In this document: one piece after another, positions 1 to 64,000 of the stretch
Layout: every line of letters begins with the position of its first letter
Position numbering within the stretch: the stretch's first letter is position 1
Assembly (NCBI GenBank): GCA_017557635.1
Contig: JAFYYH010000011.1
Coordinates: forward strand, 1-64,000
From: Bacteroidaceae bacterium
GTDB lineage: Bacteria; Bacteroidota; Bacteroidia; Bacteroidales; Bacteroidaceae
Length of the DNA: 64,000 bases
Direction: 5' to 3'
The notes under the pieces: generated by a model
Told to the model about the DNA's origin: nothing
The model's database searches: none
Seen by the model: only the letters and a program-made list of their open reading frames with translations
Translations under genes and position numbers: made by a program

Positions 1-223
1 GAGCGTTAGTGGAGAGGCGTTGGGAGGGGCCCACGGAGGATCCCGTTAAGAACGGCGCATGTTTGACGAACGTTAGGCCCCGTAGGGGACTATAAGGAGG
101 AGTTCGACGTTTAGGGTCCGGAGGGGTCCCGAGTAGACTCGTAACGTCGTCTCCACAATACCGTAGTCCAGCGGTGCTTTAAGAACCTTGGACGTAGTCC
201 AGCGGAGGCTTAAAAGAAAGAAT
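1..223. repeat. Intergenic repeat region, copy 1 of a 106-bp dispersed repeat
   Basis: No convincing gene. Positions 30-135 match 4263-4368 in inverted orientation with 7 differences in 106 bases by my hand count. The repeat contains two small potential hairpins, CCGTT-CTT-AACGG and a CCCC/GGGG stem. A 13-base direct repeat, CGTAGTCCAGCGG, lies at 162-174 and 193-205. Relative to the gene upstream of it (the minus-strand 278-448 gene), copy 1 has the same sense as copy 2 has relative to the glycosyltransferase gene. The left end may be cut by the window edge. Whether this is a decayed mobile element or a structured RNA cannot be decided from two copies. Confidence 0.7.
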
Positions 224-255
224 AAAAAAACAGGCGAATCTAAGAGATTCGCCTG
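224..255 (-). terminator. Intrinsic terminator of the small membrane protein gene
   Basis: A perfect 11-bp stem (231-241 with 245-255, loop of 3) is followed on the minus strand by seven Ts (224-230). It lies 22 bases past the stop codon of the 56-aa minus-strand gene. Confidence 0.85.
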
Positions 256-277
256 CATTTTGTGGGGTGAGGTTAGC

Positions 278-448
278 TTACGCTTTCTTTCCCAGGAAGA
301 TGTGGAGCAGGAGACCTACTATCATCAGCGCTAAGGCTCCTATCTGTACTCCGTTGTAGTTATTCCAGCCAAGGAAGAAACTGCAGATGAGCAGAATGGC
401 ACCAAGAATAACTACGATGGCTCCCAAATACTTCTTGAAGTTGTTCAT
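278..448 (-). CDS. Small membrane protein, 56 aa, two predicted TM helices
   Basis: I read this small gene by hand. It starts ATG-AAC-AAC-TTC and ends in TAA. The product has a short basic N-terminus (MNNFKKYLG), a hydrophobic helix at about residues 8-27, a polar turn (GWNNYNG), a second hydrophobic helix at about 34-53, and a GKKA tail, so it is probably an inner-membrane hairpin. A strong intrinsic terminator follows directly, which supports it being transcribed. It is divergent from the rpsF operon. I do not recognise a named family and assign no function. The main doubt is its small size, but codon use looks like that of its neighbours and the two-helix layout is unlikely by chance. Confidence 0.75.
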   Translation of the reverse strand: MNNFKKYLGAIVVILGAILLICSFFLGWNNYNGVQIGALALMIVGLLLHIFLGKKA

Positions 449-701
449 TGTCTATATTGTTTATTGTTTTTTCTATTGAGTGCAAAATAAATGGTTTTTA
501 TCCGAAAAATGAAATGATAGGCCCATTTATGTTCCCCGTCATAAGTAAAAAATGATTAACGCGAACATCGGACTTAGTTATTGTGGTATAAAATAGGGGT
601 TTAGGCGCTTTTTTGCCTTGAAAAAGGTTGTGGGGGTGAAATAATTTTGTACCTTTGCATCCGCATTTTGCAAACACTATTTATTATTTAATTAAAAACA
701 A
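449..701. promoter_or_regulatory. Divergent intergenic region with rpsF operon promoter
   Basis: AT-rich region between the small membrane protein gene and rpsF. A clear -7 box TACCTTTG lies at 650-657, with GTTG at 627-630 as a plausible -33 element (19-base spacing). Transcription would start near 662-665, giving a leader of roughly 35-40 bases before the rpsF ATG at 702. No gene seen here. Confidence 0.7.
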
Positions 702-1049
702 ATGAATCAGTACGAAACCGTTTTCATTTTGACTCCCGTTTTATCTGATGTTCAGATGAAGGAAGCGGTAGAAAAATTCAAGGGCATTCTCACTGCCGAG
801 GGCGCTGAGATCGTCAATGAAGAGAATTGGGGTATGCGTAAGCTGGCCTATCCTATTGAGAAGAAGTCAACCGGCTTCTATGAGTTTATCGAGTTCAATG
901 CTGAGCCTTCAGTAGTTGCTAAGCTGGAAGTTAACTTCCGTCGTGACGAGCGCGTGCTCCGTTTCCTGACCATCAAGCAGGACAAGTATGCAGCTGAATA
1001 CGCAGCAAAGAGAAGAGGTCTTAGACAATCTAAAGCAGAGGAGGCATAA
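702..1049 (+). CDS. rpsF: 30S ribosomal protein S6
   Basis: Ribosomal protein bS6, which sits on the platform of the 30S subunit and binds next to bS18. The product is 115 aa, near the usual length for Bacteroidetes. It opens with the typical [16 protein letters not shown] strand and continues with the [19 protein letters not shown] region of the RRM-like fold. The C-terminus is an Arg/Lys-rich tail ending in acidic residues. It is the first gene of the rpsF-rpsR-rplI operon, the classic order in this phylum, and follows a clear TACCTTTG promoter. The next gene, rpsR, starts 2 bases after its stop codon. Nothing unusual seen. Confidence 0.97.
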
Positions 1050-1051
1050 TC

Positions 1052-1321
1052 ATGGCAGAGCAGACATCAGAGATCAGATATCTGGCACCCCAGACAACTG
1101 ACGTTAAGAAGAAAAAGTATTGCCGTTTCAAGAAGGCAGGTATCAAGTATATCGATTATAAGGATCCTGAGTTCCTCAAGAGATTCCTTAACGAGCAGGG
1201 TAAGCTTCTGCCCCGTCGCATCACCGGTACTTCACTGAAGTTCCAGCGCCGCGTGGCTCAGGCTGTTAAGAGAGCACGTCACTTGGCTCTTCTGCCTTAT
1301 GTAACTGATATGATGAAGTAA
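1052..1321 (+). CDS. rpsR: 30S ribosomal protein S18
   Basis: Ribosomal protein bS18, the partner of bS6 on the 30S platform. At 89 aa it is normal in size. It has the [18 protein letters not shown] segment, the [20 protein letters not shown] core and the [13 protein letters not shown] helix near the C-terminus, which are diagnostic. It lies in the middle of the S6-S18-L9 operon, with 2 bases to rpsF and 24 bases to rplI. The single Cys near residue 24 is not part of a zinc cluster. Confidence 0.97.
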
Positions 1322-1345
1322 TAATCTTTAAAGAAGGAAATAACT

Positions 1346-1795
1346 ATGGAGATTATACTTAAGGAAGATATTGCAGGTCTTGGATACAAGAACGATATAG
1401 TAAAGGTAAAGGACGGTTACGGTCGTAACTATCTGATTCCCCAGGGAAAGGCTGTTATTGCTACAGAGTCAGCTAAGAAGGTTCTGGCAGAGAACGAGCG
1501 TCAGCGCGCTCACAAGCTCGCCAAGATCAAGGCTGATGCTGAGGCTCTGGCTGCTAAGCTGAACGGCGTTAAGGTTAGCATTTCTGCTAAGGTTAACGAG
1601 GACGGCACAATTTTCGGTGGCGTAGGTGCTGCTCAGGTTGCTGAGGCTCTCGCTGCTAAGGGCTTTGAGATTGACCGCAAGGTTATCGTAGCCGAGACAG
1701 TTAAGGCTGTAGGTGAGTACACCGCTACCATCAACCTTCACAAGGAGGTTAAGGCTGAGGTTGCTTTCGAGGTTGTAGCCGAGGCTGCTGAATAA
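1346..1795 (+). CDS. rplI: 50S ribosomal protein L9
   Basis: Ribosomal protein bL9, which binds domain V of 23S rRNA near the L1 stalk. The 149-aa product has the conserved N-terminal domain (MEIILKEDIAGLGYKNDIV, then GYGRNYLIPQGKA), the long connecting helix (about residues 41-75, KKVLAENERQRAHKLAKI) and the C-terminal domain with the GTIFGGVGAAQVAEAL segment. It is the last gene of the operon, followed at once by an intrinsic terminator. The antisense reading frame at 1469-1813 is a codon shadow of this gene. Confidence 0.97.
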   Translation: MEIILKEDIAGLGYKNDIVKVKDGYGRNYLIPQGKAVIATESAKKVLAENERQRAHKLAKIKADAEALAAKLNGVKVSISAKVNEDGTIFGGVGAAQVAEALAAKGFEIDRKVIVAETVKAVGEYTATINLHKEVKAEVAFEVVAEAAE

Positions 1796-1814
1796 TTGAA
1801 TTCTGTTACACACA

Positions 1815-1856
1815 GATAAGAGGAGGATGTTCTTTTAGGACATCCTCTTTTCTTAT
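1815..1856 (+). terminator. Intrinsic terminator after rplI
   Basis: GAGGATGT (1823-1830) pairs with ACATCCTC (1841-1848), with an additional ATAAG/CTTAT closing stem. A short T-rich run follows on the plus strand. It separates the ribosomal operon from mtaB. Confidence 0.7.
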
Positions 1857-1868
1857 CCATTATTTTGC

Positions 1869-1876
1869 TAATTTCG
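1869..1876 (+). promoter_or_regulatory. Candidate -7 box of mtaB (TAATTTCG variant)
   Basis: TAATTTCG, one base off the TAnnTTTG consensus, lies 7 bases upstream of the mtaB ATG. The same octamer occurs upstream of the FISUMP lipoprotein gene (50003-50010, minus) and the DUF3127 gene (60798-60805). The spacing implies a leader of only a few bases or none. Confidence 0.5.
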
Positions 1877-1883
1877 CAAAGCA

Positions 1884-3203
1884 ATGGGCAATCAACTCAC
1901 ACTTGTAGGCAAGAGCGCCTCTTTCTATACTCTGGGATGCAAACTGAACTTCTCGGAGACATCGACCATTATGCGACAGCTCATAGAGGCTGGCGCACAT
2001 AAGGCCGTCAAGGGTGAGAAGGCCGATATCTGCGTAATCAACACCTGCTCGGTTACCGAGGTGGCCGACAAGAAGTGCCGCCAGGCAATACACAAGATAG
2101 TTCGTGAGAATCCCGATGCCTATATCGTGGTTACAGGCTGCTACGGACAGTTGCAGCCGGGAGTTGTGGCCGATATCCCCGGCGTGGATATTGTGCTGGG
2201 ACAGGACCAGAAGGGCAATGTGCTGGAGAACCTTAACGGATTGCAGAAACGTGATCACGGCATTTCCAAGACCGTCGGCACCAATGATATCAAGAACTTT
2301 GTTCCTTCATGCTCGCGCGGTGATAGGACACGCTTCTTTCTGAAGGTTCAGGACGGATGTGACTACTATTGCACTTACTGCACTGTTGCCTATGCACGCG
2401 GACACAGCCGTAACCCGTCTATTGAGAGTCTGGTGGAACAGGCTCGTCAGGCGGGTCAGGAGGGCGGCCGTGAGATTGTGATTACCGGTGTGAACATCGG
2501 TGACTTTGGCAAATCCACGGGTGATAAGTTCATTGATCTGATCCGTGAGCTGGATAAGGTTGAGGAGATATCGCGTTACAGGATATCCTCTATTGAGCCA
2601 AACCTGCTTACCGATGAGGTGATTGACTTTGTAGCGGGCTCCAGGGCGTTTATGCCGCATTTCCATATTCCTCTGCAGAGCGGATCAAATGAGGTGCTCA
2701 AGCTGATGCACCGCCGTTATGAGCGTGAGGTGTTTGCAGAGAAGGTGGCTCGCGTAAAGAGCGTTATGCCCGACGCGTTCATCGGCGTAGATGTCATTGT
2801 GGGTATGCGTGGTGAGACTGATGAGCTGTTTGAGGATGCTTACCGCTTTATCGAGGGGCTGGATGTGACTCAGCTGCATGTGTTCAGTTACTCGGAGCGT
2901 CCGGGAACGGCGGCACTGAGGATTCCGCATAAGGTATCGCCGCAGACCAAGCATGAGCGCAGTCAGCGCTTGCTGGAGTTATCGGACCGTAAGACCAGGG
3001 CTTTCTATGAGGCTCATATCGGCCGTGAAGCAACTGTTCTGGTTGAGAAGCCCCGTCGCGGTATGCCGGCTCACGGTTTTACCGACAATTACATAAGGGT
3101 TGAGCTGGATTCGGCCCAGGTTCAGGAAAACAGTCTTGTAAGGGTGCTGTTGGGCGGTTTTAATGCTGCCGGCGATGCTCTTACCGGAACAATCATAAAG
3201 TGA
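1884..3203 (+). CDS. mtaB: tRNA (N6-L-threonylcarbamoyladenosine(37)-C2)-methylthiotransferase MtaB
   Basis: Radical-SAM methylthiotransferase predicted to convert t6A37 to ms2t6A37 in ANN-decoding tRNAs. The N-terminal MTTase domain shows its three cluster cysteines at C19 (YTLGCKLNFSET), C55 (INTCSVT) and C86 (VTGCYGQ). The radical-SAM CxxxCxxC motif is C159-C163-C166 (GCDYYCTYC). A C-terminal TRAM-like region follows about residue 375 (ATVLVEKPRRG). The GCKLN form of the first motif is characteristic of the MtaB branch rather than MiaB or RimO. The glycosyltransferase gene starts one base after its stop codon, so the two are probably co-transcribed. MiaA and a YciO-family protein, also linked to tRNA position 37, are encoded nearby at 10.6-12.1 kb. 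Confidence 0.92.
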   Translation: MGNQLTLVGKSASFYTLGCKLNFSETSTIMRQLIEAGAHKAVKGEKADICVINTCSVTEVADKKCRQAIHKIVRENPDAYIVVTGCYGQLQPGVVADIPGVDIVLGQDQKGNVLENLNGLQKRDHGISKTVGTNDIKNFVPSCSRGDRTRFFLKVQDGCDYYCTYCTVAYARGHSRNPSIESLVEQARQAGQEGGREIVITGVNIGDFGKSTGDKFIDLIRELDKVEEISRYRISSIEPNLLTDEVIDFVAGSRAFMPHFHIPLQSGSNEVLKLMHRRYEREVFAEKVARVKSVMPDAFIGVDVIVGMRGETDELFEDAYRFIEGLDVTQLHVFSYSERPGTAALRIPHKVSPQTKHERSQRLLELSDRKTRAFYEAHIGREATVLVEKPRRGMPAHGFTDNYIRVELDSAQVQENSLVRVLLGGFNAAGDALTGTIIK

Positions 3204-3204
3204 T

Positions 3205-4221
3205 ATGAAAGTTGCGATCGTCATATTGAACTGGAACGGCAGCGCGATGCTCAAGCGTTACCTGCCTACACTCATCAAGTGCTCCAAGATGGAGGGCGTG
3301 GAGATTATTGTGGCCGATAATGACTCACAGGATGACTCCATGGAGATGATGTACAGGGAGTTTCCGGATATTCAGACCATTCAGCTGGAGAAGAACTGGG
3401 GATTCGCAAAGGGTTACAATATGGCACTTCGCGAGATTGAGGCGGAGTATTACATTCTGCTCAACTCGGACGTTGAGGTATCTGAGGATTGGCTTTTGCC
3501 GCTTATCAGTTATATGGACGTGCATCCTGAGGTTGCCGCTTGCCAGCCCAAGCTGCTGGATTTCAAGGCTCCTGAGATGTTTGAGTATGCAGGCGGTGCG
3601 GGCGGTTATATGGACCGTTGGGGCTATATGTTCTGCCGCGGCCGTGTGTTTGACAGCATCGAGAAGGATAACGGGCAGTATGATACCATCGCAAACGTTT
3701 TCTGGGCTACAGGTGCCTGCCTGATGGTTCGCAGTGCCGATTATTGGGCTGCGGGCGGCCTGGATGACCGGTTCTTTGCGCATCAGGAGGAGATAGATCT
3801 GTGCTGGCGTCTTCGCAGCCGCAACCGCAGGATCGTCTGCATTCCCGAGAGCGCGGTCTATCACGTAGGCGGTGCAACCCTGAACAAGTCAAATCCCTAC
3901 AAGACATTCCTCAATTTCCGCAATAACCTGCTCATGCTCTACAAGAATCTTCCTGAAAATGAGCTGAACAAGGTTATGAGAGTGCGTTTCTGGCTGGACT
4001 GCCTGGCTGCACTCATGTTCCTTCTTAAATTCCACTGGGGAGATTTCAAGGCCGTATTCCGCGCCCGCCGCGAGTTCCGCCGCCTCAAACCCGAGTTCCT
4101 TGACAGCCGTCAGGAGAACCTCCAGGAGGCATCCATCACCCAAATCCCCGAACGCGTAAACTTCAGCCTCCTCTGGCGCTACCACATCAAACGCCAAAAA
4201 ACCTATAGCGATTTAGTATAG
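3205..4221 (+). CDS. Family 2 glycosyltransferase
   Basis: GT-A fold glycosyltransferase of family GT2, 338 aa, resembling dTDP-rhamnosyl or galactosyl transferases of surface polysaccharide pathways. The N-terminus is VAIVILNWNGSAMLKRYLP, with the nucleotide-binding VADNDSQDDS (D38, D40) and the metal-site LLNSDVEV (D89). GACLMVRSADYWAAGGLDDR and the EEIDLCWRLRSR motif near residues 195-205 supply the candidate catalytic acid. A hydrophobic patch near residues 255-275 may hold the protein to the inner membrane. The donor and acceptor cannot be read from sequence. It is coupled to mtaB by a 1-base gap, with no other glycan genes adjacent. A palindromic repeat element begins 6 bases after the stop codon. 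Confidence 0.85.
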   Translation: MKVAIVILNWNGSAMLKRYLPTLIKCSKMEGVEIIVADNDSQDDSMEMMYREFPDIQTIQLEKNWGFAKGYNMALREIEAEYYILLNSDVEVSEDWLLPLISYMDVHPEVAACQPKLLDFKAPEMFEYAGGAGGYMDRWGYMFCRGRVFDSIEKDNGQYDTIANVFWATGACLMVRSADYWAAGGLDDRFFAHQEEIDLCWRLRSRNRRIVCIPESAVYHVGGATLNKSNPYKTFLNFRNNLLMLYKNLPENELNKVMRVRFWLDCLAALMFLLKFHWGDFKAVFRARREFRRLKPEFLDSRQENLQEASITQIPERVNFSLLWRYHIKRQKTYSDLV

Positions 4222-4227
4222 GACGCC

Positions 4228-4415
4228 GGAGTACAAGGGATAAAGAGTATGCTGCTCCGGGCTACTCCGAACCCCTCCAGACCCTAAACGTCGAACTCCT
4301 CCTTATAGCCCCCTTCGGGGTCTAACGTTCGTCAAACATGCGCCGTTCTTAACGGGATCTTCCGTGGGTTTTACGCTTACGCCCTCCACAGAATACTCTT
4401 TATCCCTTGTACTCC
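4228..4415. repeat. MITE-like palindromic element, copy 2 of the 106-bp repeat
   Basis: Terminal inverted repeats of 27 bases (4228-4254 and 4389-4415) match with one difference. They enclose a GC-rich interior that contains the 106-bp core (4263-4368) shared with 30-135. No ORF of note lies inside. Total length is 188 bases, close to the 186-base unrelated palindromic element at 8028-8213. It begins 6 bases after the glycosyltransferase stop codon. It could be a non-autonomous mobile element or a 3'-UTR structural element. Confidence 0.7.
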
Positions 4416-4462
4416 AGCTCTCTGCAAATGGGGCGTGTCAACTAATAATGAACGTTAAAGTG

Positions 4463-4500
4463 TAAAATTTGCTTGGAATTATGTAAAGCGTGCGTTACAT
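4463..4500 (+). promoter_or_regulatory. Candidate promoter and operator of the membrane protein/XRE pair
   Basis: TAAAATTTG (4463-4471) resembles a -7 box with one extra spacer base. Directly downstream, ATGTAA and TTACAT (4481-4500) form a perfect dyad with an 8-base spacer. Related TGTAA words recur at 4461-4465 and, inverted, near 4515-4520. An autoregulatory operator for the XRE protein encoded downstream is plausible but unproven. Confidence 0.4.
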
Positions 4501-4523
4501 TTGTTGCGTTAAACTTTACAATT

Positions 4524-5534
4524 ATGAGAGATTATAAGAAACATCTTACGCTTTTGCCCCATAAGTGTCAGGTGATTGGAGCCGTAATTGCTGCGATTTC
4601 GGCAGTTTATTATGGGGTGTTGTGTTGTTTGCGTGACCAGTATCTTGGTCAAAAGTGGTTATATCTGTGTGTCTTATCTGCTACATTCCTTTTGGGAATA
4701 TCACTGCTGATAGTCTGCTTTTCCAAGGAAAGAGTGGAGGATGAGTACATAGCATCGGCCCGTTATCGGGCATTGACCATTTCGGTATTCATCTTTATAG
4801 TAGGATGGGCTATTGTTCAAATGAATGTGCAGGGGCCCAATCTGTCCAGACATGTGATACGTATCACCGGAATGAAGGAGGGTGAGCAGGAATTCTTCAA
4901 GTCAATATTTGATCCTAAGTTAGGGATTGTTTACAGAGTGATAGCCGATATTGTGCAGGCGACTTCCATGGAACTGATTTATATTGTGCTGCTTAAGATT
5001 CTGGTTAGTACGGGAAAGACTGGAGGATATGATTCGCTTCTTCTTCCGTATCGTTATAAGAAAACAGGCTGGTGGATTCTGATAGCATCATTGATCGTGA
5101 TTCCTACCGTATTGTATATTATGGGAAAGAACAAAGTGGATATTTTTGGGCCGGAAAGATACGATTATATCAGACATTATGTGACTGTCTGCAAGATAAT
5201 GGCTGTGTTCCCGTATATCGGCCTTATGATTGTCTGTCTTACAAAGGAGCAGCAGGAGGATGAATTCATTCGTCATATAAGGGTTCGTGTCCTTGCATAC
5301 TTTGTGATAGTCTATGTGATAGCTGTATTCTTTTTGAGACAGATCACTCTTTCGACATATTTTTATGTCGTAATTTACAATTATCAAAAAGTGAACAATT
5401 TCTACATTGCGATGGGATATCTGGAAAAAGTGTTCAGTCTGCTTTCATTCGTTCCTTTATTATCGGTGGTATATGCACTGGTGCTTAGGAAGGTATTGTC
5501 AAACAACTTAAAGGAGAGTAACGATGAAAAATAA
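4524..5534 (+). CDS. Multi-pass membrane protein with internal duplication, partner of an XRE regulator
   Basis: An integral membrane protein of 336 aa from the ATG at 4524. An in-frame TTG at 4473 would lie at the likely promoter, so I do not use it. It has about eight to nine hydrophobic segments. Two halves are related: SKERVEDEYIASARYRALT (residues 67-85) lines up with TKEQQEDEFIRHIRVRVLA (240-258), each preceded by a LLPxxxK segment and two TM helices. Short single-unit membrane proteins paired with a small XRE regulator are common in Bacteroidetes and Firmicutes; here the unit looks duplicated and fused. The last 11 bases overlap the regulator gene, so the two are translationally coupled. 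Function unknown; a signal-sensing partner or a target of the regulator is inference. Confidence 0.8.
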   Translation: MRDYKKHLTLLPHKCQVIGAVIAAISAVYYGVLCCLRDQYLGQKWLYLCVLSATFLLGISLLIVCFSKERVEDEYIASARYRALTISVFIFIVGWAIVQMNVQGPNLSRHVIRITGMKEGEQEFFKSIFDPKLGIVYRVIADIVQATSMELIYIVLLKILVSTGKTGGYDSLLLPYRYKKTGWWILIASLIVIPTVLYIMGKNKVDIFGPERYDYIRHYVTVCKIMAVFPYIGLMIVCLTKEQQEDEFIRHIRVRVLAYFVIVYVIAVFFLRQITLSTYFYVVIYNYQKVNNFYIAMGYLEKVFSLLSFVPLLSVVYALVLRKVLSNNLKESNDEK

Positions 5535-5715
5535 CATACGTGTTGAGAGGGCTATTCTGAGGATATCCCAGCAGGATCTGGCAAATGCCATCGGCGTGTC
5601 GCGTCAGACGATATTCGCCATTGAGAATGAGAAATTCATCCCGTCAACTGAACTTGCTCTCAAATTGTCGGCTTATTTCGGCAAGAGCGTGAACGATCTC
5701 TTCCAGCTTGATTGA
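5524..5715 (+). CDS. Small XRE-family transcriptional regulator (YozG-like)
   Basis: A 63-aa protein that is almost only a helix-turn-helix domain: MKNNIRVERAILRISQQDLA, then the recognition region IGVSRQTIFAIENEKFIPS, then KLSAYFGKSVNDLFQLD. This is the compact Cro/CI-type family often encoded beside a small membrane protein. It overlaps the preceding membrane protein gene by 11 bases. It probably controls its own operon through the dyad at 4481-4500. Its TGA stop codon (5713-5715) is the first three bases of a palindromic TGACACA element. Confidence 0.9.
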   Translation: MKNNIRVERAILRISQQDLANAIGVSRQTIFAIENEKFIPSTELALKLSAYFGKSVNDLFQLD

Positions 5716-5786
5716 CACAATAGGGACGGTTCCTTCTGTGTCATGTAAGGAAAAATGACACAGAAGGAACCGTCCCTATTGTGTCA
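5713..5786. repeat. Perfect 32-bp inverted repeat with GGGACGGTTC core (REP-like)
   Basis: Left arm 5713-5744 and right arm 5755-5786 are perfect reverse complements around a 10-base loop. Each arm starts TGACACA and ends near TGTGTCA, with GGGACGGTTCC inside. The element fills the whole space between two convergent genes: the first TGA is the stop codon of the XRE gene and the last TCA is the stop codon of the ABC ATPase gene on the other strand. Related elements are at 42639-42760 and 8284-8331. It resembles repeats associated elsewhere with REP-associated (Y1) transposases; no such gene is in the window. It may also terminate transcription in both directions. Confidence 0.9.
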
Positions 5787-7241
5787 ACGCGAACGCGTTA
5801 GCGTGAGCGTGTGGTCGATAGTGGAGGGGAGTTCCTCCGGGTAATGTGTAACTATGATAAGGGTCTTTTGCGGATTGTCGCAGAAGGCCTTTATTATTTG
5901 CATTACCAGGGTGCGGCGACGGCGGTCCAGTCCGTGGAGCGGTTCGTCAAGGATGAGTAGGGAAGGGTTCTTTACGAATGCGCGGGCCAGCAGGATCATT
6001 CTCTGCTCTCCGCTGGAGAGTTCCAGGAAATCGCGTTTCTCCAGATCAGTTATTCCGAATATGTTCATCCAGACGCGGCAGCGGTCGCGTTCATCGGCAG
6101 TAATTTTTTTATACAAACCGATGGTATCGTGAAGTCCCGATGCCACTATGTCGATGGCCGGATAACGACGGCAGTAGGAGCGGTGCATCTCGGGCGAAAC
6201 GTAGCCGATGTGCTTTTTTATCTCCCAGATGCTCTCGCCGGTACCGCGCGGACGGCCGAACAGGGCTATGTCACAGGCGTATGATTGCGGATTATCGGCA
6301 TAGACCATGCTCAGAAGGGCCGATTTGCCGCTTCCGTTGGGTCCCAGGAGTGCCCAGTGCTCACCTTTGCGCACTGTCCAGTCCAGTTCATTCAGGATTC
6401 GGCGGTTCTCGTATTGAAGGATAACCTTGTTGCAGCGAACTATCTCCTCAGAGTCCATGCCGTTCTCCGGCAGATTGTGCATCAGATCCACAAGATTCTG
6501 CGGCAGAAGATGCTCTGGAAGGGATTCTTCGGGCTCTGCCATATAGTCCTGGACGGGCATTACGGTGCTGCATCGGCGGTCATGAACCTCTACGACATGG
6601 GTAATGAATGAGGGAATGTCCTCACGGCGTGAAACCACAAGGATAATCTGCATCTTCCACTCCGTAACCAGGTTCTCAAGCAGGCGGCAGAGCATATCGC
6701 GGGTCTGGGCATCGAGGCCTATGAAGGGGCTGTCAATGATCACCATGCGGGGGCGTACGGCCAGCGAACGTGCCAGCTGATACTTGCGCATTTCGCCGCT
6801 GGAGAGTGTCACAAGCTGCTTGTCCCAGATAAACGGTATGTCAAACAGCGTAAACAGACGCTCCTTCCAGACGGGATCCTTTATGTCCGGGAAAGCATCG
6901 CGTACTATGGCCGATTCACCCATCTCGGTCATATTCCAGCGCTGCTGGTAGAAATAGGTGCTGTCGGCGCTTCCGTAACTGTCGCGGAAGGTGATGTTGC
7001 GGATATCGGCCCCGCAGATGCCGCTGCCGTATTCCACCTCGCGGTTGTCGAGTAGGGGATACTGGCGGAGCAAAGTGTTCACCAGAAGGGTCTTACCGCT
7101 GCCGTTGGGGCCAACAATGGCTGTCTGCCAGCCCTCACGAATGCAAAGGTTTATGGGTGATGCCAGTCTGTATCTGGTATCGCAGGCCACGCCTTCCTGA
7201 ATCCTGATGGTAAAATCGCCGGTTTCCACTTTATTGCTCAT
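5784..7241 (-). CDS. Soluble tandem ABC ATPase, ModF/PhrA-like
   Basis: A 485-aa protein of two ABC nucleotide-binding domains with no membrane segment, like ModF/PhrA (COG1119). NBD1 has Walker A VGPNGSGKTLL and signature LSSGEMRKYQLA, but its Walker B reads MVIIDSPFIGLD, with Ser where the catalytic Glu should be, and the H-loop region reads VVSRRED without the usual His. NBD2 looks intact: Walker A LGPNGSGKSALL, signature LSSGEQRMILLA, Walker B LLILDEPLHGLD and H-loop VTHYPEELP. NBD1 should therefore bind but barely hydrolyse ATP. It is convergent with the XRE gene and divergent from the RsmI-like gene. The cellular role of this family is poorly known; I cannot assign a substrate. Confidence 0.82.
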   Translation of the reverse strand: MSNKVETGDFTIRIQEGVACDTRYRLASPINLCIREGWQTAIVGPNGSGKTLLVNTLLRQYPLLDNREVEYGSGICGADIRNITFRDSYGSADSTYFYQQRWNMTEMGESAIVRDAFPDIKDPVWKERLFTLFDIPFIWDKQLVTLSSGEMRKYQLARSLAVRPRMVIIDSPFIGLDAQTRDMLCRLLENLVTEWKMQIILVVSRREDIPSFITHVVEVHDRRCSTVMPVQDYMAEPEESLPEHLLPQNLVDLMHNLPENGMDSEEIVRCNKVILQYENRRILNELDWTVRKGEHWALLGPNGSGKSALLSMVYADNPQSYACDIALFGRPRGTGESIWEIKKHIGYVSPEMHRSYCRRYPAIDIVASGLHDTIGLYKKITADERDRCRVWMNIFGITDLEKRDFLELSSGEQRMILLARAFVKNPSLLILDEPLHGLDRRRRTLVMQIIKAFCDNPQKTLIIVTHYPEELPSTIDHTLTLTRSR

Positions 7242-7269
7242 ATGACTGCAAAGTTAGTGTAAAATGCAC

Positions 7270-7277
7270 TACCTTCG
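7270..7277 (+). promoter_or_regulatory. Candidate -7 box, RsmI-like gene (TACCTTCG)
   Basis: TACCTTCG lies 4 bases before the ATG at 7282. The spacing predicts transcription starting at or next to the A of ATG, that is a leaderless mRNA, and rules out the upstream ATG at 7264 as the usual start. Confidence 0.55.
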
Positions 7278-7281
7278 TGCC

Positions 7282-7986
7282 ATGATTCCCGCTTTATATC
7301 TTATTCCGAACCTTTTGGGTGATACTCCGGTGGAGCAGGTGCTGCCAGCGTACAATCACGAAATAATCATGGGCATACGCCATTTCATAGTGGAGGATGT
7401 CCGCACTGCACGCCGTTTCCTCAAACTCGTAGACCGCACCATCGACATCGACCAGCTCACGTTCTACACGCTCAACAAGCATACCAACCCCGAAGAGGTG
7501 TCAAGCATGCTAAAACCCCTTGAGGAAGGCAACCCAATGGGAGTCATCTCCGAAGCCGGCTGCCCCGCCGTAGCCGATCCCGGAGCCGATGTAGTTGCAA
7601 TCGCTCAGCGCAAAGGTCTGCAGGTAGTACCCCTGGTAGGCCCCTCCAGCATAATCCTGGCAGTAATGGGCTCCGGCTTCAACGGCCAAAGCTTCGCCTT
7701 CAACGGCTACCTCCCCATAGAGCCCGAAGAAAGAATCAAAACCCTAAAGAAACTAGAGCAGCGCGCCTACACCGAAAACCAGACTCAACTCTTCATCGAG
7801 ACCCCATACCGCAATTCCAAGATGATGGCCGACATCCTAAAAGCCTGCCGACCCCAAACTCACTTATGCATAGCCGCCGGCCTCACAACCAAAGAAGAGT
7901 ACATCAAAACCCGCACCGTAAAAGACTGGAACGGTAAACTTCCATCACTTGAAAAGATACCCTGTATCTTTCTGATTTACAAGTGA
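7282..7986 (+). CDS. SAM-dependent methyltransferase, tetrapyrrole methylase fold (RsmI-like)
   Basis: A 234-aa member of the tetrapyrrole (corrin/porphyrin) methylase superfamily, closest in style to RsmI (16S rRNA C1402 2'-O-methyltransferase). It is the shorter Bacteroidetes paralogue beginning MIPALYLIPNLLGDTP. Motifs seen are IRHFIVEDVRTARRFLK, GVISEAGCPAVADPGADVVA (the RsmI-like SAM loop), VPLVGPSSIILAVMGSGFNG and LFIETPYRNSKMMADIL. I use the ATG at 7282 rather than 7264 because a -7 box lies between them and the family starts at this Met. The exact substrate is not certain. A palindromic intergenic region follows. Confidence 0.8.
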   Translation: MIPALYLIPNLLGDTPVEQVLPAYNHEIIMGIRHFIVEDVRTARRFLKLVDRTIDIDQLTFYTLNKHTNPEEVSSMLKPLEEGNPMGVISEAGCPAVADPGADVVAIAQRKGLQVVPLVGPSSIILAVMGSGFNGQSFAFNGYLPIEPEERIKTLKKLEQRAYTENQTQLFIETPYRNSKMMADILKACRPQTHLCIAAGLTTKEEYIKTRTVKDWNGKLPSLEKIPCIFLIYK

Positions 7987-8027
7987 TTATTAAAGGCTTC
8001 CTTTAGCGAAAATTACCCTAGGTGAGC

Positions 8028-8213
8028 AGAACTTTTTGGGGTATCGGTATCAGAAACCATGGCCGCCCGTGGCCTTGTGAGCGGGAGGGGCCCGTGCCTA
8101 AGAAGATGCTCTGGAAGGTAGGAGTTTACTCATGCCTTCCAGAGCGTCTTATTAGGGATGGGAGGGATAGCGCGAAGCGCGTAGTTTCAGATACTGATAC
8201 CCCAAAAAGTTCT
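8028..8213. repeat. 186-bp palindromic element with nested inverted repeats
   Basis: Outer arms 8028-8057 and 8184-8213 (30 bases each) match with two differences. Inner arms 8103-8118 and 8135-8150 (16 bases each) match with one difference. The layout and length mirror the 188-base element at 4228-4415, but the sequence is different. Either a MITE-like element or a long structured 3' region. Confidence 0.75.
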
Positions 8214-8283
8214 CCCCGACAAAAGAAACGAGCCAAAGAGCGCTCGGCCCAAAGGGACGCTTTCACAAAGCGAAGCGACTGAA

Positions 8284-8331
8284 AGAACCGTCCCCAGTGT
8301 CACCAAAAGTAGCCAAAGAGAACCGTCCCCA
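8284..8331. repeat. Direct pair of AGAACCGTCCCCA repeats (degenerate REP-like)
   Basis: Copies at 8284-8296 and 8319-8331, 35 bases apart, the first followed by GTGTCA. They share the core of the palindromes at 5713-5786 and 42639-42760, but here both copies point the same way. They end 5 bases before the stop codon of the minus-strand dipeptidyl peptidase gene. Confidence 0.65.
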
Positions 8332-8336
8332 ATGGA

Positions 8337-10535
8337 TCAGAGATTCTCGTCAAAGAAGCGGAGGATGCGGGTAAAGAGGTGCTTGCGGTGGGCGGTGCCG
8401 GTGATGCTGTGCTCTTTGCCGGGATAGACCTGCATGTCGAAATCGACGCCGGCGTTGATCAGCGCCTCTACGTAGGAGGTGGTGTTGCTGAAGAAGACGT
8501 TGTCGTCATCCAGGCCGTGAACTATCAGGAGTTTGCCGTGGAGGCGGTTGATGCGATCTATGGCTGAAGCTTCGTGGTAGCCGTCAGCATTCTCTTTGGG
8601 CTGCTGCATGAAGCGCTCGGTATAGGGAGCGTCATAGTAGCGCCAATCGGTCACAGGTGCAACCGCTACGCCGCATTTGAATACGGGAGTACCTTCACTC
8701 ATAGACATGAGGGTGGTGTAGCCGCCATAACTCCAGCCCCAGATAGCGATGCGGTCGGCATCGAACTCCGGAAGAGAGCCCAGATATTTGGCTGCAGCAA
8801 CCTGATCCTGACTTTCCAGAACACCCAGACGCTTATATGTCTGCTTCTTGAAGTCGGCTCCGCGGTGTCCTGTACCTCGGCCGTCAACAACTGCTACGGC
8901 ATAGCCTTTCTGGGTTAAGAGAGCCTCCAGACCGCCGCCGGGATAGAATCCGACTGACCATTCGTTAAGTGCCTCATTCGAACCCGGGCCGCTGTACTGA
9001 TAGAGAATGACAGGGCAGGGGGCCGATTCGCTCGCTGTGGCGGGCTTGACCATCCATCCGTAGAGGGTGGTGCCGTCAACTGTCTCGAATGAGAACCTCT
9101 CCTTCTTGGGGAATCCGTATTCAAGTACCGCGGTAGCTACTTCCTGGTTCTCCTCGATGGTGCGTATGGTCTTGCCGGCATCGGAAATGACGGTGATGCG
9201 GGCGGGGGTGGACATATCGGACCATAAGTTGATGAAGTACTTGTAATTGGCGCTGAAACGGGCGTGGCTGGTTCCCTCCTTGGGGGTCAGGATTGTTTTC
9301 TTGCCTTTGCTGTCAACCTTCCATACAGCGCAGTCATAGATGCCTGACTCGTTACTCTCGTAGTATGCAGTGCCGCTCTTGGCATCATATCCGTGGAGTG
9401 CAAATACGTCGAAATCACCGCTTGTGAGCTGGCGCTTGAGCTGACCTTTGAGATCGTACAGATAGAGGTGACGGTGTCCGTCGCGCTCGCTCTGCATGAT
9501 GAAGCGGTCGCCGAAGAAACGGGTCTGCATATATGCGAACTCGTCAATGTAACGCTCATCCTGTTCACGGAGAATAAGGGTGCAGAGGGTGGAGCGGGGA
9601 TTGGCCGAGTATATCTCAAGCTTGTTCTGGCTGCGGTTCAGCGTGAATATGAACAGGTCGTTGTCATCATTCTCGACGAATCTGATACGCGGAATGTAAC
9701 TGGTGCTGTCAAGCTTGAGGTCCATGTCGCGTATTACTGAACTCTTTATGTCGAATGAGTGGACCGATACCTTCGAGTTGGCGCTGCCTGCGGTCGGGTA
9801 CTGCTGGGGCTTGTACGATACAAGATCCTGCGAATATGCGTTGCGGTCAGGTCTGGTGGTGAAGAAGGGGAGTTGGTAGCTGCCTACGTTTGACTCGTCA
9901 AAGCGTATCCAGGCCAGCATGCGGCTGTCGGCGCTGAACTCGTATGCGCGGGTGAGTCCGAACTCCTCCTCATACGCCCAGTCAGGTATACCGTTACGTA
10001 CCTTTCCGGCCTCTCCGTCCTTGGTTACCTGTACTTCAGCATTATTGAATAACAGCTTGACTATAAATATGTTATTGTCGCGCACAAATGCTATGTTATG
10101 ACCATCGGGCGAGAACTGGGGAACTTGTACGGGTCCGCCTGTGGTGAGGGGGTCGATCTTGTTGTTACGGATGGTGAAGATGTAATAATCAGCCGTGTAT
10201 GAACGGCGGAAAATCTTGTTCACGTTCTGCTCGAGCAGGATTATGTCCTCGGTAGGTGAGAGTATGAAACGTCCCAGGGAGGGGAGTCTTTCTCCGCGTG
10301 CGGTGCGGAGGTTGAGTACTGTGTCTGTTACGGCACCGGTCTTGAATGAATACTTCAGGATGCAGTCATCCTGTGCCTGCAGGAAGTGTTCGCCGTCGGC
10401 CATCGGGGTGAAACTTCCTAAACCGTTTCCGTAAAATTTACCTGATATGACGTCGTCAAGAGTGATTTTCTTGTTCTGGGCATTCAGGGAGAGAACTGTA
10501 AGCAATGCAACAGCCAAAATGGTTAGTTTCTTCAT
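8337..10535 (-). CDS. Dipeptidyl peptidase IV, S9 family serine protease
   Basis: Exported prolyl-specific exopeptidase that removes X-Pro or X-Ala dipeptides from peptide N-termini. It is 732 aa with a clear signal peptide (MKKLTILAVALLTVLSLNAQ). The N-terminal beta-propeller (about 40-480) carries the substrate amino-terminus clamp in DWAYEEEFGLT. The C-terminal alpha/beta hydrolase domain has the nucleophile in WGWSYGGYTT (Ser602), Asp677 in HGLDDDNVF and His709 in GKEHSI. Length and motifs fit Bacteroidetes DPP-IV enzymes, which act in the periplasm. It is last in the minus-strand run after the YciO-family gene (55-base gap), ending at REP-like repeats. It probably serves growth on peptides. 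Confidence 0.93.
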   Translation of the reverse strand: MKKLTILAVALLTVLSLNAQNKKITLDDVISGKFYGNGLGSFTPMADGEHFLQAQDDCILKYSFKTGAVTDTVLNLRTARGERLPSLGRFILSPTEDIILLEQNVNKIFRRSYTADYYIFTIRNNKIDPLTTGGPVQVPQFSPDGHNIAFVRDNNIFIVKLLFNNAEVQVTKDGEAGKVRNGIPDWAYEEEFGLTRAYEFSADSRMLAWIRFDESNVGSYQLPFFTTRPDRNAYSQDLVSYKPQQYPTAGSANSKVSVHSFDIKSSVIRDMDLKLDSTSYIPRIRFVENDDNDLFIFTLNRSQNKLEIYSANPRSTLCTLILREQDERYIDEFAYMQTRFFGDRFIMQSERDGHRHLYLYDLKGQLKRQLTSGDFDVFALHGYDAKSGTAYYESNESGIYDCAVWKVDSKGKKTILTPKEGTSHARFSANYKYFINLWSDMSTPARITVISDAGKTIRTIEENQEVATAVLEYGFPKKERFSFETVDGTTLYGWMVKPATASESAPCPVILYQYSGPGSNEALNEWSVGFYPGGGLEALLTQKGYAVAVVDGRGTGHRGADFKKQTYKRLGVLESQDQVAAAKYLGSLPEFDADRIAIWGWSYGGYTTLMSMSEGTPVFKCGVAVAPVTDWRYYDAPYTERFMQQPKENADGYHEASAIDRINRLHGKLLIVHGLDDDNVFFSNTTSYVEALINAGVDFDMQVYPGKEHSITGTAHRKHLFTRILRFFDENL

Positions 10536-10590
10536 AACAATACAAGGGTTTATATATCTATATATATCAGATTATGCTTTTTGTTAGATG

Positions 10591-11202
10591 TCAGTCGTCA
10601 AGAATTCCTTTGCCCTGACGTATTATTTCAGGCTCGCCATCCACGCAGTAGACCACCGTAGAGTACTCGAACCCTCCGGCACCGCCGTTGATGATCAGAT
10701 CAACGTCATCGCCCAGACGCTCGTCAATAAGCTCGGGATCAGTAAGATAGCCTATGTCATCGGACTCATCGTAGGGGACGGTGGTGGAGAGCAGGGGAGC
10801 GCCCAGCTGGCGGCAGATCTCACGTGTAATCTCGTTGTCGGGAACACGTATTCCAACCTCCTTGCGGTTGCTGAAAATCTTGGGAAGACGGCTGCCTGCG
10901 CGCAGAACGAAGGTGAACGGGCCGGGCAGGTTGCGTTTCATTGTCTTGAACGTGGCGTTGTCTATCTGGACGTACTGACTGATGTCGCTCAGGTCATAGC
11001 ACACAATTGAGAAACGGTGTTTCTGCGGGTTGAGTCCCTTGATGCGGCATATACGCTCAATGGGACGCTCCTTGAGTGCGTGGCATCCTATGGCGTAGGC
11101 GGTATCGGTTGGGAATATGATCACTCCGCCGCCGTTCAGTACATCCAGAATGCGGTCCAGGTCTCGCTGGCTCGGGTTCTTTTCGTAAAGTCTTATCAGC
11201 AT
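10591..11202 (-). CDS. Sua5/YciO/YrdC family protein, YciO branch
   Basis: A 203-aa YrdC-domain protein. It opens with [20 protein letters not shown], then [62 protein letters not shown] and [11 protein letters not shown]. The [13 protein letters not shown] region and general pattern resemble E. coli YciO more than TsaC/YrdC, whose KxRP and KP motif is absent. Many genomes label this family L-threonylcarbamoyladenylate synthase; whether it makes TC-AMP for t6A37 in vivo is uncertain. Its start overlaps the end of miaA by 7 bases, so the two are coupled, which fits a role in tRNA modification. Confidence 0.85.
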
Positions 11203-12116
11203 ATGCTATCCTTTATATAACGGGTTATACCCTCAATATCATCGGGGTGGAACCAGCGTGTGTTTTCGTCACGCTTGAACCACGTCATCTGTTTGCGTGA
11301 ATATATACGCGAATTCTGCTTGATCTTCTCAATGGCAAACTCCAGCGTCCAGGGCTTGCCTTCGGGGGTCAGGGCGCCGTCCATCCAGCTGAAAAGCTCC
11401 TTCATGCCCACCGTGTTGAGTGAGTTGAGCCCGCGTTTGGGATACATCCGGCGTGCCTCGTCAATCAGACCCTCCTCAACCATCTTGTCTACGCGACGGT
11501 TGATGCGTTCATAGAGTTCCTCGCGGGGACGGGTTAGGCCGATGCGCACGATCTTGAACGGACGCTCGGCTCTCTGTCCTTTGCGCAGGTCGGAGTAGGG
11601 GTGACCGGTCATATAGCAGACCTCAAGAGCGTGCAGAACACGCTTGGGATTCTTTCTGTCCACCTGTTTATAGTACTCCGGATCCAGCAGTTTGAGCTCC
11701 TGTACGAGTTTCTCCAATCCTTCAGTCTCATAGCGCTCCAAAAGGGGCAGGCGGATATCGTCCGGAATGGTTGGAATCTGGTCTATACCATAGCACAGGG
11801 CATCTATGTACATCATTGAGCCGCCTGTAACCAGTAAAACGTCATGGTTTGCGAATAGTCTATCCGCGAGCGCCATGACATCCTCTTCGTATTTAGCGGC
11901 ACTGTAGTAGTCATCCAGACTGAGGTTTCCTACCAGGTAATGTTCGGCACGTGCCCTTTCAGCGGGTGTAGGGGCAGCCGTACATATGGGAATGTCGGCA
12001 TACATCTGCCTTGAATCGGCCGAGATTATGGGGGTATGAAACAAATCGGCGAGGGTCAGACATAATTCGGTCTTGCCCACGCCGGTTGGTCCTAGTATGA
12101 TGACTAACGTCTTCAC
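11196..12116 (-). CDS. miaA: tRNA dimethylallyltransferase
   Basis: Transfers a dimethylallyl group to N6 of A37 in UNN-decoding tRNAs (i6A37). 306 aa, normal for MiaA. The P-loop is at residues 9-16 ([12 protein letters not shown]), followed by the ISADSRQMY motif, [13 protein letters not shown], and [11 protein letters not shown]. The start codon is GTG (12114-12116), directly abutting the TGA of the upstream pRiA4b-like gene. The 3' end overlaps the YciO-family gene by 7 bases. Nothing in the key motifs is missing. Confidence 0.95.
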
Positions 12117-12686
12117 TCAATAAAGGTCGTCTATGGAATCCAGGCTTACTGTGCCTCCTCCTTCGCCGCCTTCCATGCCGAATCCCTCCTCGTCAAGTTC
12201 ATCGGACTCGAATCCTTCGTCACCGTAGAAGTTCTCATCGACGTCGATGGTGGGGTTGGCCTTAGCCATCTCATCAAAGTCAATGGTCTGCTTGGGGGCG
12301 TTGCCCTGGCTTGCGGTGCAGACGGCTTCCTTAAGAGTCTTGCCTGTTATAATCTCCTTTAATTCAATGAAAAAGCAACGTTCTGTTAAAGGATCGAAGA
12401 TGTAGATCAGACGCTGCTTTTCGTCCTCAATCAACTCGTCGAGAGGGGTATCGGCCATAACGAAATTGTCCACCTCGGAGCTGGTGTTCATCTCCTCGCG
12501 GGTAATCTCCTCACGCTTCTCCCAGTTGTCCTCGCACATGAAGAATGAGGTCATCTGGTCATCGGGATATCCTACAGATTTCAGAATAGCATTGCTGAAA
12601 TCCAGGAATGACGCTGATGAATTGATCTGGATTTCACGATAGAAGTCATCGACCTCATCGGAAATGAAAATGAATCTGTAAACCAT
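12117..12686 (-). CDS. pRiA4b ORF-3-like protein
   Basis: A 189-aa acidic protein of the plasmid pRiA4b ORF-3 family (PF07929). The fold region includes YRFIFISDEVDDFYREIQI, FLDFSNAILKSVGYPDDQM, SFFMCEDNWEKREEI and RLIYIFDPLTERCFFIELK. The C-terminal 40 residues are very acidic and Gly-rich (DENFYGDEGFESDELDEEG). In other phyla this family is linked to mobile elements. In Bacteroidetes it is a stable chromosomal gene, here between lpxA and miaA with 0 to 12 bases of spacing, which argues for a resident function. The molecular role is unknown. Confidence 0.78.
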   Translation of the reverse strand: MVYRFIFISDEVDDFYREIQINSSASFLDFSNAILKSVGYPDDQMTSFFMCEDNWEKREEITREEMNTSSEVDNFVMADTPLDELIEDEKQRLIYIFDPLTERCFFIELKEIITGKTLKEAVCTASQGNAPKQTIDFDEMAKANPTIDVDENFYGDEGFESDELDEEGFGMEGGEGGGTVSLDSIDDLY

Positions 12687-12698
12687 ATTGTATTGCTT

Positions 12699-13472
12699 TT
12701 AGTCTCTGATTATTCCTCTTTCTGAACTCTCGATGAACCTGACGATGTACTGAACCTCGGGGGTGCCGTAGATGGGATCCTCCTTGATTGCAGCCAGGGC
12801 CTGGCTTACGTTCAGACCGTTCTGGTAAATGATGCGGTATGCGTTGTGGATGGCCTCGATGGTCTCATTGGTAAAGCCGCGGCGGCGCAGACCTACAATG
12901 TTCAGACCGGCGTAGATGACCGGATGACGGCCGCCGATTACGTAGGGCGGGATATCCTTGCTGCAGCCGGAACCGCCCTGGATCATAACATGACCGCCGA
13001 TGTGGCAGAACTGGTGTACCAGAACGCAGGCGCTCAGGATGGCAAAGTCATCAATCACAACCTCACCGGCTATCTTGGTACTGTTGCCAAGGATGCAGTT
13101 GCTGCCGATGACGCAGTCGTGGGCTACGTGCATGTTCTCCATCAGGAGGTTGTTGCTGCCCACTACGGTCTTGCCCTTGGAGGCTGTACCGCGGTTGATG
13201 GTAACGTTCTCGCGGATGCGGTTGTTGTCACCTATCTCAGCAGTGGTATCCTCACCGCGGAACTTGAGATCCTGCGGAATACCGCCGATGACTGCTCCCG
13301 GATGAATCTGGTTACCGTTGCCGATGCGTGAACCGTACATGATGTTCACGTGGGGCATGATAATGTTGTTGTCACCAATAACCACGTTCTTGTCAATGAA
13401 ACAGAACGGGCCGATTTCGACGTTCTCGCCTATCTGGGCCGAGGGGTCAACGTATGCTAACGGACTTATCAT
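12699..13472 (-). CDS. lpxA: Acyl-ACP--UDP-N-acetylglucosamine O-acyltransferase
   Basis: First enzyme of lipid A synthesis, adding a 3-hydroxyacyl chain to UDP-GlcNAc in the cytoplasm. 257 aa, the standard length. The hexapeptide left-handed beta-helix is visible from residue 1 (ISPLAYVDPSAQIGENVEIG) onward. It includes HVNIMYGSRIGNGNQIHPGA, the catalytic-His region MENMHVAHDCVIGSN and IGGRHPVIYAGLNIVGLRRRGF before the helical C-terminus. It lies 3 bases downstream of lpxC/fabZ and belongs to the lpxD-lpxC/fabZ-lpxA cluster. Confidence 0.95.
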   Translation of the reverse strand: MISPLAYVDPSAQIGENVEIGPFCFIDKNVVIGDNNIIMPHVNIMYGSRIGNGNQIHPGAVIGGIPQDLKFRGEDTTAEIGDNNRIRENVTINRGTASKGKTVVGSNNLLMENMHVAHDCVIGSNCILGNSTKIAGEVVIDDFAILSACVLVHQFCHIGGHVMIQGGSGCSKDIPPYVIGGRHPVIYAGLNIVGLRRRGFTNETIEAIHNAYRIIYQNGLNVSQALAAIKEDPIYGTPEVQYIVRFIESSERGIIRD

Positions 13473-13475
13473 CAG

Positions 13476-14861
13476 TTATTCTTTTTTCATTATTTGAATC
13501 ATGAATTCAGACTCCGCAACCAGTTTGTCGGCTACGAAGGCGTATCCCTTGATTGACAGAATGTTATGGCGTATGGGTGCAGTCCTTACGACACGCATCA
13601 GAAGGGTGTCGCCGGGTACTACGGCCTGACGGAAACGGGTGTTGTCAATCTTGATGAACATAGCCTCGAAATCCTTGGGCTCACCGGTTATCTGGAGTGC
13701 CAGGGTTCCTCCCAACTGTGCCATTGCCTCAACAATGAGTACGCCAGGCATGATGGGATGCTCGGGGAAGTGGCCTGAGAAGAAGAACTCGTTGTTGGTC
13801 ACGTTCTTGACACCCTCGGCGTAGAGGTCTGTCAGAGAGATGACCTTGTCCAGAAGCTGCATCGGATAGCGGTGCGGCATGATGGCCTGGATCTGCTGCA
13901 GGTTCATTACCGGCGGAACTGACGGGTCATAGGCGGGTGCCTGTACGTCATTCATGATAATGTTCTTGCGCAGTATGCGGGCAAACTTGTTGTTGATGGT
14001 GTGTCCCGGACGGGTTGCTATGATACGGCCCTTGATGGGTTTTCCTACCAGTGCCAGGTCACCTATGATATCCAGGAGTTTGTGGCGTGCCGGCTCATTG
14101 TCCCACTGAAGGGGCTTGTGCATGATGTAACCGCGCTTGGTGGCATCCATAGTTGGTACACCCATAATCTCACATATCTTGTCATAACGCTCCTGCGACA
14201 TCTCACGCTCGTAAATTACGATGGCGTTGTCCAGGTCACCTCCCTTGATGAGACCGGCATCCAGCAGCGACTCAATCTCGCGTACGAACACGAATGTGCG
14301 GCTGCGGGCTATCTCAGTGGGGAAGTCATTCATATCCTCAAGTGAAGCGTACTGGTTGTAGAGGATCTTGGAATCATACGATATGAGTACGTTCACGCTG
14401 AATTCATTGTCAGGAAGCAGAATGATTGAAGAACCTGTCTTCTCATCCTTTACCTCGATCTTGTTCTTTACTACGTAGAAGTCCTTCAGGGCATCCAGTT
14501 CCTTGATTCCCACGCGCTGTATGTTCTCGACATAATCAATGGCGCTTCCGTCAAGAATGGGGAACTCAGGACCGTTGACCTCGATGTGGCAGTTGTCGAT
14601 ACCTGCTGCGTAGAGGGCTGCCAGGCCGTGCTCGACGGTGCTTACCTTTACGTTACCCTTGAACAGTACGGTGCCGCGCTGGGTCTCGCGTACATTCTCT
14701 GCAAACGCTTCAATTATGGGCTGGGTATCAAGATCTGTTCTCTGTATCTTGTAGCCGTAGTCTGCGGGGGCCGGATTGAAGGTCACGGTCAGTTCAAGAC
14801 CTGTGTGAAGGCCCTTTCCGCTAAGTGAAAAACTACTCTTTAAAGTCTTCTGTTTGTACAT
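13476..14861 (-). CDS. lpxC/fabZ: Bifunctional LpxC deacetylase / FabZ dehydratase
   Basis: A fusion of UDP-3-O-acyl-GlcNAc deacetylase (committed step of lipid A synthesis) and beta-hydroxyacyl-ACP dehydratase. The LpxC part covers about residues 1-300, with Zn-ligand regions at H78 (VSTVEHGLAAL) and HKLLDIIGDLALVG. The FabZ part covers about residues 315-461 (IQAIMPHRYPMQLLDKV, then the active-site SGHFPEHPIMPGVLIVEAMA). The fusion is a known trait of Bacteroidetes and balances lipid A against fatty acid synthesis. At 461 aa it has normal length. It lies between lpxD (23-base gap) and lpxA (3-base gap). Confidence 0.96.
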   Translation of the reverse strand: MYKQKTLKSSFSLSGKGLHTGLELTVTFNPAPADYGYKIQRTDLDTQPIIEAFAENVRETQRGTVLFKGNVKVSTVEHGLAALYAAGIDNCHIEVNGPEFPILDGSAIDYVENIQRVGIKELDALKDFYVVKNKIEVKDEKTGSSIILLPDNEFSVNVLISYDSKILYNQYASLEDMNDFPTEIARSRTFVFVREIESLLDAGLIKGGDLDNAIVIYEREMSQERYDKICEIMGVPTMDATKRGYIMHKPLQWDNEPARHKLLDIIGDLALVGKPIKGRIIATRPGHTINNKFARILRKNIIMNDVQAPAYDPSVPPVMNLQQIQAIMPHRYPMQLLDKVISLTDLYAEGVKNVTNNEFFFSGHFPEHPIMPGVLIVEAMAQLGGTLALQITGEPKDFEAMFIKIDNTRFRQAVVPGDTLLMRVVRTAPIRHNILSIKGYAFVADKLVAESEFMIQIMKKE

Positions 14862-14884
14862 GTTATGCTGTTTGTCTTAAAGCA

Positions 14885-15928
14885 TTATTTGCTTTCAAGT
14901 TTTGCTTTCAGTTCTTCAATTTCCTTCTGGAGTTTACGTACTGTGGCATCCATGTCCGGGAGCTGCTTGAACAGTATCGATGAGCGAAGGAAGTTGCGGT
15001 ATCCGATGGCGGGATAACCCATGATGTTCTGGTCACTGTCAAAGCTGCTCAGAGCACCGGTCTTGGCACCGAAGTTAACCCTGTCACCTATTGTCAGATG
15101 GCCTGATACTCCGCTCTGGCCGCCAATCATACACCATGCGCCTACCTTGGTGGAACCCGCAATACCCGATTGGGCCGATATCACCGTATTCTCGCCGACC
15201 TCTACGTTGTGGGCTACCTGAACGAAGTTGTCCAGCTTGACGCCCTTGCGAACCAGGGTACGTCCCATTGTGGAGCGGTCGATACAGGTGTTGGCACCTA
15301 TCTCAACGTCATCCTCAAGTTCTGCAATACCTATCTGAGGTATCTTCTCATAACCGTCCTTGGCAGGTGCAAAGCCGAATCCGTCGGCACCTACCACGCT
15401 GCCTGCGTGGAGTATGCATCGGTTGCCAACCTTACAGCCGTAGTAGATGGTTACATGTGGGTAAAGTATGCAGTCAGAACCTACTGATGCGCCTTCACCG
15501 ATGGTAACCAGCGGATGGATCTGTGTGTTGTCACCTACGGTGGCGCCGTCCTCAATCACTGCGAACGGGGCAATGTAGACGTTCTTGCCTATCCTGGCCT
15601 TCTCTGAGACCGATGCCAGCGAGCTGATTCCGGTCTTGGCGGGTTTCATTGATGCGTAGAGTGACATCAGTTTGGCAAGTGCCTCATATGCGTTGTCAAC
15701 CCTTACCAGAGTTGCGCTGACGGGCTGCTCGGGCTTGAAATCCTTGTTTACCAGAACTACGCTTGCCTTGGTTGTGTATAAGTGTTGGGTGTATTTGACG
15801 TTCGAAAGAAAAGAGAGTGCACCCGGGGCACCCTCCTCAATTTTGGCGAAAGTATGAACGGCGGCATTTTCATTGCCGTCAACGGTTCCGTTCAGAAATT
15901 CGGCTATTTGTTTTGCTGTAAATTCCAT
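14885..15928 (-). CDS. lpxD: UDP-3-O-(3-hydroxyacyl)glucosamine N-acyltransferase
   Basis: Third enzyme of lipid A synthesis, N-acylating the glucosamine made by LpxC. From the ATG at 15928 the product has 347 aa and begins [19 protein letters not shown], the family start. A longer reading frame to 16036 would run through the promoter and into pyrF. The uridine-binding N-terminal domain (1-100) is followed by hexapeptide repeats ([20 protein letters not shown]), the catalytic [20 protein letters not shown], and a C-terminal helix rich in Lys and Glu. It has its own promoter, a -7 box at 15959-15966, so the lpx genes can be transcribed apart from pyrF. Confidence 0.95.
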
Positions 15929-15958
15929 TAGTAAGTCTTCGCGTGATAGTATAGATCG

Positions 15959-15966
15959 CAAATATA
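15959..15966 (-). promoter_or_regulatory. -7 box of the lpxD cluster promoter (TATATTTG)
   Basis: TATATTTG on the minus strand matches TAnnTTTG exactly, about 30 bases before the lpxD ATG. It lies in the 43-base gap after pyrF. Confidence 0.6.
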
Positions 15967-15971
15967 GCAAA

Positions 15972-16790
15972 TTATTTAATATAGGCGGCCATTTCCTGCT
16001 GCACCTCTTTGGCTTTCTGGCCGGCAACCTGTGCAAACTGCTCTGTGCCGTCAGCGTAAATGATTGCGCGGCTGCTGTTTACAATGAGTCCGCACTTGCT
16101 GTTCATGCCGTATTTGCATACGTCTGCCAGTGATCCGCCCTGTGCTCCGATGCCGGGAACCAGCAGGAAGCTGTCGGGAACGGTCTTACGTATGTCTGTA
16201 AGCATCTCGGCACGTGTTGCGCCTACCACGTACATCATGTTGTCTGCGTTTCCGCCCCACTCAAGTGACTTCTTGAGTACGTTCTGATACAGAGGCGTAC
16301 CGTTTGAGTCCTGGATGTACTGGAAATCATCGGCTCCCTTGTTGCTGGTGAGCGCCAGGAGTATCACCCAGCGGCCCTCGTGGCCCAGGAACGGGGTTAC
16401 GCTGTCCTGTCCCATGTAAGGTGCTACGGTCACTGAATCCACGTTCATCTCACCGAAGAAGCTCTCGGCGTACATCTTTGAGGTGTTTCCTATGTCGCCG
16501 CGCTTGGCGTCGGCTATGATGAACTGGTCGGGATAATTGGTGCGGATGTAGTCAATGGTCTTGTAGAGAGCCTGCATGCCCTTGAGACCGTTGCTCTCGT
16601 AGAATGCCAGATTGGGCTTGTATGCTATGCAGTACTCTGCGGTGGCGTCGATGATTGCCTTGTTGAAGGCGAATATGGGATCCTCCTCACTGAGCAGATG
16701 CTGCGGTATCTTCTTGATGTCGGTATCAAGACCCACGCACAGAAATGACTTCTTGCGCTTGATGTTCTGGTACAACTCTTCTCTTGTCAT
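15972..16790 (-). CDS. pyrF: Orotidine 5'-phosphate decarboxylase (type 2)
   Basis: Last step of UMP synthesis, decarboxylating OMP. 272 aa, typical of the longer type 2 family rather than the 230-aa E. coli type. Seen are [18 protein letters not shown] near the start, the active-site [35 protein letters not shown], and the phosphate-binding [11 protein letters not shown] with [11 protein letters not shown]. It starts 24 bases after prfA, in the same transcription unit. Confidence 0.95.
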
Positions 16791-16814
16791 ATCTTGAATC
16801 GTTTTGAATTTTCC

Positions 16815-17921
16815 TTACATTTCGGCTTCTTTCATACGCTCTGCGTTCTCGGCTATTGTCAGTTGGTCGATGCACTCCTGAATGTCGCCGTCCATGAATG
16901 CAGGCAGATTGTAAGAGGTCCAGTTGATGCGGTGGTCGGTGATTCGTCCCTGCGGGAAGTTGTAGGTACGTATCTTGGCCGATCGGTCACCGGTTGATAC
17001 CATTGTCTTGCGGCGGGCTGCGATGTCATCCATGTATTTCTGATGCTCGCGGTCATAGATCATGGTACGCAGGCGTGAAAGCGCGCGCTCCTTGTTCTTG
17101 GGCTGGTCACGGGTCTCGGTGCACTCAATGAGTATCTCCTCGACAACTCCGGTGTTGGGATTTTTCCAATTATATCGGAGTCTTACACCAGACTCTACCT
17201 TGTTCACGTTCTGGCCGCCGGCACCGCCGCTGCGGAATGTATCCCACTTGATCTCGCCCTCGTTTATCTCAACCTCAAAGGCATCGGCCTCGGGCAGGAC
17301 TGCTACGGTTGCGGCCGATGTGTGTATGCGGCCCTGTGTCTCTGTTACAGGTACTCGTTGCACACGGTGTACGCCTGATTCATACTTGAGCGTACCGTAT
17401 ACTTTCTCACCGGTTACGGTGAATATGATCTCCTTGAATCCTCCGGATGTGCCCTCTGAGCATGAGGAAACTGCGTACTTCCAGCCTTTTGTCTCGAAAT
17501 ATTTGCAGTACATGCGGAACAGGTCACCGGCAAATAGGGCGGCCTCGTCGCCGCCTGTGCCGCCGCGTATCTCCATCACGACGTCCTTCTCATCCTGCGG
17601 ATCGGCCGGGATAAGAAGCTGCTTAATCTCCTCCTCAAGGGTCTCAAGGCGTGCTGTGGCGGTATCAAGTTCCTCGCGGGCCATCTGGCGCATTTCGGGA
17701 TCGCTCTCGCCCAGGAGTTCTTTGGCCTGACTGATGTTTGAGAGCAGGCTTACGTACTCTGAACGGGCCTGTGATATGCGCTCCAGGTCGCGGTATTCAC
17801 GGTTCAGTTTGACGAACCGCTTCATATCGGCTATGACGGCAGGGTCTGTTATGAGCAGACTGACCTCGTGGAAACGGGCCTCAAGGTCATCCAGTTTCTG
17901 TAGCAGACTCTCCGCAGCCAT
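16815..17921 (-). CDS. prfA: Peptide chain release factor 1
   Basis: Class I release factor reading UAA and UAG. 368 aa. The GGQ motif that triggers peptidyl-tRNA hydrolysis is in FRSGGAGGQNVNKVESGVRL. The PCRF domain ends near GGTGGDEAALFAGDLFRMY, and the C-terminus has VSTGDRSAKIRTYNFPQGRI and DHRINWTSYNL, all typical of Bacteroidetes RF1. The gene overlaps the stop codon of the upstream dehydrogenase by one base (TAATG). Nothing abnormal. Confidence 0.96.
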   Translation of the reverse strand: MAAESLLQKLDDLEARFHEVSLLITDPAVIADMKRFVKLNREYRDLERISQARSEYVSLLSNISQAKELLGESDPEMRQMAREELDTATARLETLEEEIKQLLIPADPQDEKDVVMEIRGGTGGDEAALFAGDLFRMYCKYFETKGWKYAVSSCSEGTSGGFKEIIFTVTGEKVYGTLKYESGVHRVQRVPVTETQGRIHTSAATVAVLPEADAFEVEINEGEIKWDTFRSGGAGGQNVNKVESGVRLRYNWKNPNTGVVEEILIECTETRDQPKNKERALSRLRTMIYDREHQKYMDDIAARRKTMVSTGDRSAKIRTYNFPQGRITDHRINWTSYNLPAFMDGDIQECIDQLTIAENAERMKEAEM

Positions 17922-18901
17922 TATTTTCTCTTCTCTACTTTGTTGACGAATGCAACAGGACCGCCTTCATAGAAGTTGATGATGTTGCGTGATACGTATT
18001 CGGCCATCTCGTTGCGCACATCGTAGGTCTGAGTGCCCACGTGCGGGGTGATGACTGCGTTTTCAAGTTCCAGTATCTCGGGGCTTACCTTGTCGCCGAA
18101 CTCGAATACGTCCAGACCTGCGCCCCAGATACGCTTGTTCTTGAGGGCATCGGCCAGTGCAAGTTCATCGACAATGGGTCCGCGGGCTGTATTCACCAGA
18201 ATGGCGGTGGGCTTCATGAGCTCTATCTGCTCCTTGCCTATCATGTGCCATGTATCCTTGGAGTAGGGGACGTTGACCGATATGAAATCGGATGTCTTGA
18301 GGAGTTCCTCAAAGCCAACGTACCTTGCATCGTACAGCTGCTCTGTCTCGGGGCTTACGCGGTGACGGTTATAGTAGATCACGTTCATGCAGCTGGCCTT
18401 GGCGCGGCGTGCAAGAGCCTGACCTATGCGTCCCATTCCTAAGATACCCAGTGTTTTGCCTCCCAGAGAGTAGCCCAGGTTGGCCAGAAGGGTCCATTCC
18501 AGTGCTCCGGGAATGCGCAGACGGCGGTCAACATCGGTGATGCGGCGTGCTACGGCCAGCATCAGGCCGAATGCCAGGTCTGCTGTGGGCTCTGTTACGG
18601 GGCCCGGGGTGTTGGTCACGGCTATTCCCAGCTCTGTGGCTGTGGGTATGTCGATATTGTCAAATCCTACGGCATAGTTGCTCACAAGTTCCAGACGGGG
18701 CAGACCGCGCTCCATGAGCTTGCGGTCAACGGGGAAATTGAACATGGACTGTAGTACGTCATACTCGGGGAGCATCTCATAGACCTCTTCGTAGGTGAAG
18801 GTCTCACGGCCTTCGGGCGGAAAGGTTACATCGTACTTCTCCATGAGTTCCGCATATCCCGTGCGGAACATGTTGTATGTTACTAAAACGCGTTTTTTCA
18901 T
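17921..18901 (-). CDS. D-isomer-specific 2-hydroxyacid dehydrogenase
   Basis: NAD(P)-dependent oxidoreductase of the D-2-hydroxyacid dehydrogenase family, nearest to glyoxylate/hydroxypyruvate reductases. 326 aa. The Rossmann GxGxxG is in LGILGMGRIGQALARRAK. The substrate-binding Arg is in VNTARGPIVDE, the pairing Glu is probably in DKVSPEIL, and the catalytic His is in VITPHVGTQTYD. NYAVGFDNIDIPTATELG is the usual family segment. The precise substrate is not clear from sequence. A -7 box TATCTTTG lies 19 bases upstream. The gene leads the run into prfA and pyrF. Confidence 0.88.
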   Translation of the reverse strand: MKKRVLVTYNMFRTGYAELMEKYDVTFPPEGRETFTYEEVYEMLPEYDVLQSMFNFPVDRKLMERGLPRLELVSNYAVGFDNIDIPTATELGIAVTNTPGPVTEPTADLAFGLMLAVARRITDVDRRLRIPGALEWTLLANLGYSLGGKTLGILGMGRIGQALARRAKASCMNVIYYNRHRVSPETEQLYDARYVGFEELLKTSDFISVNVPYSKDTWHMIGKEQIELMKPTAILVNTARGPIVDELALADALKNKRIWGAGLDVFEFGDKVSPEILELENAVITPHVGTQTYDVRNEMAEYVSRNIINFYEGGPVAFVNKVEKRK

Positions 18902-18920
18902 ACCTGTTCAGGTTATCGCG

Positions 18921-18928
18921 CAAAGATA
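18921..18928 (-). promoter_or_regulatory. -7 box of the 2-hydroxyacid dehydrogenase/prfA/pyrF operon
   Basis: TATCTTTG on the minus strand, 19 bases before the ATG at 18901. Confidence 0.6.
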
Positions 18929-19053
18929 CTGCAAGGCAAGTGGAGAAAAAAATTGTTAACTTATTTTTTATCCACCGGTTCAGTTATCTTAAAGCAAAGC
19001 TTAAAGATACTTAAGATTGAGTTGCAATGGGTTGTTCATAAGGACCTTTATTT

Positions 19054-19061
19054 TATATTTG
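19054..19061 (+). promoter_or_regulatory. -7 box of the GH9/ABC/RND operon promoter
   Basis: TATATTTG matches TAnnTTTG exactly, 26 bases before the ATG of the GH9 gene. TTGT near 19032-19035 could be the -33 element. I see no other promoter this good before the terminator at 37184, and gene spacings inside the cluster are 32 bases or less, so this may drive all nine genes. Confidence 0.6.
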
Positions 19062-19087
19062 CATACTAACCAACGAAACTTACCAGT

Positions 19088-21721
19088 ATGAAACGAGTAC
19101 TGCCAATTATTGCCGTATTATGTGCATTGGCTTCCTGTTCCAAGACGGATCCGGGAAAGCTTGAGATCAATGAAAGGGGCTATTTCGAAACCCAAGGTGT
19201 CAACGTTCTGGTTTACTCAAACCGTTATCAGGGTGTTTTCTGTGATGAGAAGACAGCCGGTGTTGAGATTGTCCAGCGTGGTGTCCGTATCGCCACCGGC
19301 GGTGGCGTGCGCCTGATGAACACCCCTGAGCAGTGGGATATCTATTCCACGCTTACGGAGCGCACTATCGATACCCTGGGCGGCGTTATCAGCTGCCATT
19401 TCAAGTATCAGGACTATGAATTCGAGTATGACCTCAAAGTCAAGGAGGAGGGTACCGGATTCCGCATGTGGGTTGAACTGGACAATCCGGTTCCCCAGAA
19501 TCTTGTGGGCAAGGCAGGCCTGAACATGGAGTTCTTCCCCGCAACCTACTTTGGAAAGACCTATCTGGTGGACGGTCAGTCGGAGATATTCCCGCGCTAT
19601 CCGTCAAGCGACACCGAGATGCGTCCCAATGATGAAAAGATTCCTCAGTTCTGGGGACTTTCCACTTTCGATGACCGCGGACGTAACGAGTTCATCGTTC
19701 CCAAACCCATATCAAAGGGCCATAACCTGGTTCTGGCTCCCGAGGACGAGGCTCTGCGCGTGGCATTCAGTTCCGAGACCGAAATCAATCTGTTTGACGG
19801 ACGTGACCTTTCACAGAACGGTACGTTTGTGGTACGTTCATATCTGCCCGGAGGTAAGACCGGAAAGGTTCTGGAATGGCTGGTTGAGCCTACTCCCAAT
19901 GCAGAGTGGATTCGTGAGCCCAACGTAGGATTCTCACAGATAGGTTATACTCCCGCCCAGAAGAAGGTTGCAGTCATTGAGCTGGACCGAAACGACAAGG
20001 TTGCATCCAAGGCCAAGATATGGCGTGTGAACGCCGACGGCAGCCACACTCTGGTACTTACTCCCGCAGTGAAGGAGTGGGGTGTGTTCTATGACCGTTA
20101 TAACTATGCACAGTGCGACTTCAGCGAAGTACGCGAACCCGGTACATACTTTATTGAATACAAGGACGTCAGGACAAATCCGTTCCCCATCAACGTGAAC
20201 GTATATGACGGCAAGTGGTACAACACCATGGATGTATGGCTGCCCGTTCAGATGGATCATATGATGGTGAACGAGGCATACCGTGTATGGCATGGCCGTT
20301 CCCATATGGATGACGCCGTTCAGGCTCCCACCAACTATCAGCAGCAGGACGGCTACCGCATGGGCAACACCACAAACACCAAGTACAAACCCTACGAGCA
20401 CATACCCGGCCTGGCAGTAGGCGCATGGTATGATGCAGGTGACTTTGACATCCAGTCAGGTACCGTAGTAGGTCTTACCAACCAGTTGGCTGAACTGTGG
20501 GATGTTCTGCGTCCTGAGCGTGACCAGACATTCATTGACCAGAAGACCCAGTTCGTGGATATTCACCGCCCTGACGGTGTGCCCGATATGATCCAGCAGG
20601 TGGAGCACGGCGCTCTTAACCTCTGTGCCCAGATTGAGAACATCGGCTTCATTGCCGGCGGTATCGTTCAGGGTACGATGCACCAGTATCACCATCTGGG
20701 TGATGCCGTTACCATCACTGACGGTTATATCTATGATCCCAGCCTCAAACCTTATGAGGTTCGCGGAAACCGTTCAGGAACTCTTGATGACCGATTCGCA
20801 TTCACCAACAACGGCGGCAATCCCATGGGTAACGCTAACGTATGCGCCGCATTGGCACATGCCGCACGCGTACTTGCTCCCTATATGCCGGAGACTGCGG
20901 AGCGTTGCAAGAAGAACGCACTCAAGCTCTGGAAGGACATGGATGATTTCCAGGCACGTCAGGCTAACCGTCCGCAGCAACAGACGCAGTTCAACCAGCA
21001 GCGCGGCGGACGCGGCATGGGTGGTGACCGTTCAGGTGCAGCCATACAGTTGTGGCTCCTTACCGGTGATGACAAGTACAAGGAGATATTCCTGCCTGGT
21101 GTAATGCGTCAGATAGAGGCTGCCAAGAACGCTCCTCAGGGTGTTGAGGACAACCGTACAGGCGGCGGCAGCGCAATGCGTGCTCCGCGTGTGAACATAA
21201 CTACTGCACTCTCACTGCTTCCTTACATGGATGAAGATTTCAAGGCACAGCTCCGTGAGGTTATCCCCGTATTCGTTGAGGATGCCAAGCGTACTGCCGA
21301 ATCAACTCCTTACGGTGTTCCCGTAGCCGGAGGTACATGGGGCGGAAGCGAGCGTGTGATCAGTTGGGCTCAGAACAATTATATGGTATGGCGTTACTAT
21401 CCGGACCTGATTGATCCGGAACTGGTACTGTCAGGCCTTAATTTCATATACGGCAACCATCCGTACTCAAATGTATCGTTTGTAACTGCTGTCGGTGTCA
21501 ATACCAAGAAAGTCGCTTACGGAAACAATCGTGCGGATTACACATTCATACCCGGCGGAATTGCTCCCGGACTTGTACTCCTGCAGCCTGACCTGCTTGA
21601 GCATAAGGACGACTATCCGTTCCTGTGGGGTGAGAATGAGTGCTGCACACGTACCGTTCCGTCATACGTGACGCTCTCAATCGGTGCCGAGGAGATTGCC
21701 GCAGCGTTAAATAAAAAGTAA
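19088..21721 (+). CDS. Glycoside hydrolase family 9 lipoprotein
   Basis: An 877-aa predicted lipoprotein (signal peptide MKRVLPIIAVLCALASC, lipobox Cys17) of family GH9, mostly endo-beta-1,4-glucanases. Residues 20-270 form an unrecognised beta-rich region. A CelD_N-like immunoglobulin domain begins near residue 281 (FSQIGYTPAQKKVAVIELD). The (alpha/alpha)6 barrel follows with the catalytic-base motif GAWYDAGDFD (D449 and D452). The usual acid Glu may be in FLWGENECC (E849 or E851), although its context differs from the common family motif, and I do not see a typical HPHHR segment. Residues about 620-650 hold a Gln/Arg/Gly-rich loop. It heads the pump operon, 32 bases from the ABC ATPase gene, an unusual association. 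Activity on beta-glucan is likely but not certain. Confidence 0.85.
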   Translation: MKRVLPIIAVLCALASCSKTDPGKLEINERGYFETQGVNVLVYSNRYQGVFCDEKTAGVEIVQRGVRIATGGGVRLMNTPEQWDIYSTLTERTIDTLGGVISCHFKYQDYEFEYDLKVKEEGTGFRMWVELDNPVPQNLVGKAGLNMEFFPATYFGKTYLVDGQSEIFPRYPSSDTEMRPNDEKIPQFWGLSTFDDRGRNEFIVPKPISKGHNLVLAPEDEALRVAFSSETEINLFDGRDLSQNGTFVVRSYLPGGKTGKVLEWLVEPTPNAEWIREPNVGFSQIGYTPAQKKVAVIELDRNDKVASKAKIWRVNADGSHTLVLTPAVKEWGVFYDRYNYAQCDFSEVREPGTYFIEYKDVRTNPFPINVNVYDGKWYNTMDVWLPVQMDHMMVNEAYRVWHGRSHMDDAVQAPTNYQQQDGYRMGNTTNTKYKPYEHIPGLAVGAWYDAGDFDIQSGTVVGLTNQLAELWDVLRPERDQTFIDQKTQFVDIHRPDGVPDMIQQVEHGALNLCAQIENIGFIAGGIVQGTMHQYHHLGDAVTITDGYIYDPSLKPYEVRGNRSGTLDDRFAFTNNGGNPMGNANVCAALAHAARVLAPYMPETAERCKKNALKLWKDMDDFQARQANRPQQQTQFNQQRGGRGMGGDRSGAAIQLWLLTGDDKYKEIFLPGVMRQIEAAKNAPQGVEDNRTGGGSAMRAPRVNITTALSLLPYMDEDFKAQLREVIPVFVEDAKRTAESTPYGVPVAGGTWGGSERVISWAQNNYMVWRYYPDLIDPELVLSGLNFIYGNHPYSNVSFVTAVGVNTKKVAYGNNRADYTFIPGGIAPGLVLLQPDLLEHKDDYPFLWGENECCTRTVPSYVTLSIGAEEIAAALNKK

Positions 21722-21753
21722 CTGTTTGTAATTGTAGTCCTGTTTGACACGAA

Positions 21754-22635
21754 ATGTCGATAAGTATTAAAGGGTTAAGCCACTACTATCCCAACGGGAA
21801 GAGAGCGCTGACCGATATCAACCTGGAGATACCGTCAGGTATGTTCGGACTTCTGGGACCTAACGGTGCCGGAAAGTCCACGCTGATGCGTATCCTGGTA
21901 ACACTGATGGAACCCACCGAAGGGTCGATAGACGTATGCGGCTATGACATACGCACACAACGAAAGGAGGTGCGCCGCATTCTGGGTTATCTGCCTCAGG
22001 ATTTCAGGTTTTTTGCCAAGTATAAGGTTCGTGAGTTTCTGGAGTATGCAGCTGCGCTTACGGGTATGACCAATTCCTCGGAGCGCGGTAAGGCTGTTGA
22101 CGAGATGCTGGAGCAGGTGGGTCTGTATGAGGCCCGTGACCGATACGCACAGAATCTGTCGGGTGGTATGAAGAGACGTCTGGGTATTGCCCAGGCCCTT
22201 ATTCACAAGCCCAAGGTCCTGGTGGTGGATGAGCCTACCACAGGTCTGGACCCTGAGGAGCGTATCAGGTTCCGTAACCTGTTGAGCGAAGCCAGTACAA
22301 AGGATACCACAATCATACTGTCAACCCACATTGTAGGTGACATCTCGAGTTCATGTACCGAGATGGCCATGCTCAACCAGGGACAGGTGATGTTCCGCGG
22401 TTCGCCTGCAGGTATGCTCAAGGAGACCGACGGTAAGGTTTGGCGTCTTCAGGTTACCAATGAACAGTATGCCGAGATAAATCAGAAATACGCAGTGATA
22501 TCTACAATACCACATGGTCTGGGATGGGATCTGCAGGTTGTATCCAAGGAGAACCCCGGATACGGTGCAGTGAACTATCCTCCAAACCTGGAGCATGCAT
22601 ATGTTTATTTTACGGAGATTAAGGATAAGGATTGA
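21754..22635 (+). CDS. ABC transporter ATP-binding protein (ABC-2 type)
   Basis: A 293-aa stand-alone nucleotide-binding subunit. Seen are the A-loop region SISIKGLSHYYPNGKRAL, Walker A LLGPNGAGKSTLMRI, Q-loop YLPQDFRF, signature NLSGGMKRRLGIAQ, Walker B VLVVDEPTTGLDPEERIRF and H-loop ILSTHIVGD. The C-terminal 65 residues are a short accessory domain. All catalytic residues are present. It overlaps the following permease gene by one base (TGATG), so they form one transporter. The NBD is clearly related to the one fused to the RND protein downstream (shared MFGLLGPNGAGKST and RIRFRNLL words), pointing to duplication inside the cluster. Substrate unknown. Confidence 0.93.
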   Translation: MSISIKGLSHYYPNGKRALTDINLEIPSGMFGLLGPNGAGKSTLMRILVTLMEPTEGSIDVCGYDIRTQRKEVRRILGYLPQDFRFFAKYKVREFLEYAAALTGMTNSSERGKAVDEMLEQVGLYEARDRYAQNLSGGMKRRLGIAQALIHKPKVLVVDEPTTGLDPEERIRFRNLLSEASTKDTTIILSTHIVGDISSSCTEMAMLNQGQVMFRGSPAGMLKETDGKVWRLQVTNEQYAEINQKYAVISTIPHGLGWDLQVVSKENPGYGAVNYPPNLEHAYVYFTEIKDKD

Positions 22636-25600
22636 TGGCGATTTTCACTAACATACGCATAGTCTCCAAGTACGAGACCAAACTGCTTGTACGAGGCTGG
22701 TTCTTCAAAGTATTTGCGTTTCTGGCACTGTTTGCGGCTATTATTCTGGGAAGTATCTACATACTTCAGCCGTTCCAGCAGCCCGAAATGATAAACAGGT
22801 CGGTCATTCCCTATCTGTTCATGCTGGTAATGAACGTGGGACAGGCCGTGGTATCAGTGTTCCTGGCATCCGAGTACCTTAAGCGTGACAAGCAGCTTGA
22901 CACCTCTGAGGTGTTCTACACACGTCCGCTCAGCAACGCCGAGTATCTGCTGGGCAAGATGTGGGCTACATTGAAGGTATTCTTCCTGCTTGATATGGCA
23001 GTTGCCGCCATAGCGCTTATAATGAGTCTTATCAAGTATGGCGTTGACCTGGATTATCTGAGCTATGTCTGGTATTTCCTGCTGTTGTCAGTACCAACGC
23101 TGGTGTTCATAGTAGGTCTGTCGACAACGCTGATGCTGATACTGAACAACCAGGCCATCACGATGGTTCTGCTGCTGGCATACATCGGCGTGACTCTTTT
23201 CTACATTGATGACCTCTACTATTACCTCTTTGATTACATAGGTTTCAACCTGCCCATGCTCAAGTCAATGGTGACAGGCTTCAGCGGTTTGTCCAGACTG
23301 ATAAACCACCGTCTGTGCTATCTGCTGCTGGGTATAGGCCTCATACTGACGGATATTTCGCTGTTCCACCGTCTGGCCAACTCCAGATACAGCCTTCTGC
23401 CTTGGCGTATTGCCGCAGGAGTATTCCTTCTGACCGGTCTCTATGCAGGATACAGGCATATACATACCTATAAGGTCGATGAGAGATTCAGGGCCGATAT
23501 GGTTGAACTGGATAACAGTTATGTCAACAAGGGCGGTGCAGTGGCAGACTTCTGCTCGCTGGCAGTAACCCAGAACGGTGATTCCATAAGTGTTACGGCC
23601 GATATGACCGTAAGACCCAAGGAGGACACTCAGATGATGGTGTTCACGCTCAACCCCGGATTTGTCATCCGTAATGTCAGTGCACAGGGTCATGAGGTGG
23701 AATGCGAGCGCCTGAAACATCTGATGGTACTCAATTTTACCGAGACACTGCCTGCCGACGATCCTGTAAGGCTGACCATGGAATATGGCGGTATGGCCGA
23801 TGAGCGCATCTGTTATCTGGATATCACGGATGAGAAGATGATAGAGAACACCAAGGTGCTGTCAATGCTCAACGTAGGCAAGCGTTATCTTTTCCAGGAG
23901 AAGGACTTTACCATGCTCACCCCCGAGAGTTACTGGTATCCGCGTCCCGGTGTTGCGTTCAGCAACGAGAACCCGGAGTGGCAGATGTCATACTTTACTG
24001 ATTTCAATGTCAGCGTGACTCCCAATCCCGGACTCACACCCATATCACAGGGAAGCTGCACGGTCAACGCAGACTCTACACAGTATACGTTCACACCTGA
24101 ATCGTCACTGCCGTCAGTATCACTTCTGATAGGTGACTACAGCCCCAAGTGCATGACTGTGGATTCCATAGATTATATAGTATGGGAACTGGGCAAGTGG
24201 GATGACCGTTTCTCGGTGTTTGACTCCATAAGCGACACCCTTCCCAATTTCATACGCGATACGCGCAGGAGCATGGAGTATCAGGCCGATATGCTCTATC
24301 CGTTCAAGCGCTTCCAGATTGTGGAAGTGCCTGTGAACTTTACATCATACAAGCGTGTGTGGACATCGGCCTATGAGCAGCTTCAGCCGGAGATGGCTCT
24401 GGTGCATGAGAGGGGCTGTGACATGCGTATGTTCCAGTTTGAGAACATGAAGCGCATGTACGGAAACGGCCGTAACCGCCGAGGCAACAACAATAATATG
24501 TCCGAGAAGGATATACTTGTGAACGTGTTTGTATCGGCCATCAACTTCATGATGCAGTCGGGTACTTACTCGGGCAGCAGCCGTAACGGACAGTTCTCCA
24601 TGACCCAAACGGACAATCCGTATTACTACATGCCACTGTTCTACAATTTCAGATACAACATCTACTCATCAGACTGGCCGATGGCCATGCGTATGGTCGA
24701 GTCCATGACCAATACGAACTCCAACAACGGTAACGGAGATTGGCTCCGCAGGATGAACGGTCTCTCTGAAGATGAGAAGGCGCTGATCCTGATGGGCAAA
24801 TATGACTTTAACCGTATCATGTCCGATCCGGAGTGGGAGGATTTGGCCGACAATGCCCTGGCGCTCAAGACAAATGATTTCTTTGCTCCCGTATCGGCCG
24901 CAATGGGTTATGAGGCCATGATTGACTCCATTACCGCCAAGACCAGGGAGAAGGAGTTCTCAAACGTTTCGTTTGACTCGGTACTGATCTGGCTGCAGGA
25001 CATCTCAGGAGTAAGCCTCAAGGAGAAGATTGATGCATGGGACGAGCCCGTCCGTCTGGCCTGCTACAAGATAGGCAATCCCCAGGTGACCACCGTAACC
25101 ACCGATACGGCCGATATCTACCAGGCTGAGATAGCCTTTGAGAACATATCGGACTATCCGGGTTATGTGACCGTTGAGTTTGTCTTCTATGAGATGGAGA
25201 ACGCCGGCGACGAGGATAAACCCACCCGTATGATGATAAGCGTGGGCGCCCATGAGACCCGCAGGATAGTGACTCACTGGTTCAATACCCCGAGCATTAT
25301 CAACGTGAATACCATGCTCTCATCGAACCTGCCGCACAATGTAAGGCTCGACAATTCCAACTATAGCACATATACCGGAACCGAACTGACCCCGGAGGGC
25401 GTATATACCCTGCGCAGCGGTGTTGACAATACTCTTCCGGGTGAGATCATAGTGGATAATGAGGACAGTGAACTGTTCTCACTTTCCAAACCCATCCGTA
25501 CCGGTTACCTCTCAAAATGGATTGACAAGTCACGTGAAAAGAAGAACGAATTCATCTATCAGGGATTCTCTGACTGGTATAACTACACCCTGTGGACACT

Positions 25601-26021
25601 GGTGACAGAGCAGAACCTGTACGGTGACTACATACGTTCGGCATACATCATATCTCCGGGTGACGGCTCGCAGTTTGCCCGCTGGAAAGTGCCTTTGGAG
25701 GATGCCGGAGTCTATGACGTCTATTTCTATGCTTCACCTGACATGTACAACAACAATAACCGTAACCGCAGGTGGAACAACAACAATAACTACAACAACA
25801 ATAATAACGGCCGATGGACTCCCACTGACTACAACTTAGAGATTGGTCAGTTTGATATGTGGGATCCCGTTTCACTGAACATGCGACGTGCCGAAGAGGG
25901 CTGGAACATGCTTGGCACCTTCAGGTTCGAGGCTGACACCGTCAACATCCGTCTGAACAACAAGTCTGGTGTGAGCGTGGTCATAGCCGATGCAGTGAGA
26001 CTGGTAAAAAGAGAGAGATAA
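22635..26021 (+). CDS. ABC-2 permease with degenerate M1-like region and golvesin-like C-terminal domain
   Basis: A very large permease, 1128 aa from the ATG at 22635 (the TTG at 22632 is less likely). Residues 1-285 have about seven TM helices in an ABC-2 layout (KYETKLLVRGWFFKVFAFLA at the start). Residues about 300-900 are soluble and look like the M1-aminopeptidase module found on other Bacteroidetes permeases (TSAYEQLQPEMALVHERG), but I find no HEXXH, so it is probably not a peptidase. An Asn-rich linker lies near 1038-1061. The last 60 residues match the golvesin C-terminal-like domain (GWNMLGTFRFEADTVNIRLN, then VVIADAVRLV). The large soluble region is likely periplasmic and may bind a substrate, glycan or partner. 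It is coupled to the ATPase gene, with TolC 13 bases downstream. Confidence 0.85.
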   Translation: MAIFTNIRIVSKYETKLLVRGWFFKVFAFLALFAAIILGSIYILQPFQQPEMINRSVIPYLFMLVMNVGQAVVSVFLASEYLKRDKQLDTSEVFYTRPLSNAEYLLGKMWATLKVFFLLDMAVAAIALIMSLIKYGVDLDYLSYVWYFLLLSVPTLVFIVGLSTTLMLILNNQAITMVLLLAYIGVTLFYIDDLYYYLFDYIGFNLPMLKSMVTGFSGLSRLINHRLCYLLLGIGLILTDISLFHRLANSRYSLLPWRIAAGVFLLTGLYAGYRHIHTYKVDERFRADMVELDNSYVNKGGAVADFCSLAVTQNGDSISVTADMTVRPKEDTQMMVFTLNPGFVIRNVSAQGHEVECERLKHLMVLNFTETLPADDPVRLTMEYGGMADERICYLDITDEKMIENTKVLSMLNVGKRYLFQEKDFTMLTPESYWYPRPGVAFSNENPEWQMSYFTDFNVSVTPNPGLTPISQGSCTVNADSTQYTFTPESSLPSVSLLIGDYSPKCMTVDSIDYIVWELGKWDDRFSVFDSISDTLPNFIRDTRRSMEYQADMLYPFKRFQIVEVPVNFTSYKRVWTSAYEQLQPEMALVHERGCDMRMFQFENMKRMYGNGRNRRGNNNNMSEKDILVNVFVSAINFMMQSGTYSGSSRNGQFSMTQTDNPYYYMPLFYNFRYNIYSSDWPMAMRMVESMTNTNSNNGNGDWLRRMNGLSEDEKALILMGKYDFNRIMSDPEWEDLADNALALKTNDFFAPVSAAMGYEAMIDSITAKTREKEFSNVSFDSVLIWLQDISGVSLKEKIDAWDEPVRLACYKIGNPQVTTVTTDTADIYQAEIAFENISDYPGYVTVEFVFYEMENAGDEDKPTRMMISVGAHETRRIVTHWFNTPSIINVNTMLSSNLPHNVRLDNSNYSTYTGTELTPEGVYTLRSGVDNTLPGEIIVDNEDSELFSLSKPIRTGYLSKWIDKSREKKNEFIYQGFSDWYNYTLWTLVTEQNLYGDYIRSAYIISPGDGSQFARWKVPLEDAGVYDVYFYASPDMYNNNNRNRRWNNNNNYNNNNNGRWTPTDYNLEIGQFDMWDPVSLNMRRAEEGWNMLGTFRFEADTVNIRLNNKSGVSVVIADAVRLVKRER

Positions 26022-26034
26022 AACAATAACATAT

Positions 26035-27540
26035 ATGAAAAAGAAAAAAGCATTATTTACGGCAATCGTTCTGCTTGCAGCATCACCCGCCTTTGAGGGT
26101 GGGGCACAGGCTCAGATTGTCATGACCATGGAACAGGCTCTGGAGTATAGTGAACAGCACAATCCGGACCTGATCAACTCACGTATGAGCATGGAGCGCT
26201 ATGAGCAGAACCTGATTGCCCAGAAGGCTTCACTGAAATCAAGGTTCTCACTTAATCTGCAGCCTATCTCATACTCACAGTCACGTCAGTTTGACAGCCG
26301 ATTCTCAGACTGGTACACCAACCGTTCGCTGACATCATCAGGTACTTTCAGCATATCACAGCCCATTATCTGGACCGATGCTACGCTGTCACTCAACAAC
26401 AATCTGTCATGGCAGAACAACCAGTCATCGGTAGGCGGTACGACCAACAGCAACAAAGGCTTCAGCAACAGCCTTTATCTTAGTCTGACCCAGCCTATCT
26501 TTACCTACAACAGGACCAAGATGAACCTGCGTCAGATTGAGATGAACTATGAGAACGCCCGCATCAGTTATGCATTGCAGCTGCTCAACGTAGAGCGTAA
26601 CATCACAAGTCAGTTCTACAGCCTCTTCACTGCCCAGCAGAACCTGGAGATAAGCGAATCAGAACTGGAGAATGCCGAGAAGAACTTCAATATCATCAAG
26701 GATAAGGTGGAGGCCGACCTGGTTACCAAGGATGAGTACTACCAGGCACAGGTTAACCTGGCTCAGTCACGTTCCAGTCTGGAGAACCAGAAGGTGAGCC
26801 TGGAGAATTCAAAGGACAACTTCAAACAGGCACTGGGAATTCCTCTGGAGGAGGATATCATAGTAGTTTGCGATATTGCGGCCGAGCCTGTGTATGTGGA
26901 TTTTGATAAGGCTTTGGAGAGTGCCACTACCACAAGACTTGAACTCCGTCAGCGTCAGATATCAAGGGAGCAGCAGGAGATGTCAATGATTCAGGTCAAG
27001 GACAATGACAGTTTCAGCGGAAACATCTCACTGTCAGTGGGTGTTATGGGTGATGATCCGCAGTTCCCGCACATCTATGACAATCCTACGAACAACCCGC
27101 GTGTATCGGTCTCATTCAGCGTACCTATCTTTGACTGGGGTGCACGTAAGGCACGTATCAAGGCTGCCGAGATTGAGAGAAAGATGTTTGAACTCAGTGC
27201 AGAGGAGGAACTCAAGAGCATAGAGATCAACGTACGCAGCACATGCCGCAGTCTGAATAACCTGCTCGAGCAGATTTCAATAGCAGAGCAGAGCCAGCAG
27301 AACGCACAGCTCACCTATGAACTCAATGAGGAGCGCTACCGCAACGGTGAACTTACCGGTATGCAGATGAACCAGTTCCAGACACAGCTGTCCAACAGCA
27401 AGATGTCATACACTCAGGCTATCATTAATTATAAGGTTCAGCTTCTGAACATCAAGATCCTGACCCTTTACGACTTTGAGAAGAATGAGCCTGTGGTTCC
27501 CATTACCTATGAGGAGAGTACCAACAAGAAAAAGAAATAA
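26035..27540 (+). CDS. TolC family outer membrane efflux protein
   Basis: A 501-aa outer-membrane channel subunit with a signal peptide (MKKKKALFTAIVLLAASPAF). The mature part shows the two TolC repeats: beta-strand segments around residues 80-160 (SGTFSISQPIIWTDATLSLN) and 325-365, and long helices such as VERNITSQFYSLFTAQQNLE and ELENAEKNFNIIKDKVEADL. The second-half marker VSVSFSVPIFDWGARKARIK is typical. Length fits the family. It lies 13 bases after the ABC permease and 5 bases before the adaptor, so it probably forms the exit duct of the pump encoded here. Confidence 0.92.
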   Translation: MKKKKALFTAIVLLAASPAFEGGAQAQIVMTMEQALEYSEQHNPDLINSRMSMERYEQNLIAQKASLKSRFSLNLQPISYSQSRQFDSRFSDWYTNRSLTSSGTFSISQPIIWTDATLSLNNNLSWQNNQSSVGGTTNSNKGFSNSLYLSLTQPIFTYNRTKMNLRQIEMNYENARISYALQLLNVERNITSQFYSLFTAQQNLEISESELENAEKNFNIIKDKVEADLVTKDEYYQAQVNLAQSRSSLENQKVSLENSKDNFKQALGIPLEEDIIVVCDIAAEPVYVDFDKALESATTTRLELRQRQISREQQEMSMIQVKDNDSFSGNISLSVGVMGDDPQFPHIYDNPTNNPRVSVSFSVPIFDWGARKARIKAAEIERKMFELSAEEELKSIEINVRSTCRSLNNLLEQISIAEQSQQNAQLTYELNEERYRNGELTGMQMNQFQTQLSNSKMSYTQAIINYKVQLLNIKILTLYDFEKNEPVVPITYEESTNKKKK

Positions 27541-27545
27541 CAAAA

Positions 27546-28616
27546 ATGAAACAGCATATGAAATCAGGAATCAGCGTACTTACACTGGCTGCACTGACCG
27601 TACTTATGGCAGGGTGCAGACAAGAGAACACAATGAACCGCGCAGAGATACCGACTCCGGTGTCAGTATCGGACATTACCTACGGTTCAATCAGCAGGGT
27701 ATTCACAACCAACAGCACTGCGATATCAAGTGCCGAGGCTGAACTGTCGACCGAGATGGCCGGCAAGTACCATCTGCAGAAGAATCCCGCTACAGGCAAG
27801 CCTTACAAACTTGGTGACAAGGTAAAGAAGGGCGCCCTGATTGTACGTATCGAGGATAAGTCATACGAGAACGGCATATCCATCGAGACCAAGCGTCTTA
27901 ACCTGGAACTTGCCGAGCAGGAGCAGGTCAAGACCAAGTCTCTCTATGACAAAGGCGGTGCCACTCTGACCGAGGTCAAGAACTCGGAGGTGAAGATCAT
28001 GAACTCACGTCTGGATTATGAGAACGCCGAGATGAATCTGGAAAAGATGAACATCCGCGCTCCGTTTGACGGAGTTATCGTAAACCTGCCGCACTTCTCG
28101 GAGGAGGCCAAGGTTAACAGCGGAACATCGGTTGTAACCGTTATGGACTACAGCCAGATGCTGCTTGAGATCAATCTTCCGGAGAGCGCCATCACTGAGG
28201 TGAAGGTGGGCCAGAAGGCATACATCACCCATTATACACTCCCCAAGGACACCATCATGGGTGAGATCACCGAGCTTTCACCGGCCATCAGCGCCGAGAC
28301 CCGTACATTCAAGGGCAAGCTCATGATCAACAACAAGGACCTGCTCATCAGACCGGGTATGTTCGTTAAGGCCGATATCGTTACCGAGAGCCACAGCTCA
28401 ACCATCATTATCCCCAAGAACATTGTACGCAACGAGCGTAACAGACGTATCGTATTCGTGGTTGACCAGGGTATTGCCCGCGCCAAGCAGGTAAAACTGG
28501 GTCTTGAGGAGAAGAACCAGGTAGAGGTGCTGAGCGGTCTTGAAAAAGACGATCAGCTGATCATACGCGGTTTTGAGACCCTGAGAGACGGTTCAAAGGT
28601 GAAGATCCAAAGATAA
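27546..28616 (+). CDS. RND efflux periplasmic adaptor lipoprotein
   Basis: Membrane fusion protein linking the inner-membrane pump to TolC. 356 aa with a lipoprotein signal (lipobox LMAGC, Cys24), so it is anchored in a membrane by lipid. The biotinyl-lipoyl-like and hairpin regions are around residues 60-165 (KYHLQKNPATGKPYKLGDKV, then MNIRAPFDGVIVNLP). The beta-barrel follows (LLEINLPESAITEVKVGQKA), then the membrane-proximal domain (GLEKDDQLIIRGFETLRDGS). It is placed between the TolC gene (5 bases) and the first RND gene (14 bases). A second ATG at 27558 is possible. Confidence 0.92.
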   Translation: MKQHMKSGISVLTLAALTVLMAGCRQENTMNRAEIPTPVSVSDITYGSISRVFTTNSTAISSAEAELSTEMAGKYHLQKNPATGKPYKLGDKVKKGALIVRIEDKSYENGISIETKRLNLELAEQEQVKTKSLYDKGGATLTEVKNSEVKIMNSRLDYENAEMNLEKMNIRAPFDGVIVNLPHFSEEAKVNSGTSVVTVMDYSQMLLEINLPESAITEVKVGQKAYITHYTLPKDTIMGEITELSPAISAETRTFKGKLMINNKDLLIRPGMFVKADIVTESHSSTIIIPKNIVRNERNRRIVFVVDQGIARAKQVKLGLEEKNQVEVLSGLEKDDQLIIRGFETLRDGSKVKIQR

Positions 28617-28630
28617 ACAGAGCGTAAAGG

Positions 28631-31600
28631 ATGAAAAAACTTGTAAGTTGGGCGGTCAGGAAACCGGTTACTGTCACAATGGCGGTGCTGGCTATTCTAC
28701 TGCTCGGAAAAATATCATATGACAGGCTGAGCGTGGAACTGCTCCCCAGCATGAACAGCCCCCGCCTGTTTGTCGAAATTGACGCCGGAGAGCGTCCGCC
28801 TGAAGAGATCGAGAAGCAGTTCGTACGCAGTATGGAGTCTCAGATCGCCCGTCAGAGTGACGTGCGTTCGGTCTCATCGGTCGTAAAGGTGGGTACCGCC
28901 CGCATAACGGTCGAGTACGCATGGCGTAAGAACATGGATGAGGCTTTCCTGGATCTGGAGAAGGCCATGAGCAGTTTCTCACAGGACAGCCGTGTGACTG
29001 ACTTGAGAATATCCCAGAAGGATCCCACCACTGCGCCTATTATGATAATAGGTTTCTCCAATCCGGACATAACCGATATGGCCGAGTTGCGCAAAGTGGC
29101 CGACTCATATGTGTGCAATGAACTGATGAGAGTAGAGGGTGTGGCCGATGTATCACTGGCCGGTGACGAGTTCACCAACCTGGTAATCGATGCCGATCCC
29201 TATAAACTGAAGGCTTTCAACATCACCGTTGACAACATATCGTCACGTATCCAGGAGAGCAACCAGAGAGTATCGGGCGGCCGAATAACCGAACAGGGAT
29301 TCCAGTATCTGGTGACAGGTTCAAATACCCTGACTGATGAGGCCGCATTCGGCAATATCATAGTAGGTTACCGCAACACCGAGACAAACCAGGGCCAGAT
29401 TGGCGAGTTTGAATCAGCCAGCATGGCACCTATATATCTGCGTGACGTGGCTACCATACGCTTTGAGAACCGCGAACCTGAGAACATCGTACGCGTGAAC
29501 GGAAAGCGAAGCATAGGTATCTCTGTATTCAAGGAGATGGACTACAATACCGTCAAGGCGGTTGAGGGTGTCAAGACAAGCCTTGCCAAGATACAGAAGT
29601 CACTGCCCGGATATGAGGTAAAGGTTATCAGCGACCAGGCTACATTCATCAGCAGTTCCATCGGTGAGGTCAAGAACAGCGCCATAATGGGTGTAATTCT
29701 GGCCGTTATCGTACTGTTCGTGTTCCTGCGCAGGATGGGTACCACACTTATCGTGGCCATTTCAATACCTGTCTCCATCATCGCAACCTTCAACCTGATG
29801 TTCTTTAGCGGACTGACCATCAACATCCTGACGTTGGGAGGTCTTGCGTTGGGTGCGGGTATGCTTGTGGATAATGCCATTGTGGTTATCGAGAGCATAT
29901 TCCGAAACCAGGAACGAGGGCTATCGGTGCGCGACGCCTCAATCACGGGTACATCCGAGGTTGCGGGAGCGGTATCGGCATCGACCCTTACCACCATCGT
30001 GGTGTTCCTGCCTATCGTTTACCTGCACGGAGCAACCGGTGAACTTTTCAAGGATGAGGCCTGGACGGTTACCTTCTCACTGGTTTCATCACTCTTTGTG
30101 GCTATTCTGGTCATTCCTACACTTTATGACAAGATATTCGGACGCAAGAAGGCAATGCCTCTCAAGAACTTCAGTTCTGTAAACATCAAGGGTTACAGTT
30201 CATTCCTGAAGCGTCTTGTCCAGAAGCGCTGGTGGGTTATAGCCGCCTCTGTCATTCTGGTTGCCGGAACAGTGTTCCTGCTGCCGTATGTAGGTACCGA
30301 GTTCATGCCCAAGGCCGATGCAAGCACCATCAACGTTAAGGTGAGAATGGGCGAGGGTACAAGCCTGGAACGTACATCATCTACCGTTGAGAGCCTTGAG
30401 AATCTGGTGTTTGACCTGACCGAGGATCCCGAGTGCCTTATCTATACTCATATAGGTCCGGGCGCATCGTCCCAGAATATGGATTTTGAGGGTGAAAACA
30501 CCGCATCCATGAAGATTCAGCTCTCAAAGGCATCGGTCATAAGTCCCGATGAACTTACCGAGATACTATCATCTTATATTGAAGGAGTAGAGGGCATGGA
30601 ACTCTCATTCACTCAGGATGAGAACTCCCTGAACTCAATGATGGGTACTGAGGATGCTCCGCTGGTTGTGGAGATAAAGGGTGAGGACCTGGATCTGCTG
30701 TCGGCACTGACCAATCAGGTCAAGGCTGCGGTTGATTCAATTGACTGCCTCTATAACGTAGAGAGTTCACTGGCAGGCGGCGCACCTGAGATCATCATCA
30801 CCGTTGACCGCGCCATGGCCGGTATGAACAACATCAACGTATCTACCATCATCACCCAGATACAGCAGCATCTTGCCGGACGTGAAGCCGGGCAGATGGA
30901 CTACAAGGGTGATATGAGAGATATCAGCATCAAGGTGCCCGGAGTATCGCTGGCCGATCTGAACAATATGGTGATCACATCGGGCCAGAAGGATTTCCGC
31001 CTTGTGGAGCTTGCCAGAATTACTGAGAGCACCGCTCCCAAGGAGATTTACCGCCTCAACCAGAACCGTGTGACACGCGTCACAGCCGATATTGACGAGT
31101 CTGTATCGCTTGACAAGGCCGCACAGCGTACAAGAGAGGCCGTAGCCGGTATCGAGCTGCCGCAGAACTACTCCATCACCGTGACAGGTGAGGAGGAGCG
31201 CCGCGCAGAATCCATGAACAGCCTTCTGCTTGCTCTGGTGCTGTCAATAGTACTGGTTTATATGGTGATGGCATCACAGTTCGAGTCACTGCTGCATCCG
31301 TTCACCATCCTGCTTACCATTCCTCTGGCATTGGTAGGTGCGGTACTGTTGTTCCTTGCTACAGGCATTACCGTGAATATAATGGGTATCATAGGTATGG
31401 TTATGCTGGCCGGTATTGCGGTCAACAACTCAATCATACTTGTAGACCGCATAGGACAGCTCAAGGAGTCCGGTCTGAGCCTTACCGACGCCATAGCCGA
31501 GGCAGGCCAGCAGCGTATCCGTCCTATCCTTATGACCAGCCTTACCACAATCCTTGCACTTGTGCCTATGGCATTGGGACTGGGAGACGGTGCATCGCTG

Positions 31601-31723
31601 AGCTCACCCATGGCTATTGCCGTGATAGGCGGTCTGGTCACTTCAACTCTGTTGAGTCTTGTGGTGATACCGTGTGTTTATTATGTATTTGAAAGCGCCA
31701 AAATCAGAATAACAGGCAAATGA
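28631..31723 (+). CDS. RND efflux permease, subunit 1
   Basis: Inner-membrane proton-driven pump of the AcrB/HAE superfamily, 1030 aa, full length. The N-terminal TM1 is in VTVTMAVLAILLLGKISYDR. There are two large periplasmic loops (about 35-330 and 560-860) and 12 TM helices. The TM4 relay reads GAGMLVDNAIVVIES: Asp414 is kept, while the second Asp of AcrB is Asn. TM10 has AVNNSIILVDR in place of AcrB's Lys940 segment, as in many non-proteobacterial RND proteins. The last 4 bases overlap the start of the next RND gene (ATGA), which suggests a paired, MdtBC-like arrangement of two different RND subunits. Substrate unknown. Confidence 0.93.
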   Translation: MKKLVSWAVRKPVTVTMAVLAILLLGKISYDRLSVELLPSMNSPRLFVEIDAGERPPEEIEKQFVRSMESQIARQSDVRSVSSVVKVGTARITVEYAWRKNMDEAFLDLEKAMSSFSQDSRVTDLRISQKDPTTAPIMIIGFSNPDITDMAELRKVADSYVCNELMRVEGVADVSLAGDEFTNLVIDADPYKLKAFNITVDNISSRIQESNQRVSGGRITEQGFQYLVTGSNTLTDEAAFGNIIVGYRNTETNQGQIGEFESASMAPIYLRDVATIRFENREPENIVRVNGKRSIGISVFKEMDYNTVKAVEGVKTSLAKIQKSLPGYEVKVISDQATFISSSIGEVKNSAIMGVILAVIVLFVFLRRMGTTLIVAISIPVSIIATFNLMFFSGLTINILTLGGLALGAGMLVDNAIVVIESIFRNQERGLSVRDASITGTSEVAGAVSASTLTTIVVFLPIVYLHGATGELFKDEAWTVTFSLVSSLFVAILVIPTLYDKIFGRKKAMPLKNFSSVNIKGYSSFLKRLVQKRWWVIAASVILVAGTVFLLPYVGTEFMPKADASTINVKVRMGEGTSLERTSSTVESLENLVFDLTEDPECLIYTHIGPGASSQNMDFEGENTASMKIQLSKASVISPDELTEILSSYIEGVEGMELSFTQDENSLNSMMGTEDAPLVVEIKGEDLDLLSALTNQVKAAVDSIDCLYNVESSLAGGAPEIIITVDRAMAGMNNINVSTIITQIQQHLAGREAGQMDYKGDMRDISIKVPGVSLADLNNMVITSGQKDFRLVELARITESTAPKEIYRLNQNRVTRVTADIDESVSLDKAAQRTREAVAGIELPQNYSITVTGEEERRAESMNSLLLALVLSIVLVYMVMASQFESLLHPFTILLTIPLALVGAVLLFLATGITVNIMGIIGMVMLAGIAVNNSIILVDRIGQLKESGLSLTDAIAEAGQQRIRPILMTSLTTILALVPMALGLGDGASLSSPMAIAVIGGLVTSTLLSLVVIPCVYYVFESAKIRITGK

Positions 31724-34700
31724 AGTCATTTATTGACCGTAGAGTTACTATATGCATGCTTCTGGTGGCTTTGACGCTGCTGGGCTACTTCTCATACAAG
31801 CAGTTGCCTGTTGAGTTGCTGCCCAATACGGAACTTCCTCAGCTTTACATTACTGCCAATTCCAGGAGTGACCTTACTCCGGCTTACATGGAACAGCAGG
31901 TGGTGATTCCGCTTGAGGGAGCCATCAGCGCCGTGGGCGGTGTCGAGAACATGGAATCGACGGTATCCGGCAGACAGGGTTCCATAAGGGTGGACTTCAA
32001 GAGAGGTACCAACCTTAAGATGACTACAGTGAAGCTGCAGGAGAAGATAAGTTCCATCAGAGGCGATTTTCCGACCGATGTAACCGTCAATGTCCAGCAG
32101 GCCAACCTTACAGGCATAAGCAACCAGTTCATGTCACTTCAGGTGCGCGGATCAGGAGGTGTTGACCGCCTGAGAGCCATCGTGGACAAGGATGTGGTAC
32201 CACGTCTGGAGAGCATTGACGGTATTGCAGGTGTGACGGTGTATGGCGGACGTGTCAAGTCAATCGAGATACGTTCCAACACCGAGGCCATGCAGGCATT
32301 GAATATATCCAACTCACAGATAAGTCAGGCATTGAGCCAATATAACCAGGAGCGTACATTCCTTGGTTTTATCAGCGAGCCTGACAGAAAGTATTATGTG
32401 CAGCTTGACGCAAACTACGACGATGTGTCACAGGTAGAGAACCTGGTTGTTGCACCGGGACCGATATATCTTAAGAATGTGGCAACGGTATTCTTTGACT
32501 ACAAGGAGGAGACTACCATCAGCCGTGTAAACGGTATGGACGCCATATCCGTTTCACTGGTGAACAGCACGGGTGAGAACCTGTTGGACCTGTCCAAGAG
32601 AGCGCTTAAGCGCATTGACGAGGTTAACCGTGAGATAGCCGCTCAGGATATGCAGCTTGTGGTTCAGTCCAATTCGGCTGACCAGATAAGCAACAACATA
32701 TCGCAGATTGTCAAGTTAGGTCTGATGGGCGGACTGCTGGCCATTCTGGTCCTGTGGTTCTTCCTGCGCAACCTGAGTCTGGTGTTCTTTATAGCATTGT
32801 CCATACCGGTGTCGATATTATCGGCCTTCAACGTGTTCTACGCCGCCGATGTATCCATCAACACACTGACCCTTCTGGGAATGGCGTTGGCCATAGGTAT
32901 GCTGTTGGACAGCAGTATAGTGGTGTTGGAGAATATCTACCGTCTGGCATCTATGGGTATGCCGCCCAGGCTGGCTGCCCTGCAGGGTGTCAAGGAGGTG
33001 CGTAAGGCCCTTGTTGCCTCAACGCTTACCACCATAACGGTATTCCTTCCGTTTGTATTCTCTGATGAGCCGATGATCAAGCTCCTGGGTAAGAATATCG
33101 GCTTCTCAATCATATCTACGCTGATATTCTCGCTTATGGTGGCTGTCACCTTCATACCTATGGCTACTGCAGCTATGATGGAGCGTGGAGGCGGAGGCAA
33201 CAGTGTCTTCTTCCAGAAGATGTCCATACATGACCGTCCGCTGCAGATGTATTCGACGGTGCTCAAGACCTGTCTGCGTAAGCCGGGTCCAACCATCGGT
33301 TCGGCTGTAGCCATTCTGGTCATTGCATTTATCTTTGCGCTGGCCCGCAATACAGGTCAGAACCGTCAGGTGGACAGTGACCGAATCAGTGTGAACATCA
33401 CCATGCCTACCGGAAGTACGCTTGACGATACTGACGAGGCAACTGCCACTCTTGAGAAACGTCTGGACAGCCTCAAGTACAAGAAGGATGTGATAAGCCG
33501 TATTCAGGAGGAGCAGGCATCCATCACCGTTACTCTACAGGAGGGCTACAACAAGAAGGGCGGTCCTACCATCAGTCAGTTGGTTGAACAGTTGAGCGAT
33601 GAACTGACTCTTGAGAACGAGATTGATGTTCGCGTAACACCCGGCTATGCCCGCTACAACCAGAATGCATCGGGCCTGAACTCGGTTACACGCTTTATGA
33701 GCGTGCTGGGCGTGGGTGACAATACCGAGCGTATAGTTGTCAAGGGTTCCGATACCGAGACCATGCGTATCGTCTCCAACAACCTCAGATACTATCTGGA
33801 GCAGTTGGAGTTTGTACGTGATGTCAGGGTTGACAACCCGGGCGGCCGCCGTGAGGTACAGCTTACCTTTGATCCGGTGGCTTTGGCATCGTACAATATC
33901 ACCAGTCAGGCCATTACATCGGCTCTGAACTCAATGAACCGCTCCACCAGCACCGGTGCCAGCTTTAAGGTAGGTACCGATGAATATGACATTGTCATCA
34001 TGGAGGACCTCACTGAGGAAGAGGAGGAGATGAGGGCCTGGGAGAAAACCCTGGATGATTTGCGACGCCTAACCGTGACCGATGCAAACGGCGGAATCCA
34101 TGAACTTCAGCAGTTGGCCAATATCCGACTGAGCCGCGGCCCGTCGGAGGTTAGGCGTGTTAACCGTGACCGTCGCGTCAATGTGACTTACTCTATCTCT
34201 CAGAGCGAGGAGCTGCCTAAGGATGTGCTTGACGGCTATCATGACCAGATTGATGATCTGATTGCCAACTACAACCTGCCTTCAGGACTGGCTCTCGAGG
34301 TACAGCGCGGTGATGACTCCACCAGTGAGTTCAAGTTCCTTATACTGGCCTCTATCATACTCATATTCATGATATTGGCATCGGCCTTTGAGTCACTTAC
34401 AACGCCTATAGTACTGCTGTTCTCAATACCGCTGGCTGCCATCGGCTCACTGTTGGCATTGCTGCTGTCGGGTAACAGTCTGATGAACGCAAATACCCTT
34501 ACCGGATTCCTGATCCTTCTGGGCATAGTGGTCAACAACGGTATCATACTTATAGACTATTCGTCGACACTGCGTCGTAGGGGCTATAACCGTATGAGGG
34601 CAATCATGAACAGCGGTTATTCACGCTTAAGACCGATTTGCATCACCACAATCACCACCATTGTCACGCTTATCCCGATGGCAATGGGTGACAATGAGTA

Positions 34701-36417
34701 TGCAGGTGCCATCGGCGCACCGTTTGCTCTGACAGTGATTGGCGGTCTTACCTTCTCGGCCGTGCTGACGCTTCTGCTCATTCCTACGCTCTACATATCG
34801 TTTGAGAACATGAGGGCATGGTATAAGAATTTGGGCCGATACACCCATATCCTGCATGTCATACTCTTTGCAGTGGGCCTGATTCTGATATTTACCACCA
34901 CTCGCGGAATATTCCGTATTCTCATTTACATCCTGGTGCTTGCAGTCGCAATACCCGGAGTCACATACTTCATAAAGAGTTCAGTCAGAATTGCCCGCAA
35001 GGATATTGTCAAGCCTGACGAGCCCATCGTCATTGAGGTACGTAACCTGGTTAAGGTATATGACTGGTACAGCCTGTTCCTGCGTCAGTGGCGCAGCGGT
35101 CTCAACATACGCCGCCGTCTTGGACTGGCACGCACATACCATCATGCAAAGGACTTTGTGGCTCTGTTGTGGCAGGTAGTGGTATTCGGTTATACCGCTT
35201 ATCTGGCCGGATGGTATTTTGAGAAGCAGGGATGGATACTGCTTATGACCATCATCACTCTGGCCGGCGTAAACAATATCCTCAAGGCTATCCTTGAGTA
35301 TATCGCATACAAGTTCAAGGGTGGGGCAGGTGCAGTGAAGATTATCAGAAGGATACTCTACTGGGCTCTGCCGATACTTGCCATGATATTCCTGAGCACA
35401 CGCATTGAGAGCAAGGGATTCATGGTATTCATTGCTGTCGTATGGATCCTGGGCCTCTGCATCAGCAAGACTGCCGATTATCTCTATGAGAACAATATTA
35501 ACGTGGAGCGCCTTAAGGGCGAGACAGCCGGCATGAGACGTGCATGGTTCGTGTTCGTAAAGAGCATTCCCATAATCGGCAAACGCAAGAAGCCGTTCAA
35601 GGCTCTGCGCGGTGTTACGTTTGAGATCCACAGCGGTATGTTCGGCCTTCTGGGACCTAACGGTGCCGGTAAGTCCACGTTCATGCGTATCGTGACCGGT
35701 ATCCTGCGTCAGAGTTACGGAACGGTATTCATCAACGGTATGGATACTCTCAAGTACAGGGAGGAGTTGCAGAGCCTTATCGGCTTCCTGCCTCAGGAGT
35801 TCGGTATGTACGAGTCCATGAGTGCATGGGATTTCCTGAACTATCAGGCCATCCTGAAGGGTATTACCGATGAGAAAGTCCGTAACGAGCGTTTGGACTA
35901 TGTGCTCAAGTCAGTTCACATGTATGAGCAGCGCAACTCGGAGATAGGATCGTTCTCTGGCGGTATGAAGCAGCGAATAGGTATTGCGCTTATCCTGCTC
36001 AACCTGCCGCGTATCCTTGTGGTCGATGAGCCTACTGCCGGACTTGATCCGCGTGAGCGCATACGCTTCCGTAACCTGCTGGTTGAGCTGAGCCGTGACC
36101 GTATCGTGATATTCTCGACACATATCATTGAGGATATAGCAAGTTCATGTAATCAGGTCGTAGTCATAGAGAAGGGCTCACTCAAGTACTTTGGAGAACC
36201 GGGCGATATGGTTAACCTGGCCAAGGACAAGGTATGGCTGTTTGACATTGAGGCATCACGTCTGGGTGAACTTGACGAGAAACTCATTGCCAACCACATC
36301 CAGGACGGAGGTAAGATCAAGGTGCGTTACATATCACCTGAATGCCCGTGGCCGGGTGCCGAGCTTGCTGAGCCCAACCTTGAGGATGCATATTTGTGCC
36401 TATTGAAGAACCTTTAA
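31720..36417 (+). CDS. RND efflux permease fused to an ABC ATPase domain
   Basis: A 1565-aa fusion. Residues 1-1030 are a complete RND permease (TM4 GMLLDSSIVVLENIYR with Asp397; TM10 GIVVNNGIILIDYSS). Two extra TM helices follow (about 1043-1088). The ABC domain begins with IVIEVRNLVKVYDWY (A-loop Tyr about 1114). It is then interrupted by about 175 residues with four likely TM helices, and resumes at PFKALRGVTFEIHSG. Walker A is 1312-1319 (GPNGAGKS), signature FSGGMKQR about 1412-1418, Walker B ILVVDEPTAGLD with D1436 and E1437, and H-loop His1468. All catalytic residues are present. I know of no characterised RND-ABC fusion. The reading frame is open throughout with uniform codon use, so an assembly error joining two genes seems unlikely. 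The next gene is an ABC-2 permease 12 bases away, its probable partner. Confidence 0.92.
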   Translation: MKSFIDRRVTICMLLVALTLLGYFSYKQLPVELLPNTELPQLYITANSRSDLTPAYMEQQVVIPLEGAISAVGGVENMESTVSGRQGSIRVDFKRGTNLKMTTVKLQEKISSIRGDFPTDVTVNVQQANLTGISNQFMSLQVRGSGGVDRLRAIVDKDVVPRLESIDGIAGVTVYGGRVKSIEIRSNTEAMQALNISNSQISQALSQYNQERTFLGFISEPDRKYYVQLDANYDDVSQVENLVVAPGPIYLKNVATVFFDYKEETTISRVNGMDAISVSLVNSTGENLLDLSKRALKRIDEVNREIAAQDMQLVVQSNSADQISNNISQIVKLGLMGGLLAILVLWFFLRNLSLVFFIALSIPVSILSAFNVFYAADVSINTLTLLGMALAIGMLLDSSIVVLENIYRLASMGMPPRLAALQGVKEVRKALVASTLTTITVFLPFVFSDEPMIKLLGKNIGFSIISTLIFSLMVAVTFIPMATAAMMERGGGGNSVFFQKMSIHDRPLQMYSTVLKTCLRKPGPTIGSAVAILVIAFIFALARNTGQNRQVDSDRISVNITMPTGSTLDDTDEATATLEKRLDSLKYKKDVISRIQEEQASITVTLQEGYNKKGGPTISQLVEQLSDELTLENEIDVRVTPGYARYNQNASGLNSVTRFMSVLGVGDNTERIVVKGSDTETMRIVSNNLRYYLEQLEFVRDVRVDNPGGRREVQLTFDPVALASYNITSQAITSALNSMNRSTSTGASFKVGTDEYDIVIMEDLTEEEEEMRAWEKTLDDLRRLTVTDANGGIHELQQLANIRLSRGPSEVRRVNRDRRVNVTYSISQSEELPKDVLDGYHDQIDDLIANYNLPSGLALEVQRGDDSTSEFKFLILASIILIFMILASAFESLTTPIVLLFSIPLAAIGSLLALLLSGNSLMNANTLTGFLILLGIVVNNGIILIDYSSTLRRRGYNRMRAIMNSGYSRLRPICITTITTIVTLIPMAMGDNEYAGAIGAPFALTVIGGLTFSAVLTLLLIPTLYISFENMRAWYKNLGRYTHILHVILFAVGLILIFTTTRGIFRILIYILVLAVAIPGVTYFIKSSVRIARKDIVKPDEPIVIEVRNLVKVYDWYSLFLRQWRSGLNIRRRLGLARTYHHAKDFVALLWQVVVFGYTAYLAGWYFEKQGWILLMTIITLAGVNNILKAILEYIAYKFKGGAGAVKIIRRILYWALPILAMIFLSTRIESKGFMVFIAVVWILGLCISKTADYLYENNINVERLKGETAGMRRAWFVFVKSIPIIGKRKKPFKALRGVTFEIHSGMFGLLGPNGAGKSTFMRIVTGILRQSYGTVFINGMDTLKYREELQSLIGFLPQEFGMYESMSAWDFLNYQAILKGITDEKVRNERLDYVLKSVHMYEQRNSEIGSFSGGMKQRIGIALILLNLPRILVVDEPTAGLDPRERIRFRNLLVELSRDRIVIFSTHIIEDIASSCNQVVVIEKGSLKYFGEPGDMVNLAKDKVWLFDIEASRLGELDEKLIANHIQDGGKIKVRYISPECPWPGAELAEPNLEDAYLCLLKNL

Positions 36418-36429
36418 AGAAGTTGACCA

Positions 36430-37146
36430 ATGTCAGTATTACAGACAACTAAATCATTCGCCAAGCTGTGCGGTTACAATATGAGGATCATTTTTGCCGG
36501 CAAGTTCATCTGGTTCCTGCTGGTGGGCCTGGTCCTGTTCTTCTTCCTCATGTACACCGCTGCGGCTCGTGGCACGACCCTGAGTCACGGTATGGTATAC
36601 AGTCAGCTTATCATACCGGGTCTTCTTCTGGTGTTCTATCCGGCCTGTTTCGGTATTCAGAATGATGCCGATCACCGAATTCTGGAGCTTCTGTTCGGTA
36701 TACCCAACTACATGTATAAGGTATGGCTGTTCCGCCTGGTGATGATATACGTTGAGGTATATCTGATCCTGGTAGTCTACGCCTTCCTGGCCAGAATCCT
36801 GCTGTATCCGGTATCGCCGTTCACAATGGCTGGACAGCTCATGCTTCCGGTCACCCTGTTCGGTAACCTTGCATTCCTTTACTCAACCCTTATACGCAAC
36901 GGAAACGCCGCTGCAGTCATGTCGGTGCTCACGGTTATATTGGCTATGATACTGGGCAATATTCAGCTGGTTGAGAACAAGGTATGGGATGTGACCATCA
37001 ATCCTTATGAGGAGCCCGAGAACATCAACGCTGCCATCTGGAGCCTTACTCTGCTCAAGAACCGCATCGTGATGGCAGTGGCGGCTGTCATCTTCCTTAT
37101 GTCGGGATTGCTAGGCCTGCAGAACCGAGGCAAATTCCTTGGGTAA
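36430..37146 (+). CDS. ABC-2 type permease
   Basis: A 238-aa membrane protein with six likely TM helices: IIFAGKFIWFLLVGLVLFFF, LIIPGLLLVFYPACFGI, LVMIYVEVYLILVVYAFLA, LMLPVTLFGNLAFLYSTLI, AAAVMSVLTVILAMILGNI and a final VMAVAAVIFLMSGLLG. The amphipathic N-terminus and the segment HRILELLFGIPNYMYKVWLF resemble ABC-2 permeases. No soluble domain is attached, unlike the 1128-aa permease upstream. As it directly follows the RND-ABC fusion, it probably uses that NBD. Last gene of the operon; a strong hairpin terminator follows about 40 bases on. Confidence 0.85.
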   Translation: MSVLQTTKSFAKLCGYNMRIIFAGKFIWFLLVGLVLFFFLMYTAAARGTTLSHGMVYSQLIIPGLLLVFYPACFGIQNDADHRILELLFGIPNYMYKVWLFRLVMIYVEVYLILVVYAFLARILLYPVSPFTMAGQLMLPVTLFGNLAFLYSTLIRNGNAAAVMSVLTVILAMILGNIQLVENKVWDVTINPYEEPENINAAIWSLTLLKNRIVMAVAAVIFLMSGLLGLQNRGKFLG

Positions 37147-37175
37147 TTATTTTTGGATAATATTCCAGTAAATAT

Positions 37176-37183
37176 TAACTTTG
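37176..37183 (+). promoter_or_regulatory. Candidate -7 box before pepD (TAACTTTG)
   Basis: Exact TAnnTTTG match touching the left arm of the hairpin at 37184-37213. A transcript from here would start inside the hairpin, leaving a leader of about 60 bases to the pepD ATG at 37250. Confidence 0.5.
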
Positions 37184-37220
37184 GCATATCGGTCACAACT
37201 GTGACTGATATGCTTTTTTT
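37184..37220 (+). terminator. Intrinsic terminator of the pump operon
   Basis: GCATATCGGTCAC pairs with GTGACTGATATGC (one mismatch, 4-base loop), followed by seven Ts at 37214-37220. Confidence 0.85.
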
Positions 37221-37249
37221 ACGTACATAACCATTTAATTATTGAGAAT

Positions 37250-38731
37250 ATGACTATCAAGGATTTACAGCCTAAGATTGTTTGGGATAACTTTTATGGC
37301 ATTACCCGTCAGCCGCGTCCTTCAAAGCATGAGGAGAAGATCCGTGCATGGCTCCTGGACTGGGCTAAGCAGCACAACATTGAGGCTTTTGCCGATGAGA
37401 CCGGTAACGTGATCATGCGCAAGCCTGCTACTCCGGGCATGGAGAACCTGAAGGGTGTCATCATGCAGGGGCACATGGATATGGTTCCTCAGAAGAATGC
37501 AGATGTTAAGCATGACTTTGAAAAGGACCCCATTGAGACTTGGGTGGACGGCGAATGGCTCAAGGCTAAAGGTACGACTCTTGGTGCCGATAACGGTCTT
37601 GGCGTAGCTCTGGCACTGTCAGTGTTGGAATCAAACGATATCAAGCACGGTCCTCTGGAACTGCTGGTTACCTATGATGAGGAGACCGGTATGACCGGTG
37701 CACAGGCTCTTAAGCCGGGCGTCCTGAAGGGCGAGATCCTGCTTAACCTTGACTCTGAGACTGAGGGTGAGATCTATGTTGGTTGTGCCGGCGGTCTGGA
37801 TGCTTCAATCAAGGGCAAGTACGAGCGTAAGCCGGAGCCTAAGGGCTGGCTTTGCTACAGCCTGGCCGTTAAGGGATTCCAGGGCGGTCACTCAGGTATG
37901 GATATCATCTTGTGCCGTGCCAATGCCAATAAGGTAGGCGCGCGCGTGATGTACGCTCTGCTTACCAAGGCCGATGTCAAGCTGATTGATATGGAGGGTG
38001 GCACACTGCGTAACGCCATTCCGCGTGAGTGCTTTGCTACCGTTTACGTTGATCCCGCCAAGCTGGATGTAGCCAAGAAGGTTGTGGCCGATGTATTCGC
38101 AGAGGTCAAGGCTGAGTATGCCGCAACTGATCCCGGCTGCAACTATGTATTCGAGCCCTATCAGTGCGCTCCGGGTGAGACATGTGATCCCGATGAGTGC
38201 CTCTATGTGGAGGAGGGTACAGCTCTGCGTTATATCCAGGCTATCCTGGCTTGCCCGGATGGTGTTGAGCGCATGAGTGACCAGATGCCCGGTTTGGTTG
38301 AGACATCCAACAACATGGCTATGGTCAAGATATACAAGGGTGAGTTCTTTATCGGCAACCTGCTGCGCAGTTCCGTAGACTCAGCCAAGGAACTCCTTGC
38401 ACTGCGTGTCCGCAGCGTCGCTGAACTGGCCGGCTGCAAGATTGAGCTTACCGGCGGTTATTCAGGTTGGGCTCCCAATGCAGCATCACCCATTCTGCAC
38501 GTGATGAAGGAAGAGTATAAGAAGATGTTCGGCACCGAACCTAAAGTTATGGCTATCCATGCAGGTCTTGAGTGCGGTATCCTGAGCGGCGCTTATCCCA
38601 ACTGGGATATGGTTTCATTCGGACCCACATTGATGAGCCCTCATTCACCTGATGAGCGCTGCTACATCCCATCAGTCCAGAAGGTTTGGGACTACCTGAA
38701 AGCAGTTCTCGCTGCAATTCCAAAGAAATAA
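37250..38731 (+). CDS. pepD: Aminoacyl-histidine dipeptidase / cytosol nonspecific dipeptidase
   Basis: Zinc M20-family dipeptidase that hydrolyses a broad range of dipeptides in the cytoplasm. 493 aa, typical of PepD. Metal and catalytic motifs seen are VIMQGHMDMVPQKN (His and Asp), TTLGADNGLGVALAL (bridging Asp), TYDEETGMTGA (catalytic Glu) and LNLDSETEGEIYVGCAGG. The C-terminus has AIHAGLECGILSGAYP and the last ligand region GPTLMSPHSPDERCYI. Single-gene unit with its own promoter candidate and a terminator on each side. It fits with the DPP-IV in a peptide-using lifestyle. Confidence 0.94.
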   Translation: MTIKDLQPKIVWDNFYGITRQPRPSKHEEKIRAWLLDWAKQHNIEAFADETGNVIMRKPATPGMENLKGVIMQGHMDMVPQKNADVKHDFEKDPIETWVDGEWLKAKGTTLGADNGLGVALALSVLESNDIKHGPLELLVTYDEETGMTGAQALKPGVLKGEILLNLDSETEGEIYVGCAGGLDASIKGKYERKPEPKGWLCYSLAVKGFQGGHSGMDIILCRANANKVGARVMYALLTKADVKLIDMEGGTLRNAIPRECFATVYVDPAKLDVAKKVVADVFAEVKAEYAATDPGCNYVFEPYQCAPGETCDPDECLYVEEGTALRYIQAILACPDGVERMSDQMPGLVETSNNMAMVKIYKGEFFIGNLLRSSVDSAKELLALRVRSVAELAGCKIELTGGYSGWAPNAASPILHVMKEEYKKMFGTEPKVMAIHAGLECGILSGAYPNWDMVSFGPTLMSPHSPDERCYIPSVQKVWDYLKAVLAAIPKK

Positions 38732-38737
38732 AAAATG

Positions 38738-38767
38738 AAACGGCTGACGGATTTCCGCCAGCCGTTT
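38738..38767. terminator. Hairpin terminator between pepD and the DUF2807 gene
   Basis: AAACGGCTGACGG pairs with CCGCCAGCCGTTT with one mismatch. It lies between convergent genes and is flanked by A-rich (left) and T-rich (right) sequence, so it could serve both. Confidence 0.75.
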
Positions 38768-38801
38768 ATATCGATTGTTAACTTTATCCTTTTACCCTTT
38801 T

Positions 38802-39605
38802 TTACCAATCGATATCTCCGCTTCCGGTCTTGACTTTCGTGATATGGTCGTATGAGATGCGACCGGAGATATCACCTGAGCCTGCAACTTTAGCTGATAC
38901 GTTGCTGGCATGACCGCTTACTGTTATGTCACCGCTACCGGCGATGCTGGCTGACAGAGTATCGTAAATGTCAACATTGGTTATGTCAACATCGCCAGAT
39001 CCGGCTACTGCAATTGTCAGATTATCCGCTTTGATGCGCGGTGAGAACCAGTCACCGCTTCCGGCAACACTCACGTTTGCATCATCTGCTTCAACACGAC
39101 CCACTTTGAGGTATCCTGAACCTGAAACAGAAGAGTCGAAATCACCGCATGATATCTTCTCGGTTATCAGGTCGCCGCTTCCTGCTACTCTAAGGCTCAA
39201 ATCACCGTCAGTGGCTATATCTGATTTACAGATTATGCTTCCGCTTCCGGCCATTGACAACTGAGTGATTTCAGGTGAGCCAACCCTTACTCTCAGACGT
39301 ACGTTGCGGTAACGGGCCGGATCAATTGAGATTTCAAGTACACCGCGTCTTACATCTGTGTGAAGACGGTTGAATACCTCCTTGTCACCCTCTACGATGA
39401 CATACCTTTCATCGGACTGCTCGTAGAATACATCGAACGGGCATGTGTTTGATACTCCGTCAAACGGCCTTACATCACGCTCCTCAACATCGCAGTCTGT
39501 GAAATCGGCATTCTTGGTTGAAAGCCATACCACCTGTGCGTCAACCAGGTTGCATGAATACAGGATGGCGGTTAATGCAAATAGCAGAAAAGATCTTGTT
39601 TTCAT
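38802..39605 (-). CDS. Head GIN domain (DUF2807) lipoprotein with GSGD repeats
   Basis: A 267-aa predicted lipoprotein (MKTRSFLLFALTAILYSC, lipobox YSC). I use the ATG at 39605; a longer frame to 39644 adds a non-signal leader. After an N-terminal region (ERYVIVEGDKEVFNRLHTDV) the chain is built of eight repeats of about 20 residues, each marked by (A/S/T)GSG(D/S/Y), which should form a beta-solenoid as in DUF2807 proteins. These are common exported proteins in Bacteroidetes of unproven function, some annotated as auto-transporter adhesin heads. Convergent with pepD. No partner gene is apparent. Confidence 0.85.
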   Translation of the reverse strand: MKTRSFLLFALTAILYSCNLVDAQVVWLSTKNADFTDCDVEERDVRPFDGVSNTCPFDVFYEQSDERYVIVEGDKEVFNRLHTDVRRGVLEISIDPARYRNVRLRVRVGSPEITQLSMAGSGSIICKSDIATDGDLSLRVAGSGDLITEKISCGDFDSSVSGSGYLKVGRVEADDANVSVAGSGDWFSPRIKADNLTIAVAGSGDVDITNVDIYDTLSASIAGSGDITVSGHASNVSAKVAGSGDISGRISYDHITKVKTGSGDIDW

Positions 39606-39668
39606 TTTTATAGTGTTTTTGTTCTTGTTTACTGAATACACCATAAAGACGAAACACCAACAGATTTG

Positions 39669-40586
39669 TTAACCGATATCCTGCAAATTATACGGAGTTT
39701 CCTGATAAACGTAGTAATTGAGCCAGTTGGCATAGAACAGGTTTGCGTGCGCACGCCATCTGTCAAGCGGTTTCTTGGCAGGGTCATCGTCCCTGTAATA
39801 GTGTTTGGGGATGGCTATTGGCAGACCCTTGTCCAGGTCACGTCTGTACTCCTTGTCAAGCGTATCGGGCGAATACTCCATGTGCCCGGTGATGAATATC
39901 TCACGTCCTCCGCGGGCCGATACCATGAAAACACCGGCCTCATCGGACTCAGACAGAAGCTTGAGTTCGGGACGTGCCAGTATATCCTCACGGCGAACCT
40001 CCGAGTGACGGCTGTGGGGAGCGTAGAACTCATCGTCAAAGCCGCGGAATATGGGCAGAGGCTCATCAATGGTGTTATGCTTGAATATGCCGAACATCTT
40101 CTCCGGAAGCGGATACTTGGGCACACCGTAAAAATGGTACATGGCAGCCTGTGCGGCCCAGCATATATATAAGGTTGATGTAACATGCGTACGGGCCCAG
40201 TCAAAGATCTCCTTGAGTTCTTCCCAGTACTGAACATCCTCAAACTCCATCTGCTCCAGCGGGGCGCCTGTCACAATGAATCCGTCAAACTTCTGGTCAC
40301 GCATGCTCTCAAAGGTCTCATAGAATACTCTCATATGCTCTACGGGAGTGTTCTTTGAGGTGTGGCTGCGCAGTTTCATCAGCTTGAGTTCAATCTGAAG
40401 CGGCGTATTGGAGAGCAGACGTATCAGGTCTGTCTCGGTTGTGATCTTGATGGGCATAAGGTTGAGCACCACAATGCGCAACGGACGGATATCCTGGCTG
40501 GTGGCACGGCTGGTGTCCATCACAAAGATATTCTCCCCTTTCAGGATCTCTATTGCAGGCAGTTTATCGGGCAGTTTAAGAGGCAT
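39669..40586 (-). CDS. metA: Homoserine O-acetyltransferase (MetA family)
   Basis: Acylates homoserine in the first committed step of methionine synthesis. From the ATG at 40586 the product has 305 aa and starts [15 protein letters not shown], the usual MetA start; the longer frame to 40655 includes the promoter region. The catalytic Cys is C142 in LYICWAAQA. Residue 111 in TGAPLEQ is Glu, reported to mark acetyl-CoA users, whereas Gly (as in E. coli) marks succinyl-CoA users. The neighbouring O-acetylhomoserine sulfhydrylase agrees with acetyl-CoA use. A -7 box TAATTTTG lies at 40653-40660, and a hairpin (40619-40642) lies in the leader. Confidence 0.93.
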
Positions 40587-40652
40587 AACCGGACTGATTA
40601 TTATAAAACCGAAATATCCACAGCCCCAATCAAGGGACTGTGAATACACCGG

Positions 40653-40660
40653 CAAAATTA
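40653..40660 (-). promoter_or_regulatory. -7 box of metA (TAATTTTG)
   Basis: Exact TAnnTTTG match on the minus strand, 66 bases before the metA ATG. The leader contains an 8-pair hairpin (CACAG/CTGTG plus CCC/GGG, 40619-40642). It does not match the SAM-II consensus as I know it. Confidence 0.55.
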
Positions 40661-40690
40661 GCTAAAACTTAAAACAACTTGTTTTTATTA

Positions 40691-41977
40691 TCATATTTTG
40701 GCAAAAGCCTGATCAAGATCAGCAATAATGTCGTCAACATGCTCGACACCGATTGACAGACGTACTGTTGTGGGAGTGATGTGCTGCTCTGCCAGCTCCT
40801 TTGAGGTCATCTGTGAGTGTGTGGTGGTGTAAGGATGTATTACAAGGCTCTTTACATCGGCCACATTGGCCAGCAGTGAGAATATCTGCAGTGAATCGAT
40901 GAACTTCCAGGTGTCCTCCTGAGTGCCGTTAACCTCGAATGTGAAGATTGATCCGCCACCATTGGGGAAGTACTTCTGGTACAGAGCATGATCCGGATGA
41001 TCGGGCAGTGAAGGATGGTTAACCTTGGCAACCTTGGGGTTGTTGGCAAGATACTGAACCACCTTGAGAGCATTCTCCACGTGACGCTCTATGCGCAGAG
41101 GCAGTGACTCGACACCCTGAAGCAGGATCCATGCGTTGAAGGGGCTGATGGCAGCACCGGTGTCACGCAGGATGACGGCACGGATACGGGTTACGAATGC
41201 GGCTGCACCGGCTACATCGGCAAATACTGCACCGTGGTATGAGGGATCGGGCTTGGCAAGGGTGGGGTACTTGTCAGGGTTGGCCTTCCAGTTGAAAGTG
41301 CCACCGTCTACGATGATGCCACCCAGTGATGAACCGTGACCGCCAATGAACTTTGTTGCTGAGTGAACTACGATGTCAGCACCATGCTCCAGCGGACGGA
41401 TAAGTATGGGAGCGAATGTGTTATCCACGATAAATACTATTCCATGCTTGTGAGCGATCTCTGCTACAGCCTCCAGGTTGGTAACGTCACTGTTGGGGTT
41501 ACCGAATGTCTCGGCATAGATAGCCTTGGTGTTGGGGCGGATAGCGGCCTCAAGAGCCTTCAGGTCATTGACCTTGACGATGGTATTGGATACGCCCTGA
41601 GTTGAAAGAGTGTGTGTAATAAGGTTGAATGAACCGCCGTAAAGGTTATCGGCTGCAACGATGTGGTCACCGGCCTGTGCAATGTTCTGCAGAGCATATG
41701 TAACGGCTGCTGCACCTGATGCTACTGCCAGAGCGGCTACACCACCCTCAAGAGCTGCGACGCGCTTCTCAAGTACATCCTGGGTTGAGTTGGTCAGACG
41801 ACCGTAGATGTTACCGGCATCACGAAGACCAAAGCGGTCAGCAGCATGCTGTGAGTTACGGAACACATAAGAAGTGGTCTGATAGATAGGTACTGCGCGT
41901 GCATCTGACGCGGGATCGGGCTGCTCCTGGCCTACATGGAGTGCCAGAGTCTCAAGATGGAATTTGTTGTTTGCCAT
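40691..41977 (-). CDS. metY: O-acetylhomoserine sulfhydrylase
   Basis: PLP enzyme making homocysteine directly from O-acetylhomoserine and sulfide. 428 aa, Cys/Met metabolism PLP family. The N-terminus is FHLETLALHVGQEQPDPASD with the Tyr-containing VPIYQTTSYVF. The cofactor-binding AVASGAAAVTYAL and the internal aldimine lysine in VVHSATKFIGGHGSSLGG are clear. The length and PYTTTHSQMTSKELAEQHIT identify MetY rather than MetB/MetC. It lies upstream of metA on the same strand, each with its own -7 box, and is divergent from an Lrp-family gene. Confidence 0.94.
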   Translation of the reverse strand: MANNKFHLETLALHVGQEQPDPASDARAVPIYQTTSYVFRNSQHAADRFGLRDAGNIYGRLTNSTQDVLEKRVAALEGGVAALAVASGAAAVTYALQNIAQAGDHIVAADNLYGGSFNLITHTLSTQGVSNTIVKVNDLKALEAAIRPNTKAIYAETFGNPNSDVTNLEAVAEIAHKHGIVFIVDNTFAPILIRPLEHGADIVVHSATKFIGGHGSSLGGIIVDGGTFNWKANPDKYPTLAKPDPSYHGAVFADVAGAAAFVTRIRAVILRDTGAAISPFNAWILLQGVESLPLRIERHVENALKVVQYLANNPKVAKVNHPSLPDHPDHALYQKYFPNGGGSIFTFEVNGTQEDTWKFIDSLQIFSLLANVADVKSLVIHPYTTTHSQMTSKELAEQHITPTTVRLSIGVEHVDDIIADLDQAFAKI

Positions 41978-42026
41978 AGTTGTATATTTTTTTTGTTTGT
42001 TATTTCGTTTTGTTCTTTTGACGATG

Positions 42027-42094
42027 CAAAGTTACGACTGATAGAAAATTCCACCAAACACTTTGTATTATTATGGAAAAACAAACTACCTTTG
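42027..42094. promoter_or_regulatory. Divergent promoters of metY and the Lrp-family gene
   Basis: Minus strand: TAACTTTG at 42027-42034, 49 bases before the metY ATG. Plus strand: -33 TTTG at 42062-42065 and -7 TACCTTTG at 42087-42094, spacing 21 bases, a textbook Bacteroidetes promoter for the Lrp-family gene. An Lrp-type protein bound here could control both genes. Confidence 0.7.
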
Positions 42095-42137
42095 TCAAAA
42101 ATCACAGAATAATAATCAACAAAACCAGCAATAAACT

Positions 42138-42638
42138 ATGGAAAAGGAGAATATTTCAACTATGATTGAGCCAAAAGCCGGTGAACTGGATGCTACAGAC
42201 ATCAAGATCCTGACCTGTCTGCAGGACAATTCCCGCCTTACAACCAAGGAATTAGCCGCTAAGGTTCACCTCTCAACCACTCCCGTATTCGAGCGTCAGA
42301 AGCGTCTTGAGCGCGAAGGCTATATAAAGAAGTATATAGCAGTCCTGGACCCTGAGAAACTGAACCTGGGATTCGTGGTATTCTGCTGCGTGAAACTTCG
42401 CGAGATGACGCGTGAGACTGCGCACAACTTTGAAGAGTCTGCCCGTAACATGAAAGAGGTGGCTGAGTGCTACAACATCTCCGGTGAATTCGACTACCTG
42501 CTGAAAGTCTACTGCCCCGACATGCGCTCCTACAAAGAGTTCATCATGAACGTCCTGGGAACCACCGATACCGTAGGCTCCATCCAGTCCATGTTTGTAA
42601 TGAGCCCCATCAAGAAGACCTTCGGACTCTCAATCTGA
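42138..42638 (+). CDS. Lrp/AsnC family transcriptional regulator
   Basis: Amino-acid-responsive DNA-binding protein of 166 aa. An N-terminal extension of about 18 residues precedes the winged HTH (DATDIKILTCLQDNSRLTTK, ELAAKVHLSTTPVFERQKRL). The RAM/AsnC effector and oligomerisation domain follows (LGFVVFCCVKLREMTRETAH, then CYNISGEFDYLLKVYCPDM). A second ATG at 42162 could be used instead. It is divergent from metY, so regulation of methionine or sulfur genes is a reasonable guess. A palindromic element with a terminator starts at its stop codon. Confidence 0.9.
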   Translation: MEKENISTMIEPKAGELDATDIKILTCLQDNSRLTTKELAAKVHLSTTPVFERQKRLEREGYIKKYIAVLDPEKLNLGFVVFCCVKLREMTRETAHNFEESARNMKEVAECYNISGEFDYLLKVYCPDMRSYKEFIMNVLGTTDTVGSIQSMFVMSPIKKTFGLSI

Positions 42639-42760
42639 CGTGACAAAGGGGACGGTTCCGTTTGGCACGCTAAAAAACAATCCCATCTGCGCTACAATAT
42701 GCTCAGATGGGATTTTTACTATAAACGGGCGAGCCAAACGGAACCGTCCCCTTTGTCACG
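42639..42760. repeat. REP-like inverted repeat enclosing a terminator hairpin
   Basis: Perfect 28-base arms (42639-42666 and 42733-42760) with the core GGGGACGGTTCCG, beginning CGTGACAAA. Between them lies a second hairpin, AATCCCATCTG (42679-42689) with CAGATGGGATT, followed by TTT, which reads as an intrinsic terminator. The element fits exactly between the Lrp-family gene (stop ends at 42638) and the convergent purM gene (stop at 42762-42764). Same family as 5713-5786. Confidence 0.85.
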
Positions 42761-42761
42761 T

Positions 42762-43931
42762 TTAGTACTCGAAGACTCCGTATTCGGAGTGGATGGTCAG
42801 GTGAGTGTGATCGGAGGGTTCGATGCGACCTATGATCTGGGCGTCGATTCCGAATGACTTGCTGATGTCTATAACCTGCTGTGCGTATTCCTTGGGCAGG
42901 TAGACCTCGAAGCGGTGACCGCAGTTGAATACCTTGTACATCTCCTTCCACTCGGTCTTGCTCTGCTGCTGGATGGTGCGGAACAGGGGCGGGATGGGGA
43001 AGAGGTTATCCTTGATTACATGTACGCCCTCTACAAAGTGCAGGATCTTGGTCTGTGCACCGCCTGAGCAGTGAACCATACCGTGAATCTGGGGACGCAG
43101 GGCGTCAAGCAGTTTCTTTACCACGGGAGCGTAGGTGCGGGTGGGTGAGAGCACCAGTTTGCCGGCATCCAGAGGTGAATCCTGAACCTTGTCGGTCAGG
43201 CTCAGACCGCCTGAGTAAACCAGTTCCTCGGGAACTGCGTGGTCATAGGTCTCGGGGTACTTCTTTGCAATCTCCTTATTAAATACGTCGTGACGGGCGC
43301 TGGTAAGGCCGTTGCTGCCCATACCGCCGTTGTACTCCTTCTCATATGTGGCCTTGCCTGATGATGAGAGACCTACAATGACATCACCCGGACGGATGTT
43401 GGCATTGTTGATCACGTCGCTGCGCTTCATGCGGCAGGTAACGGTGCTGTCTACGATGATGGTGCGTACCAGATCGCCTACATCGGCAGTCTCACCGCCT
43501 GTGGCATATGCGCCTACACCCATCTCGCGGAGTTCGGCCAGGAGTTCATCGGTACCGTTTATTATGGCACTGATTACGCTGCCGGGAACAAGGTTCTTGT
43601 TACGGCCGATGGTTGAGCTGACAAGGATGTTATCGACTGCACCTACGCAGAGCAGGTCATCAATATTCATGATGAGAGCATCCTGTGCAATGCCTTTCCA
43701 TACGGAGAGGTCACCGGTCTCCTTCCAGTAGGCGTATGCCAGTGAGGACTTGGTGCCTGCGCCGTCGGCGTGCATTATGTTGCAGTACTCGGGATCACCG
43801 CCCAGAATATCGGGGATGATCTTACAGAAGGCCTTGGGATAGAGACCTTTGTCAATGTTTTTGATGGCGTTGTGTACATCCTCCTTGGATGCGGATACGC
43901 CACGCAGCATATAACGTTCGTTTGATTCCAT
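42762..43931 (-). CDS. purM: Phosphoribosylformylglycinamidine cyclo-ligase (AIR synthase)
   Basis: Fifth step of purine synthesis, ATP-dependent closure of the imidazole ring. 389 aa, the longer Bacteroidetes form. Seen are the ATP/Mg region MHADGAGTKSSLAYAYWKE, QDALIMNIDDLLCVGA, the PurM-family GAYATGGETADVGD, PGDVIVGLSSSGKATYEKEY and MGSNGLTSARHDVF. The C-terminal half has GMVHCSGGAQTKILHF and FNCGHRFEVYLP. It is last in the phoH-purC-aroE-TPM-lemA-purM run and abuts lemA by one base. Confidence 0.92.
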   Translation of the reverse strand: MESNERYMLRGVSASKEDVHNAIKNIDKGLYPKAFCKIIPDILGGDPEYCNIMHADGAGTKSSLAYAYWKETGDLSVWKGIAQDALIMNIDDLLCVGAVDNILVSSTIGRNKNLVPGSVISAIINGTDELLAELREMGVGAYATGGETADVGDLVRTIIVDSTVTCRMKRSDVINNANIRPGDVIVGLSSSGKATYEKEYNGGMGSNGLTSARHDVFNKEIAKKYPETYDHAVPEELVYSGGLSLTDKVQDSPLDAGKLVLSPTRTYAPVVKKLLDALRPQIHGMVHCSGGAQTKILHFVEGVHVIKDNLFPIPPLFRTIQQQSKTEWKEMYKVFNCGHRFEVYLPKEYAQQVIDISKSFGIDAQIIGRIEPSDHTHLTIHSEYGVFEY

Positions 43932-44515
43932 CAGAATTCTACTTTGGGAGCTTTGTTTGCACCTTCTTCAGCCTCGAAATAGGGCTTTTTCTCAAAATTG
44001 CGCATTCCTGCAATAATGCTCTGCGGGAACTTGCGGATATAAGTGTTGAACTTGGATGCATCCTCGTTGAAGTTACGGCGCTCTACGGCAATGCGGTTCT
44101 CAGTGCCCTCAAGCTGTGACTGCAACTCCTTGAAATTCTCATTGGCCTTGAGTTCGGGATATGACTCGCTGATTGCGATAAGACGTCCCAGTGCACCGCC
44201 TACCTCGTTCTGTGCCTGCTGGAACTCCTTGAGCTGATCGGCAGTCATGTTCTCGGGGTTGACTGTGATTGAGGTTGCCTTGGCACGTGCGTTGACTACA
44301 GCCTCAAAGGTTGAAGTCTCATGTGCGGCATAGCCCTTGACTGTATTTACAAGGTTGGGGATAAGGTCTGCACGACGCTGATATACGTTCTCAACATTGC
44401 TCCAGGCCTTGTTTACGTTCTCCTCCATGGCTACCATGCTATTGTTTACCTTGACACCCCAAAGTACAATGACAACGATAACCGCAATGATAATCCAAAT
44501 ACTTTTCTTTTTCAT
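43931..44515 (-). CDS. LemA family protein
   Basis: A 194-aa protein with one N-terminal TM helix (SIWIIIAVIVVIVLWGVKV) followed by a long helical domain: NVNKAWSNVENVYQRRADLI, PNLVNTVKGYAAHE, RLIAISESYPELKANENF and RNFNEDASKFNTYIRKFPQS. This is the LemA fold, probably a membrane-anchored helical bundle. LemA is very often encoded with TPM-domain proteins, as here (30 bases after the TPM gene). The pair is thought to act in envelope maintenance, but the biochemical role is unclear. Its stop codon overlaps the purM start by one base. Confidence 0.93.
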   Translation of the reverse strand: MKKKSIWIIIAVIVVIVLWGVKVNNSMVAMEENVNKAWSNVENVYQRRADLIPNLVNTVKGYAAHETSTFEAVVNARAKATSITVNPENMTADQLKEFQQAQNEVGGALGRLIAISESYPELKANENFKELQSQLEGTENRIAVERRNFNEDASKFNTYIRKFPQSIIAGMRNFEKKPYFEAEEGANKAPKVEF

Positions 44516-44545
44516 AACTGTATCGGTTTTGTTTTAATATCCTTT

Positions 44546-45433
44546 TTAGAAACGTGATCCGGCACCTCCGCCGCCAAAATGACCGCCTCCGTAACTGCCG
44601 CCGAAACTGCCTCCGCCACCGAAATGGCCTCCGCCGATGTGCGGACCTCCGCCATGTCCTCCGGTCGAGTAGTATGATGTGCGGTTTTTGGAGGTGATGA
44701 ATCCGCAATGGGTGCACTTTAGGGTGACAAGTTCCTTCTTGACACCGTTGCTCCTTGATATGGTCGATACGCTGACCTGCTTGAGTGCCACGTGTCCGCA
44801 TTTGGGACATCTGCGGCTGCGGCGGTCAATGTATACGAGCAGAATTACAAAGAGAATGAATAAAGTAGCCAGAACAGAGATAGCGGCAAATGCTTCTATT
44901 GCTCCTAACTTGTCATCATCCTGGCCATACTCACCTTTGAGCAGTATATCCTTGAGCGCCTCGGCGCCTGCGACCATTCCTTCATCCCACTTGTCATCGG
45001 CAAAGTAACGGTTCATGTAACGCTCCTGAACCCGCTTGCACAGAGCATCGGGCAGTACGCCCTCAATGCCGTAACCGGTGGCGAACTGAATGCAGCGTTC
45101 ACCGGTGCTGAGCAGTATTACCAGACCGTTGTCGGAACTTGAACGGCCTACACCGACCTTTTCACCTATCTGATGAGCGAACTCAAAGCAGTCGTCAGGG
45201 TCGATATCCTTTACCACTGCCACAAGAGTCTGGATTCCGGTGCTGTCCTCAATGGTGCGGAAAGCAGCGTCAATGCGGTTTACAGCCTCCTGTGAGAGTA
45301 TTCCGTCAGGGTTGCAAACGTAACGGTTCCTGTCTTCAAGGTGAACGGGTCTGATATCGGACGGCTTGTAAACCTTGGCGGCAGCCATCAGGCAGCCTAA
45401 TACCAGAACTGTTACGAGTGCTATTCTCTTCAT
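44546..45433 (-). CDS. TPM domain (YgcG-like) membrane protein with zinc ribbon and Gly-rich tail
   Basis: A 295-aa protein from the ATG at 45433, with a signal peptide (MKRIALVTVLVLGCLMAAA). The TPM domain (about 45-165) includes VCNPDGILSQEAVNRIDAAF, LVAVVKDIDPDDCFEFAHQI and LSTGERCIQFATGYGIEG. A TM helix (AISVLATLFILFVILLVYID) is followed by a two-CxxC zinc ribbon (CPKCG, CTHCG), which should be cytoplasmic. The C-terminus is a flexible Gly/His/Phe-rich tail (GGGHFGGGGSFGG). TPM proteins have been called phosphatases in plants, but in bacteria the function is unsettled. It follows the aroE stop codon by 2 bases and pairs with LemA. Confidence 0.9.
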   Translation of the reverse strand: MKRIALVTVLVLGCLMAAAKVYKPSDIRPVHLEDRNRYVCNPDGILSQEAVNRIDAAFRTIEDSTGIQTLVAVVKDIDPDDCFEFAHQIGEKVGVGRSSSDNGLVILLSTGERCIQFATGYGIEGVLPDALCKRVQERYMNRYFADDKWDEGMVAGAEALKDILLKGEYGQDDDKLGAIEAFAAISVLATLFILFVILLVYIDRRSRRCPKCGHVALKQVSVSTISRSNGVKKELVTLKCTHCGFITSKNRTSYYSTGGHGGGPHIGGGHFGGGGSFGGSYGGGHFGGGGAGSRF

Positions 45434-45435
45434 TC

Positions 45436-46473
45436 TTATTCTCCTATTCTTTCCCAGATCTCCCATGCGGCAACAGCCTGCTGTTCAAGCATCTCCTTAC
45501 CTCCCTTGGCTGTGGCTCCGTGGTCACGTCCTTTCTTCATGAACATGGTCTCATCGGGGTTGGCTATCACATCCAGAAGCAGGTGCTTATCGGACAGGAA
45601 GGTGTAGGGGATGTCGGGGCACTGGTTTACATCGGGCCACATTCCCATGGGAGTGCAGTTCACTATCACGTCAAACTCCTCCATTACAGAGGGTGAGAGC
45701 TCATAGTAGCCCATGATCTCAAAGTTTGAGTTGCGTGATACGAACTTGTTCTCTATTCCCATCTTGTCAAGAGCGTACTTGACAGCCTTGGAAACGCCTC
45801 CTGTTCCCAGGATGAGCGCCTTGCTGTGACCTTCAAGCAGTTCGCCGAATGACTTGGTGAAACCTGTCCAGTCAGTGTTGTAACCCACCAGTTCAACGCC
45901 TCCGTCACGGTGCAGCACCTTAACGGTGTTGACTGCGCCTATGGACTGTGCAGTCTCGTCCAGACGGTTCAGGTAGGGGATGATATCCTGCTTGTATGGT
46001 ATCGTCACGTTGAAGCCGCGCAGATTGGGGTACTTCTCAATCAGTTTTGTCACATCCTCGATGCTCTCAAGTTCATAGTTGTTGTAGTGGGCGTTGATAT
46101 GCTGCTCACGGAAGAACTTGTTGAAGCGGACCATCGATGTGGAGTGGGCCAGAGGCTTGCCAATCAGTCCGTACAGGCTGTCATAAGTCTTGAGCGGAAC
46201 AACGGGCTCAGGCTGAGGCTCGGGCTCTGGTTCCGGCTCGGGCTGCGGCTCCTGAGTCTGGGTGAATACGGGCTCGGACTCCCTTTCGGGCTCCTTGTCG
46301 TTCTTGAACTCCTCGTCTACGGGCGGGAAATCATCATCTTTATCCTCCTTAGTTTCGGAGGCACTGGTCTCACTCCCGAATGATGTGTCATCGGGATTGT
46401 TAAGTTTCGCGTTCACGTTCTTTACCAGTACAAGGAAAAAGATGGTAAGAACAACAAGGAAAGGGAATGCCAT
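45436..46473 (-). CDS. aroE: Shikimate dehydrogenase with N-terminal membrane anchor and acidic linker
   Basis: Reduces 3-dehydroshikimate to shikimate with NADPH. The AroE core occupies about residues 95-345: YGLIGKPLAHSTSMVRFNKF (substrate site), GFNVTIPYKQDIIPYL with the catalytic Lys, SIGAVNTVKV, LVGYNTDWTGF and LILGTGGVSKAVKYAL (NADP loop). In front are about 94 extra residues: a TM helix (MAFPFLVVLTIFFLVLVKN) and an acidic, Pro/Glu-rich linker with a run of EP repeats. No ATG, GTG or TTG at the usual AroE start gives a shorter form, so the extension appears real. It should tether the enzyme to the inner membrane with the core in the cytoplasm. Start taken at the ATG 46473; a TTG at 46479 is possible. 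Confidence 0.88.
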   Translation of the reverse strand: MAFPFLVVLTIFFLVLVKNVNAKLNNPDDTSFGSETSASETKEDKDDDFPPVDEEFKNDKEPERESEPVFTQTQEPQPEPEPEPEPQPEPVVPLKTYDSLYGLIGKPLAHSTSMVRFNKFFREQHINAHYNNYELESIEDVTKLIEKYPNLRGFNVTIPYKQDIIPYLNRLDETAQSIGAVNTVKVLHRDGGVELVGYNTDWTGFTKSFGELLEGHSKALILGTGGVSKAVKYALDKMGIENKFVSRNSNFEIMGYYELSPSVMEEFDVIVNCTPMGMWPDVNQCPDIPYTFLSDKHLLLDVIANPDETMFMKKGRDHGATAKGGKEMLEQQAVAAWEIWERIGE

Positions 46474-46479
46474 AATCAA

Positions 46480-47427
46480 TTATCTTTTTGCCAACCAGGC
46501 TGTTACGTTCTTCTCAATACGGGCGGCAAGGTCTGTACCGCTCTCTTTTACGAATTTCTCGCCTACAATGTGCTCGTAAAGCTCAATGTAGCGCTCTGAA
46601 ACGGTGTCGGCGTAAGCATCGGTGATCTCGGGCATAACCTGACCGGGCTGGTTCATGAAGTTATGCTCAATGAGCCACTGGCGAACGAACTCCTTTGAAA
46701 GCTGCTTCTGGGGCTCGCCCTTCTCGAACTTCTCCTGATAGCCGTCAGCATAGAAGTAACGTGAGCTGTCGGGAGTGTGGATCTCATCGATCAGGTATAC
46801 CTTACCGTCACGCTTTCCGAACTCATACTTGGTGTCAACCAGGATAAGACCCTTCTGGGCAGCGATTTCGGTACCGCGCTTGAAGAGGGCGCGGGTGTAT
46901 TTTTCCATAACCTCGTAATCCTCCTTGCTTACCAGACCCTGAGCGATGATCTCCTCCTTGGAGATGTTCTCATCGTGACCCTCCTCGGCCTTGGTGGTGG
47001 GGGTGATCAGAGGCTCTGCGAACTTCTGGTTCTCCTTCATGCCCTCGGGCAGGATGTTACCGCAAAGGTTACGGCAGCCGTTCTTGTAGTCACGCCATGC
47101 TGAGCCTGTCAGATAACCGCGGATAATCATCTCAACGCGGAAACCCTCGCACTTGAGACCTACGGTAACCATAGGATCGGGAGTAGCCAGCTTCCAGTTG
47201 GGGCAGATGTCGGCGGTAGCATCCAGGAACTTGGCGGCAATCTGGTTGAGCACCTGGCCCTTGAAGGGAATACCCTTGGGCAGGATAACGTCAAAGGCCG
47301 ATATACGGTCAGTGGCAACCATAACCATCAGGTCGTCATCAATGTTATACACGTCACGGACTTTACCGTGATAAACACTCTTCTGTCCTTTGAAGTTGAA
47401 GTCTGTTCTTGTAAGTGCGTTACTCAT
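46480..47427 (-). CDS. purC: Phosphoribosylaminoimidazole-succinocarboxamide synthase
   Basis: SAICAR synthase, purine pathway. 315 aa from the ATG at 47427 ([20 protein letters not shown]); the longer frame to 47523 lies within phoH. Motifs are [65 protein letters not shown] and [17 protein letters not shown]. The Bacteroidetes/plant-like length is longer than E. coli PurC (237 aa). Its start overlaps the end of phoH by 8 bases. purM, another purine gene, ends the same run. Confidence 0.94.
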
Positions 47428-48400
47428 TGCTATTTTGTTTATTAGTTCTTTTATCTGTCTTGTGTGCCTGCTCGTAACGGTCATAAGCGTCAACAACGCG
47501 TGTAACCAGTTTGTGTCGGACAATGTCCTTCTTGGTCATGCGGATGATGCTCAGACCCTCAATGCCGTCCAGAACGTCAAGCGCCTGAACCAGGCCCGAT
47601 ATCTGTGTGGGCGGCAGGTCAATCTGCGTGAGGTCACCCGTTACGATCATCTTGGTGTTCCAGCCCATGCGGGTAAGGAACATCTTGATCTGCTGCGGGG
47701 TGGTGTTCTGTGCCTCATCGAGTATAACCACCGCATCGTTGAGCGTACGGCCGCGCATGAATGCCAGAGGCGCAATCTGTATTATGTTCAGATCCATGTA
47801 TTCCTTGAGCTTTGCTGTAGGAATCATATCCTGGAGAGCGTCATAGAGAGGCTGCAGGAAAGGATCTATCTTTTCACGCATATCGCCCGGCAGGAATCCC
47901 AGTTTCTCACCGGCCTCAACTGCAGGACGGCACAGCACGATACGCTTGACCTCCTTGTTCTTGAGGGCGCGTACGGCCAGTGCGATTGCCGTATAAGTCT
48001 TGCCTGAACCGGCGGGGCCGATGGCAAAGAGCATGTCGTGGTCCGCATAATCGGTCACCAGTTTCTTCTGGTTTACGCTGCGGGGCATGATGGGACGGCC
48101 TGTGACACCGAACAGAATCACATCGGAACTCTTCTCGCCGTTAGGCTCGTCACCGTTCACTATATCTACGATAACCTCTTCCTTGAGTGAATTGTATTTG
48201 GCGCAGTACATCTCAAGCTGGCGCACGGCCTGCTCGAAACGTGACGTCTCATCCTCATCACCCATTACGCGGATCACGTTTCCGCGTGCCACTATGCGAA
48301 GCTTGGGGAACAGTGCCTTAAGCAGTTGCATATTGGTATTGTTGACTCCGTAAAACACTGCGGGGTCTGCATCATTAAGAACGAGGTGCTTTTCTATCAT
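47420..48400 (-). CDS. phoH: PhoH family ATPase
   Basis: A 326-aa PhoH/YbeZ-type P-loop ATPase linked in other bacteria to RNA metabolism and, with YbeY, to ribosome maturation. Start at ATG 48400 ([10 protein letters not shown]), because the promoter -7 box (48421-48428) lies between it and the upstream ATG at 48433. Walker A is in [20 protein letters not shown] and Walker B in [39 protein letters not shown] is the helicase-like motif of the family. An N-terminal domain (1-100) precedes the ATPase domain. It leads the six-gene run ending in purM. Confidence 0.93.
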
Positions 48401-48420
48401 TCCTTTTATTAAATATGGTG

Positions 48421-48428
48421 CAAAGTTA
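48421..48428 (-). promoter_or_regulatory. -7 box of the phoH-purM operon (TAACTTTG)
   Basis: Exact TAnnTTTG match on the minus strand, 20 bases before the phoH ATG at 48400. Confidence 0.6.
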
Positions 48429-48477
48429 CCCAATTATTGCGTAATCAGATGTATGGCACATGTTATTATTTATCAAC

Positions 48478-48505
48478 AAAAAGGCGGCCCTTGAGAGGAG
48501 CCGCC
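48478..48505 (-). terminator. Intrinsic terminator after the MarC-family gene
   Basis: GGCGGC (48483-48488) pairs with GCCGCC (48500-48505). On the minus strand it is followed by five Ts (48478-48482). Confidence 0.7.
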
Positions 48506-48528
48506 GTATTGTCAGTTTCAGGGTTGTC

Positions 48529-49116
48529 TTATCCTATGATACGTCCGATGTTCGTGGTGAAAAGCTTTACTGCAATGGCGAGCAGGATTATTCCGAAGAA
48601 CTTCCTGAGGACGTATATCAGTCCCGGTCCCAGTATCTTCTCGATGCGGTTTATGGACTTGAGCACGAAAAAGATGAATATCATGTTGAGTCCCAGGGCT
48701 ATCATGATGTTCAGGGCCTGATACTCGGCTTTAAGTGACAGCAGGGTGGTGAATGAACCGGCACCTACAATCAGCGGGAAAACCAGAGGTACGAATGATG
48801 ACAGTTCCTTGGGGCCTGCATCATACTTGAAGATTGTGATGTCGAATATCATCTCAAAACCGATGGCCAGAATTACTATCGAACCGGCCACGGCGAATGA
48901 CTCGATGTCCACACCGAACAGTGAAAGAATACCGTCACCAAGGAAATAGATAATGGTGAGCAGAAGCCAGGAAATGATGGTCACCTTGAAAGCGGGGACC
49001 TTACCCGTCCTATGCTGCAGGTCAATGATAATAGGAATTGACCCGGTAATATCCAGAATAGCGAAGAGAACCACAAAAGCTCCTGCTATCTCCTTGAAGT
49101 TAATTGCCATGTCCAT
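48529..49116 (-). CDS. MarC family integral membrane protein
   Basis: A 195-aa inner-membrane protein with six TM helices. Seen are FVVLFAILDITGSIPIIIDL, the conserved FGVDIESFAVAGSIVILAIG, FEMIFDI, and SSFVPLVFPLIVGAGSFTTL, whose PL.xP(L)..G..G pattern is typical of MarC/UPF0056. The start may be ATG 49116 or 49110. Despite its name, a role in multiple antibiotic resistance is not supported for MarC, and transport function is unknown. Single gene with promoter (49135-49142) and terminator. Confidence 0.9.
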   Translation of the reverse strand: MDMAINFKEIAGAFVVLFAILDITGSIPIIIDLQHRTGKVPAFKVTIISWLLLTIIYFLGDGILSLFGVDIESFAVAGSIVILAIGFEMIFDITIFKYDAGPKELSSFVPLVFPLIVGAGSFTTLLSLKAEYQALNIMIALGLNMIFIFFVLKSINRIEKILGPGLIYVLRKFFGIILLAIAVKLFTTNIGRIIG

Positions 49117-49134
49117 CTTTTCTCAAAACGGGTG

Positions 49135-49142
49135 CAAAGATA
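49135..49142 (-). promoter_or_regulatory. -7 box of the MarC-family gene (TATCTTTG)
   Basis: Exact TAnnTTTG match on the minus strand, 18 bases before the ATG at 49116. Confidence 0.55.
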
Positions 49143-49191
49143 ATTCAAGTCCGGAAATTCTGAATATTTTCCGTATTATTTTGCGTTAAAA

Positions 49192-49971
49192 TTAATATGA
49201 TCCGGTGTAAATTGCGCGGATGGGAAGACCTGCGCGACGGGGTCTTGACTTGACTACATGGTTGTCAACGTCACCGTGCTCAAGCCATACGCAGGTTGCC
49301 TCGGTTGTGCTGTATTTCAGACTTTCGGGGTCCTGATAGAGGGAGTTGCACCAATACCATCCGTACTGGCCTACAAATCTTGCATGGTCGGAGTCATTCA
49401 TACCTGCCAGAGGGATGAAAATGCTGTTTCCTTCATAGCCCTTGCGGACACTCGTAAAGAGGAATCCTCCGACTCCGTTCAGTTTGCACCATTTGGCGGT
49501 GCAGTTCTTCTTTGTAGTAAGTTCGTTGAAGTCCTGCTTGCTGGGAATGTGCCAATCCTCACCCAGAAGCTGTGTCGGAGCCTCATCTTCCGGCTGAAGG
49601 GTGGTTATTCCGTCATATTTTCCTCTGTCCCTGTCGAGGCAGTATTTGAACAGTTCCACTCCGTCGTCATCGGACCAGCGGTATGAAGGCCATCCAAAGT
49701 CGTTCTTGGCTTCTGTCTCGCCCCATGCAAAGAAGGAACCGGTCTGTTCGGGGCTGGTTGCTCCCATGTTGCATACGGCCCAGAGATTGCCTGATGTAAG
49801 TCCCAGGTCAACTACCTCATAATCCTTGCCGTCTTTTGCTGTGATGAGTTGTATGCCTTTATTGACATCTTCCATCTTGATTGCGTCGGGATCCTCTTTC
49901 TCGCATCCGGTAAGGACTATTGATGACAGTGATACCATGGCAATCGAAAGGAGCAGAAAATTCTTTTTCAT
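49192..49971 (-). CDS. FISUMP-type lipoprotein
   Basis: A 259-aa predicted lipoprotein (MKKNFLLLSIAMVSLSSIVL, lipobox TGC). The mature part has the pattern of the fibrobacter-succinogenes major paralogous (FISUMP-like) domain often seen in Bacteroidetes: EVVDLGLTSGNLWAVCNMGA, SFFAWGETEAKNDFGWPSY, DWHIPSKQDFNEL, and a closing RPRRAGLPIRAIY. These proteins are surface or periplasmic and rich in Trp and Gly, resembling C-type-lectin-like folds in places. Function unknown. Single gene with a TAATTTCG -7 box upstream. Confidence 0.8.
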   Translation of the reverse strand: MKKNFLLLSIAMVSLSSIVLTGCEKEDPDAIKMEDVNKGIQLITAKDGKDYEVVDLGLTSGNLWAVCNMGATSPEQTGSFFAWGETEAKNDFGWPSYRWSDDDGVELFKYCLDRDRGKYDGITTLQPEDEAPTQLLGEDWHIPSKQDFNELTTKKNCTAKWCKLNGVGGFLFTSVRKGYEGNSIFIPLAGMNDSDHARFVGQYGWYWCNSLYQDPESLKYSTTEATCVWLEHGDVDNHVVKSRPRRAGLPIRAIYTGSY

Positions 49972-50002
49972 TTTTGTTTAAGCTTATAATTGGTTGTTGT
50001 CG

Positions 50003-50010
50003 CGAAATTA
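50003..50010 (-). promoter_or_regulatory. -7 box of the FISUMP gene (TAATTTCG)
   Basis: Minus-strand TAATTTCG, 31 bases before the ATG at 49971. The same octamer as at 1869 and 60798. Confidence 0.45.
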
Positions 50011-50031
50011 CAAAAAAAGTGAGTCTGTTGT

Positions 50032-50721
50032 TCATTTGACGGCACAATACATGCGGCAGACGCCGAACATGAACTGCCGCGCACGGACTGTGCTGAATCC
50101 TGCTTCCTTGAGCATGGGTATGAATTTCTCGGGAAGCGGGAATTTCAGGATGGAGTCGGGCAGGTAGGTGAACGCTCCTGTATTACCCGTCATGGATGCG
50201 CCTATTTTGGGCAGGATCTTGAGCGAATAGAACTTGTAGAAACTGAATATCAGTCTGTTCTTGGGGTAGGAGAGTTCCAGGATAATGAGTTTGCCTCCGG
50301 GTTTGAGAACGCGGAGCATCTCCTCAAGACCCTTCATGAGGTTCTCAAAGTTGCGTACTCCGAACGCCACGCAGACGCGGTCGAACGTGCCGTCTGCGAA
50401 ACGCAGGTTCTCGGCATCGCCGACCTCAAGGTCGATGGGCAGTCCCTGACATTTGGCTTTTCCAACCTCAAGCATGCCCTCGGACAGGTCAATTCCCGTT
50501 ACATGCGAGCCCTGTGCGGCTTTCTTTGTTACGGCTATGGCAAAATCGGCCGTGCCGGTGGCTACGTCCAGAACCTCAATGGGCTGGTCGGTATCGGCAA
50601 TGGCTCGAACGGCCTTGCGGCGCCACGAGCGGTCGGCTCCGAATGACGAGATATGGTTGAAACGGTCATATTTGACCGCGATGTCGTCAAAGAGTTCGCG
50701 TATTCCTTCTTTCTTGGGCAT
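50032..50721 (-). CDS. ubiE: Demethylmenaquinone methyltransferase
   Basis: SAM-dependent C-methylation of demethylmenaquinone, last step of menaquinone synthesis. 229 aa. Motifs are IAVKYDRFNHISSFGADRSW, the SAM loop EVLDVATGTADFAIAV, DLSEGMLEVGKAKC, FDRVCVAFGVRNFEN and VLKPGGKLIILELSYPKN. Begins 2 bases after menA, so the two quinone genes form one unit. Also called menG. Confidence 0.94.
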   Translation of the reverse strand: MPKKEGIRELFDDIAVKYDRFNHISSFGADRSWRRKAVRAIADTDQPIEVLDVATGTADFAIAVTKKAAQGSHVTGIDLSEGMLEVGKAKCQGLPIDLEVGDAENLRFADGTFDRVCVAFGVRNFENLMKGLEEMLRVLKPGGKLIILELSYPKNRLIFSFYKFYSLKILPKIGASMTGNTGAFTYLPDSILKFPLPEKFIPMLKEAGFSTVRARQFMFGVCRMYCAVK

Positions 50722-50723
50722 AT

Positions 50724-51620
50724 TTATTGAAGTATGTATCCTGTGCCTGCGAGCAGGGCGAATATGAATGTCGAGATAACCAGCATGGGGAGCATGGGAT
50801 CAAGTTCCCGGCCGGACCGTTTCCACACTCCGGCAAGATGTTTTGCGTAGAGCGGGAGGGTGATTATATAAAGGTAGGGGAGCCAGCCGTTTGTAAACAA
50901 TATTGTGTAAAGCAGCATCAGTGCCCATCCGCCTGAAATCAGTATCGTGTGATATATCTTGGCCCTGTGTTCGCCCAATTTGAGCGGAACTGTCACGCGG
51001 TTGGCGGCATCGGTTTTCATGTCACGTATGTTGTTTACGTTCAGCACTCCTACGCTGAAGAGTCCGATGGCGGCACCGGGAATCAGAGTGGCGGGTTCAA
51101 TGGCATGTGCGCATACAAAGTAGCCGCCGGCTACGGGAACGAGTCCGAAGAAAATGAATACGAATATATCGCCCAGACCACGGTAACCGTACGGTTTTTT
51201 TCCGAGTGTATAGTGCATGGCGGCCCAGATGGCTGCGGCTCCCAGAATCACAAGACTCTCGGACTGTATGCAGAATATCGTCTTGAACGATGCACGGATC
51301 ATTCCGAGTCCGAATATGCAGCATACCAGCACCATTACTCTTATGCATGAACGCATCTCATCCTCGGTAAGTCCGCCCTCCTGCATGCTGTACTGAGGAC
51401 CCGACCTGTCTTCGCCGTCCACGCCGCTAAGCCAGTCACCCAGCTCATTGGAAAGATTGGAAAGTATCTGCAAAGAAACAGTTGTGAATATGGTAAGCAC
51501 AATAACGTACCAAGGGATATTATGTTCACCGCAAGCAAACATAATACCCAAAGAAATCCCCGCCAAAGATAAAGGCAGGGTTCTAAGTCTCATGGATCTT
51601 ATTACCGCTTTGAAAGTCAT
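50724..51620 (-). CDS. menA: 1,4-dihydroxy-2-naphthoate polyprenyltransferase
   Basis: UbiA-family membrane enzyme attaching the polyprenyl tail to DHNA in menaquinone synthesis. 298 aa from the ATG at 51620, with about eight to nine TM helices. The two Asp-rich motifs are NLSNELGDWLSGVDGEDR and NVNNIRDMKTDAANR. MRLRTLPLSLAGISLGIMF is the typical N-terminal helix; a start at that Met (51593) is also possible. A -7 box TACCTTTG ends only 4 bases before the ATG at 51620, so the mRNA may be leaderless. Upstream partner of ubiE. Confidence 0.93.
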   Translation of the reverse strand: MTFKAVIRSMRLRTLPLSLAGISLGIMFACGEHNIPWYVIVLTIFTTVSLQILSNLSNELGDWLSGVDGEDRSGPQYSMQEGGLTEDEMRSCIRVMVLVCCIFGLGMIRASFKTIFCIQSESLVILGAAAIWAAMHYTLGKKPYGYRGLGDIFVFIFFGLVPVAGGYFVCAHAIEPATLIPGAAIGLFSVGVLNVNNIRDMKTDAANRVTVPLKLGEHRAKIYHTILISGGWALMLLYTILFTNGWLPYLYIITLPLYAKHLAGVWKRSGRELDPMLPMLVISTFIFALLAGTGYILQ

Positions 51621-51624
51621 GCCA

Positions 51625-51632
51625 CAAAGGTA
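51625..51632 (-). promoter_or_regulatory. -7 box of menA (TACCTTTG)
   Basis: Exact TAnnTTTG match on the minus strand, 4 bases before ATG 51620. It shows that the frame to 51635 is too long. Confidence 0.6.
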
Positions 51633-51667
51633 CAAAAAAATCCGGCCGTGAAGCCGGATTCTTGCTT

Positions 51668-51741
51668 TGGAGGTACCTGGCGGACTCGAACCGCCGTACT
51701 CGGTTTTGCAGACCGATACCTAGCCGCTCGGTCAAGGTACC
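51668..51741 (-). tRNA. tRNA-Cys (GCA)
   Basis: The minus strand folds into a full cloverleaf: acceptor GGTACCT/AGGTACC, anticodon stem with loop CTGCAAA giving anticodon GCA, and a T arm containing GGTTCGAGTCC. The discriminator is T, as expected for tRNA-Cys, and CCA (51668-51670) is encoded. The body is 51671-51741 with 3 more bases for CCA and the discriminator overlap. A TACCTTTG box lies upstream at 51759-51766. Confidence 0.95.
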
Positions 51742-52056
51742 AATTGCTTTTGCGGATGCAAAGGTAATGGAAATTTTTTAACTACCTTATCTGTGTTACG
51801 TTTTATTTCCAAAAAAATACCATGCCAAAAGGTGAATTCTTTAAAAATTGTGAATTTGTCGTTTCGAACATTTTAATGGAACAATCATTAATCAATTTGG
51901 GAACAATTAATAAAGTCGTGAATAATTCAGTAACTAATTTTGTCACGAACAAAAAAGATAAAAATAATTTAATCTTATACCTTTTCCAATAATTGATAGA
52001 AAACGACTCCGAGTGATTTGATTGTAGTCACTCGGAGTTGTTTTTTGTTTATCTGT
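51742..52056. other. AT-rich gene-poor region between tRNA-Cys and clpB
   Basis: 315 bases. It holds the tRNA-Cys promoter (-7 box TACCTTTG, minus strand, 51759-51766), then about 230 bases far richer in A and T than the rest of the window, then a hairpin at 52002-52042. A 56-codon plus-strand frame (51822-51992, MPKGEFFKNCEFVVSNILM...) is open but has low-complexity composition, no family resemblance and no clear promoter, so I do not call it a gene. Confidence 0.6.
52002..52046. terminator. Bidirectional hairpin terminator downstream of clpB
   Basis: A 15-bp stem (52002-52016 with 52028-52042; AACGACTCCGAGTGA and TCACTCGGAGTTGTT) with one mismatch. The T run is longer on the plus strand (52041-52046) than on the minus strand, although the only clear gene ending here is clpB on the minus strand. 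Confidence 0.75.
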
Positions 52057-54213
52057 TTAGCTGAAAACAAGTTGTCCGTCCACTGCAGAGGCCTTTACGG
52101 GCTTGTTACGGTCTATCTGACCGGACAGGATCATTGTAGAAAGATTATTCAGAAGCAGAGTCTGCAAAGCACGTTTTACAGGACGGGCTCCGAATTCGGG
52201 ATCAAATCCGGCCTCTGAAATGAGGTCTATGGCTGATTCGTCAATCGTCAGGTTGATTCCGCTCTCGGCAAGCATGCGGCATACGCCTTCGGTCTGCAGC
52301 TTTACAATCTGCCTTATCTCTGATTCACGCAACGGCATGAATACTACTGTCTCGTCAATACGGTTCAGGAACTCCGGACGTATGGTCTGCTTGAGCATTT
52401 CGAGCAGATGCTTGCGTGTCTCGTCAAGCCACTCCTGGCGGCTTTCGTCGGATTTGCCTATCTGAGCCGATTTTTCGCGTATGTAATCACTTCCCAGATT
52501 ACTGGTCATAATGATTATGGTATTCTTGAAATTGACCGTACGGCCTTTGTTATCGGTCAGACGGCCGTCATCCAATACCTGCAGCAGAATGTTGAACACG
52601 TCGGGGTGAGCCTTCTCAATCTCATCGAACAGAACGACAGAGTAGGGTTTACGGCGGACTGCCTCAGTCAACTGGCCGCCCTCGTCATAACCGACGTATC
52701 CGGGAGGCGCTCCGATAAGACGTGTCACTGAGAATTTCTCCTGATATTCACTCATATCTATTCGGGTCATGAGTTTCTCATCGTTGAACAGATATTCGGC
52801 AAGTGCCTTGGCAAGTTCAGTCTTACCCACGCCAGTAGTTCCCAGGAATATGAAACTGCCTATAGGGCGTTTGGGATCCTGCAGTCCGGCACGGCTGCGG
52901 CGCACGGCGTTTGCAACGGCGCTGATGGCCTCCTCCTGGCCGACTACACGCTTGTGCAGTTCCTCTTCAAGATGCAGAAGCTTTTCACGCTCGCTCTCAA
53001 GCATACGGTTAACGGGTATTCCTGTCCAGCGTGAAACCACCTCGGCTATGTCATCGGCGGTAACCTCCTCCTTTACAAGGGCGCTGTCGCCCTGCTTGGA
53101 GTGGAGTTCCTCCTGAATCTTTGCTATGTCCTGTTCCAGTTCCTTGAGCTTGCCGTAACGGATCTCGGCTACACGGCCGTAGTTGCCGTCACGTTCGGCG
53201 TTATCGGCCTCAATTTTGAGCTGCTCTATGCGCTGCTTGTCCTGCTGGATGCGTGATACCAGGTTCTTCTCGGACTCCCATTTCTCACGGATGGTCTTTT
53301 CCTGTTTCTGCAGGTCGTCAATCTCAGCATTAAGCTGTTTGAGCTTGACGGTGTCGTTCTCGCGCTTGATGGCGGCACGCTCTATCTCAAGCTGTTTGAG
53401 ACGGCGGGTTATCTCATCCAGTTCCTCGGGGACCGAGTTACGTTCCATACGCAGTTTGGCTGCAGCCTCATCCATAAGGTCGATGGCCTTATCAGGCAGG
53501 AAACGGTCGGTTATGTAACGGTTTGAGAGTTCCACGGCGGCTATTACGGCCTCATCCATGATACGAACCTTATGATGGTTCTCATAGCGCTCCTTCAAGC
53601 CACGCAGTATAGAGATTGAACTCTGTACATCGGGCTCATCGACCATGACGGTCTGGAATCGGCGCTCCAGGGCCTTGTCCTTTTCAAAGTACTTCTGATA
53701 CTCGTTCAGTGTGGTTGCGCCGATGGCACGCAGGTCACCGCGGGCAAGGGCGGGTTTGAGGATGTTTGCGGCATCCATGGCGCCTTCGCCGGCTCCGGCT
53801 CCCACAAGGGTGTGGATCTCATCGATGAACAGTATGAAACTGCCATCGGACTGTATCACCTCATTTATTACGCCCTTGAGACGCTCCTCGAATTCACCTT
53901 TATACTTGGCACCTGCTACGAGAGCGCCCATATCGAGCGAATATACTGTCTTTGATTTAAGGTTCTCGGGTACGTCGCCGCGTACGATACGCTGGGCGAG
54001 ACCTTCAATTATTGCGGTCTTACCGGTACCCGGTTCACCTATAAGGATAGGGTTGTTCTTGGTTCGGCGGCTCAGTATCTGTAGAACACGCCTTATCTCC
54101 TCGTCACGGCCTATGACCGGATCGAGTTTGCCCTTGCGCGCCCGTTCATTAAGGTTAATGGCGAACTGCTCAAGGTTCTGCGGTTTGTTCTGATTGTTCT
54201 GACTGTATTCCAT
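52057..54213 (-). CDS. clpB: ClpB disaggregase lacking the N-terminal domain
   Basis: ATP-dependent disaggregase that works with DnaK to rescue aggregated proteins. 718 aa against about 860 for usual ClpB. It starts just before AAA-1 ([20 protein letters not shown]), so the Clp N-domain of about 145 residues is absent, and nothing resembling it is encoded upstream. AAA-1 Walker A is 59-66 (GEPGTGKT). The coiled-coil M domain (about 270-380) is present ([20 protein letters not shown]), as are AAA-2 Walker [13 protein letters not shown], Walker [17 protein letters not shown] and the pore loop [13 protein letters not shown]. It resembles the short ClpB made from an internal start in E. coli. A 27-bp palindrome overlaps its probable promoter. 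Confidence 0.93.
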
Positions 54214-54265
54214 AGTGTCTGTTTTTTATTTCTATGGAAGTGTACGCAACAAGCAGACCACAAGC

Positions 54266-54300
54266 CATTCTGCGACAAATTGTCACAGAATGCAAATTTG
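54266..54300 (-). promoter_or_regulatory. Palindromic candidate operator and -7 box of clpB
   Basis: 54266-54292 is a 27-base palindrome (13-base arms around a central A, one mismatch; arms CATTCTGnGACAA). It abuts CAAATTTG (54293-54300), seven of eight bases of a -7 box read on the minus strand, so transcription would begin inside the palindrome. No T run follows, so it is unlikely to be a terminator. It is not the CIRCE sequence. Confidence 0.5.
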
Positions 54301-54326
54301 ATGCTGACAGATTGACAATCAGTTAA

Positions 54327-55058
54327 TTAGAGTCTCTGCTTAACTATCTCATAGATAAGGATTCCCGCTGCAACCGATACGTTGAGCGACTCTATCTTAC
54401 CTAAGATCGGGATACGTGCCCATTCATCGCAGAGTGCCAGGTGCTCCTGTGGAATACCCTTGTCCTCGGCACCCATAATGAGGCATACGGGACCGCGGTA
54501 ATCACCTTTGGTGTAGTCCTTGTCACCCTTCTCAGTGGCTCCTACAATGCGGATTCCGCAGTTCTTGAGATATTTGATTGTTGAACTTATCTGATTCTCA
54601 CGGCAGACGGGAAGCGTATGGAGTGCTCCGGCTGATGTCTTGATGGCATCGGCATTTACGCTTACGCTGTTCTTGGAAGGAATGATGATGGCATCCACGC
54701 CGGCGCATTCGGCGGTACGGGCAATGGCTCCGAAGTTGCGGACATCGGTCACACCGTCAAGCAGTACAAAGAACGGGTCCTTGCCCTCCTCGAACAGGGT
54801 GGGGACAAGATCCTCCACATGCTGGTAGGTTATCTGCGTGGTGAAGGCTATCACGCCCTGGTGGTTCTTGCGTGTGATGCGGTTCAAGCGCTCAACGGGA
54901 ACTCTCTGGACGGGGATATCCAATCCTTTGATTGCTGCAAAAAGCTCCTTGGAGAGGTCTCCCTGCATGTCTTTCTTGATGAGCAGGCGGTCAATCTGCT
55001 TGCCTGCCTGAACTGCTTCAATCACGGCACGTATGCCAAAGATTATTTCATCTTCCAT
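54327..55058 (-). CDS. rlmB: 23S rRNA (guanosine(2251)-2'-O)-methyltransferase RlmB-like
   Basis: SpoU/TrmH-family 2'-O-methyltransferase with a trefoil knot, 243 aa from the ATG at 55058 (a TTG at 55067 also exists). An N-terminal substrate-binding domain (IIFGIRAVIEAVQAGKQIDR) precedes the three SpoU motifs: LDGVTDVRNFGAIARTAECA, VCLIMGAEDKGIPQEHLALC and LNVSVAAGILIYEIVKQRL. RlmB is the best fit; other TrmH paralogues cannot be fully excluded. Overlaps the 3' end of recN by 11 bases, last in the dnaN run. Confidence 0.88.
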   Translation of the reverse strand: MEDEIIFGIRAVIEAVQAGKQIDRLLIKKDMQGDLSKELFAAIKGLDIPVQRVPVERLNRITRKNHQGVIAFTTQITYQHVEDLVPTLFEEGKDPFFVLLDGVTDVRNFGAIARTAECAGVDAIIIPSKNSVSVNADAIKTSAGALHTLPVCRENQISSTIKYLKNCGIRIVGATEKGDKDYTKGDYRGPVCLIMGAEDKGIPQEHLALCDEWARIPILGKIESLNVSVAAGILIYEIVKQRL

Positions 55059-56718
55059 TGTTGTCAATCAGTGTTTTTGCATTGTCAAGAGCTGCCTGTG
55101 TAAGCGTAGCACCGCTCATCATCGAGGCAATCTCACGTATTCTTTCATTATAGTCAAGGAGTGCTATGCGGGTGCGGGTGGCATCCTTCTCCTCGGTTTT
55201 GTAAACTTTGTAATGGGTGTGGCCAAGTGCTGCAATCTGGGGCAGGTGGGTGATGGCCAGAACCTGACGGCCTCCGCCGGCCATCTGTTCCATGAGCAGA
55301 GCCATCTTCTCGGCTACTGCGCCCGATACGCCCGTGTCAATCTCATCAAAGATGATTGTGGGCAGTGTGCGTACGCTTGCTATGAGTGACTTGACGGAGA
55401 GCATTACGCGGGCTATTTCACCGCCTGATGCCACCTGTGACAGCTCCTGCATGGGAACGGCCTTGTTTGCAGAAAACATGAACCTGAGGTCGTCATGTCC
55501 CGTACGGTCATACTCGGCTGCAGGCCTTATGTCTATTCCGAACTGAATATTTGGAATGCCTAATGGAACGAGCAGCGCCTTGATATCCTTTATAATGACA
55601 TCCGATGCCTTCTGACGGGATTTGGTGAGCTCTGCGGCTCTCTTCTCCATCTCCCCACGTGCAGCCTCAACCTGACGGGTCAGTTTCTCAATGTCAAGTT
55701 CATACGAGCCGCTGCGGTCCAGGCGCGTGCGTATGCTTTCGGCAAGTTCCAGTAGTTCTGATATGTTCTCTTTCTTATGCTTCTTGAGCAGGGTGTAAAT
55801 CAGATCCAGACGCTCGTTTACCTGTTCCAGGCGGGCGGGATCAAAGTTTATGCCTTCCTGAGCGTCATCGACGGTTTCGGCTATGTCCTTGAGTTCAATC
55901 AGGCAACTGTCCAGACGTTCCGACAGTTCCTGCGCCTGCGGCCAGTTCTTCTGTGCGGAGCGGAGTGACTGCAGCGAACTGCGAAGGCGTGTCAGAGTTC
56001 CGTCTTCATCGCCAGAGATAAGTTCCGATGCACGGAATAGCTCCTGCTTTATCTCTTCGGCATGTTCCAGGAGATCAGACTCCTGCTCGAGCTCCTGGAG
56101 TTCACCCTCCTTGAGGCGGGCATCGTCAAGTCCCTTGAGCTGGAACTCAAGATACTCGCGGTCGGTGTTGTCGGACTCGAACTCGGCCTTGAGGCGTGCC
56201 AGATCGGCTTTCAGTTTGGACCAGTTGTCAAAACCCTGCTCATAGGCGGCCTTGATATCCGCATTTGCGGCTATTGTATCCACAACATCCAGCTGGAAGG
56301 ACTGTGTGCCCAATGCCAGGTTCTGATGCTGTGAGTGTATGTCGATAAGGCGGCATCCCAGGTCACGCATCTGATTGAGTGATACGGGGGTGTCGTTTAT
56401 GAATGCGCGGCTCTTGCCGGACTGCAGGAGTTCGCGGCGGAGTGTAGTGTCGTCAGGATAATAATCCAGTCCGTTGTCAGTAAAGAACTGCTCCAGACCG
56501 TATCCGGCAACAGAGAAAGTACCCTCAATTGTGCATTTGTCGGCGCCCTGCATTATGGTTTTGGAGTCGGCGCGGCCTCCCAGCAACAGGTTCATGGCAC
56601 CCAGAATTATGGATTTACCGGCGCCTGTCTCACCGGTCATGACTGAAAAACCCTCCTGGAAATCTATGTCCAGACGGTCTATCAGAACGTAATTGTTTAT
56701 GTGTATTTCCTTAAGCAT
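55048..56718 (-). CDS. recN: DNA repair protein RecN
   Basis: SMC-like ATPase acting in double-strand break repair. 556 aa from the ATG at 56718 (MLKEIHINNYVLIDRLDIDF). Walker A is in MTGETGAGKSIILGAMNLLL. A coiled coil of about 300 residues follows (for example LEQESDLLEHAEEIKQELFR). The C-terminal half has signature LSQVASGGEIARVMLSVKSL and Walker B TIIFDEIDTGVSGAVAEKMA. It overlaps the stop codon of the coaBC fusion gene by one base (ATGA) and rlmB by 11 bases. Confidence 0.95.
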   Translation of the reverse strand: MLKEIHINNYVLIDRLDIDFQEGFSVMTGETGAGKSIILGAMNLLLGGRADSKTIMQGADKCTIEGTFSVAGYGLEQFFTDNGLDYYPDDTTLRRELLQSGKSRAFINDTPVSLNQMRDLGCRLIDIHSQHQNLALGTQSFQLDVVDTIAANADIKAAYEQGFDNWSKLKADLARLKAEFESDNTDREYLEFQLKGLDDARLKEGELQELEQESDLLEHAEEIKQELFRASELISGDEDGTLTRLRSSLQSLRSAQKNWPQAQELSERLDSCLIELKDIAETVDDAQEGINFDPARLEQVNERLDLIYTLLKKHKKENISELLELAESIRTRLDRSGSYELDIEKLTRQVEAARGEMEKRAAELTKSRQKASDVIIKDIKALLVPLGIPNIQFGIDIRPAAEYDRTGHDDLRFMFSANKAVPMQELSQVASGGEIARVMLSVKSLIASVRTLPTIIFDEIDTGVSGAVAEKMALLMEQMAGGGRQVLAITHLPQIAALGHTHYKVYKTEEKDATRTRIALLDYNERIREIASMMSGATLTQAALDNAKTLIDNNGR

Positions 56719-58796
56719 CAGTCGGTTTTTATGGCATCCCATTCATTGGAAAGCGAAGGATTGATCTGGCTCAGCAGATCCTTTACGCTCTGCTTCTCCT
56801 TATTGATTCCTGCGCTGTATATGCTTACAAGCTCGTTTTTCTTGATTTCTGTGAAGAGGGTGGGCAGGGCCGATGTGCTCTTGGCCTGCTTGGCTTTCTT
56901 GAGCAGACTGAGACTCTCCGTGATGGTTGCACGTCCGCGGTCGGCGTTGGCCGACATGTCATCAAGTCCCTGGCGGTGATATTTGTACTGCAACTGACGG
57001 AAATCGGCCATGGAGCCGTTCATGTAGTCATTGATGATTGCATAACGGTTGGCCTGGGTGTCGAATGAACGCCATCCGCTGCCAAGTGACTGTGCGTTTG
57101 CGGCTATGTTCTCCACCTGACGCAGGATATCGGTTCCTCCGTTGGGCGACATGGTGTCAAAGTCCAGTCCGATGATGAGCAGGCTGTAATATGCCAGAAT
57201 GGCCGTCAGGTTGTTGGTGGGTGTCATGCCCGGAGTGTATTCCAGACGGTCCTGCTCGGTGTAGTTGAACTCCACCTCGGTATCACGGAAATTGAAAACT
57301 GTGGTGTTGTAGGTTGAACCGTAAACGGGACGGCTGCTCTGCACTGTGAGTTCGCAGTTCATCTTGCCGGTCTGTGCCTCATACTTGTTTACGACAAGGT
57401 TGAAATTGCACTGAATGCGCTCTTTCTCGGCAAAGTGGTAATCGGTCCAGACCTGATGTGTGAGCAGTTCCCTGATGGCGTTCTCAAGTGACTGGAAAAC
57501 GTCTTTGTCGGTACCCTGAATCTTGGAGGTGTTGACGCTGAGGGTGGGGTTGAGTTCCTGTGCCTGAGTCTTTAAGGGCATGAGCAGGAAGGCAAGACAG
57601 AACAGCAGACCGGCCAGTTTGTCAATGATGGCCTTGGCTACGTTCTTCTTGGACTGAAGCGGCAGTTCCTGGCTGCCTTTGCGGTCAATCAGGGTAACCT
57701 TGTTCGTGTCATATCCGAATCCCGCACCCTTGTCATTCAATGAATTGAGTACAATGAAATCCAGATTCTTGCGCTCCAGTTTGCCTTGTGCGTTTGCGGC
57801 CTCGTGGTCTGTCTCAAGGGCGAATCCTACCATCTTCTGGTCAGGGCGCTTGACGGCACCCAGTGCGGCTGCAATATCTTCAGTAGGCTTGAGGGTGATT
57901 GTCATGTCACCCTTGCGCTTGATCTTGGTGTCCGATGTTACCGCGGGAGTGAAATCGGCCACGGCGGCGCACAGTATGGCGGCATCGCTGCCGGGGAAGT
58001 TCTCCATCGCTGCCTCATACATCTGATGGGCCGACTTTACATCAATGCGCCTGATGTTAGGATTCTGGGTTGTGAGGTTTACAGGACCTGCAATCAGTGT
58101 AACTTCAGCACCGCGTGAGGCACACTCCTCTGCCAGCGCGAATCCCATCTTGCCGGTTGACCAGTTGCCTATAAAGCGGACCGGATCGATCTGCTCATAG
58201 GTGGGTCCCGCTGTTATCAGGACTTTTTTTTTTGAAAGTTGGGCCTGCTTTGTGAAATACTCCTCAAGTGCGGCTACAATCTCCTCAGGCTCCTGCATAC
58301 GGCCTTTGCCTACAAGCTGGCTTGCAAGTTCGCCGCTGGCGGGCTCTATGATTATGTTGCCGATTGAACGAAGGGTCTCCAGGTTGTGCTGTGTCACGGG
58401 GTGGCGGTACATGTCCAGGTCCATTGCGGGTGCAATGAACACGGGAGCCTTCATTGAGTAGTATGTGGTGATAAGCATATTGTCGGCCACACCGCTTGCC
58501 ATCTTGCCTATGGTTGAGGCGGTGCAGGGGGCAATCAGCATTGCATCGGCCCACTGTCCAAGATCAACGTGGCTGTTCCATGAGCCGTCGCGACGGTCAA
58601 AGAACTCGCTTACCACGGGCTTGCGGGTAAGTGTGGAGAGGGTGAGGGGAGTTATAAACTCCTTTCCGGCAGGTGTCATCACAACCTGGACCTCGGCTCC
58701 GCGTTTAATGAGCAGACGAACCAGGAATGCGGCCTTGTAGGCGGCTATGCTTCCGGTCACACCTAAGACAATATGTTTTCCGTTCAGTATATCCAT
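56718..58796 (-). CDS. coaBC: CoaBC fused to an exported DUF4835 protein
   Basis: A 692-aa fusion. Residues 1-394 are bifunctional CoaBC of coenzyme A synthesis: the CoaC flavoprotein (VLGVTGSIAAYKAAFLVRLL, active-site His in SWNSHVDLGQWADAM, APAMDLDMY) and CoaB (VLITAGPTYEQIDPVRFIGN, STGKMGFALAEEC). Residues 395-413 are hydrophobic and end in TQAQ, like a signal peptide. Residues 414-692 match DUF4835 (ELNPTLSVNTSKIQGTDKDV, DILRQVENIAANAQSLGSGW), an exported Bacteroidetes protein of unknown function. In related genomes the two are, as I recall, separate neighbours between dnaQ and recN. Here no stop codon or usual start lies at the junction. Either a true fusion with cytoplasmic and periplasmic halves, or a lost stop codon or base error. 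Confidence 0.88.
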   Translation of the reverse strand: MDILNGKHIVLGVTGSIAAYKAAFLVRLLIKRGAEVQVVMTPAGKEFITPLTLSTLTRKPVVSEFFDRRDGSWNSHVDLGQWADAMLIAPCTASTIGKMASGVADNMLITTYYSMKAPVFIAPAMDLDMYRHPVTQHNLETLRSIGNIIIEPASGELASQLVGKGRMQEPEEIVAALEEYFTKQAQLSKKKVLITAGPTYEQIDPVRFIGNWSTGKMGFALAEECASRGAEVTLIAGPVNLTTQNPNIRRIDVKSAHQMYEAAMENFPGSDAAILCAAVADFTPAVTSDTKIKRKGDMTITLKPTEDIAAALGAVKRPDQKMVGFALETDHEAANAQGKLERKNLDFIVLNSLNDKGAGFGYDTNKVTLIDRKGSQELPLQSKKNVAKAIIDKLAGLLFCLAFLLMPLKTQAQELNPTLSVNTSKIQGTDKDVFQSLENAIRELLTHQVWTDYHFAEKERIQCNFNLVVNKYEAQTGKMNCELTVQSSRPVYGSTYNTTVFNFRDTEVEFNYTEQDRLEYTPGMTPTNNLTAILAYYSLLIIGLDFDTMSPNGGTDILRQVENIAANAQSLGSGWRSFDTQANRYAIINDYMNGSMADFRQLQYKYHRQGLDDMSANADRGRATITESLSLLKKAKQAKSTSALPTLFTEIKKNELVSIYSAGINKEKQSVKDLLSQINPSLSNEWDAIKTD

Positions 58797-59560
58797 TATC
58801 TGGACTGCAGTTTTATTCTTGTAAGTACCTGTTTGGTGTTGAGGGGGAAATCACCCTGCAGAATCCAGGAGTAGTATCCGGGATCACGCTTGAATACCTC
58901 TACAACAGGCATATCCTTATATTTCCCAAAGTTGAACACCTCCTGGTCCTTGTCATTGCGTACAATGCGGCCTGCAAAGTCAACATTGCGGGTGAATGAT
59001 GAGAACTCTGAGAGGAATCCCATATCATTCTTAAGGTCATCCGGATAGCGGTCCAGCTGGGCCATGAGCACCTCATATGTGGCACGGGTGTCACCGTCGG
59101 CGCTGTGGGCATCGGTCAGGTCCTTGCCGCAGTAGAACTTGTAGGCGGCCGTGAGGGTGCGCTGCTCCATCTTGTGGAAAATAACCTGTACGTCAATGAA
59201 ACGGTGACGGCTCAGGTCTATGTCAACGCCTGCACGCAGGAACTCCTCGGCCAGCAGGGGCACGTCAAAACGGTTTGAGTTGAAACCTGCAATGTCGCTT
59301 CCCTCAAAGTCACGTGCAATCTCCTTGGCAACCTCCTTGAAGGTGGGGCAGTCCTTTACGTCATCATCATAGATGCCGTGTACGGCCGATGCCTGCTCGG
59401 GGATGTGCATCTCGGGGTTGATGCGGCGGGTGTGCATGTCCTCATTACCGTTGGGAGAGACCTTAAGATATGAGATCTCCACTATGCGGTCCTGTGAAGT
59501 GTTGGTGCCTGTGGTCTCCAGGTCAAAGAACACTACCGGTTTGTCAAGATTGAGTTTCAT
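58796..59560 (-). CDS. DnaQ-like 3'-5' exonuclease
   Basis: DEDD-family exonuclease, 254 aa, related to the proofreading epsilon subunit of DNA polymerase III. Exo I is VVFFDLETTGTNTSQDRIVE (Asp and Glu metal ligands), Exo II is AGFNSNRFDVPLLAEEFL, and Exo III is DAHSADGDTRATYEVL with the HxAxxD pattern. The last 60 residues contain FNFGKYKDMPVVEVFKRDPG, a C-terminal extension seen in Bacteroidetes members. One-base overlaps join it to dnaN and to coaBC. Being next to the clamp gene supports a replication or repair role, but this phylum often has several DnaQ paralogues. Confidence 0.9.
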   Translation of the reverse strand: MKLNLDKPVVFFDLETTGTNTSQDRIVEISYLKVSPNGNEDMHTRRINPEMHIPEQASAVHGIYDDDVKDCPTFKEVAKEIARDFEGSDIAGFNSNRFDVPLLAEEFLRAGVDIDLSRHRFIDVQVIFHKMEQRTLTAAYKFYCGKDLTDAHSADGDTRATYEVLMAQLDRYPDDLKNDMGFLSEFSSFTRNVDFAGRIVRNDKDQEVFNFGKYKDMPVVEVFKRDPGYYSWILQGDFPLNTKQVLTRIKLQSR

Positions 59561-60684
59561 CAGTCGTTTAGAACCATTGGCATGAGCAACATGAGCAGAT
59601 TCTCGCCCTCAGCCTGCTCGGTAGGTACGATCACGCCTGCGCGTGAGGGATCTGCCAACTGGAGTGTGATCTCCTGGCTGGGAATGTTGTTGAGGATATC
59701 AATCAGGAAACCGGCCTTGAAACCGATGCTCATGTTGGTGCCCTCATACTGGCATGCCAGGCTCTCCTTGGCTGATGTTGAGAAATCAATATCCTGGGCT
59801 GAGATATCAACCTTATCCTTCTCTATGCGCAACTTGATAAGACCGCTGCTGGCAGGTGAGAATACTGATACGCGACGCAGTGCGGTAACCAGTGTCTGAC
59901 GGTCTATAACAAGGTGATGCGGGTTGTTCTGCGGAATGACTGATCCGTAGTTGGGATAACGGCCGTCAATGAGGCGGCATACCATACGGAACTCAGGCAG
60001 TGAGAAACGTGCTATGCGGCTGTCGAACTCGATAGTGATGTTCTGAGCCTCCTTGCTTATGAGTGAACGGAAGAGCGATGCGGGCTTCTTGGGCAGTATG
60101 AATGATGACTTGCCGTCGGCCTTTACGTTGTTGTTGCGGTTGCATACCAGCTTGTGGCCATCGGAAGCGACGAATGTTGCGCCCTCCTCGTTGATGTCAA
60201 AGTAGATACCGTTCATGACTGGACGGAGCTCGTCATCGGCTGTAGCGAATATGGTGCGTGCCAAGCCGTCTGAAAGAACCTGGGCCGATATCTCCAGACT
60301 TACTGAACTCTCCTGGAGAACAGCGGGAGTGGGGTACTCATCGGCGTTCTGGCCGACCATCTTGTACTCACCGTTCTGGTAATTTACGGTTATCTCGTAG
60401 TTGCTGTCATTTACATTGAATGTCAAAGGCTGCTCGGGGATCTCCTTGAGGGCGTCAAGCAGGGTCTTGGCGGGCAGTGCGATCTGACCGTCTGCGCTTG
60501 AATCAACAAGGTCGATAATGGTCTCAAGAGTGGTGTCATTATCGGCTGCGGTAACAGTCAGTTTGCCGTTTTCAATACGGAACAGGAAATCCTCAAGAAT
60601 AGGGTAGATAGCCTTAGGGTTAATAACGCGGCTGATGGCCGACAGACGGCTTGAAAGAGCCGAGCTGGATACAGTAAAATTCAT
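59560..60684 (-). CDS. dnaN: DNA polymerase III beta subunit (sliding clamp)
   Basis: Ring-shaped processivity clamp, 374 aa. Three clamp folds are recognisable: the start (NFTVSSSALSSRLSAISRVI), then VTAADNDTTLETIIDLVDSS, ELRPVMNGIYFDINEEGATF with VASDGHKLVC, RMVCRLIDGRYPNYGSVIPQ, and a C-terminal TEQAEGENLLMLLMPMVLND in which the last residues replace the common MPMR(L) end. It leads the dnaN-dnaQ-coaBC-recN-rlmB run, with a -7 box at 60724-60731. dnaA is not adjacent, unlike in many bacteria, but this is common in Bacteroidetes. Confidence 0.96.
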   Translation of the reverse strand: MNFTVSSSALSSRLSAISRVINPKAIYPILEDFLFRIENGKLTVTAADNDTTLETIIDLVDSSADGQIALPAKTLLDALKEIPEQPLTFNVNDSNYEITVNYQNGEYKMVGQNADEYPTPAVLQESSVSLEISAQVLSDGLARTIFATADDELRPVMNGIYFDINEEGATFVASDGHKLVCNRNNNVKADGKSSFILPKKPASLFRSLISKEAQNITIEFDSRIARFSLPEFRMVCRLIDGRYPNYGSVIPQNNPHHLVIDRQTLVTALRRVSVFSPASSGLIKLRIEKDKVDISAQDIDFSTSAKESLACQYEGTNMSIGFKAGFLIDILNNIPSQEITLQLADPSRAGVIVPTEQAEGENLLMLLMPMVLND

Positions 60685-60723
60685 ATATAGATATTTTTGT
60701 TTTTAGTCAGTTTGTGCGTCTCA

Positions 60724-60731
60724 CAAAGATA
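60724..60731 (-). promoter_or_regulatory. -7 box of the dnaN operon (TATCTTTG)
   Basis: Exact TAnnTTTG match on the minus strand, 39 bases before the dnaN ATG. Confidence 0.6.
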
Positions 60732-60797
60732 GGGAAAAGTAATGGGAATGTGGAAAAAATAGAATGGAAAAATGTGGGGCGGAAAAAGGAAAAGTTT

Positions 60798-60805
60798 TAA
60801 TTTCG
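60798..60805 (+). promoter_or_regulatory. -7 box of the DUF3127 gene (TAATTTCG)
   Basis: Plus-strand TAATTTCG, 28 bases before the ATG at 60834; same octamer as upstream of mtaB and the FISUMP gene. Confidence 0.45.
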
Positions 60806-60833
60806 CGCAGACACTAAAACTAATCATAAAGAA

Positions 60834-61214
60834 ATGGACATAACAGGTAAAATTATCGCTGTGCTTGACGCCCGTTCAGGCGTGGCAAAGAGTTCAGGAA
60901 ATCCGTGGAAAATACAGGAGTACGTACTGGAAACCATCGGTGAGCAGTATCCCAAGAAGATGATGTTCAGCATCTTTGGTGAGGATAAGATACAGCAGGC
61001 CGCCATCAATGTAGGTGACGAGGTCGTAGTAAGTTTTGACATCAACGCGCGCGAGTTCAACGGCCGTTGGTACAATGATATCCGTGCATGGCGCGTAAGC
61101 CACGACGTTAACGGCGCTGCCCCCGCAGCTCAGCCTTACGTCGATGCCGCTCCCGCAGCTTCGGCTCCGGATCCATTCGCCCCAAGTAACGAAAAAGACG
61201 ACCTGCCATTCTGA
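60834..61214 (+). CDS. DUF3127 protein with SSB-like acidic C-terminal tip
   Basis: A 126-aa protein. Residues 1-90 match DUF3127, an OB-fold-like family of Bacteroidetes: MDITGKIIAVLDARSGVAKS, NPWKIQEYVLETIGEQYPKK and VVVSFDINAREFNGRWYNDI. A Pro/Ala-rich flexible linker (about 93-116) leads to the final EKDDLPF. This last part closely resembles the DDDIPF tip with which bacterial SSB recruits repair and replication proteins. Together with the OB-like core it suggests a single-stranded nucleic acid-binding role, which is inference. It is divergent from dnaN. A terminator hairpin follows. Confidence 0.85.
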   Translation: MDITGKIIAVLDARSGVAKSSGNPWKIQEYVLETIGEQYPKKMMFSIFGEDKIQQAAINVGDEVVVSFDINAREFNGRWYNDIRAWRVSHDVNGAAPAAQPYVDAAPAASAPDPFAPSNEKDDLPF

Positions 61215-61241
61215 CTTCGTCAGCCCGATAAGTCGGGAATC

Positions 61242-61275
61242 AAAAAAACAGCCACATTTCTGCGGCTGTTTTTTT
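61242..61275. terminator. Bidirectional intrinsic terminator
   Basis: ACAGCCAC pairs with GCGGCTGT (one G-T pair), flanked by seven As on the left and a run of Ts on the right, between convergent genes. Confidence 0.85.
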
Positions 61276-61300
61276 ATTTAAGTGCAGATTGCTGGCTTTC

Positions 61301-64000
61301 TCACCAGGTTTGGTTCAGGATGTAGGGGATGCCGGAGGCAGTGATGCCAGCGGCGGATATGTCAAAATGTTCAGTTATGGAATTGTTGTAGAACTCTACT
61401 TGAGCTTTACCGTCTTCATCGGTTATTATGTTGGGATTCCAATAAATGGTACGGCGATAATCTACATCACCTGGAATTGGTCCGTTGGGATACTCCGGTG
61501 AGTAGAAACTGTATGGTCTGGAATAACCGTCAACGGTTGTGTAACGTTTGCTCCTGTCATACTGCTCGTTCTTGGGGCTGATTTCATTTGAATTTTTGAG
61601 CAGTACATCCACCATGTAGACAATTTTACTATGCGCTGCATCGTCGACGTTTCTCATATGGTCCCAATATGAAGTTAATGAGCCTTTTGTGTACAATGGC
61701 GACAGGTCCCAGGCTTCAGATTGACTCATAGGCAGATCATAAACCATTATGCTCTTAATGTCACGCGTATCAATAGTTGAAGCTAATATGGACGGATCAT
61801 CCCTTTTGTCATTGTCATCACCCATCATTCTGGATTCCTTCTCCAGATCTCTGAACTGGCTCTCGGTATGGACATAAGTATAAGCATAACGACCGTTAAT
61901 CAGCATTTTGAAGTCAAATCTTATAGGTACTTTTTCTTCTCTTGCCATTCTCTTAATCATAGCACTTAAACTGTCGGGGTCAAAACCTATTTCTACGTTA
62001 AACCCTTGCTCCTTGAGGTAGCCGAACAGATCTGTCGAGTAGTTACCCTTATCCAGTTCTTTCTCCACATCCTTTATAACATCCAATGCCTTGAAGGTGT
62101 AGTAGTCAATGTATTTCCTCCTCTCTTCAATGTCTACATCCGGCAGGATGATACCCTTGTCTACGCTTATCAGGTCATAACTCTCATTTTTTGATGTGGA
62201 ATCTGCGTCCTGCGGGGCAGATGTATGGGCGACCTTGTTCAGGAACAAGGCCTCTCCGGGTTGATATGGTCTGATTATGGGGGCCTTTGACCGGTCAAAC
62301 ACAATGATTAGGGATGATTCGCGAACCCTGCGGCGATGCGGTGTGGCATTGATTGAGAATCGGGCCTTATCATAGAATGGAACACCTATGTCGAATCCGA
62401 AATAACCTGTTGAGTCTGTGTCGTATTTGAATATCTCAGTAAGAGTCTTGTCATTCGGTACGAGTGCAGCGTTAACTTCTATATCAGGCTGAGGCTTATG
62501 GCCGCTGCTTTTGAGTATCCATCCGTTAAGACTCAGGCCTTTGTCTTCAAGACGGAAAGTCTCCTGGAACCGATTGATTCCCGCCATTGTCTGCCAGTCA
62601 TAACGCTCCCAGCCCTGAATCATACAGAGCAGGTCAAGATGACTCTTGCGGTCCTGATTGTCAGAATTGAAATAATACTGTGGCTTTTCAATGAATCCCT
62701 TAAGGTCCGATGAAAGCAGGAAATTGGTCCTGAGGTCATCATCATTCATGCTCACAGGACTGCGGCTGTCCCTGACTGATAGGCAGAAACGGTCACGGAA
62801 TGGGGCGCCTTTGCCGTCGGTGAGCCGGAAATCAAGGGTGACCTTTTCAAATGGTGCGTATGAACGCATGCCGGATGTCACGCTGATGGATGGGGTGGAG
62901 GCATCGGCCCTTTCATTATAAAAGGAGCGTGTGGCAAGAATGTTTCCGTTTTTGTTGAAAAGAGTGAAGCGGATTACTCCCTCAGGGGTGGGTGAGAGGT
63001 CAAAGAGATGCTCCGTTTCATTGCTGCTGATGACTTTAGTGGTGAAATCAACCAGTTCGCCGCGGCAGGTCAGGGTCATACCCAACTCATGGTCAATGAT
63101 ATCGGCCGATGAGTATATGGTAAACCGGATCTTTTCATCCTCCTGCCGGGTGGCCTGGACGGTACATCCTGATTGCTCCGCATCGGGCAGGTTGTATGAA
63201 CTCCGATGGCCGTCAACGGTGACATTCACTCTGTTGTGTCTGGACGTGGGAGTGAATTCAAAGCTTCCCATGCCGTCATGCACGGTGCTGAACGTGATGT
63301 CATCTCCCAGTGAGCCTGTCGCGCTGATTCCCAGACCGTTTTCATCGGTCACCTTGAAGGCTATACGGCAGGGTTGACCTATGATGATGTGTCCTCCTTC
63401 AGGGTAGAAGGATACATTCACTTTTTTCTGCTTAGGCGTATCGGGCCGTACGGGTGATATGTTAGAGGCTTTGAGAGTTATTTTGGGCTGTTCATCATAG
63501 TAATGGCCTTCCTGCTTGGGCTTGTCAAACACGGCCAGAACTCTTGAAAAGAAGGTTTCATAGCCAAAATTCTGCATATAGTTGGTGTAGGCTCTGATTT
63601 CATAGAAGCCGCTGGGGTAGTTGGTTACGCCGCGCAGTTCTCTTGCCTGGGCTGTTGATGCCTCCGTCAGAGGAAACGAACCATCGGCCTGACCCGCTAC
63701 AATCATGAGTTTCTGTTGCTTGAGCAGCACGCCGTCAGGTGATAGCAGGTCCACATAAAGCACTTTGCTCTCAGTGCGCTTGAGTGTTGAGGCATTTACT
63801 ACGAAAGCCTTGAACCAAATGGTCTCACCCGGATAGTATGATGTGTTGTCAAATTGCAGATAAACTTTTTCCTGAGGATATATTGAATTAAACTGGTGTA
63901 TGTTCCCGGCAAAACGCATAAGTTCCCGGGCATTATCATCAGGTGTTTCAGGAGGAATTCCGGCATATAATTTTGAGCAGATAAAGACAAAGGCGGTAAC
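61301..64000 (-). CDS. MG2-domain exported protein, 5' end beyond the window
   Basis: Partial gene: the frame stays open to the window edge, giving 899 visible residues. Reading from 64000, the first residues (VTAFVFICSKLYAG) look like the end of a signal peptide, so little is missing. An alpha-2-macroglobulin MG2-like domain follows (YPQEKVYLQFDNTSYYPGET, IWFKAFVVNAST, LLKQQKLMIVAGQADGSFPL). Further beta domains, a stretch resembling TonB plug-type sequences (about 700-800), and a C-terminal module with TIYWNPNIITDEDGKAQVEF and FDISAAGITASGIPYI follow. Such large proteins are common surface or periplasmic proteins in Bacteroidetes, often annotated only as MG2 or carboxypeptidase-regulatory proteins. 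Function unknown. It is convergent with the DUF3127 gene. Confidence 0.85.
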   Translation of the reverse strand, partial: VTAFVFICSKLYAGIPPETPDDNARELMRFAGNIHQFNSIYPQEKVYLQFDNTSYYPGETIWFKAFVVNASTLKRTESKVLYVDLLSPDGVLLKQQKLMIVAGQADGSFPLTEASTAQARELRGVTNYPSGFYEIRAYTNYMQNFGYETFFSRVLAVFDKPKQEGHYYDEQPKITLKASNISPVRPDTPKQKKVNVSFYPEGGHIIIGQPCRIAFKVTDENGLGISATGSLGDDITFSTVHDGMGSFEFTPTSRHNRVNVTVDGHRSSYNLPDAEQSGCTVQATRQEDEKIRFTIYSSADIIDHELGMTLTCRGELVDFTTKVISSNETEHLFDLSPTPEGVIRFTLFNKNGNILATRSFYNERADASTPSISVTSGMRSYAPFEKVTLDFRLTDGKGAPFRDRFCLSVRDSRSPVSMNDDDLRTNFLLSSDLKGFIEKPQYYFNSDNQDRKSHLDLLCMIQGWERYDWQTMAGINRFQETFRLEDKGLSLNGWILKSSGHKPQPDIEVNAALVPNDKTLTEIFKYDTDSTGYFGFDIGVPFYDKARFSINATPHRRRVRESSLIIVFDRSKAPIIRPYQPGEALFLNKVAHTSAPQDADSTSKNESYDLISVDKGIILPDVDIEERRKYIDYYTFKALDVIKDVEKELDKGNYSTDLFGYLKEQGFNVEIGFDPDSLSAMIKRMAREEKVPIRFDFKMLINGRYAYTYVHTESQFRDLEKESRMMGDDNDKRDDPSILASTIDTRDIKSIMVYDLPMSQSEAWDLSPLYTKGSLTSYWDHMRNVDDAAHSKIVYMVDVLLKNSNEISPKNEQYDRSKRYTTVDGYSRPYSFYSPEYPNGPIPGDVDYRRTIYWNPNIITDEDGKAQVEFYNNSITEHFDISAAGITASGIPYILNQTW

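Follow-up and report, generated by a model that had tools for sequence, protein, structure and literature searches.

We show here the architecture, motifs, operon and distribution of a protein that carries a full-length RND permease (residues 1-1028) and a complete ABC ATPase in a single chain. The protein is encoded in a 64,000-nucleotide stretch of a contig from a Bacteroidaceae bacterium (the whole stretch analysed, hereafter the window), where its gene (31720-36417, forward strand) is a stop-free frame of 1565 aa (Table 1). A preliminary description, made from the letters of the window, had proposed an RND permease joined to a complete ABC ATPase; this is confirmed by Pfam domains, by motifs at the positions that it gave, and by conservation of the frame in other genomes. 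Every part of the fusion comes from a known family. No description of the RND-ABC combination was found in the open-licence full-text literature (subscription papers and preprints fall outside this scope), and the author of the earlier remark likewise knew of no characterised protein of this kind.

Table 1 Features of the fusion protein and its operon in the window
Feature	Position	Strand	Basis
First ABC ATPase (gene 1), 293 aa, uninterrupted	21754..22635	+	ORF; motifs in relatives; homologous to fused ATPase
ABC-2 permease with large ectodomain (M1-like + golvesin-C) (gene 2), 1129 aa	22632..26021	+	Golvesin_C, the sole match in the window protein
TolC-type outer-membrane channel	26035..27540	+	Pfam OEP
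Periplasmic adaptor (MFP)	27546..28616	+	Pfam HlyD_D23; NCBIfam RND_mfp above cut-off
RND1 permease, 1030 aa	28631..31723	+	Pfam ACR_tran; conserved operon order
RND permease domain of the fusion, "RND2" (residues 1-1028)	31720..34803	+	Pfam ACR_tran
Two extra transmembrane (TM) helices after the RND domain (1040-1060, 1064-1088)	34837..34983	+	AF2 helices
ATPase beta-1 strand and A-loop Tyr1114 (1105-1114)	35032..35061	+	AF2 strand; alignment with 1vpl N-terminus
Insert within ATPase (1115-1292): helix, four long TM-like helices, helix	35062..35595	+	AF2
Remaining ABC ATPase (1293-1565), including C-terminal part	35596..36414	+	Pfam, motifs, alignment
Gene 7 (238 aa), type V (ABC-2) permease resembling NosY; the fused ATPase's likely partner in the membrane	36430..37146	+	

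An ABC ATPase split by a predicted membrane insert

The Pfam model ACR_tran matches residues 2-1028 of the fusion (553 bits against a cut-off of 28, profile positions 3-1020 of 1021), consistent with the earlier placement of the end of the RND part at about residue 1030, and ABC_tran matches residues 1296-1440 with 87 bits over its entire profile. The sequence elements of an ABC ATPase are all present, including Walker A (1312-1319), the Q-loop (Q1359), the signature (FSGGM at 1412-1416, within which SGGMKQR begins and runs from 1413 to 1419), Walker B with the catalytic glutamate (D1436/E1437), the H-loop (H1468) and the A-loop, and the predicted structure of the domain has the ABC nucleotide-binding-domain fold. 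Conservation of these elements was examined in an alignment of 74 complete proteins, picked by length and domain matches, from which broken and truncated frames were excluded and in which six genomes are present twice. Residues Y1114, K1112, GPNGAGK (1312-1318), Q1359, SGGMKQR, D1436, E1437 and H1468 are invariant in all 74, and position 1319 is occupied by S or T. Conservation is strongest in the ATPase core: across 59 non-redundant members, its median identity to the window sequence is 75%, and the corresponding values are 46% in the RND domain and 31% in the insert.

The start of the ATPase is not near residue 1290, and the preliminary description had overlooked that the domain is split by an insert of about 176 residues. 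According to the AF2 model and the alignment, the ATPase is interrupted: its predicted beta-1 strand and A-loop lie at residues 1105-1114, and the fold picks up again at residue 1293. Beta-1 and beta-2 are therefore not contiguous, and the insert that separates them ranges from 109 to 225 aa (median 176, 74 proteins). In the window protein it is predicted to contain four TM-like helices (1143-1166, 1170-1198, 1202-1228 and 1232-1257). TM-like segments precede beta-1 in all 60 non-redundant members, numbering two in 58 and one in 2, and at least two such segments lie inside the insert in 60 of 60. The extra TM segments persist while their sequence drifts. Residues 1033-1292 have no match among PDB sequences at E-values up to 1, and searches of the C-terminal part against Pfam gave, ATPase models aside, no family with matches in more than 2 of the 60 members. 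To our knowledge, the junction of beta-1 and beta-2 is an unusual site for a membrane insert to interrupt an ABC ATPase, and no other example is known to us. Visual inspection of the window and three relatives shows no insert in the first ATPase of the operon; a sequence pattern for its beta-1 strand matched 2 of 29 proteins, and no count of insert absence is drawn from it.

A seven-gene operon and a candidate composite exporter

The fusion is the sixth of seven genes, which encode an ATPase, an ABC-2 permease with an M1-like ectodomain, a TolC channel, an adaptor, RND1, the RND2-ABC fusion and a NosY-like permease. The start of the fusion gene overlaps the end of the RND1 gene by 4 bp, and a gap of 12 bp separates it from the downstream gene for the 238-aa membrane protein. 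Gene 7 lies directly downstream of the fusion in 74 of the 75 loci with room for it, and the upstream gene order agrees in 70 of 73, counts in which six genomes occur twice and gene lists ended by the fetched region or the contig are scored as agreeing. The complete contiguous set of seven genes is present in 33 of 72 loci, many of the others being ended by contig or fetch ends. Among the exceptions, the operon is divided in L142, yet the fusion and gene 7 are together; L148 has no match to gene 7 despite 5 kb of room; L138 has just RND1, the fusion and gene 7; and L143 lacks RND1 and the rest of the operon over roughly 10 kb upstream, while the contig there stops about 140 bp past the fusion, too early to include gene 7. 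Among 586 ORFs of at least 100 aa in the flanks (up to 4 kb, often shorter), no additional gene, such as a regulator or substrate gene, recurs in at least four diverse loci. In the gene 2 family (22 members), Golvesin_C matches all 22 proteins and ABC2_membrane_2 and Peptidase_M1 match 12 each. Gene 2 is probably not an active M1 enzyme, because the HExxH motif is found in just 1 of 37 full ORFs.

Comparisons of the ABC parts point to type V (ABC-2) exporters of the NosFY(D), PmtCD and ABCA kinds. The fused ATPase is nearest to the ATPase domains of ABCA4 and ABCA1 among PDB sequences and to TM_1403 and TM0544 by fold. The model of gene 7 has the type V transmembrane fold with NosY as its best match; E-values were weak in another Foldseek comparison (best 0.057), and against Pfam the ABC2 models match a minority of the gene 7 family, 3 of 39 members of which are also matched by Acyl_transf_3. 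In contrast to the ATPases of these exporters, the fused one forms a single chain with an RND permease, and an insert bearing four predicted TM helices splits it. The best NCBIfam ABC matches of the fusion are the ATPases GldA and DrrA (173 and 166 bits), although these scores are far under the family cut-offs of 402.6 and 312.45. GldA and DrrA are stand-alone ATPases.

The explanation that we favour, with a probability of roughly 0.5, is that an ABC exporter consisting of the fused ATPase and gene 7 is tethered to a tripartite pump with two RND subunits, so that the seven genes encode one composite exporter. The C-terminal ATPase, anchored to the membrane by two extra TM helices ahead of beta-1 and four more in the insert, would dimerise and, as adjacency and predicted fold suggest, pair with the NosY-like gene 7 permease as a type V ABC exporter. 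RND1 and the RND2 domain would form a trimer, probably a heterotrimer, with the adaptor and TolC, and the covalent link would keep the ABC exporter beside this tripartite pump. Substrate delivered by ATP hydrolysis to the outer leaflet or the periplasm could then be handed straight to the RND-adaptor-TolC channel, the ABC exporter either feeding the tripartite pump or helping to drive it. Genes 1 and 2 may supply the same machine with a second, related ABC module. The substrate is likely to be amphiphilic or lipid-like; resemblance to ABCA and ABCG proteins, which transport lipids and sterols, makes an amphiphilic one plausible. The suggestion in the preliminary description that two pumps are tied into one assembly gains indirect support from the conserved operon and the adjoining NosY-like permease. 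The composite exporter is further favoured by the single frame shared by Bacteroidota and KSB1, the invariant catalytic residues and high conservation of the ATPase core, the position of gene 7 and the gene order in most loci, and the likeness of the ATPase to ABCA domains. Counting against it are the weak E-values and sparse Pfam matches of gene 7, the exceptional loci L148, L143 and L138, and the separate ORFs of G892 described below. ABC ATPases work as dimers and RND pumps as trimers, and this mismatch of stoichiometry also counts against the composite exporter; a 1:2 ratio of RND1 to RND2 is predicted to give exactly two ATPase domains per trimer.

Proton relay and the role of ATP

Among RND systems, the fusion and its neighbours most resemble MdtBC and other HAE-type permeases. 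MdtB is the best sequence match among solved structures, ACR_tran is matched over its full length, and the order TolC-MFP-RND1-RND2 in the window places two tandem RND genes after one adaptor gene, with TolC, as in the MdtBC type. HAE-1 pumps are homotrimers and rarely heterotrimers, of which MdtBC is an example (PMC8277102). The RND2 domain falls far short of the NCBIfam equivalogs for MdtB (273 versus 1584 bits) and MdtC (276 versus 1774 bits), and, unlike MdtBC, the fusion has extra C-terminal TM helices and an ABC ATPase, and the D408 and K940 equivalents are replaced in both RND subunits.

In AcrB numbering, the canonical relay is D407-D408-K940, and D408 is protonated and deprotonated over the transport cycle (PMC8277102). 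RND2 does not have this relay. Its positions were assigned by aligning it with MdtB and one other RND chain of solved structure; the D408 equivalent (position 398) is N in 41 proteins, S in 30, T in 2 and C in 1, and all 74 have N at position 939, the K940 equivalent. The relay of RND1 reads D-N and N in all 71 ORFs. As controls, we used 27 homologues from outside the operon, a non-random set of the 24 best-scoring matches and three from the window's own genome that leaves aside L006-L008 as well as L152-L157, which are fusions or RND2 pieces. D-D and K are retained in 23 of these, and the remaining four (L158, L167, L179 and L005) have D-N/N. A comparison with the proteins of this operon, covering ORFs of at least 180 aa in 12-19 kb around each of the four, found TolC and an adaptor and no ABC protein.

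Loss of the relay bears on a rather unlikely alternative, in which ATP drives the RND cycle directly, the fused ATPase moving the RND transmembrane domain through the extra TM helices and so replacing or supplementing proton coupling. Absence of the D408-K940 pair from both RND subunits, set beside its retention in most controls, speaks for such a drive. It is suggestive and not decisive, because 4 of the 27 controls share D-N/N with no ABC gene found nearby; moreover, RND2 keeps the equivalents of D407 and T978 (74 of 74 proteins) and of R971 (9 of 9), and a likely type V permease partner for the ATPase is at hand. The earlier proposal that ATP hydrolysis is coupled to an RND pump is thus compatible with the residues lost from both subunits and weakened by the same loss in controls beside which no ABC gene was found. 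In its fullest form, which we consider doubtful, the split ATPase, set into the membrane through its TM insert, would power a heterotrimer by moving the RND transmembrane part, with neither kind of subunit carrying the D408/K940 relay, and the operon would represent a tripartite exporter class in which RND and ABC energy mechanisms are merged.

An unlikely reading is that the ATPase does not form an exporter with gene 7 and acts as a mechanical or assembly switch, either by mechanotransmission like that of MacB or by gating of the tripartite channel. The domain order of MacB differs from that of the fusion, which argues against this reading, as do the proximity of the ATPase to ABCA domains among PDB sequences and the adjoining type V permease. 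MacAB is not known to contain an RND protein, and it also differs from the fusion in that the latter has its ATPase at the C-terminus, with TM helices interrupting it. Its attachment to extra inner-membrane TM helices and the adjoining adaptor and TolC genes are in keeping with a switch. A precedent for a tripartite ABC pump in which an ABC ATPase occurs together with an adaptor and TolC is MacAB-TolC (PMC5985334). Fold comparison of the fused ATPase lists the ATPase domain of MacB (5lj9) among its matches.

Conservation of the fusion in two phyla

The occurrence of the fusion was determined with linker queries in genome samples of Bacteroidota and the KSB1 phylum, other phyla being covered by the GTDB contig scan only. 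Counting the window's own genome, it is present in 7 of the 151 genomes sampled from the family, in 6 of the 395 from the phylum, and in 40 of the 295 (29 of 184 genera) from the order Bacteroidales; in the KSB1 phylum it is present in 41 of 82 genomes, including that of the KSB1 match. The GTDB contig scan, which used two search patterns, one of them containing the beta-1 motif, yielded at least 32 loci, with Fermentimonas, Mariniphaga and a KSB1 bacterium represented. Of the 32 GTDB matches listed, 29 are single unbroken frames, 1568-1595 aa long, in which Walker A and FSGGM are present; contig ends truncate L022 and L039, and L045 contains N and is broken, L022 and L045 being contigs of the same assembly. 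Eight of the 40 frames in the order sample are short, and all were judged contig-end cases. In the KSB1 phylum, 31 of 41 frames reach at least 1535 aa (G883, at 1535, reaches its contig end). Six of the ten shorter ones were judged contig ends by position, G908 is a likely contig end, and three are broken within the contig: the RND part of G887 contains runs of N and a break of the frame, G912 is broken inside the insert, and G892 is divided into two frames. A plasmid-borne element was considered and set aside, since tblastn with residues 1033-1292 matched none of 72,556 plasmid records. A quick tree built from 60 proteins places the 41 from Bacteroidota in one group (SH-aLRT 84) within the KSB1 spread, which, under midpoint rooting only, suggests that the fusion is an old protein and perhaps older in KSB1 lineages.

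Separate genes in related genomes, which the preliminary description had named as a refutation of the fusion, were found in one genome. In the KSB1-phylum genome G892, one frame (1137 aa) encodes the RND part and two TM helices and a second (485 aa) the ATPase with its insert. The break lies between positions 1096 and 1098, where it separates the pair of extra TM helices from beta-1, and marks the border of the modules. The gap contains an inverted repeat that has 27 matches in that genome (self and both strands counted), at about 18 other places, and the split looks secondary because this dispersed repeat sits between the frames. Since G892 has the modules as separate ORFs, they may be able to work unlinked, and the covalent linkage may not be essential. 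That the chain holds two independent, functionally uncoupled transporters, joined for co-expression and stoichiometry, is quite unlikely: the precise split between modules in G892, with both ORFs retained, is in its favor, but the fusion has been maintained across great divergence and its extra TM segments despite drift in their sequence. An assembly chimera or a decayed gene is extremely improbable even though the window is part of a draft assembly of 24 contigs at 89% completeness, since the same frame and order occur in many other genomes of two phyla, which rules out the assembly error named in the preliminary description as a refutation, and the catalytic residues are invariant.

Efflux pumps are classed in textbooks by energy source, and RND pumps are normally driven by ion gradients. 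Here both engines are in one chain that has been kept in two phyla and is best conserved in its ATPase, and there is a real chance that the fusion represents a new energy-coupling class. It poses the question of how a two-fold ATPase dimer fits a three-fold RND trimer, and it opens a direct test of whether ATP can power, gate or feed an RND pump. The fusion and its operon suggest that one export machine has been made from two classes of pump that are usually apart.

Genes just before and at the start of the operon

The 3' end of a long gene, whose product we take by eye to be glycoside-hydrolase-9-like, lies 32 bp upstream of the operon's first ATPase. Gene 2 of the operon combines an ABC-2 permease and a large ectodomain (M1-peptidase-like plus golvesin-C) in one protein. 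The HExxH motif occurs in only one of the 37 full ORFs of this family, so gene 2 is unlikely to be a functional M1 enzyme.

Coordinates of features in the window and in related loci
Feature	Location	Strand	Remarks
Long gene upstream of the operon	19088-21721	+	ORF, 877 aa
Gene 2	22632-26021		
Second tandem RND pair, accompanied by adaptor and TolC	L194:6295-12524		window's own genome, C21
Dispersed inverted repeat	L187:5505-5716		between RND and ATPase modules of G892

A second RND pair in the same genome

No ABC protein related to the seven-gene operon was found near the second tandem RND pair. In the one subunit examined, D-N and N here too replace the canonical relay residues D-D and K.

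Variation of the fusion among relatives

The fusion ORFs of loci L126 and L129 encode 1515 and 1536 aa, respectively, and their ATPase inserts are only 109 aa long, each with two TM-like segments rather than four. The RND and ATPase modules occupy two distinct frames in G892, a genome of the KSB1 phylum, and the inverted repeat between them has 27 matches there when both strands and the repeat's own copy are included. In L142, from another KSB1-phylum genome (G909), the seven-gene operon is divided into two divergent halves; RND2-ABC (the fusion gene) and its permease remain together.
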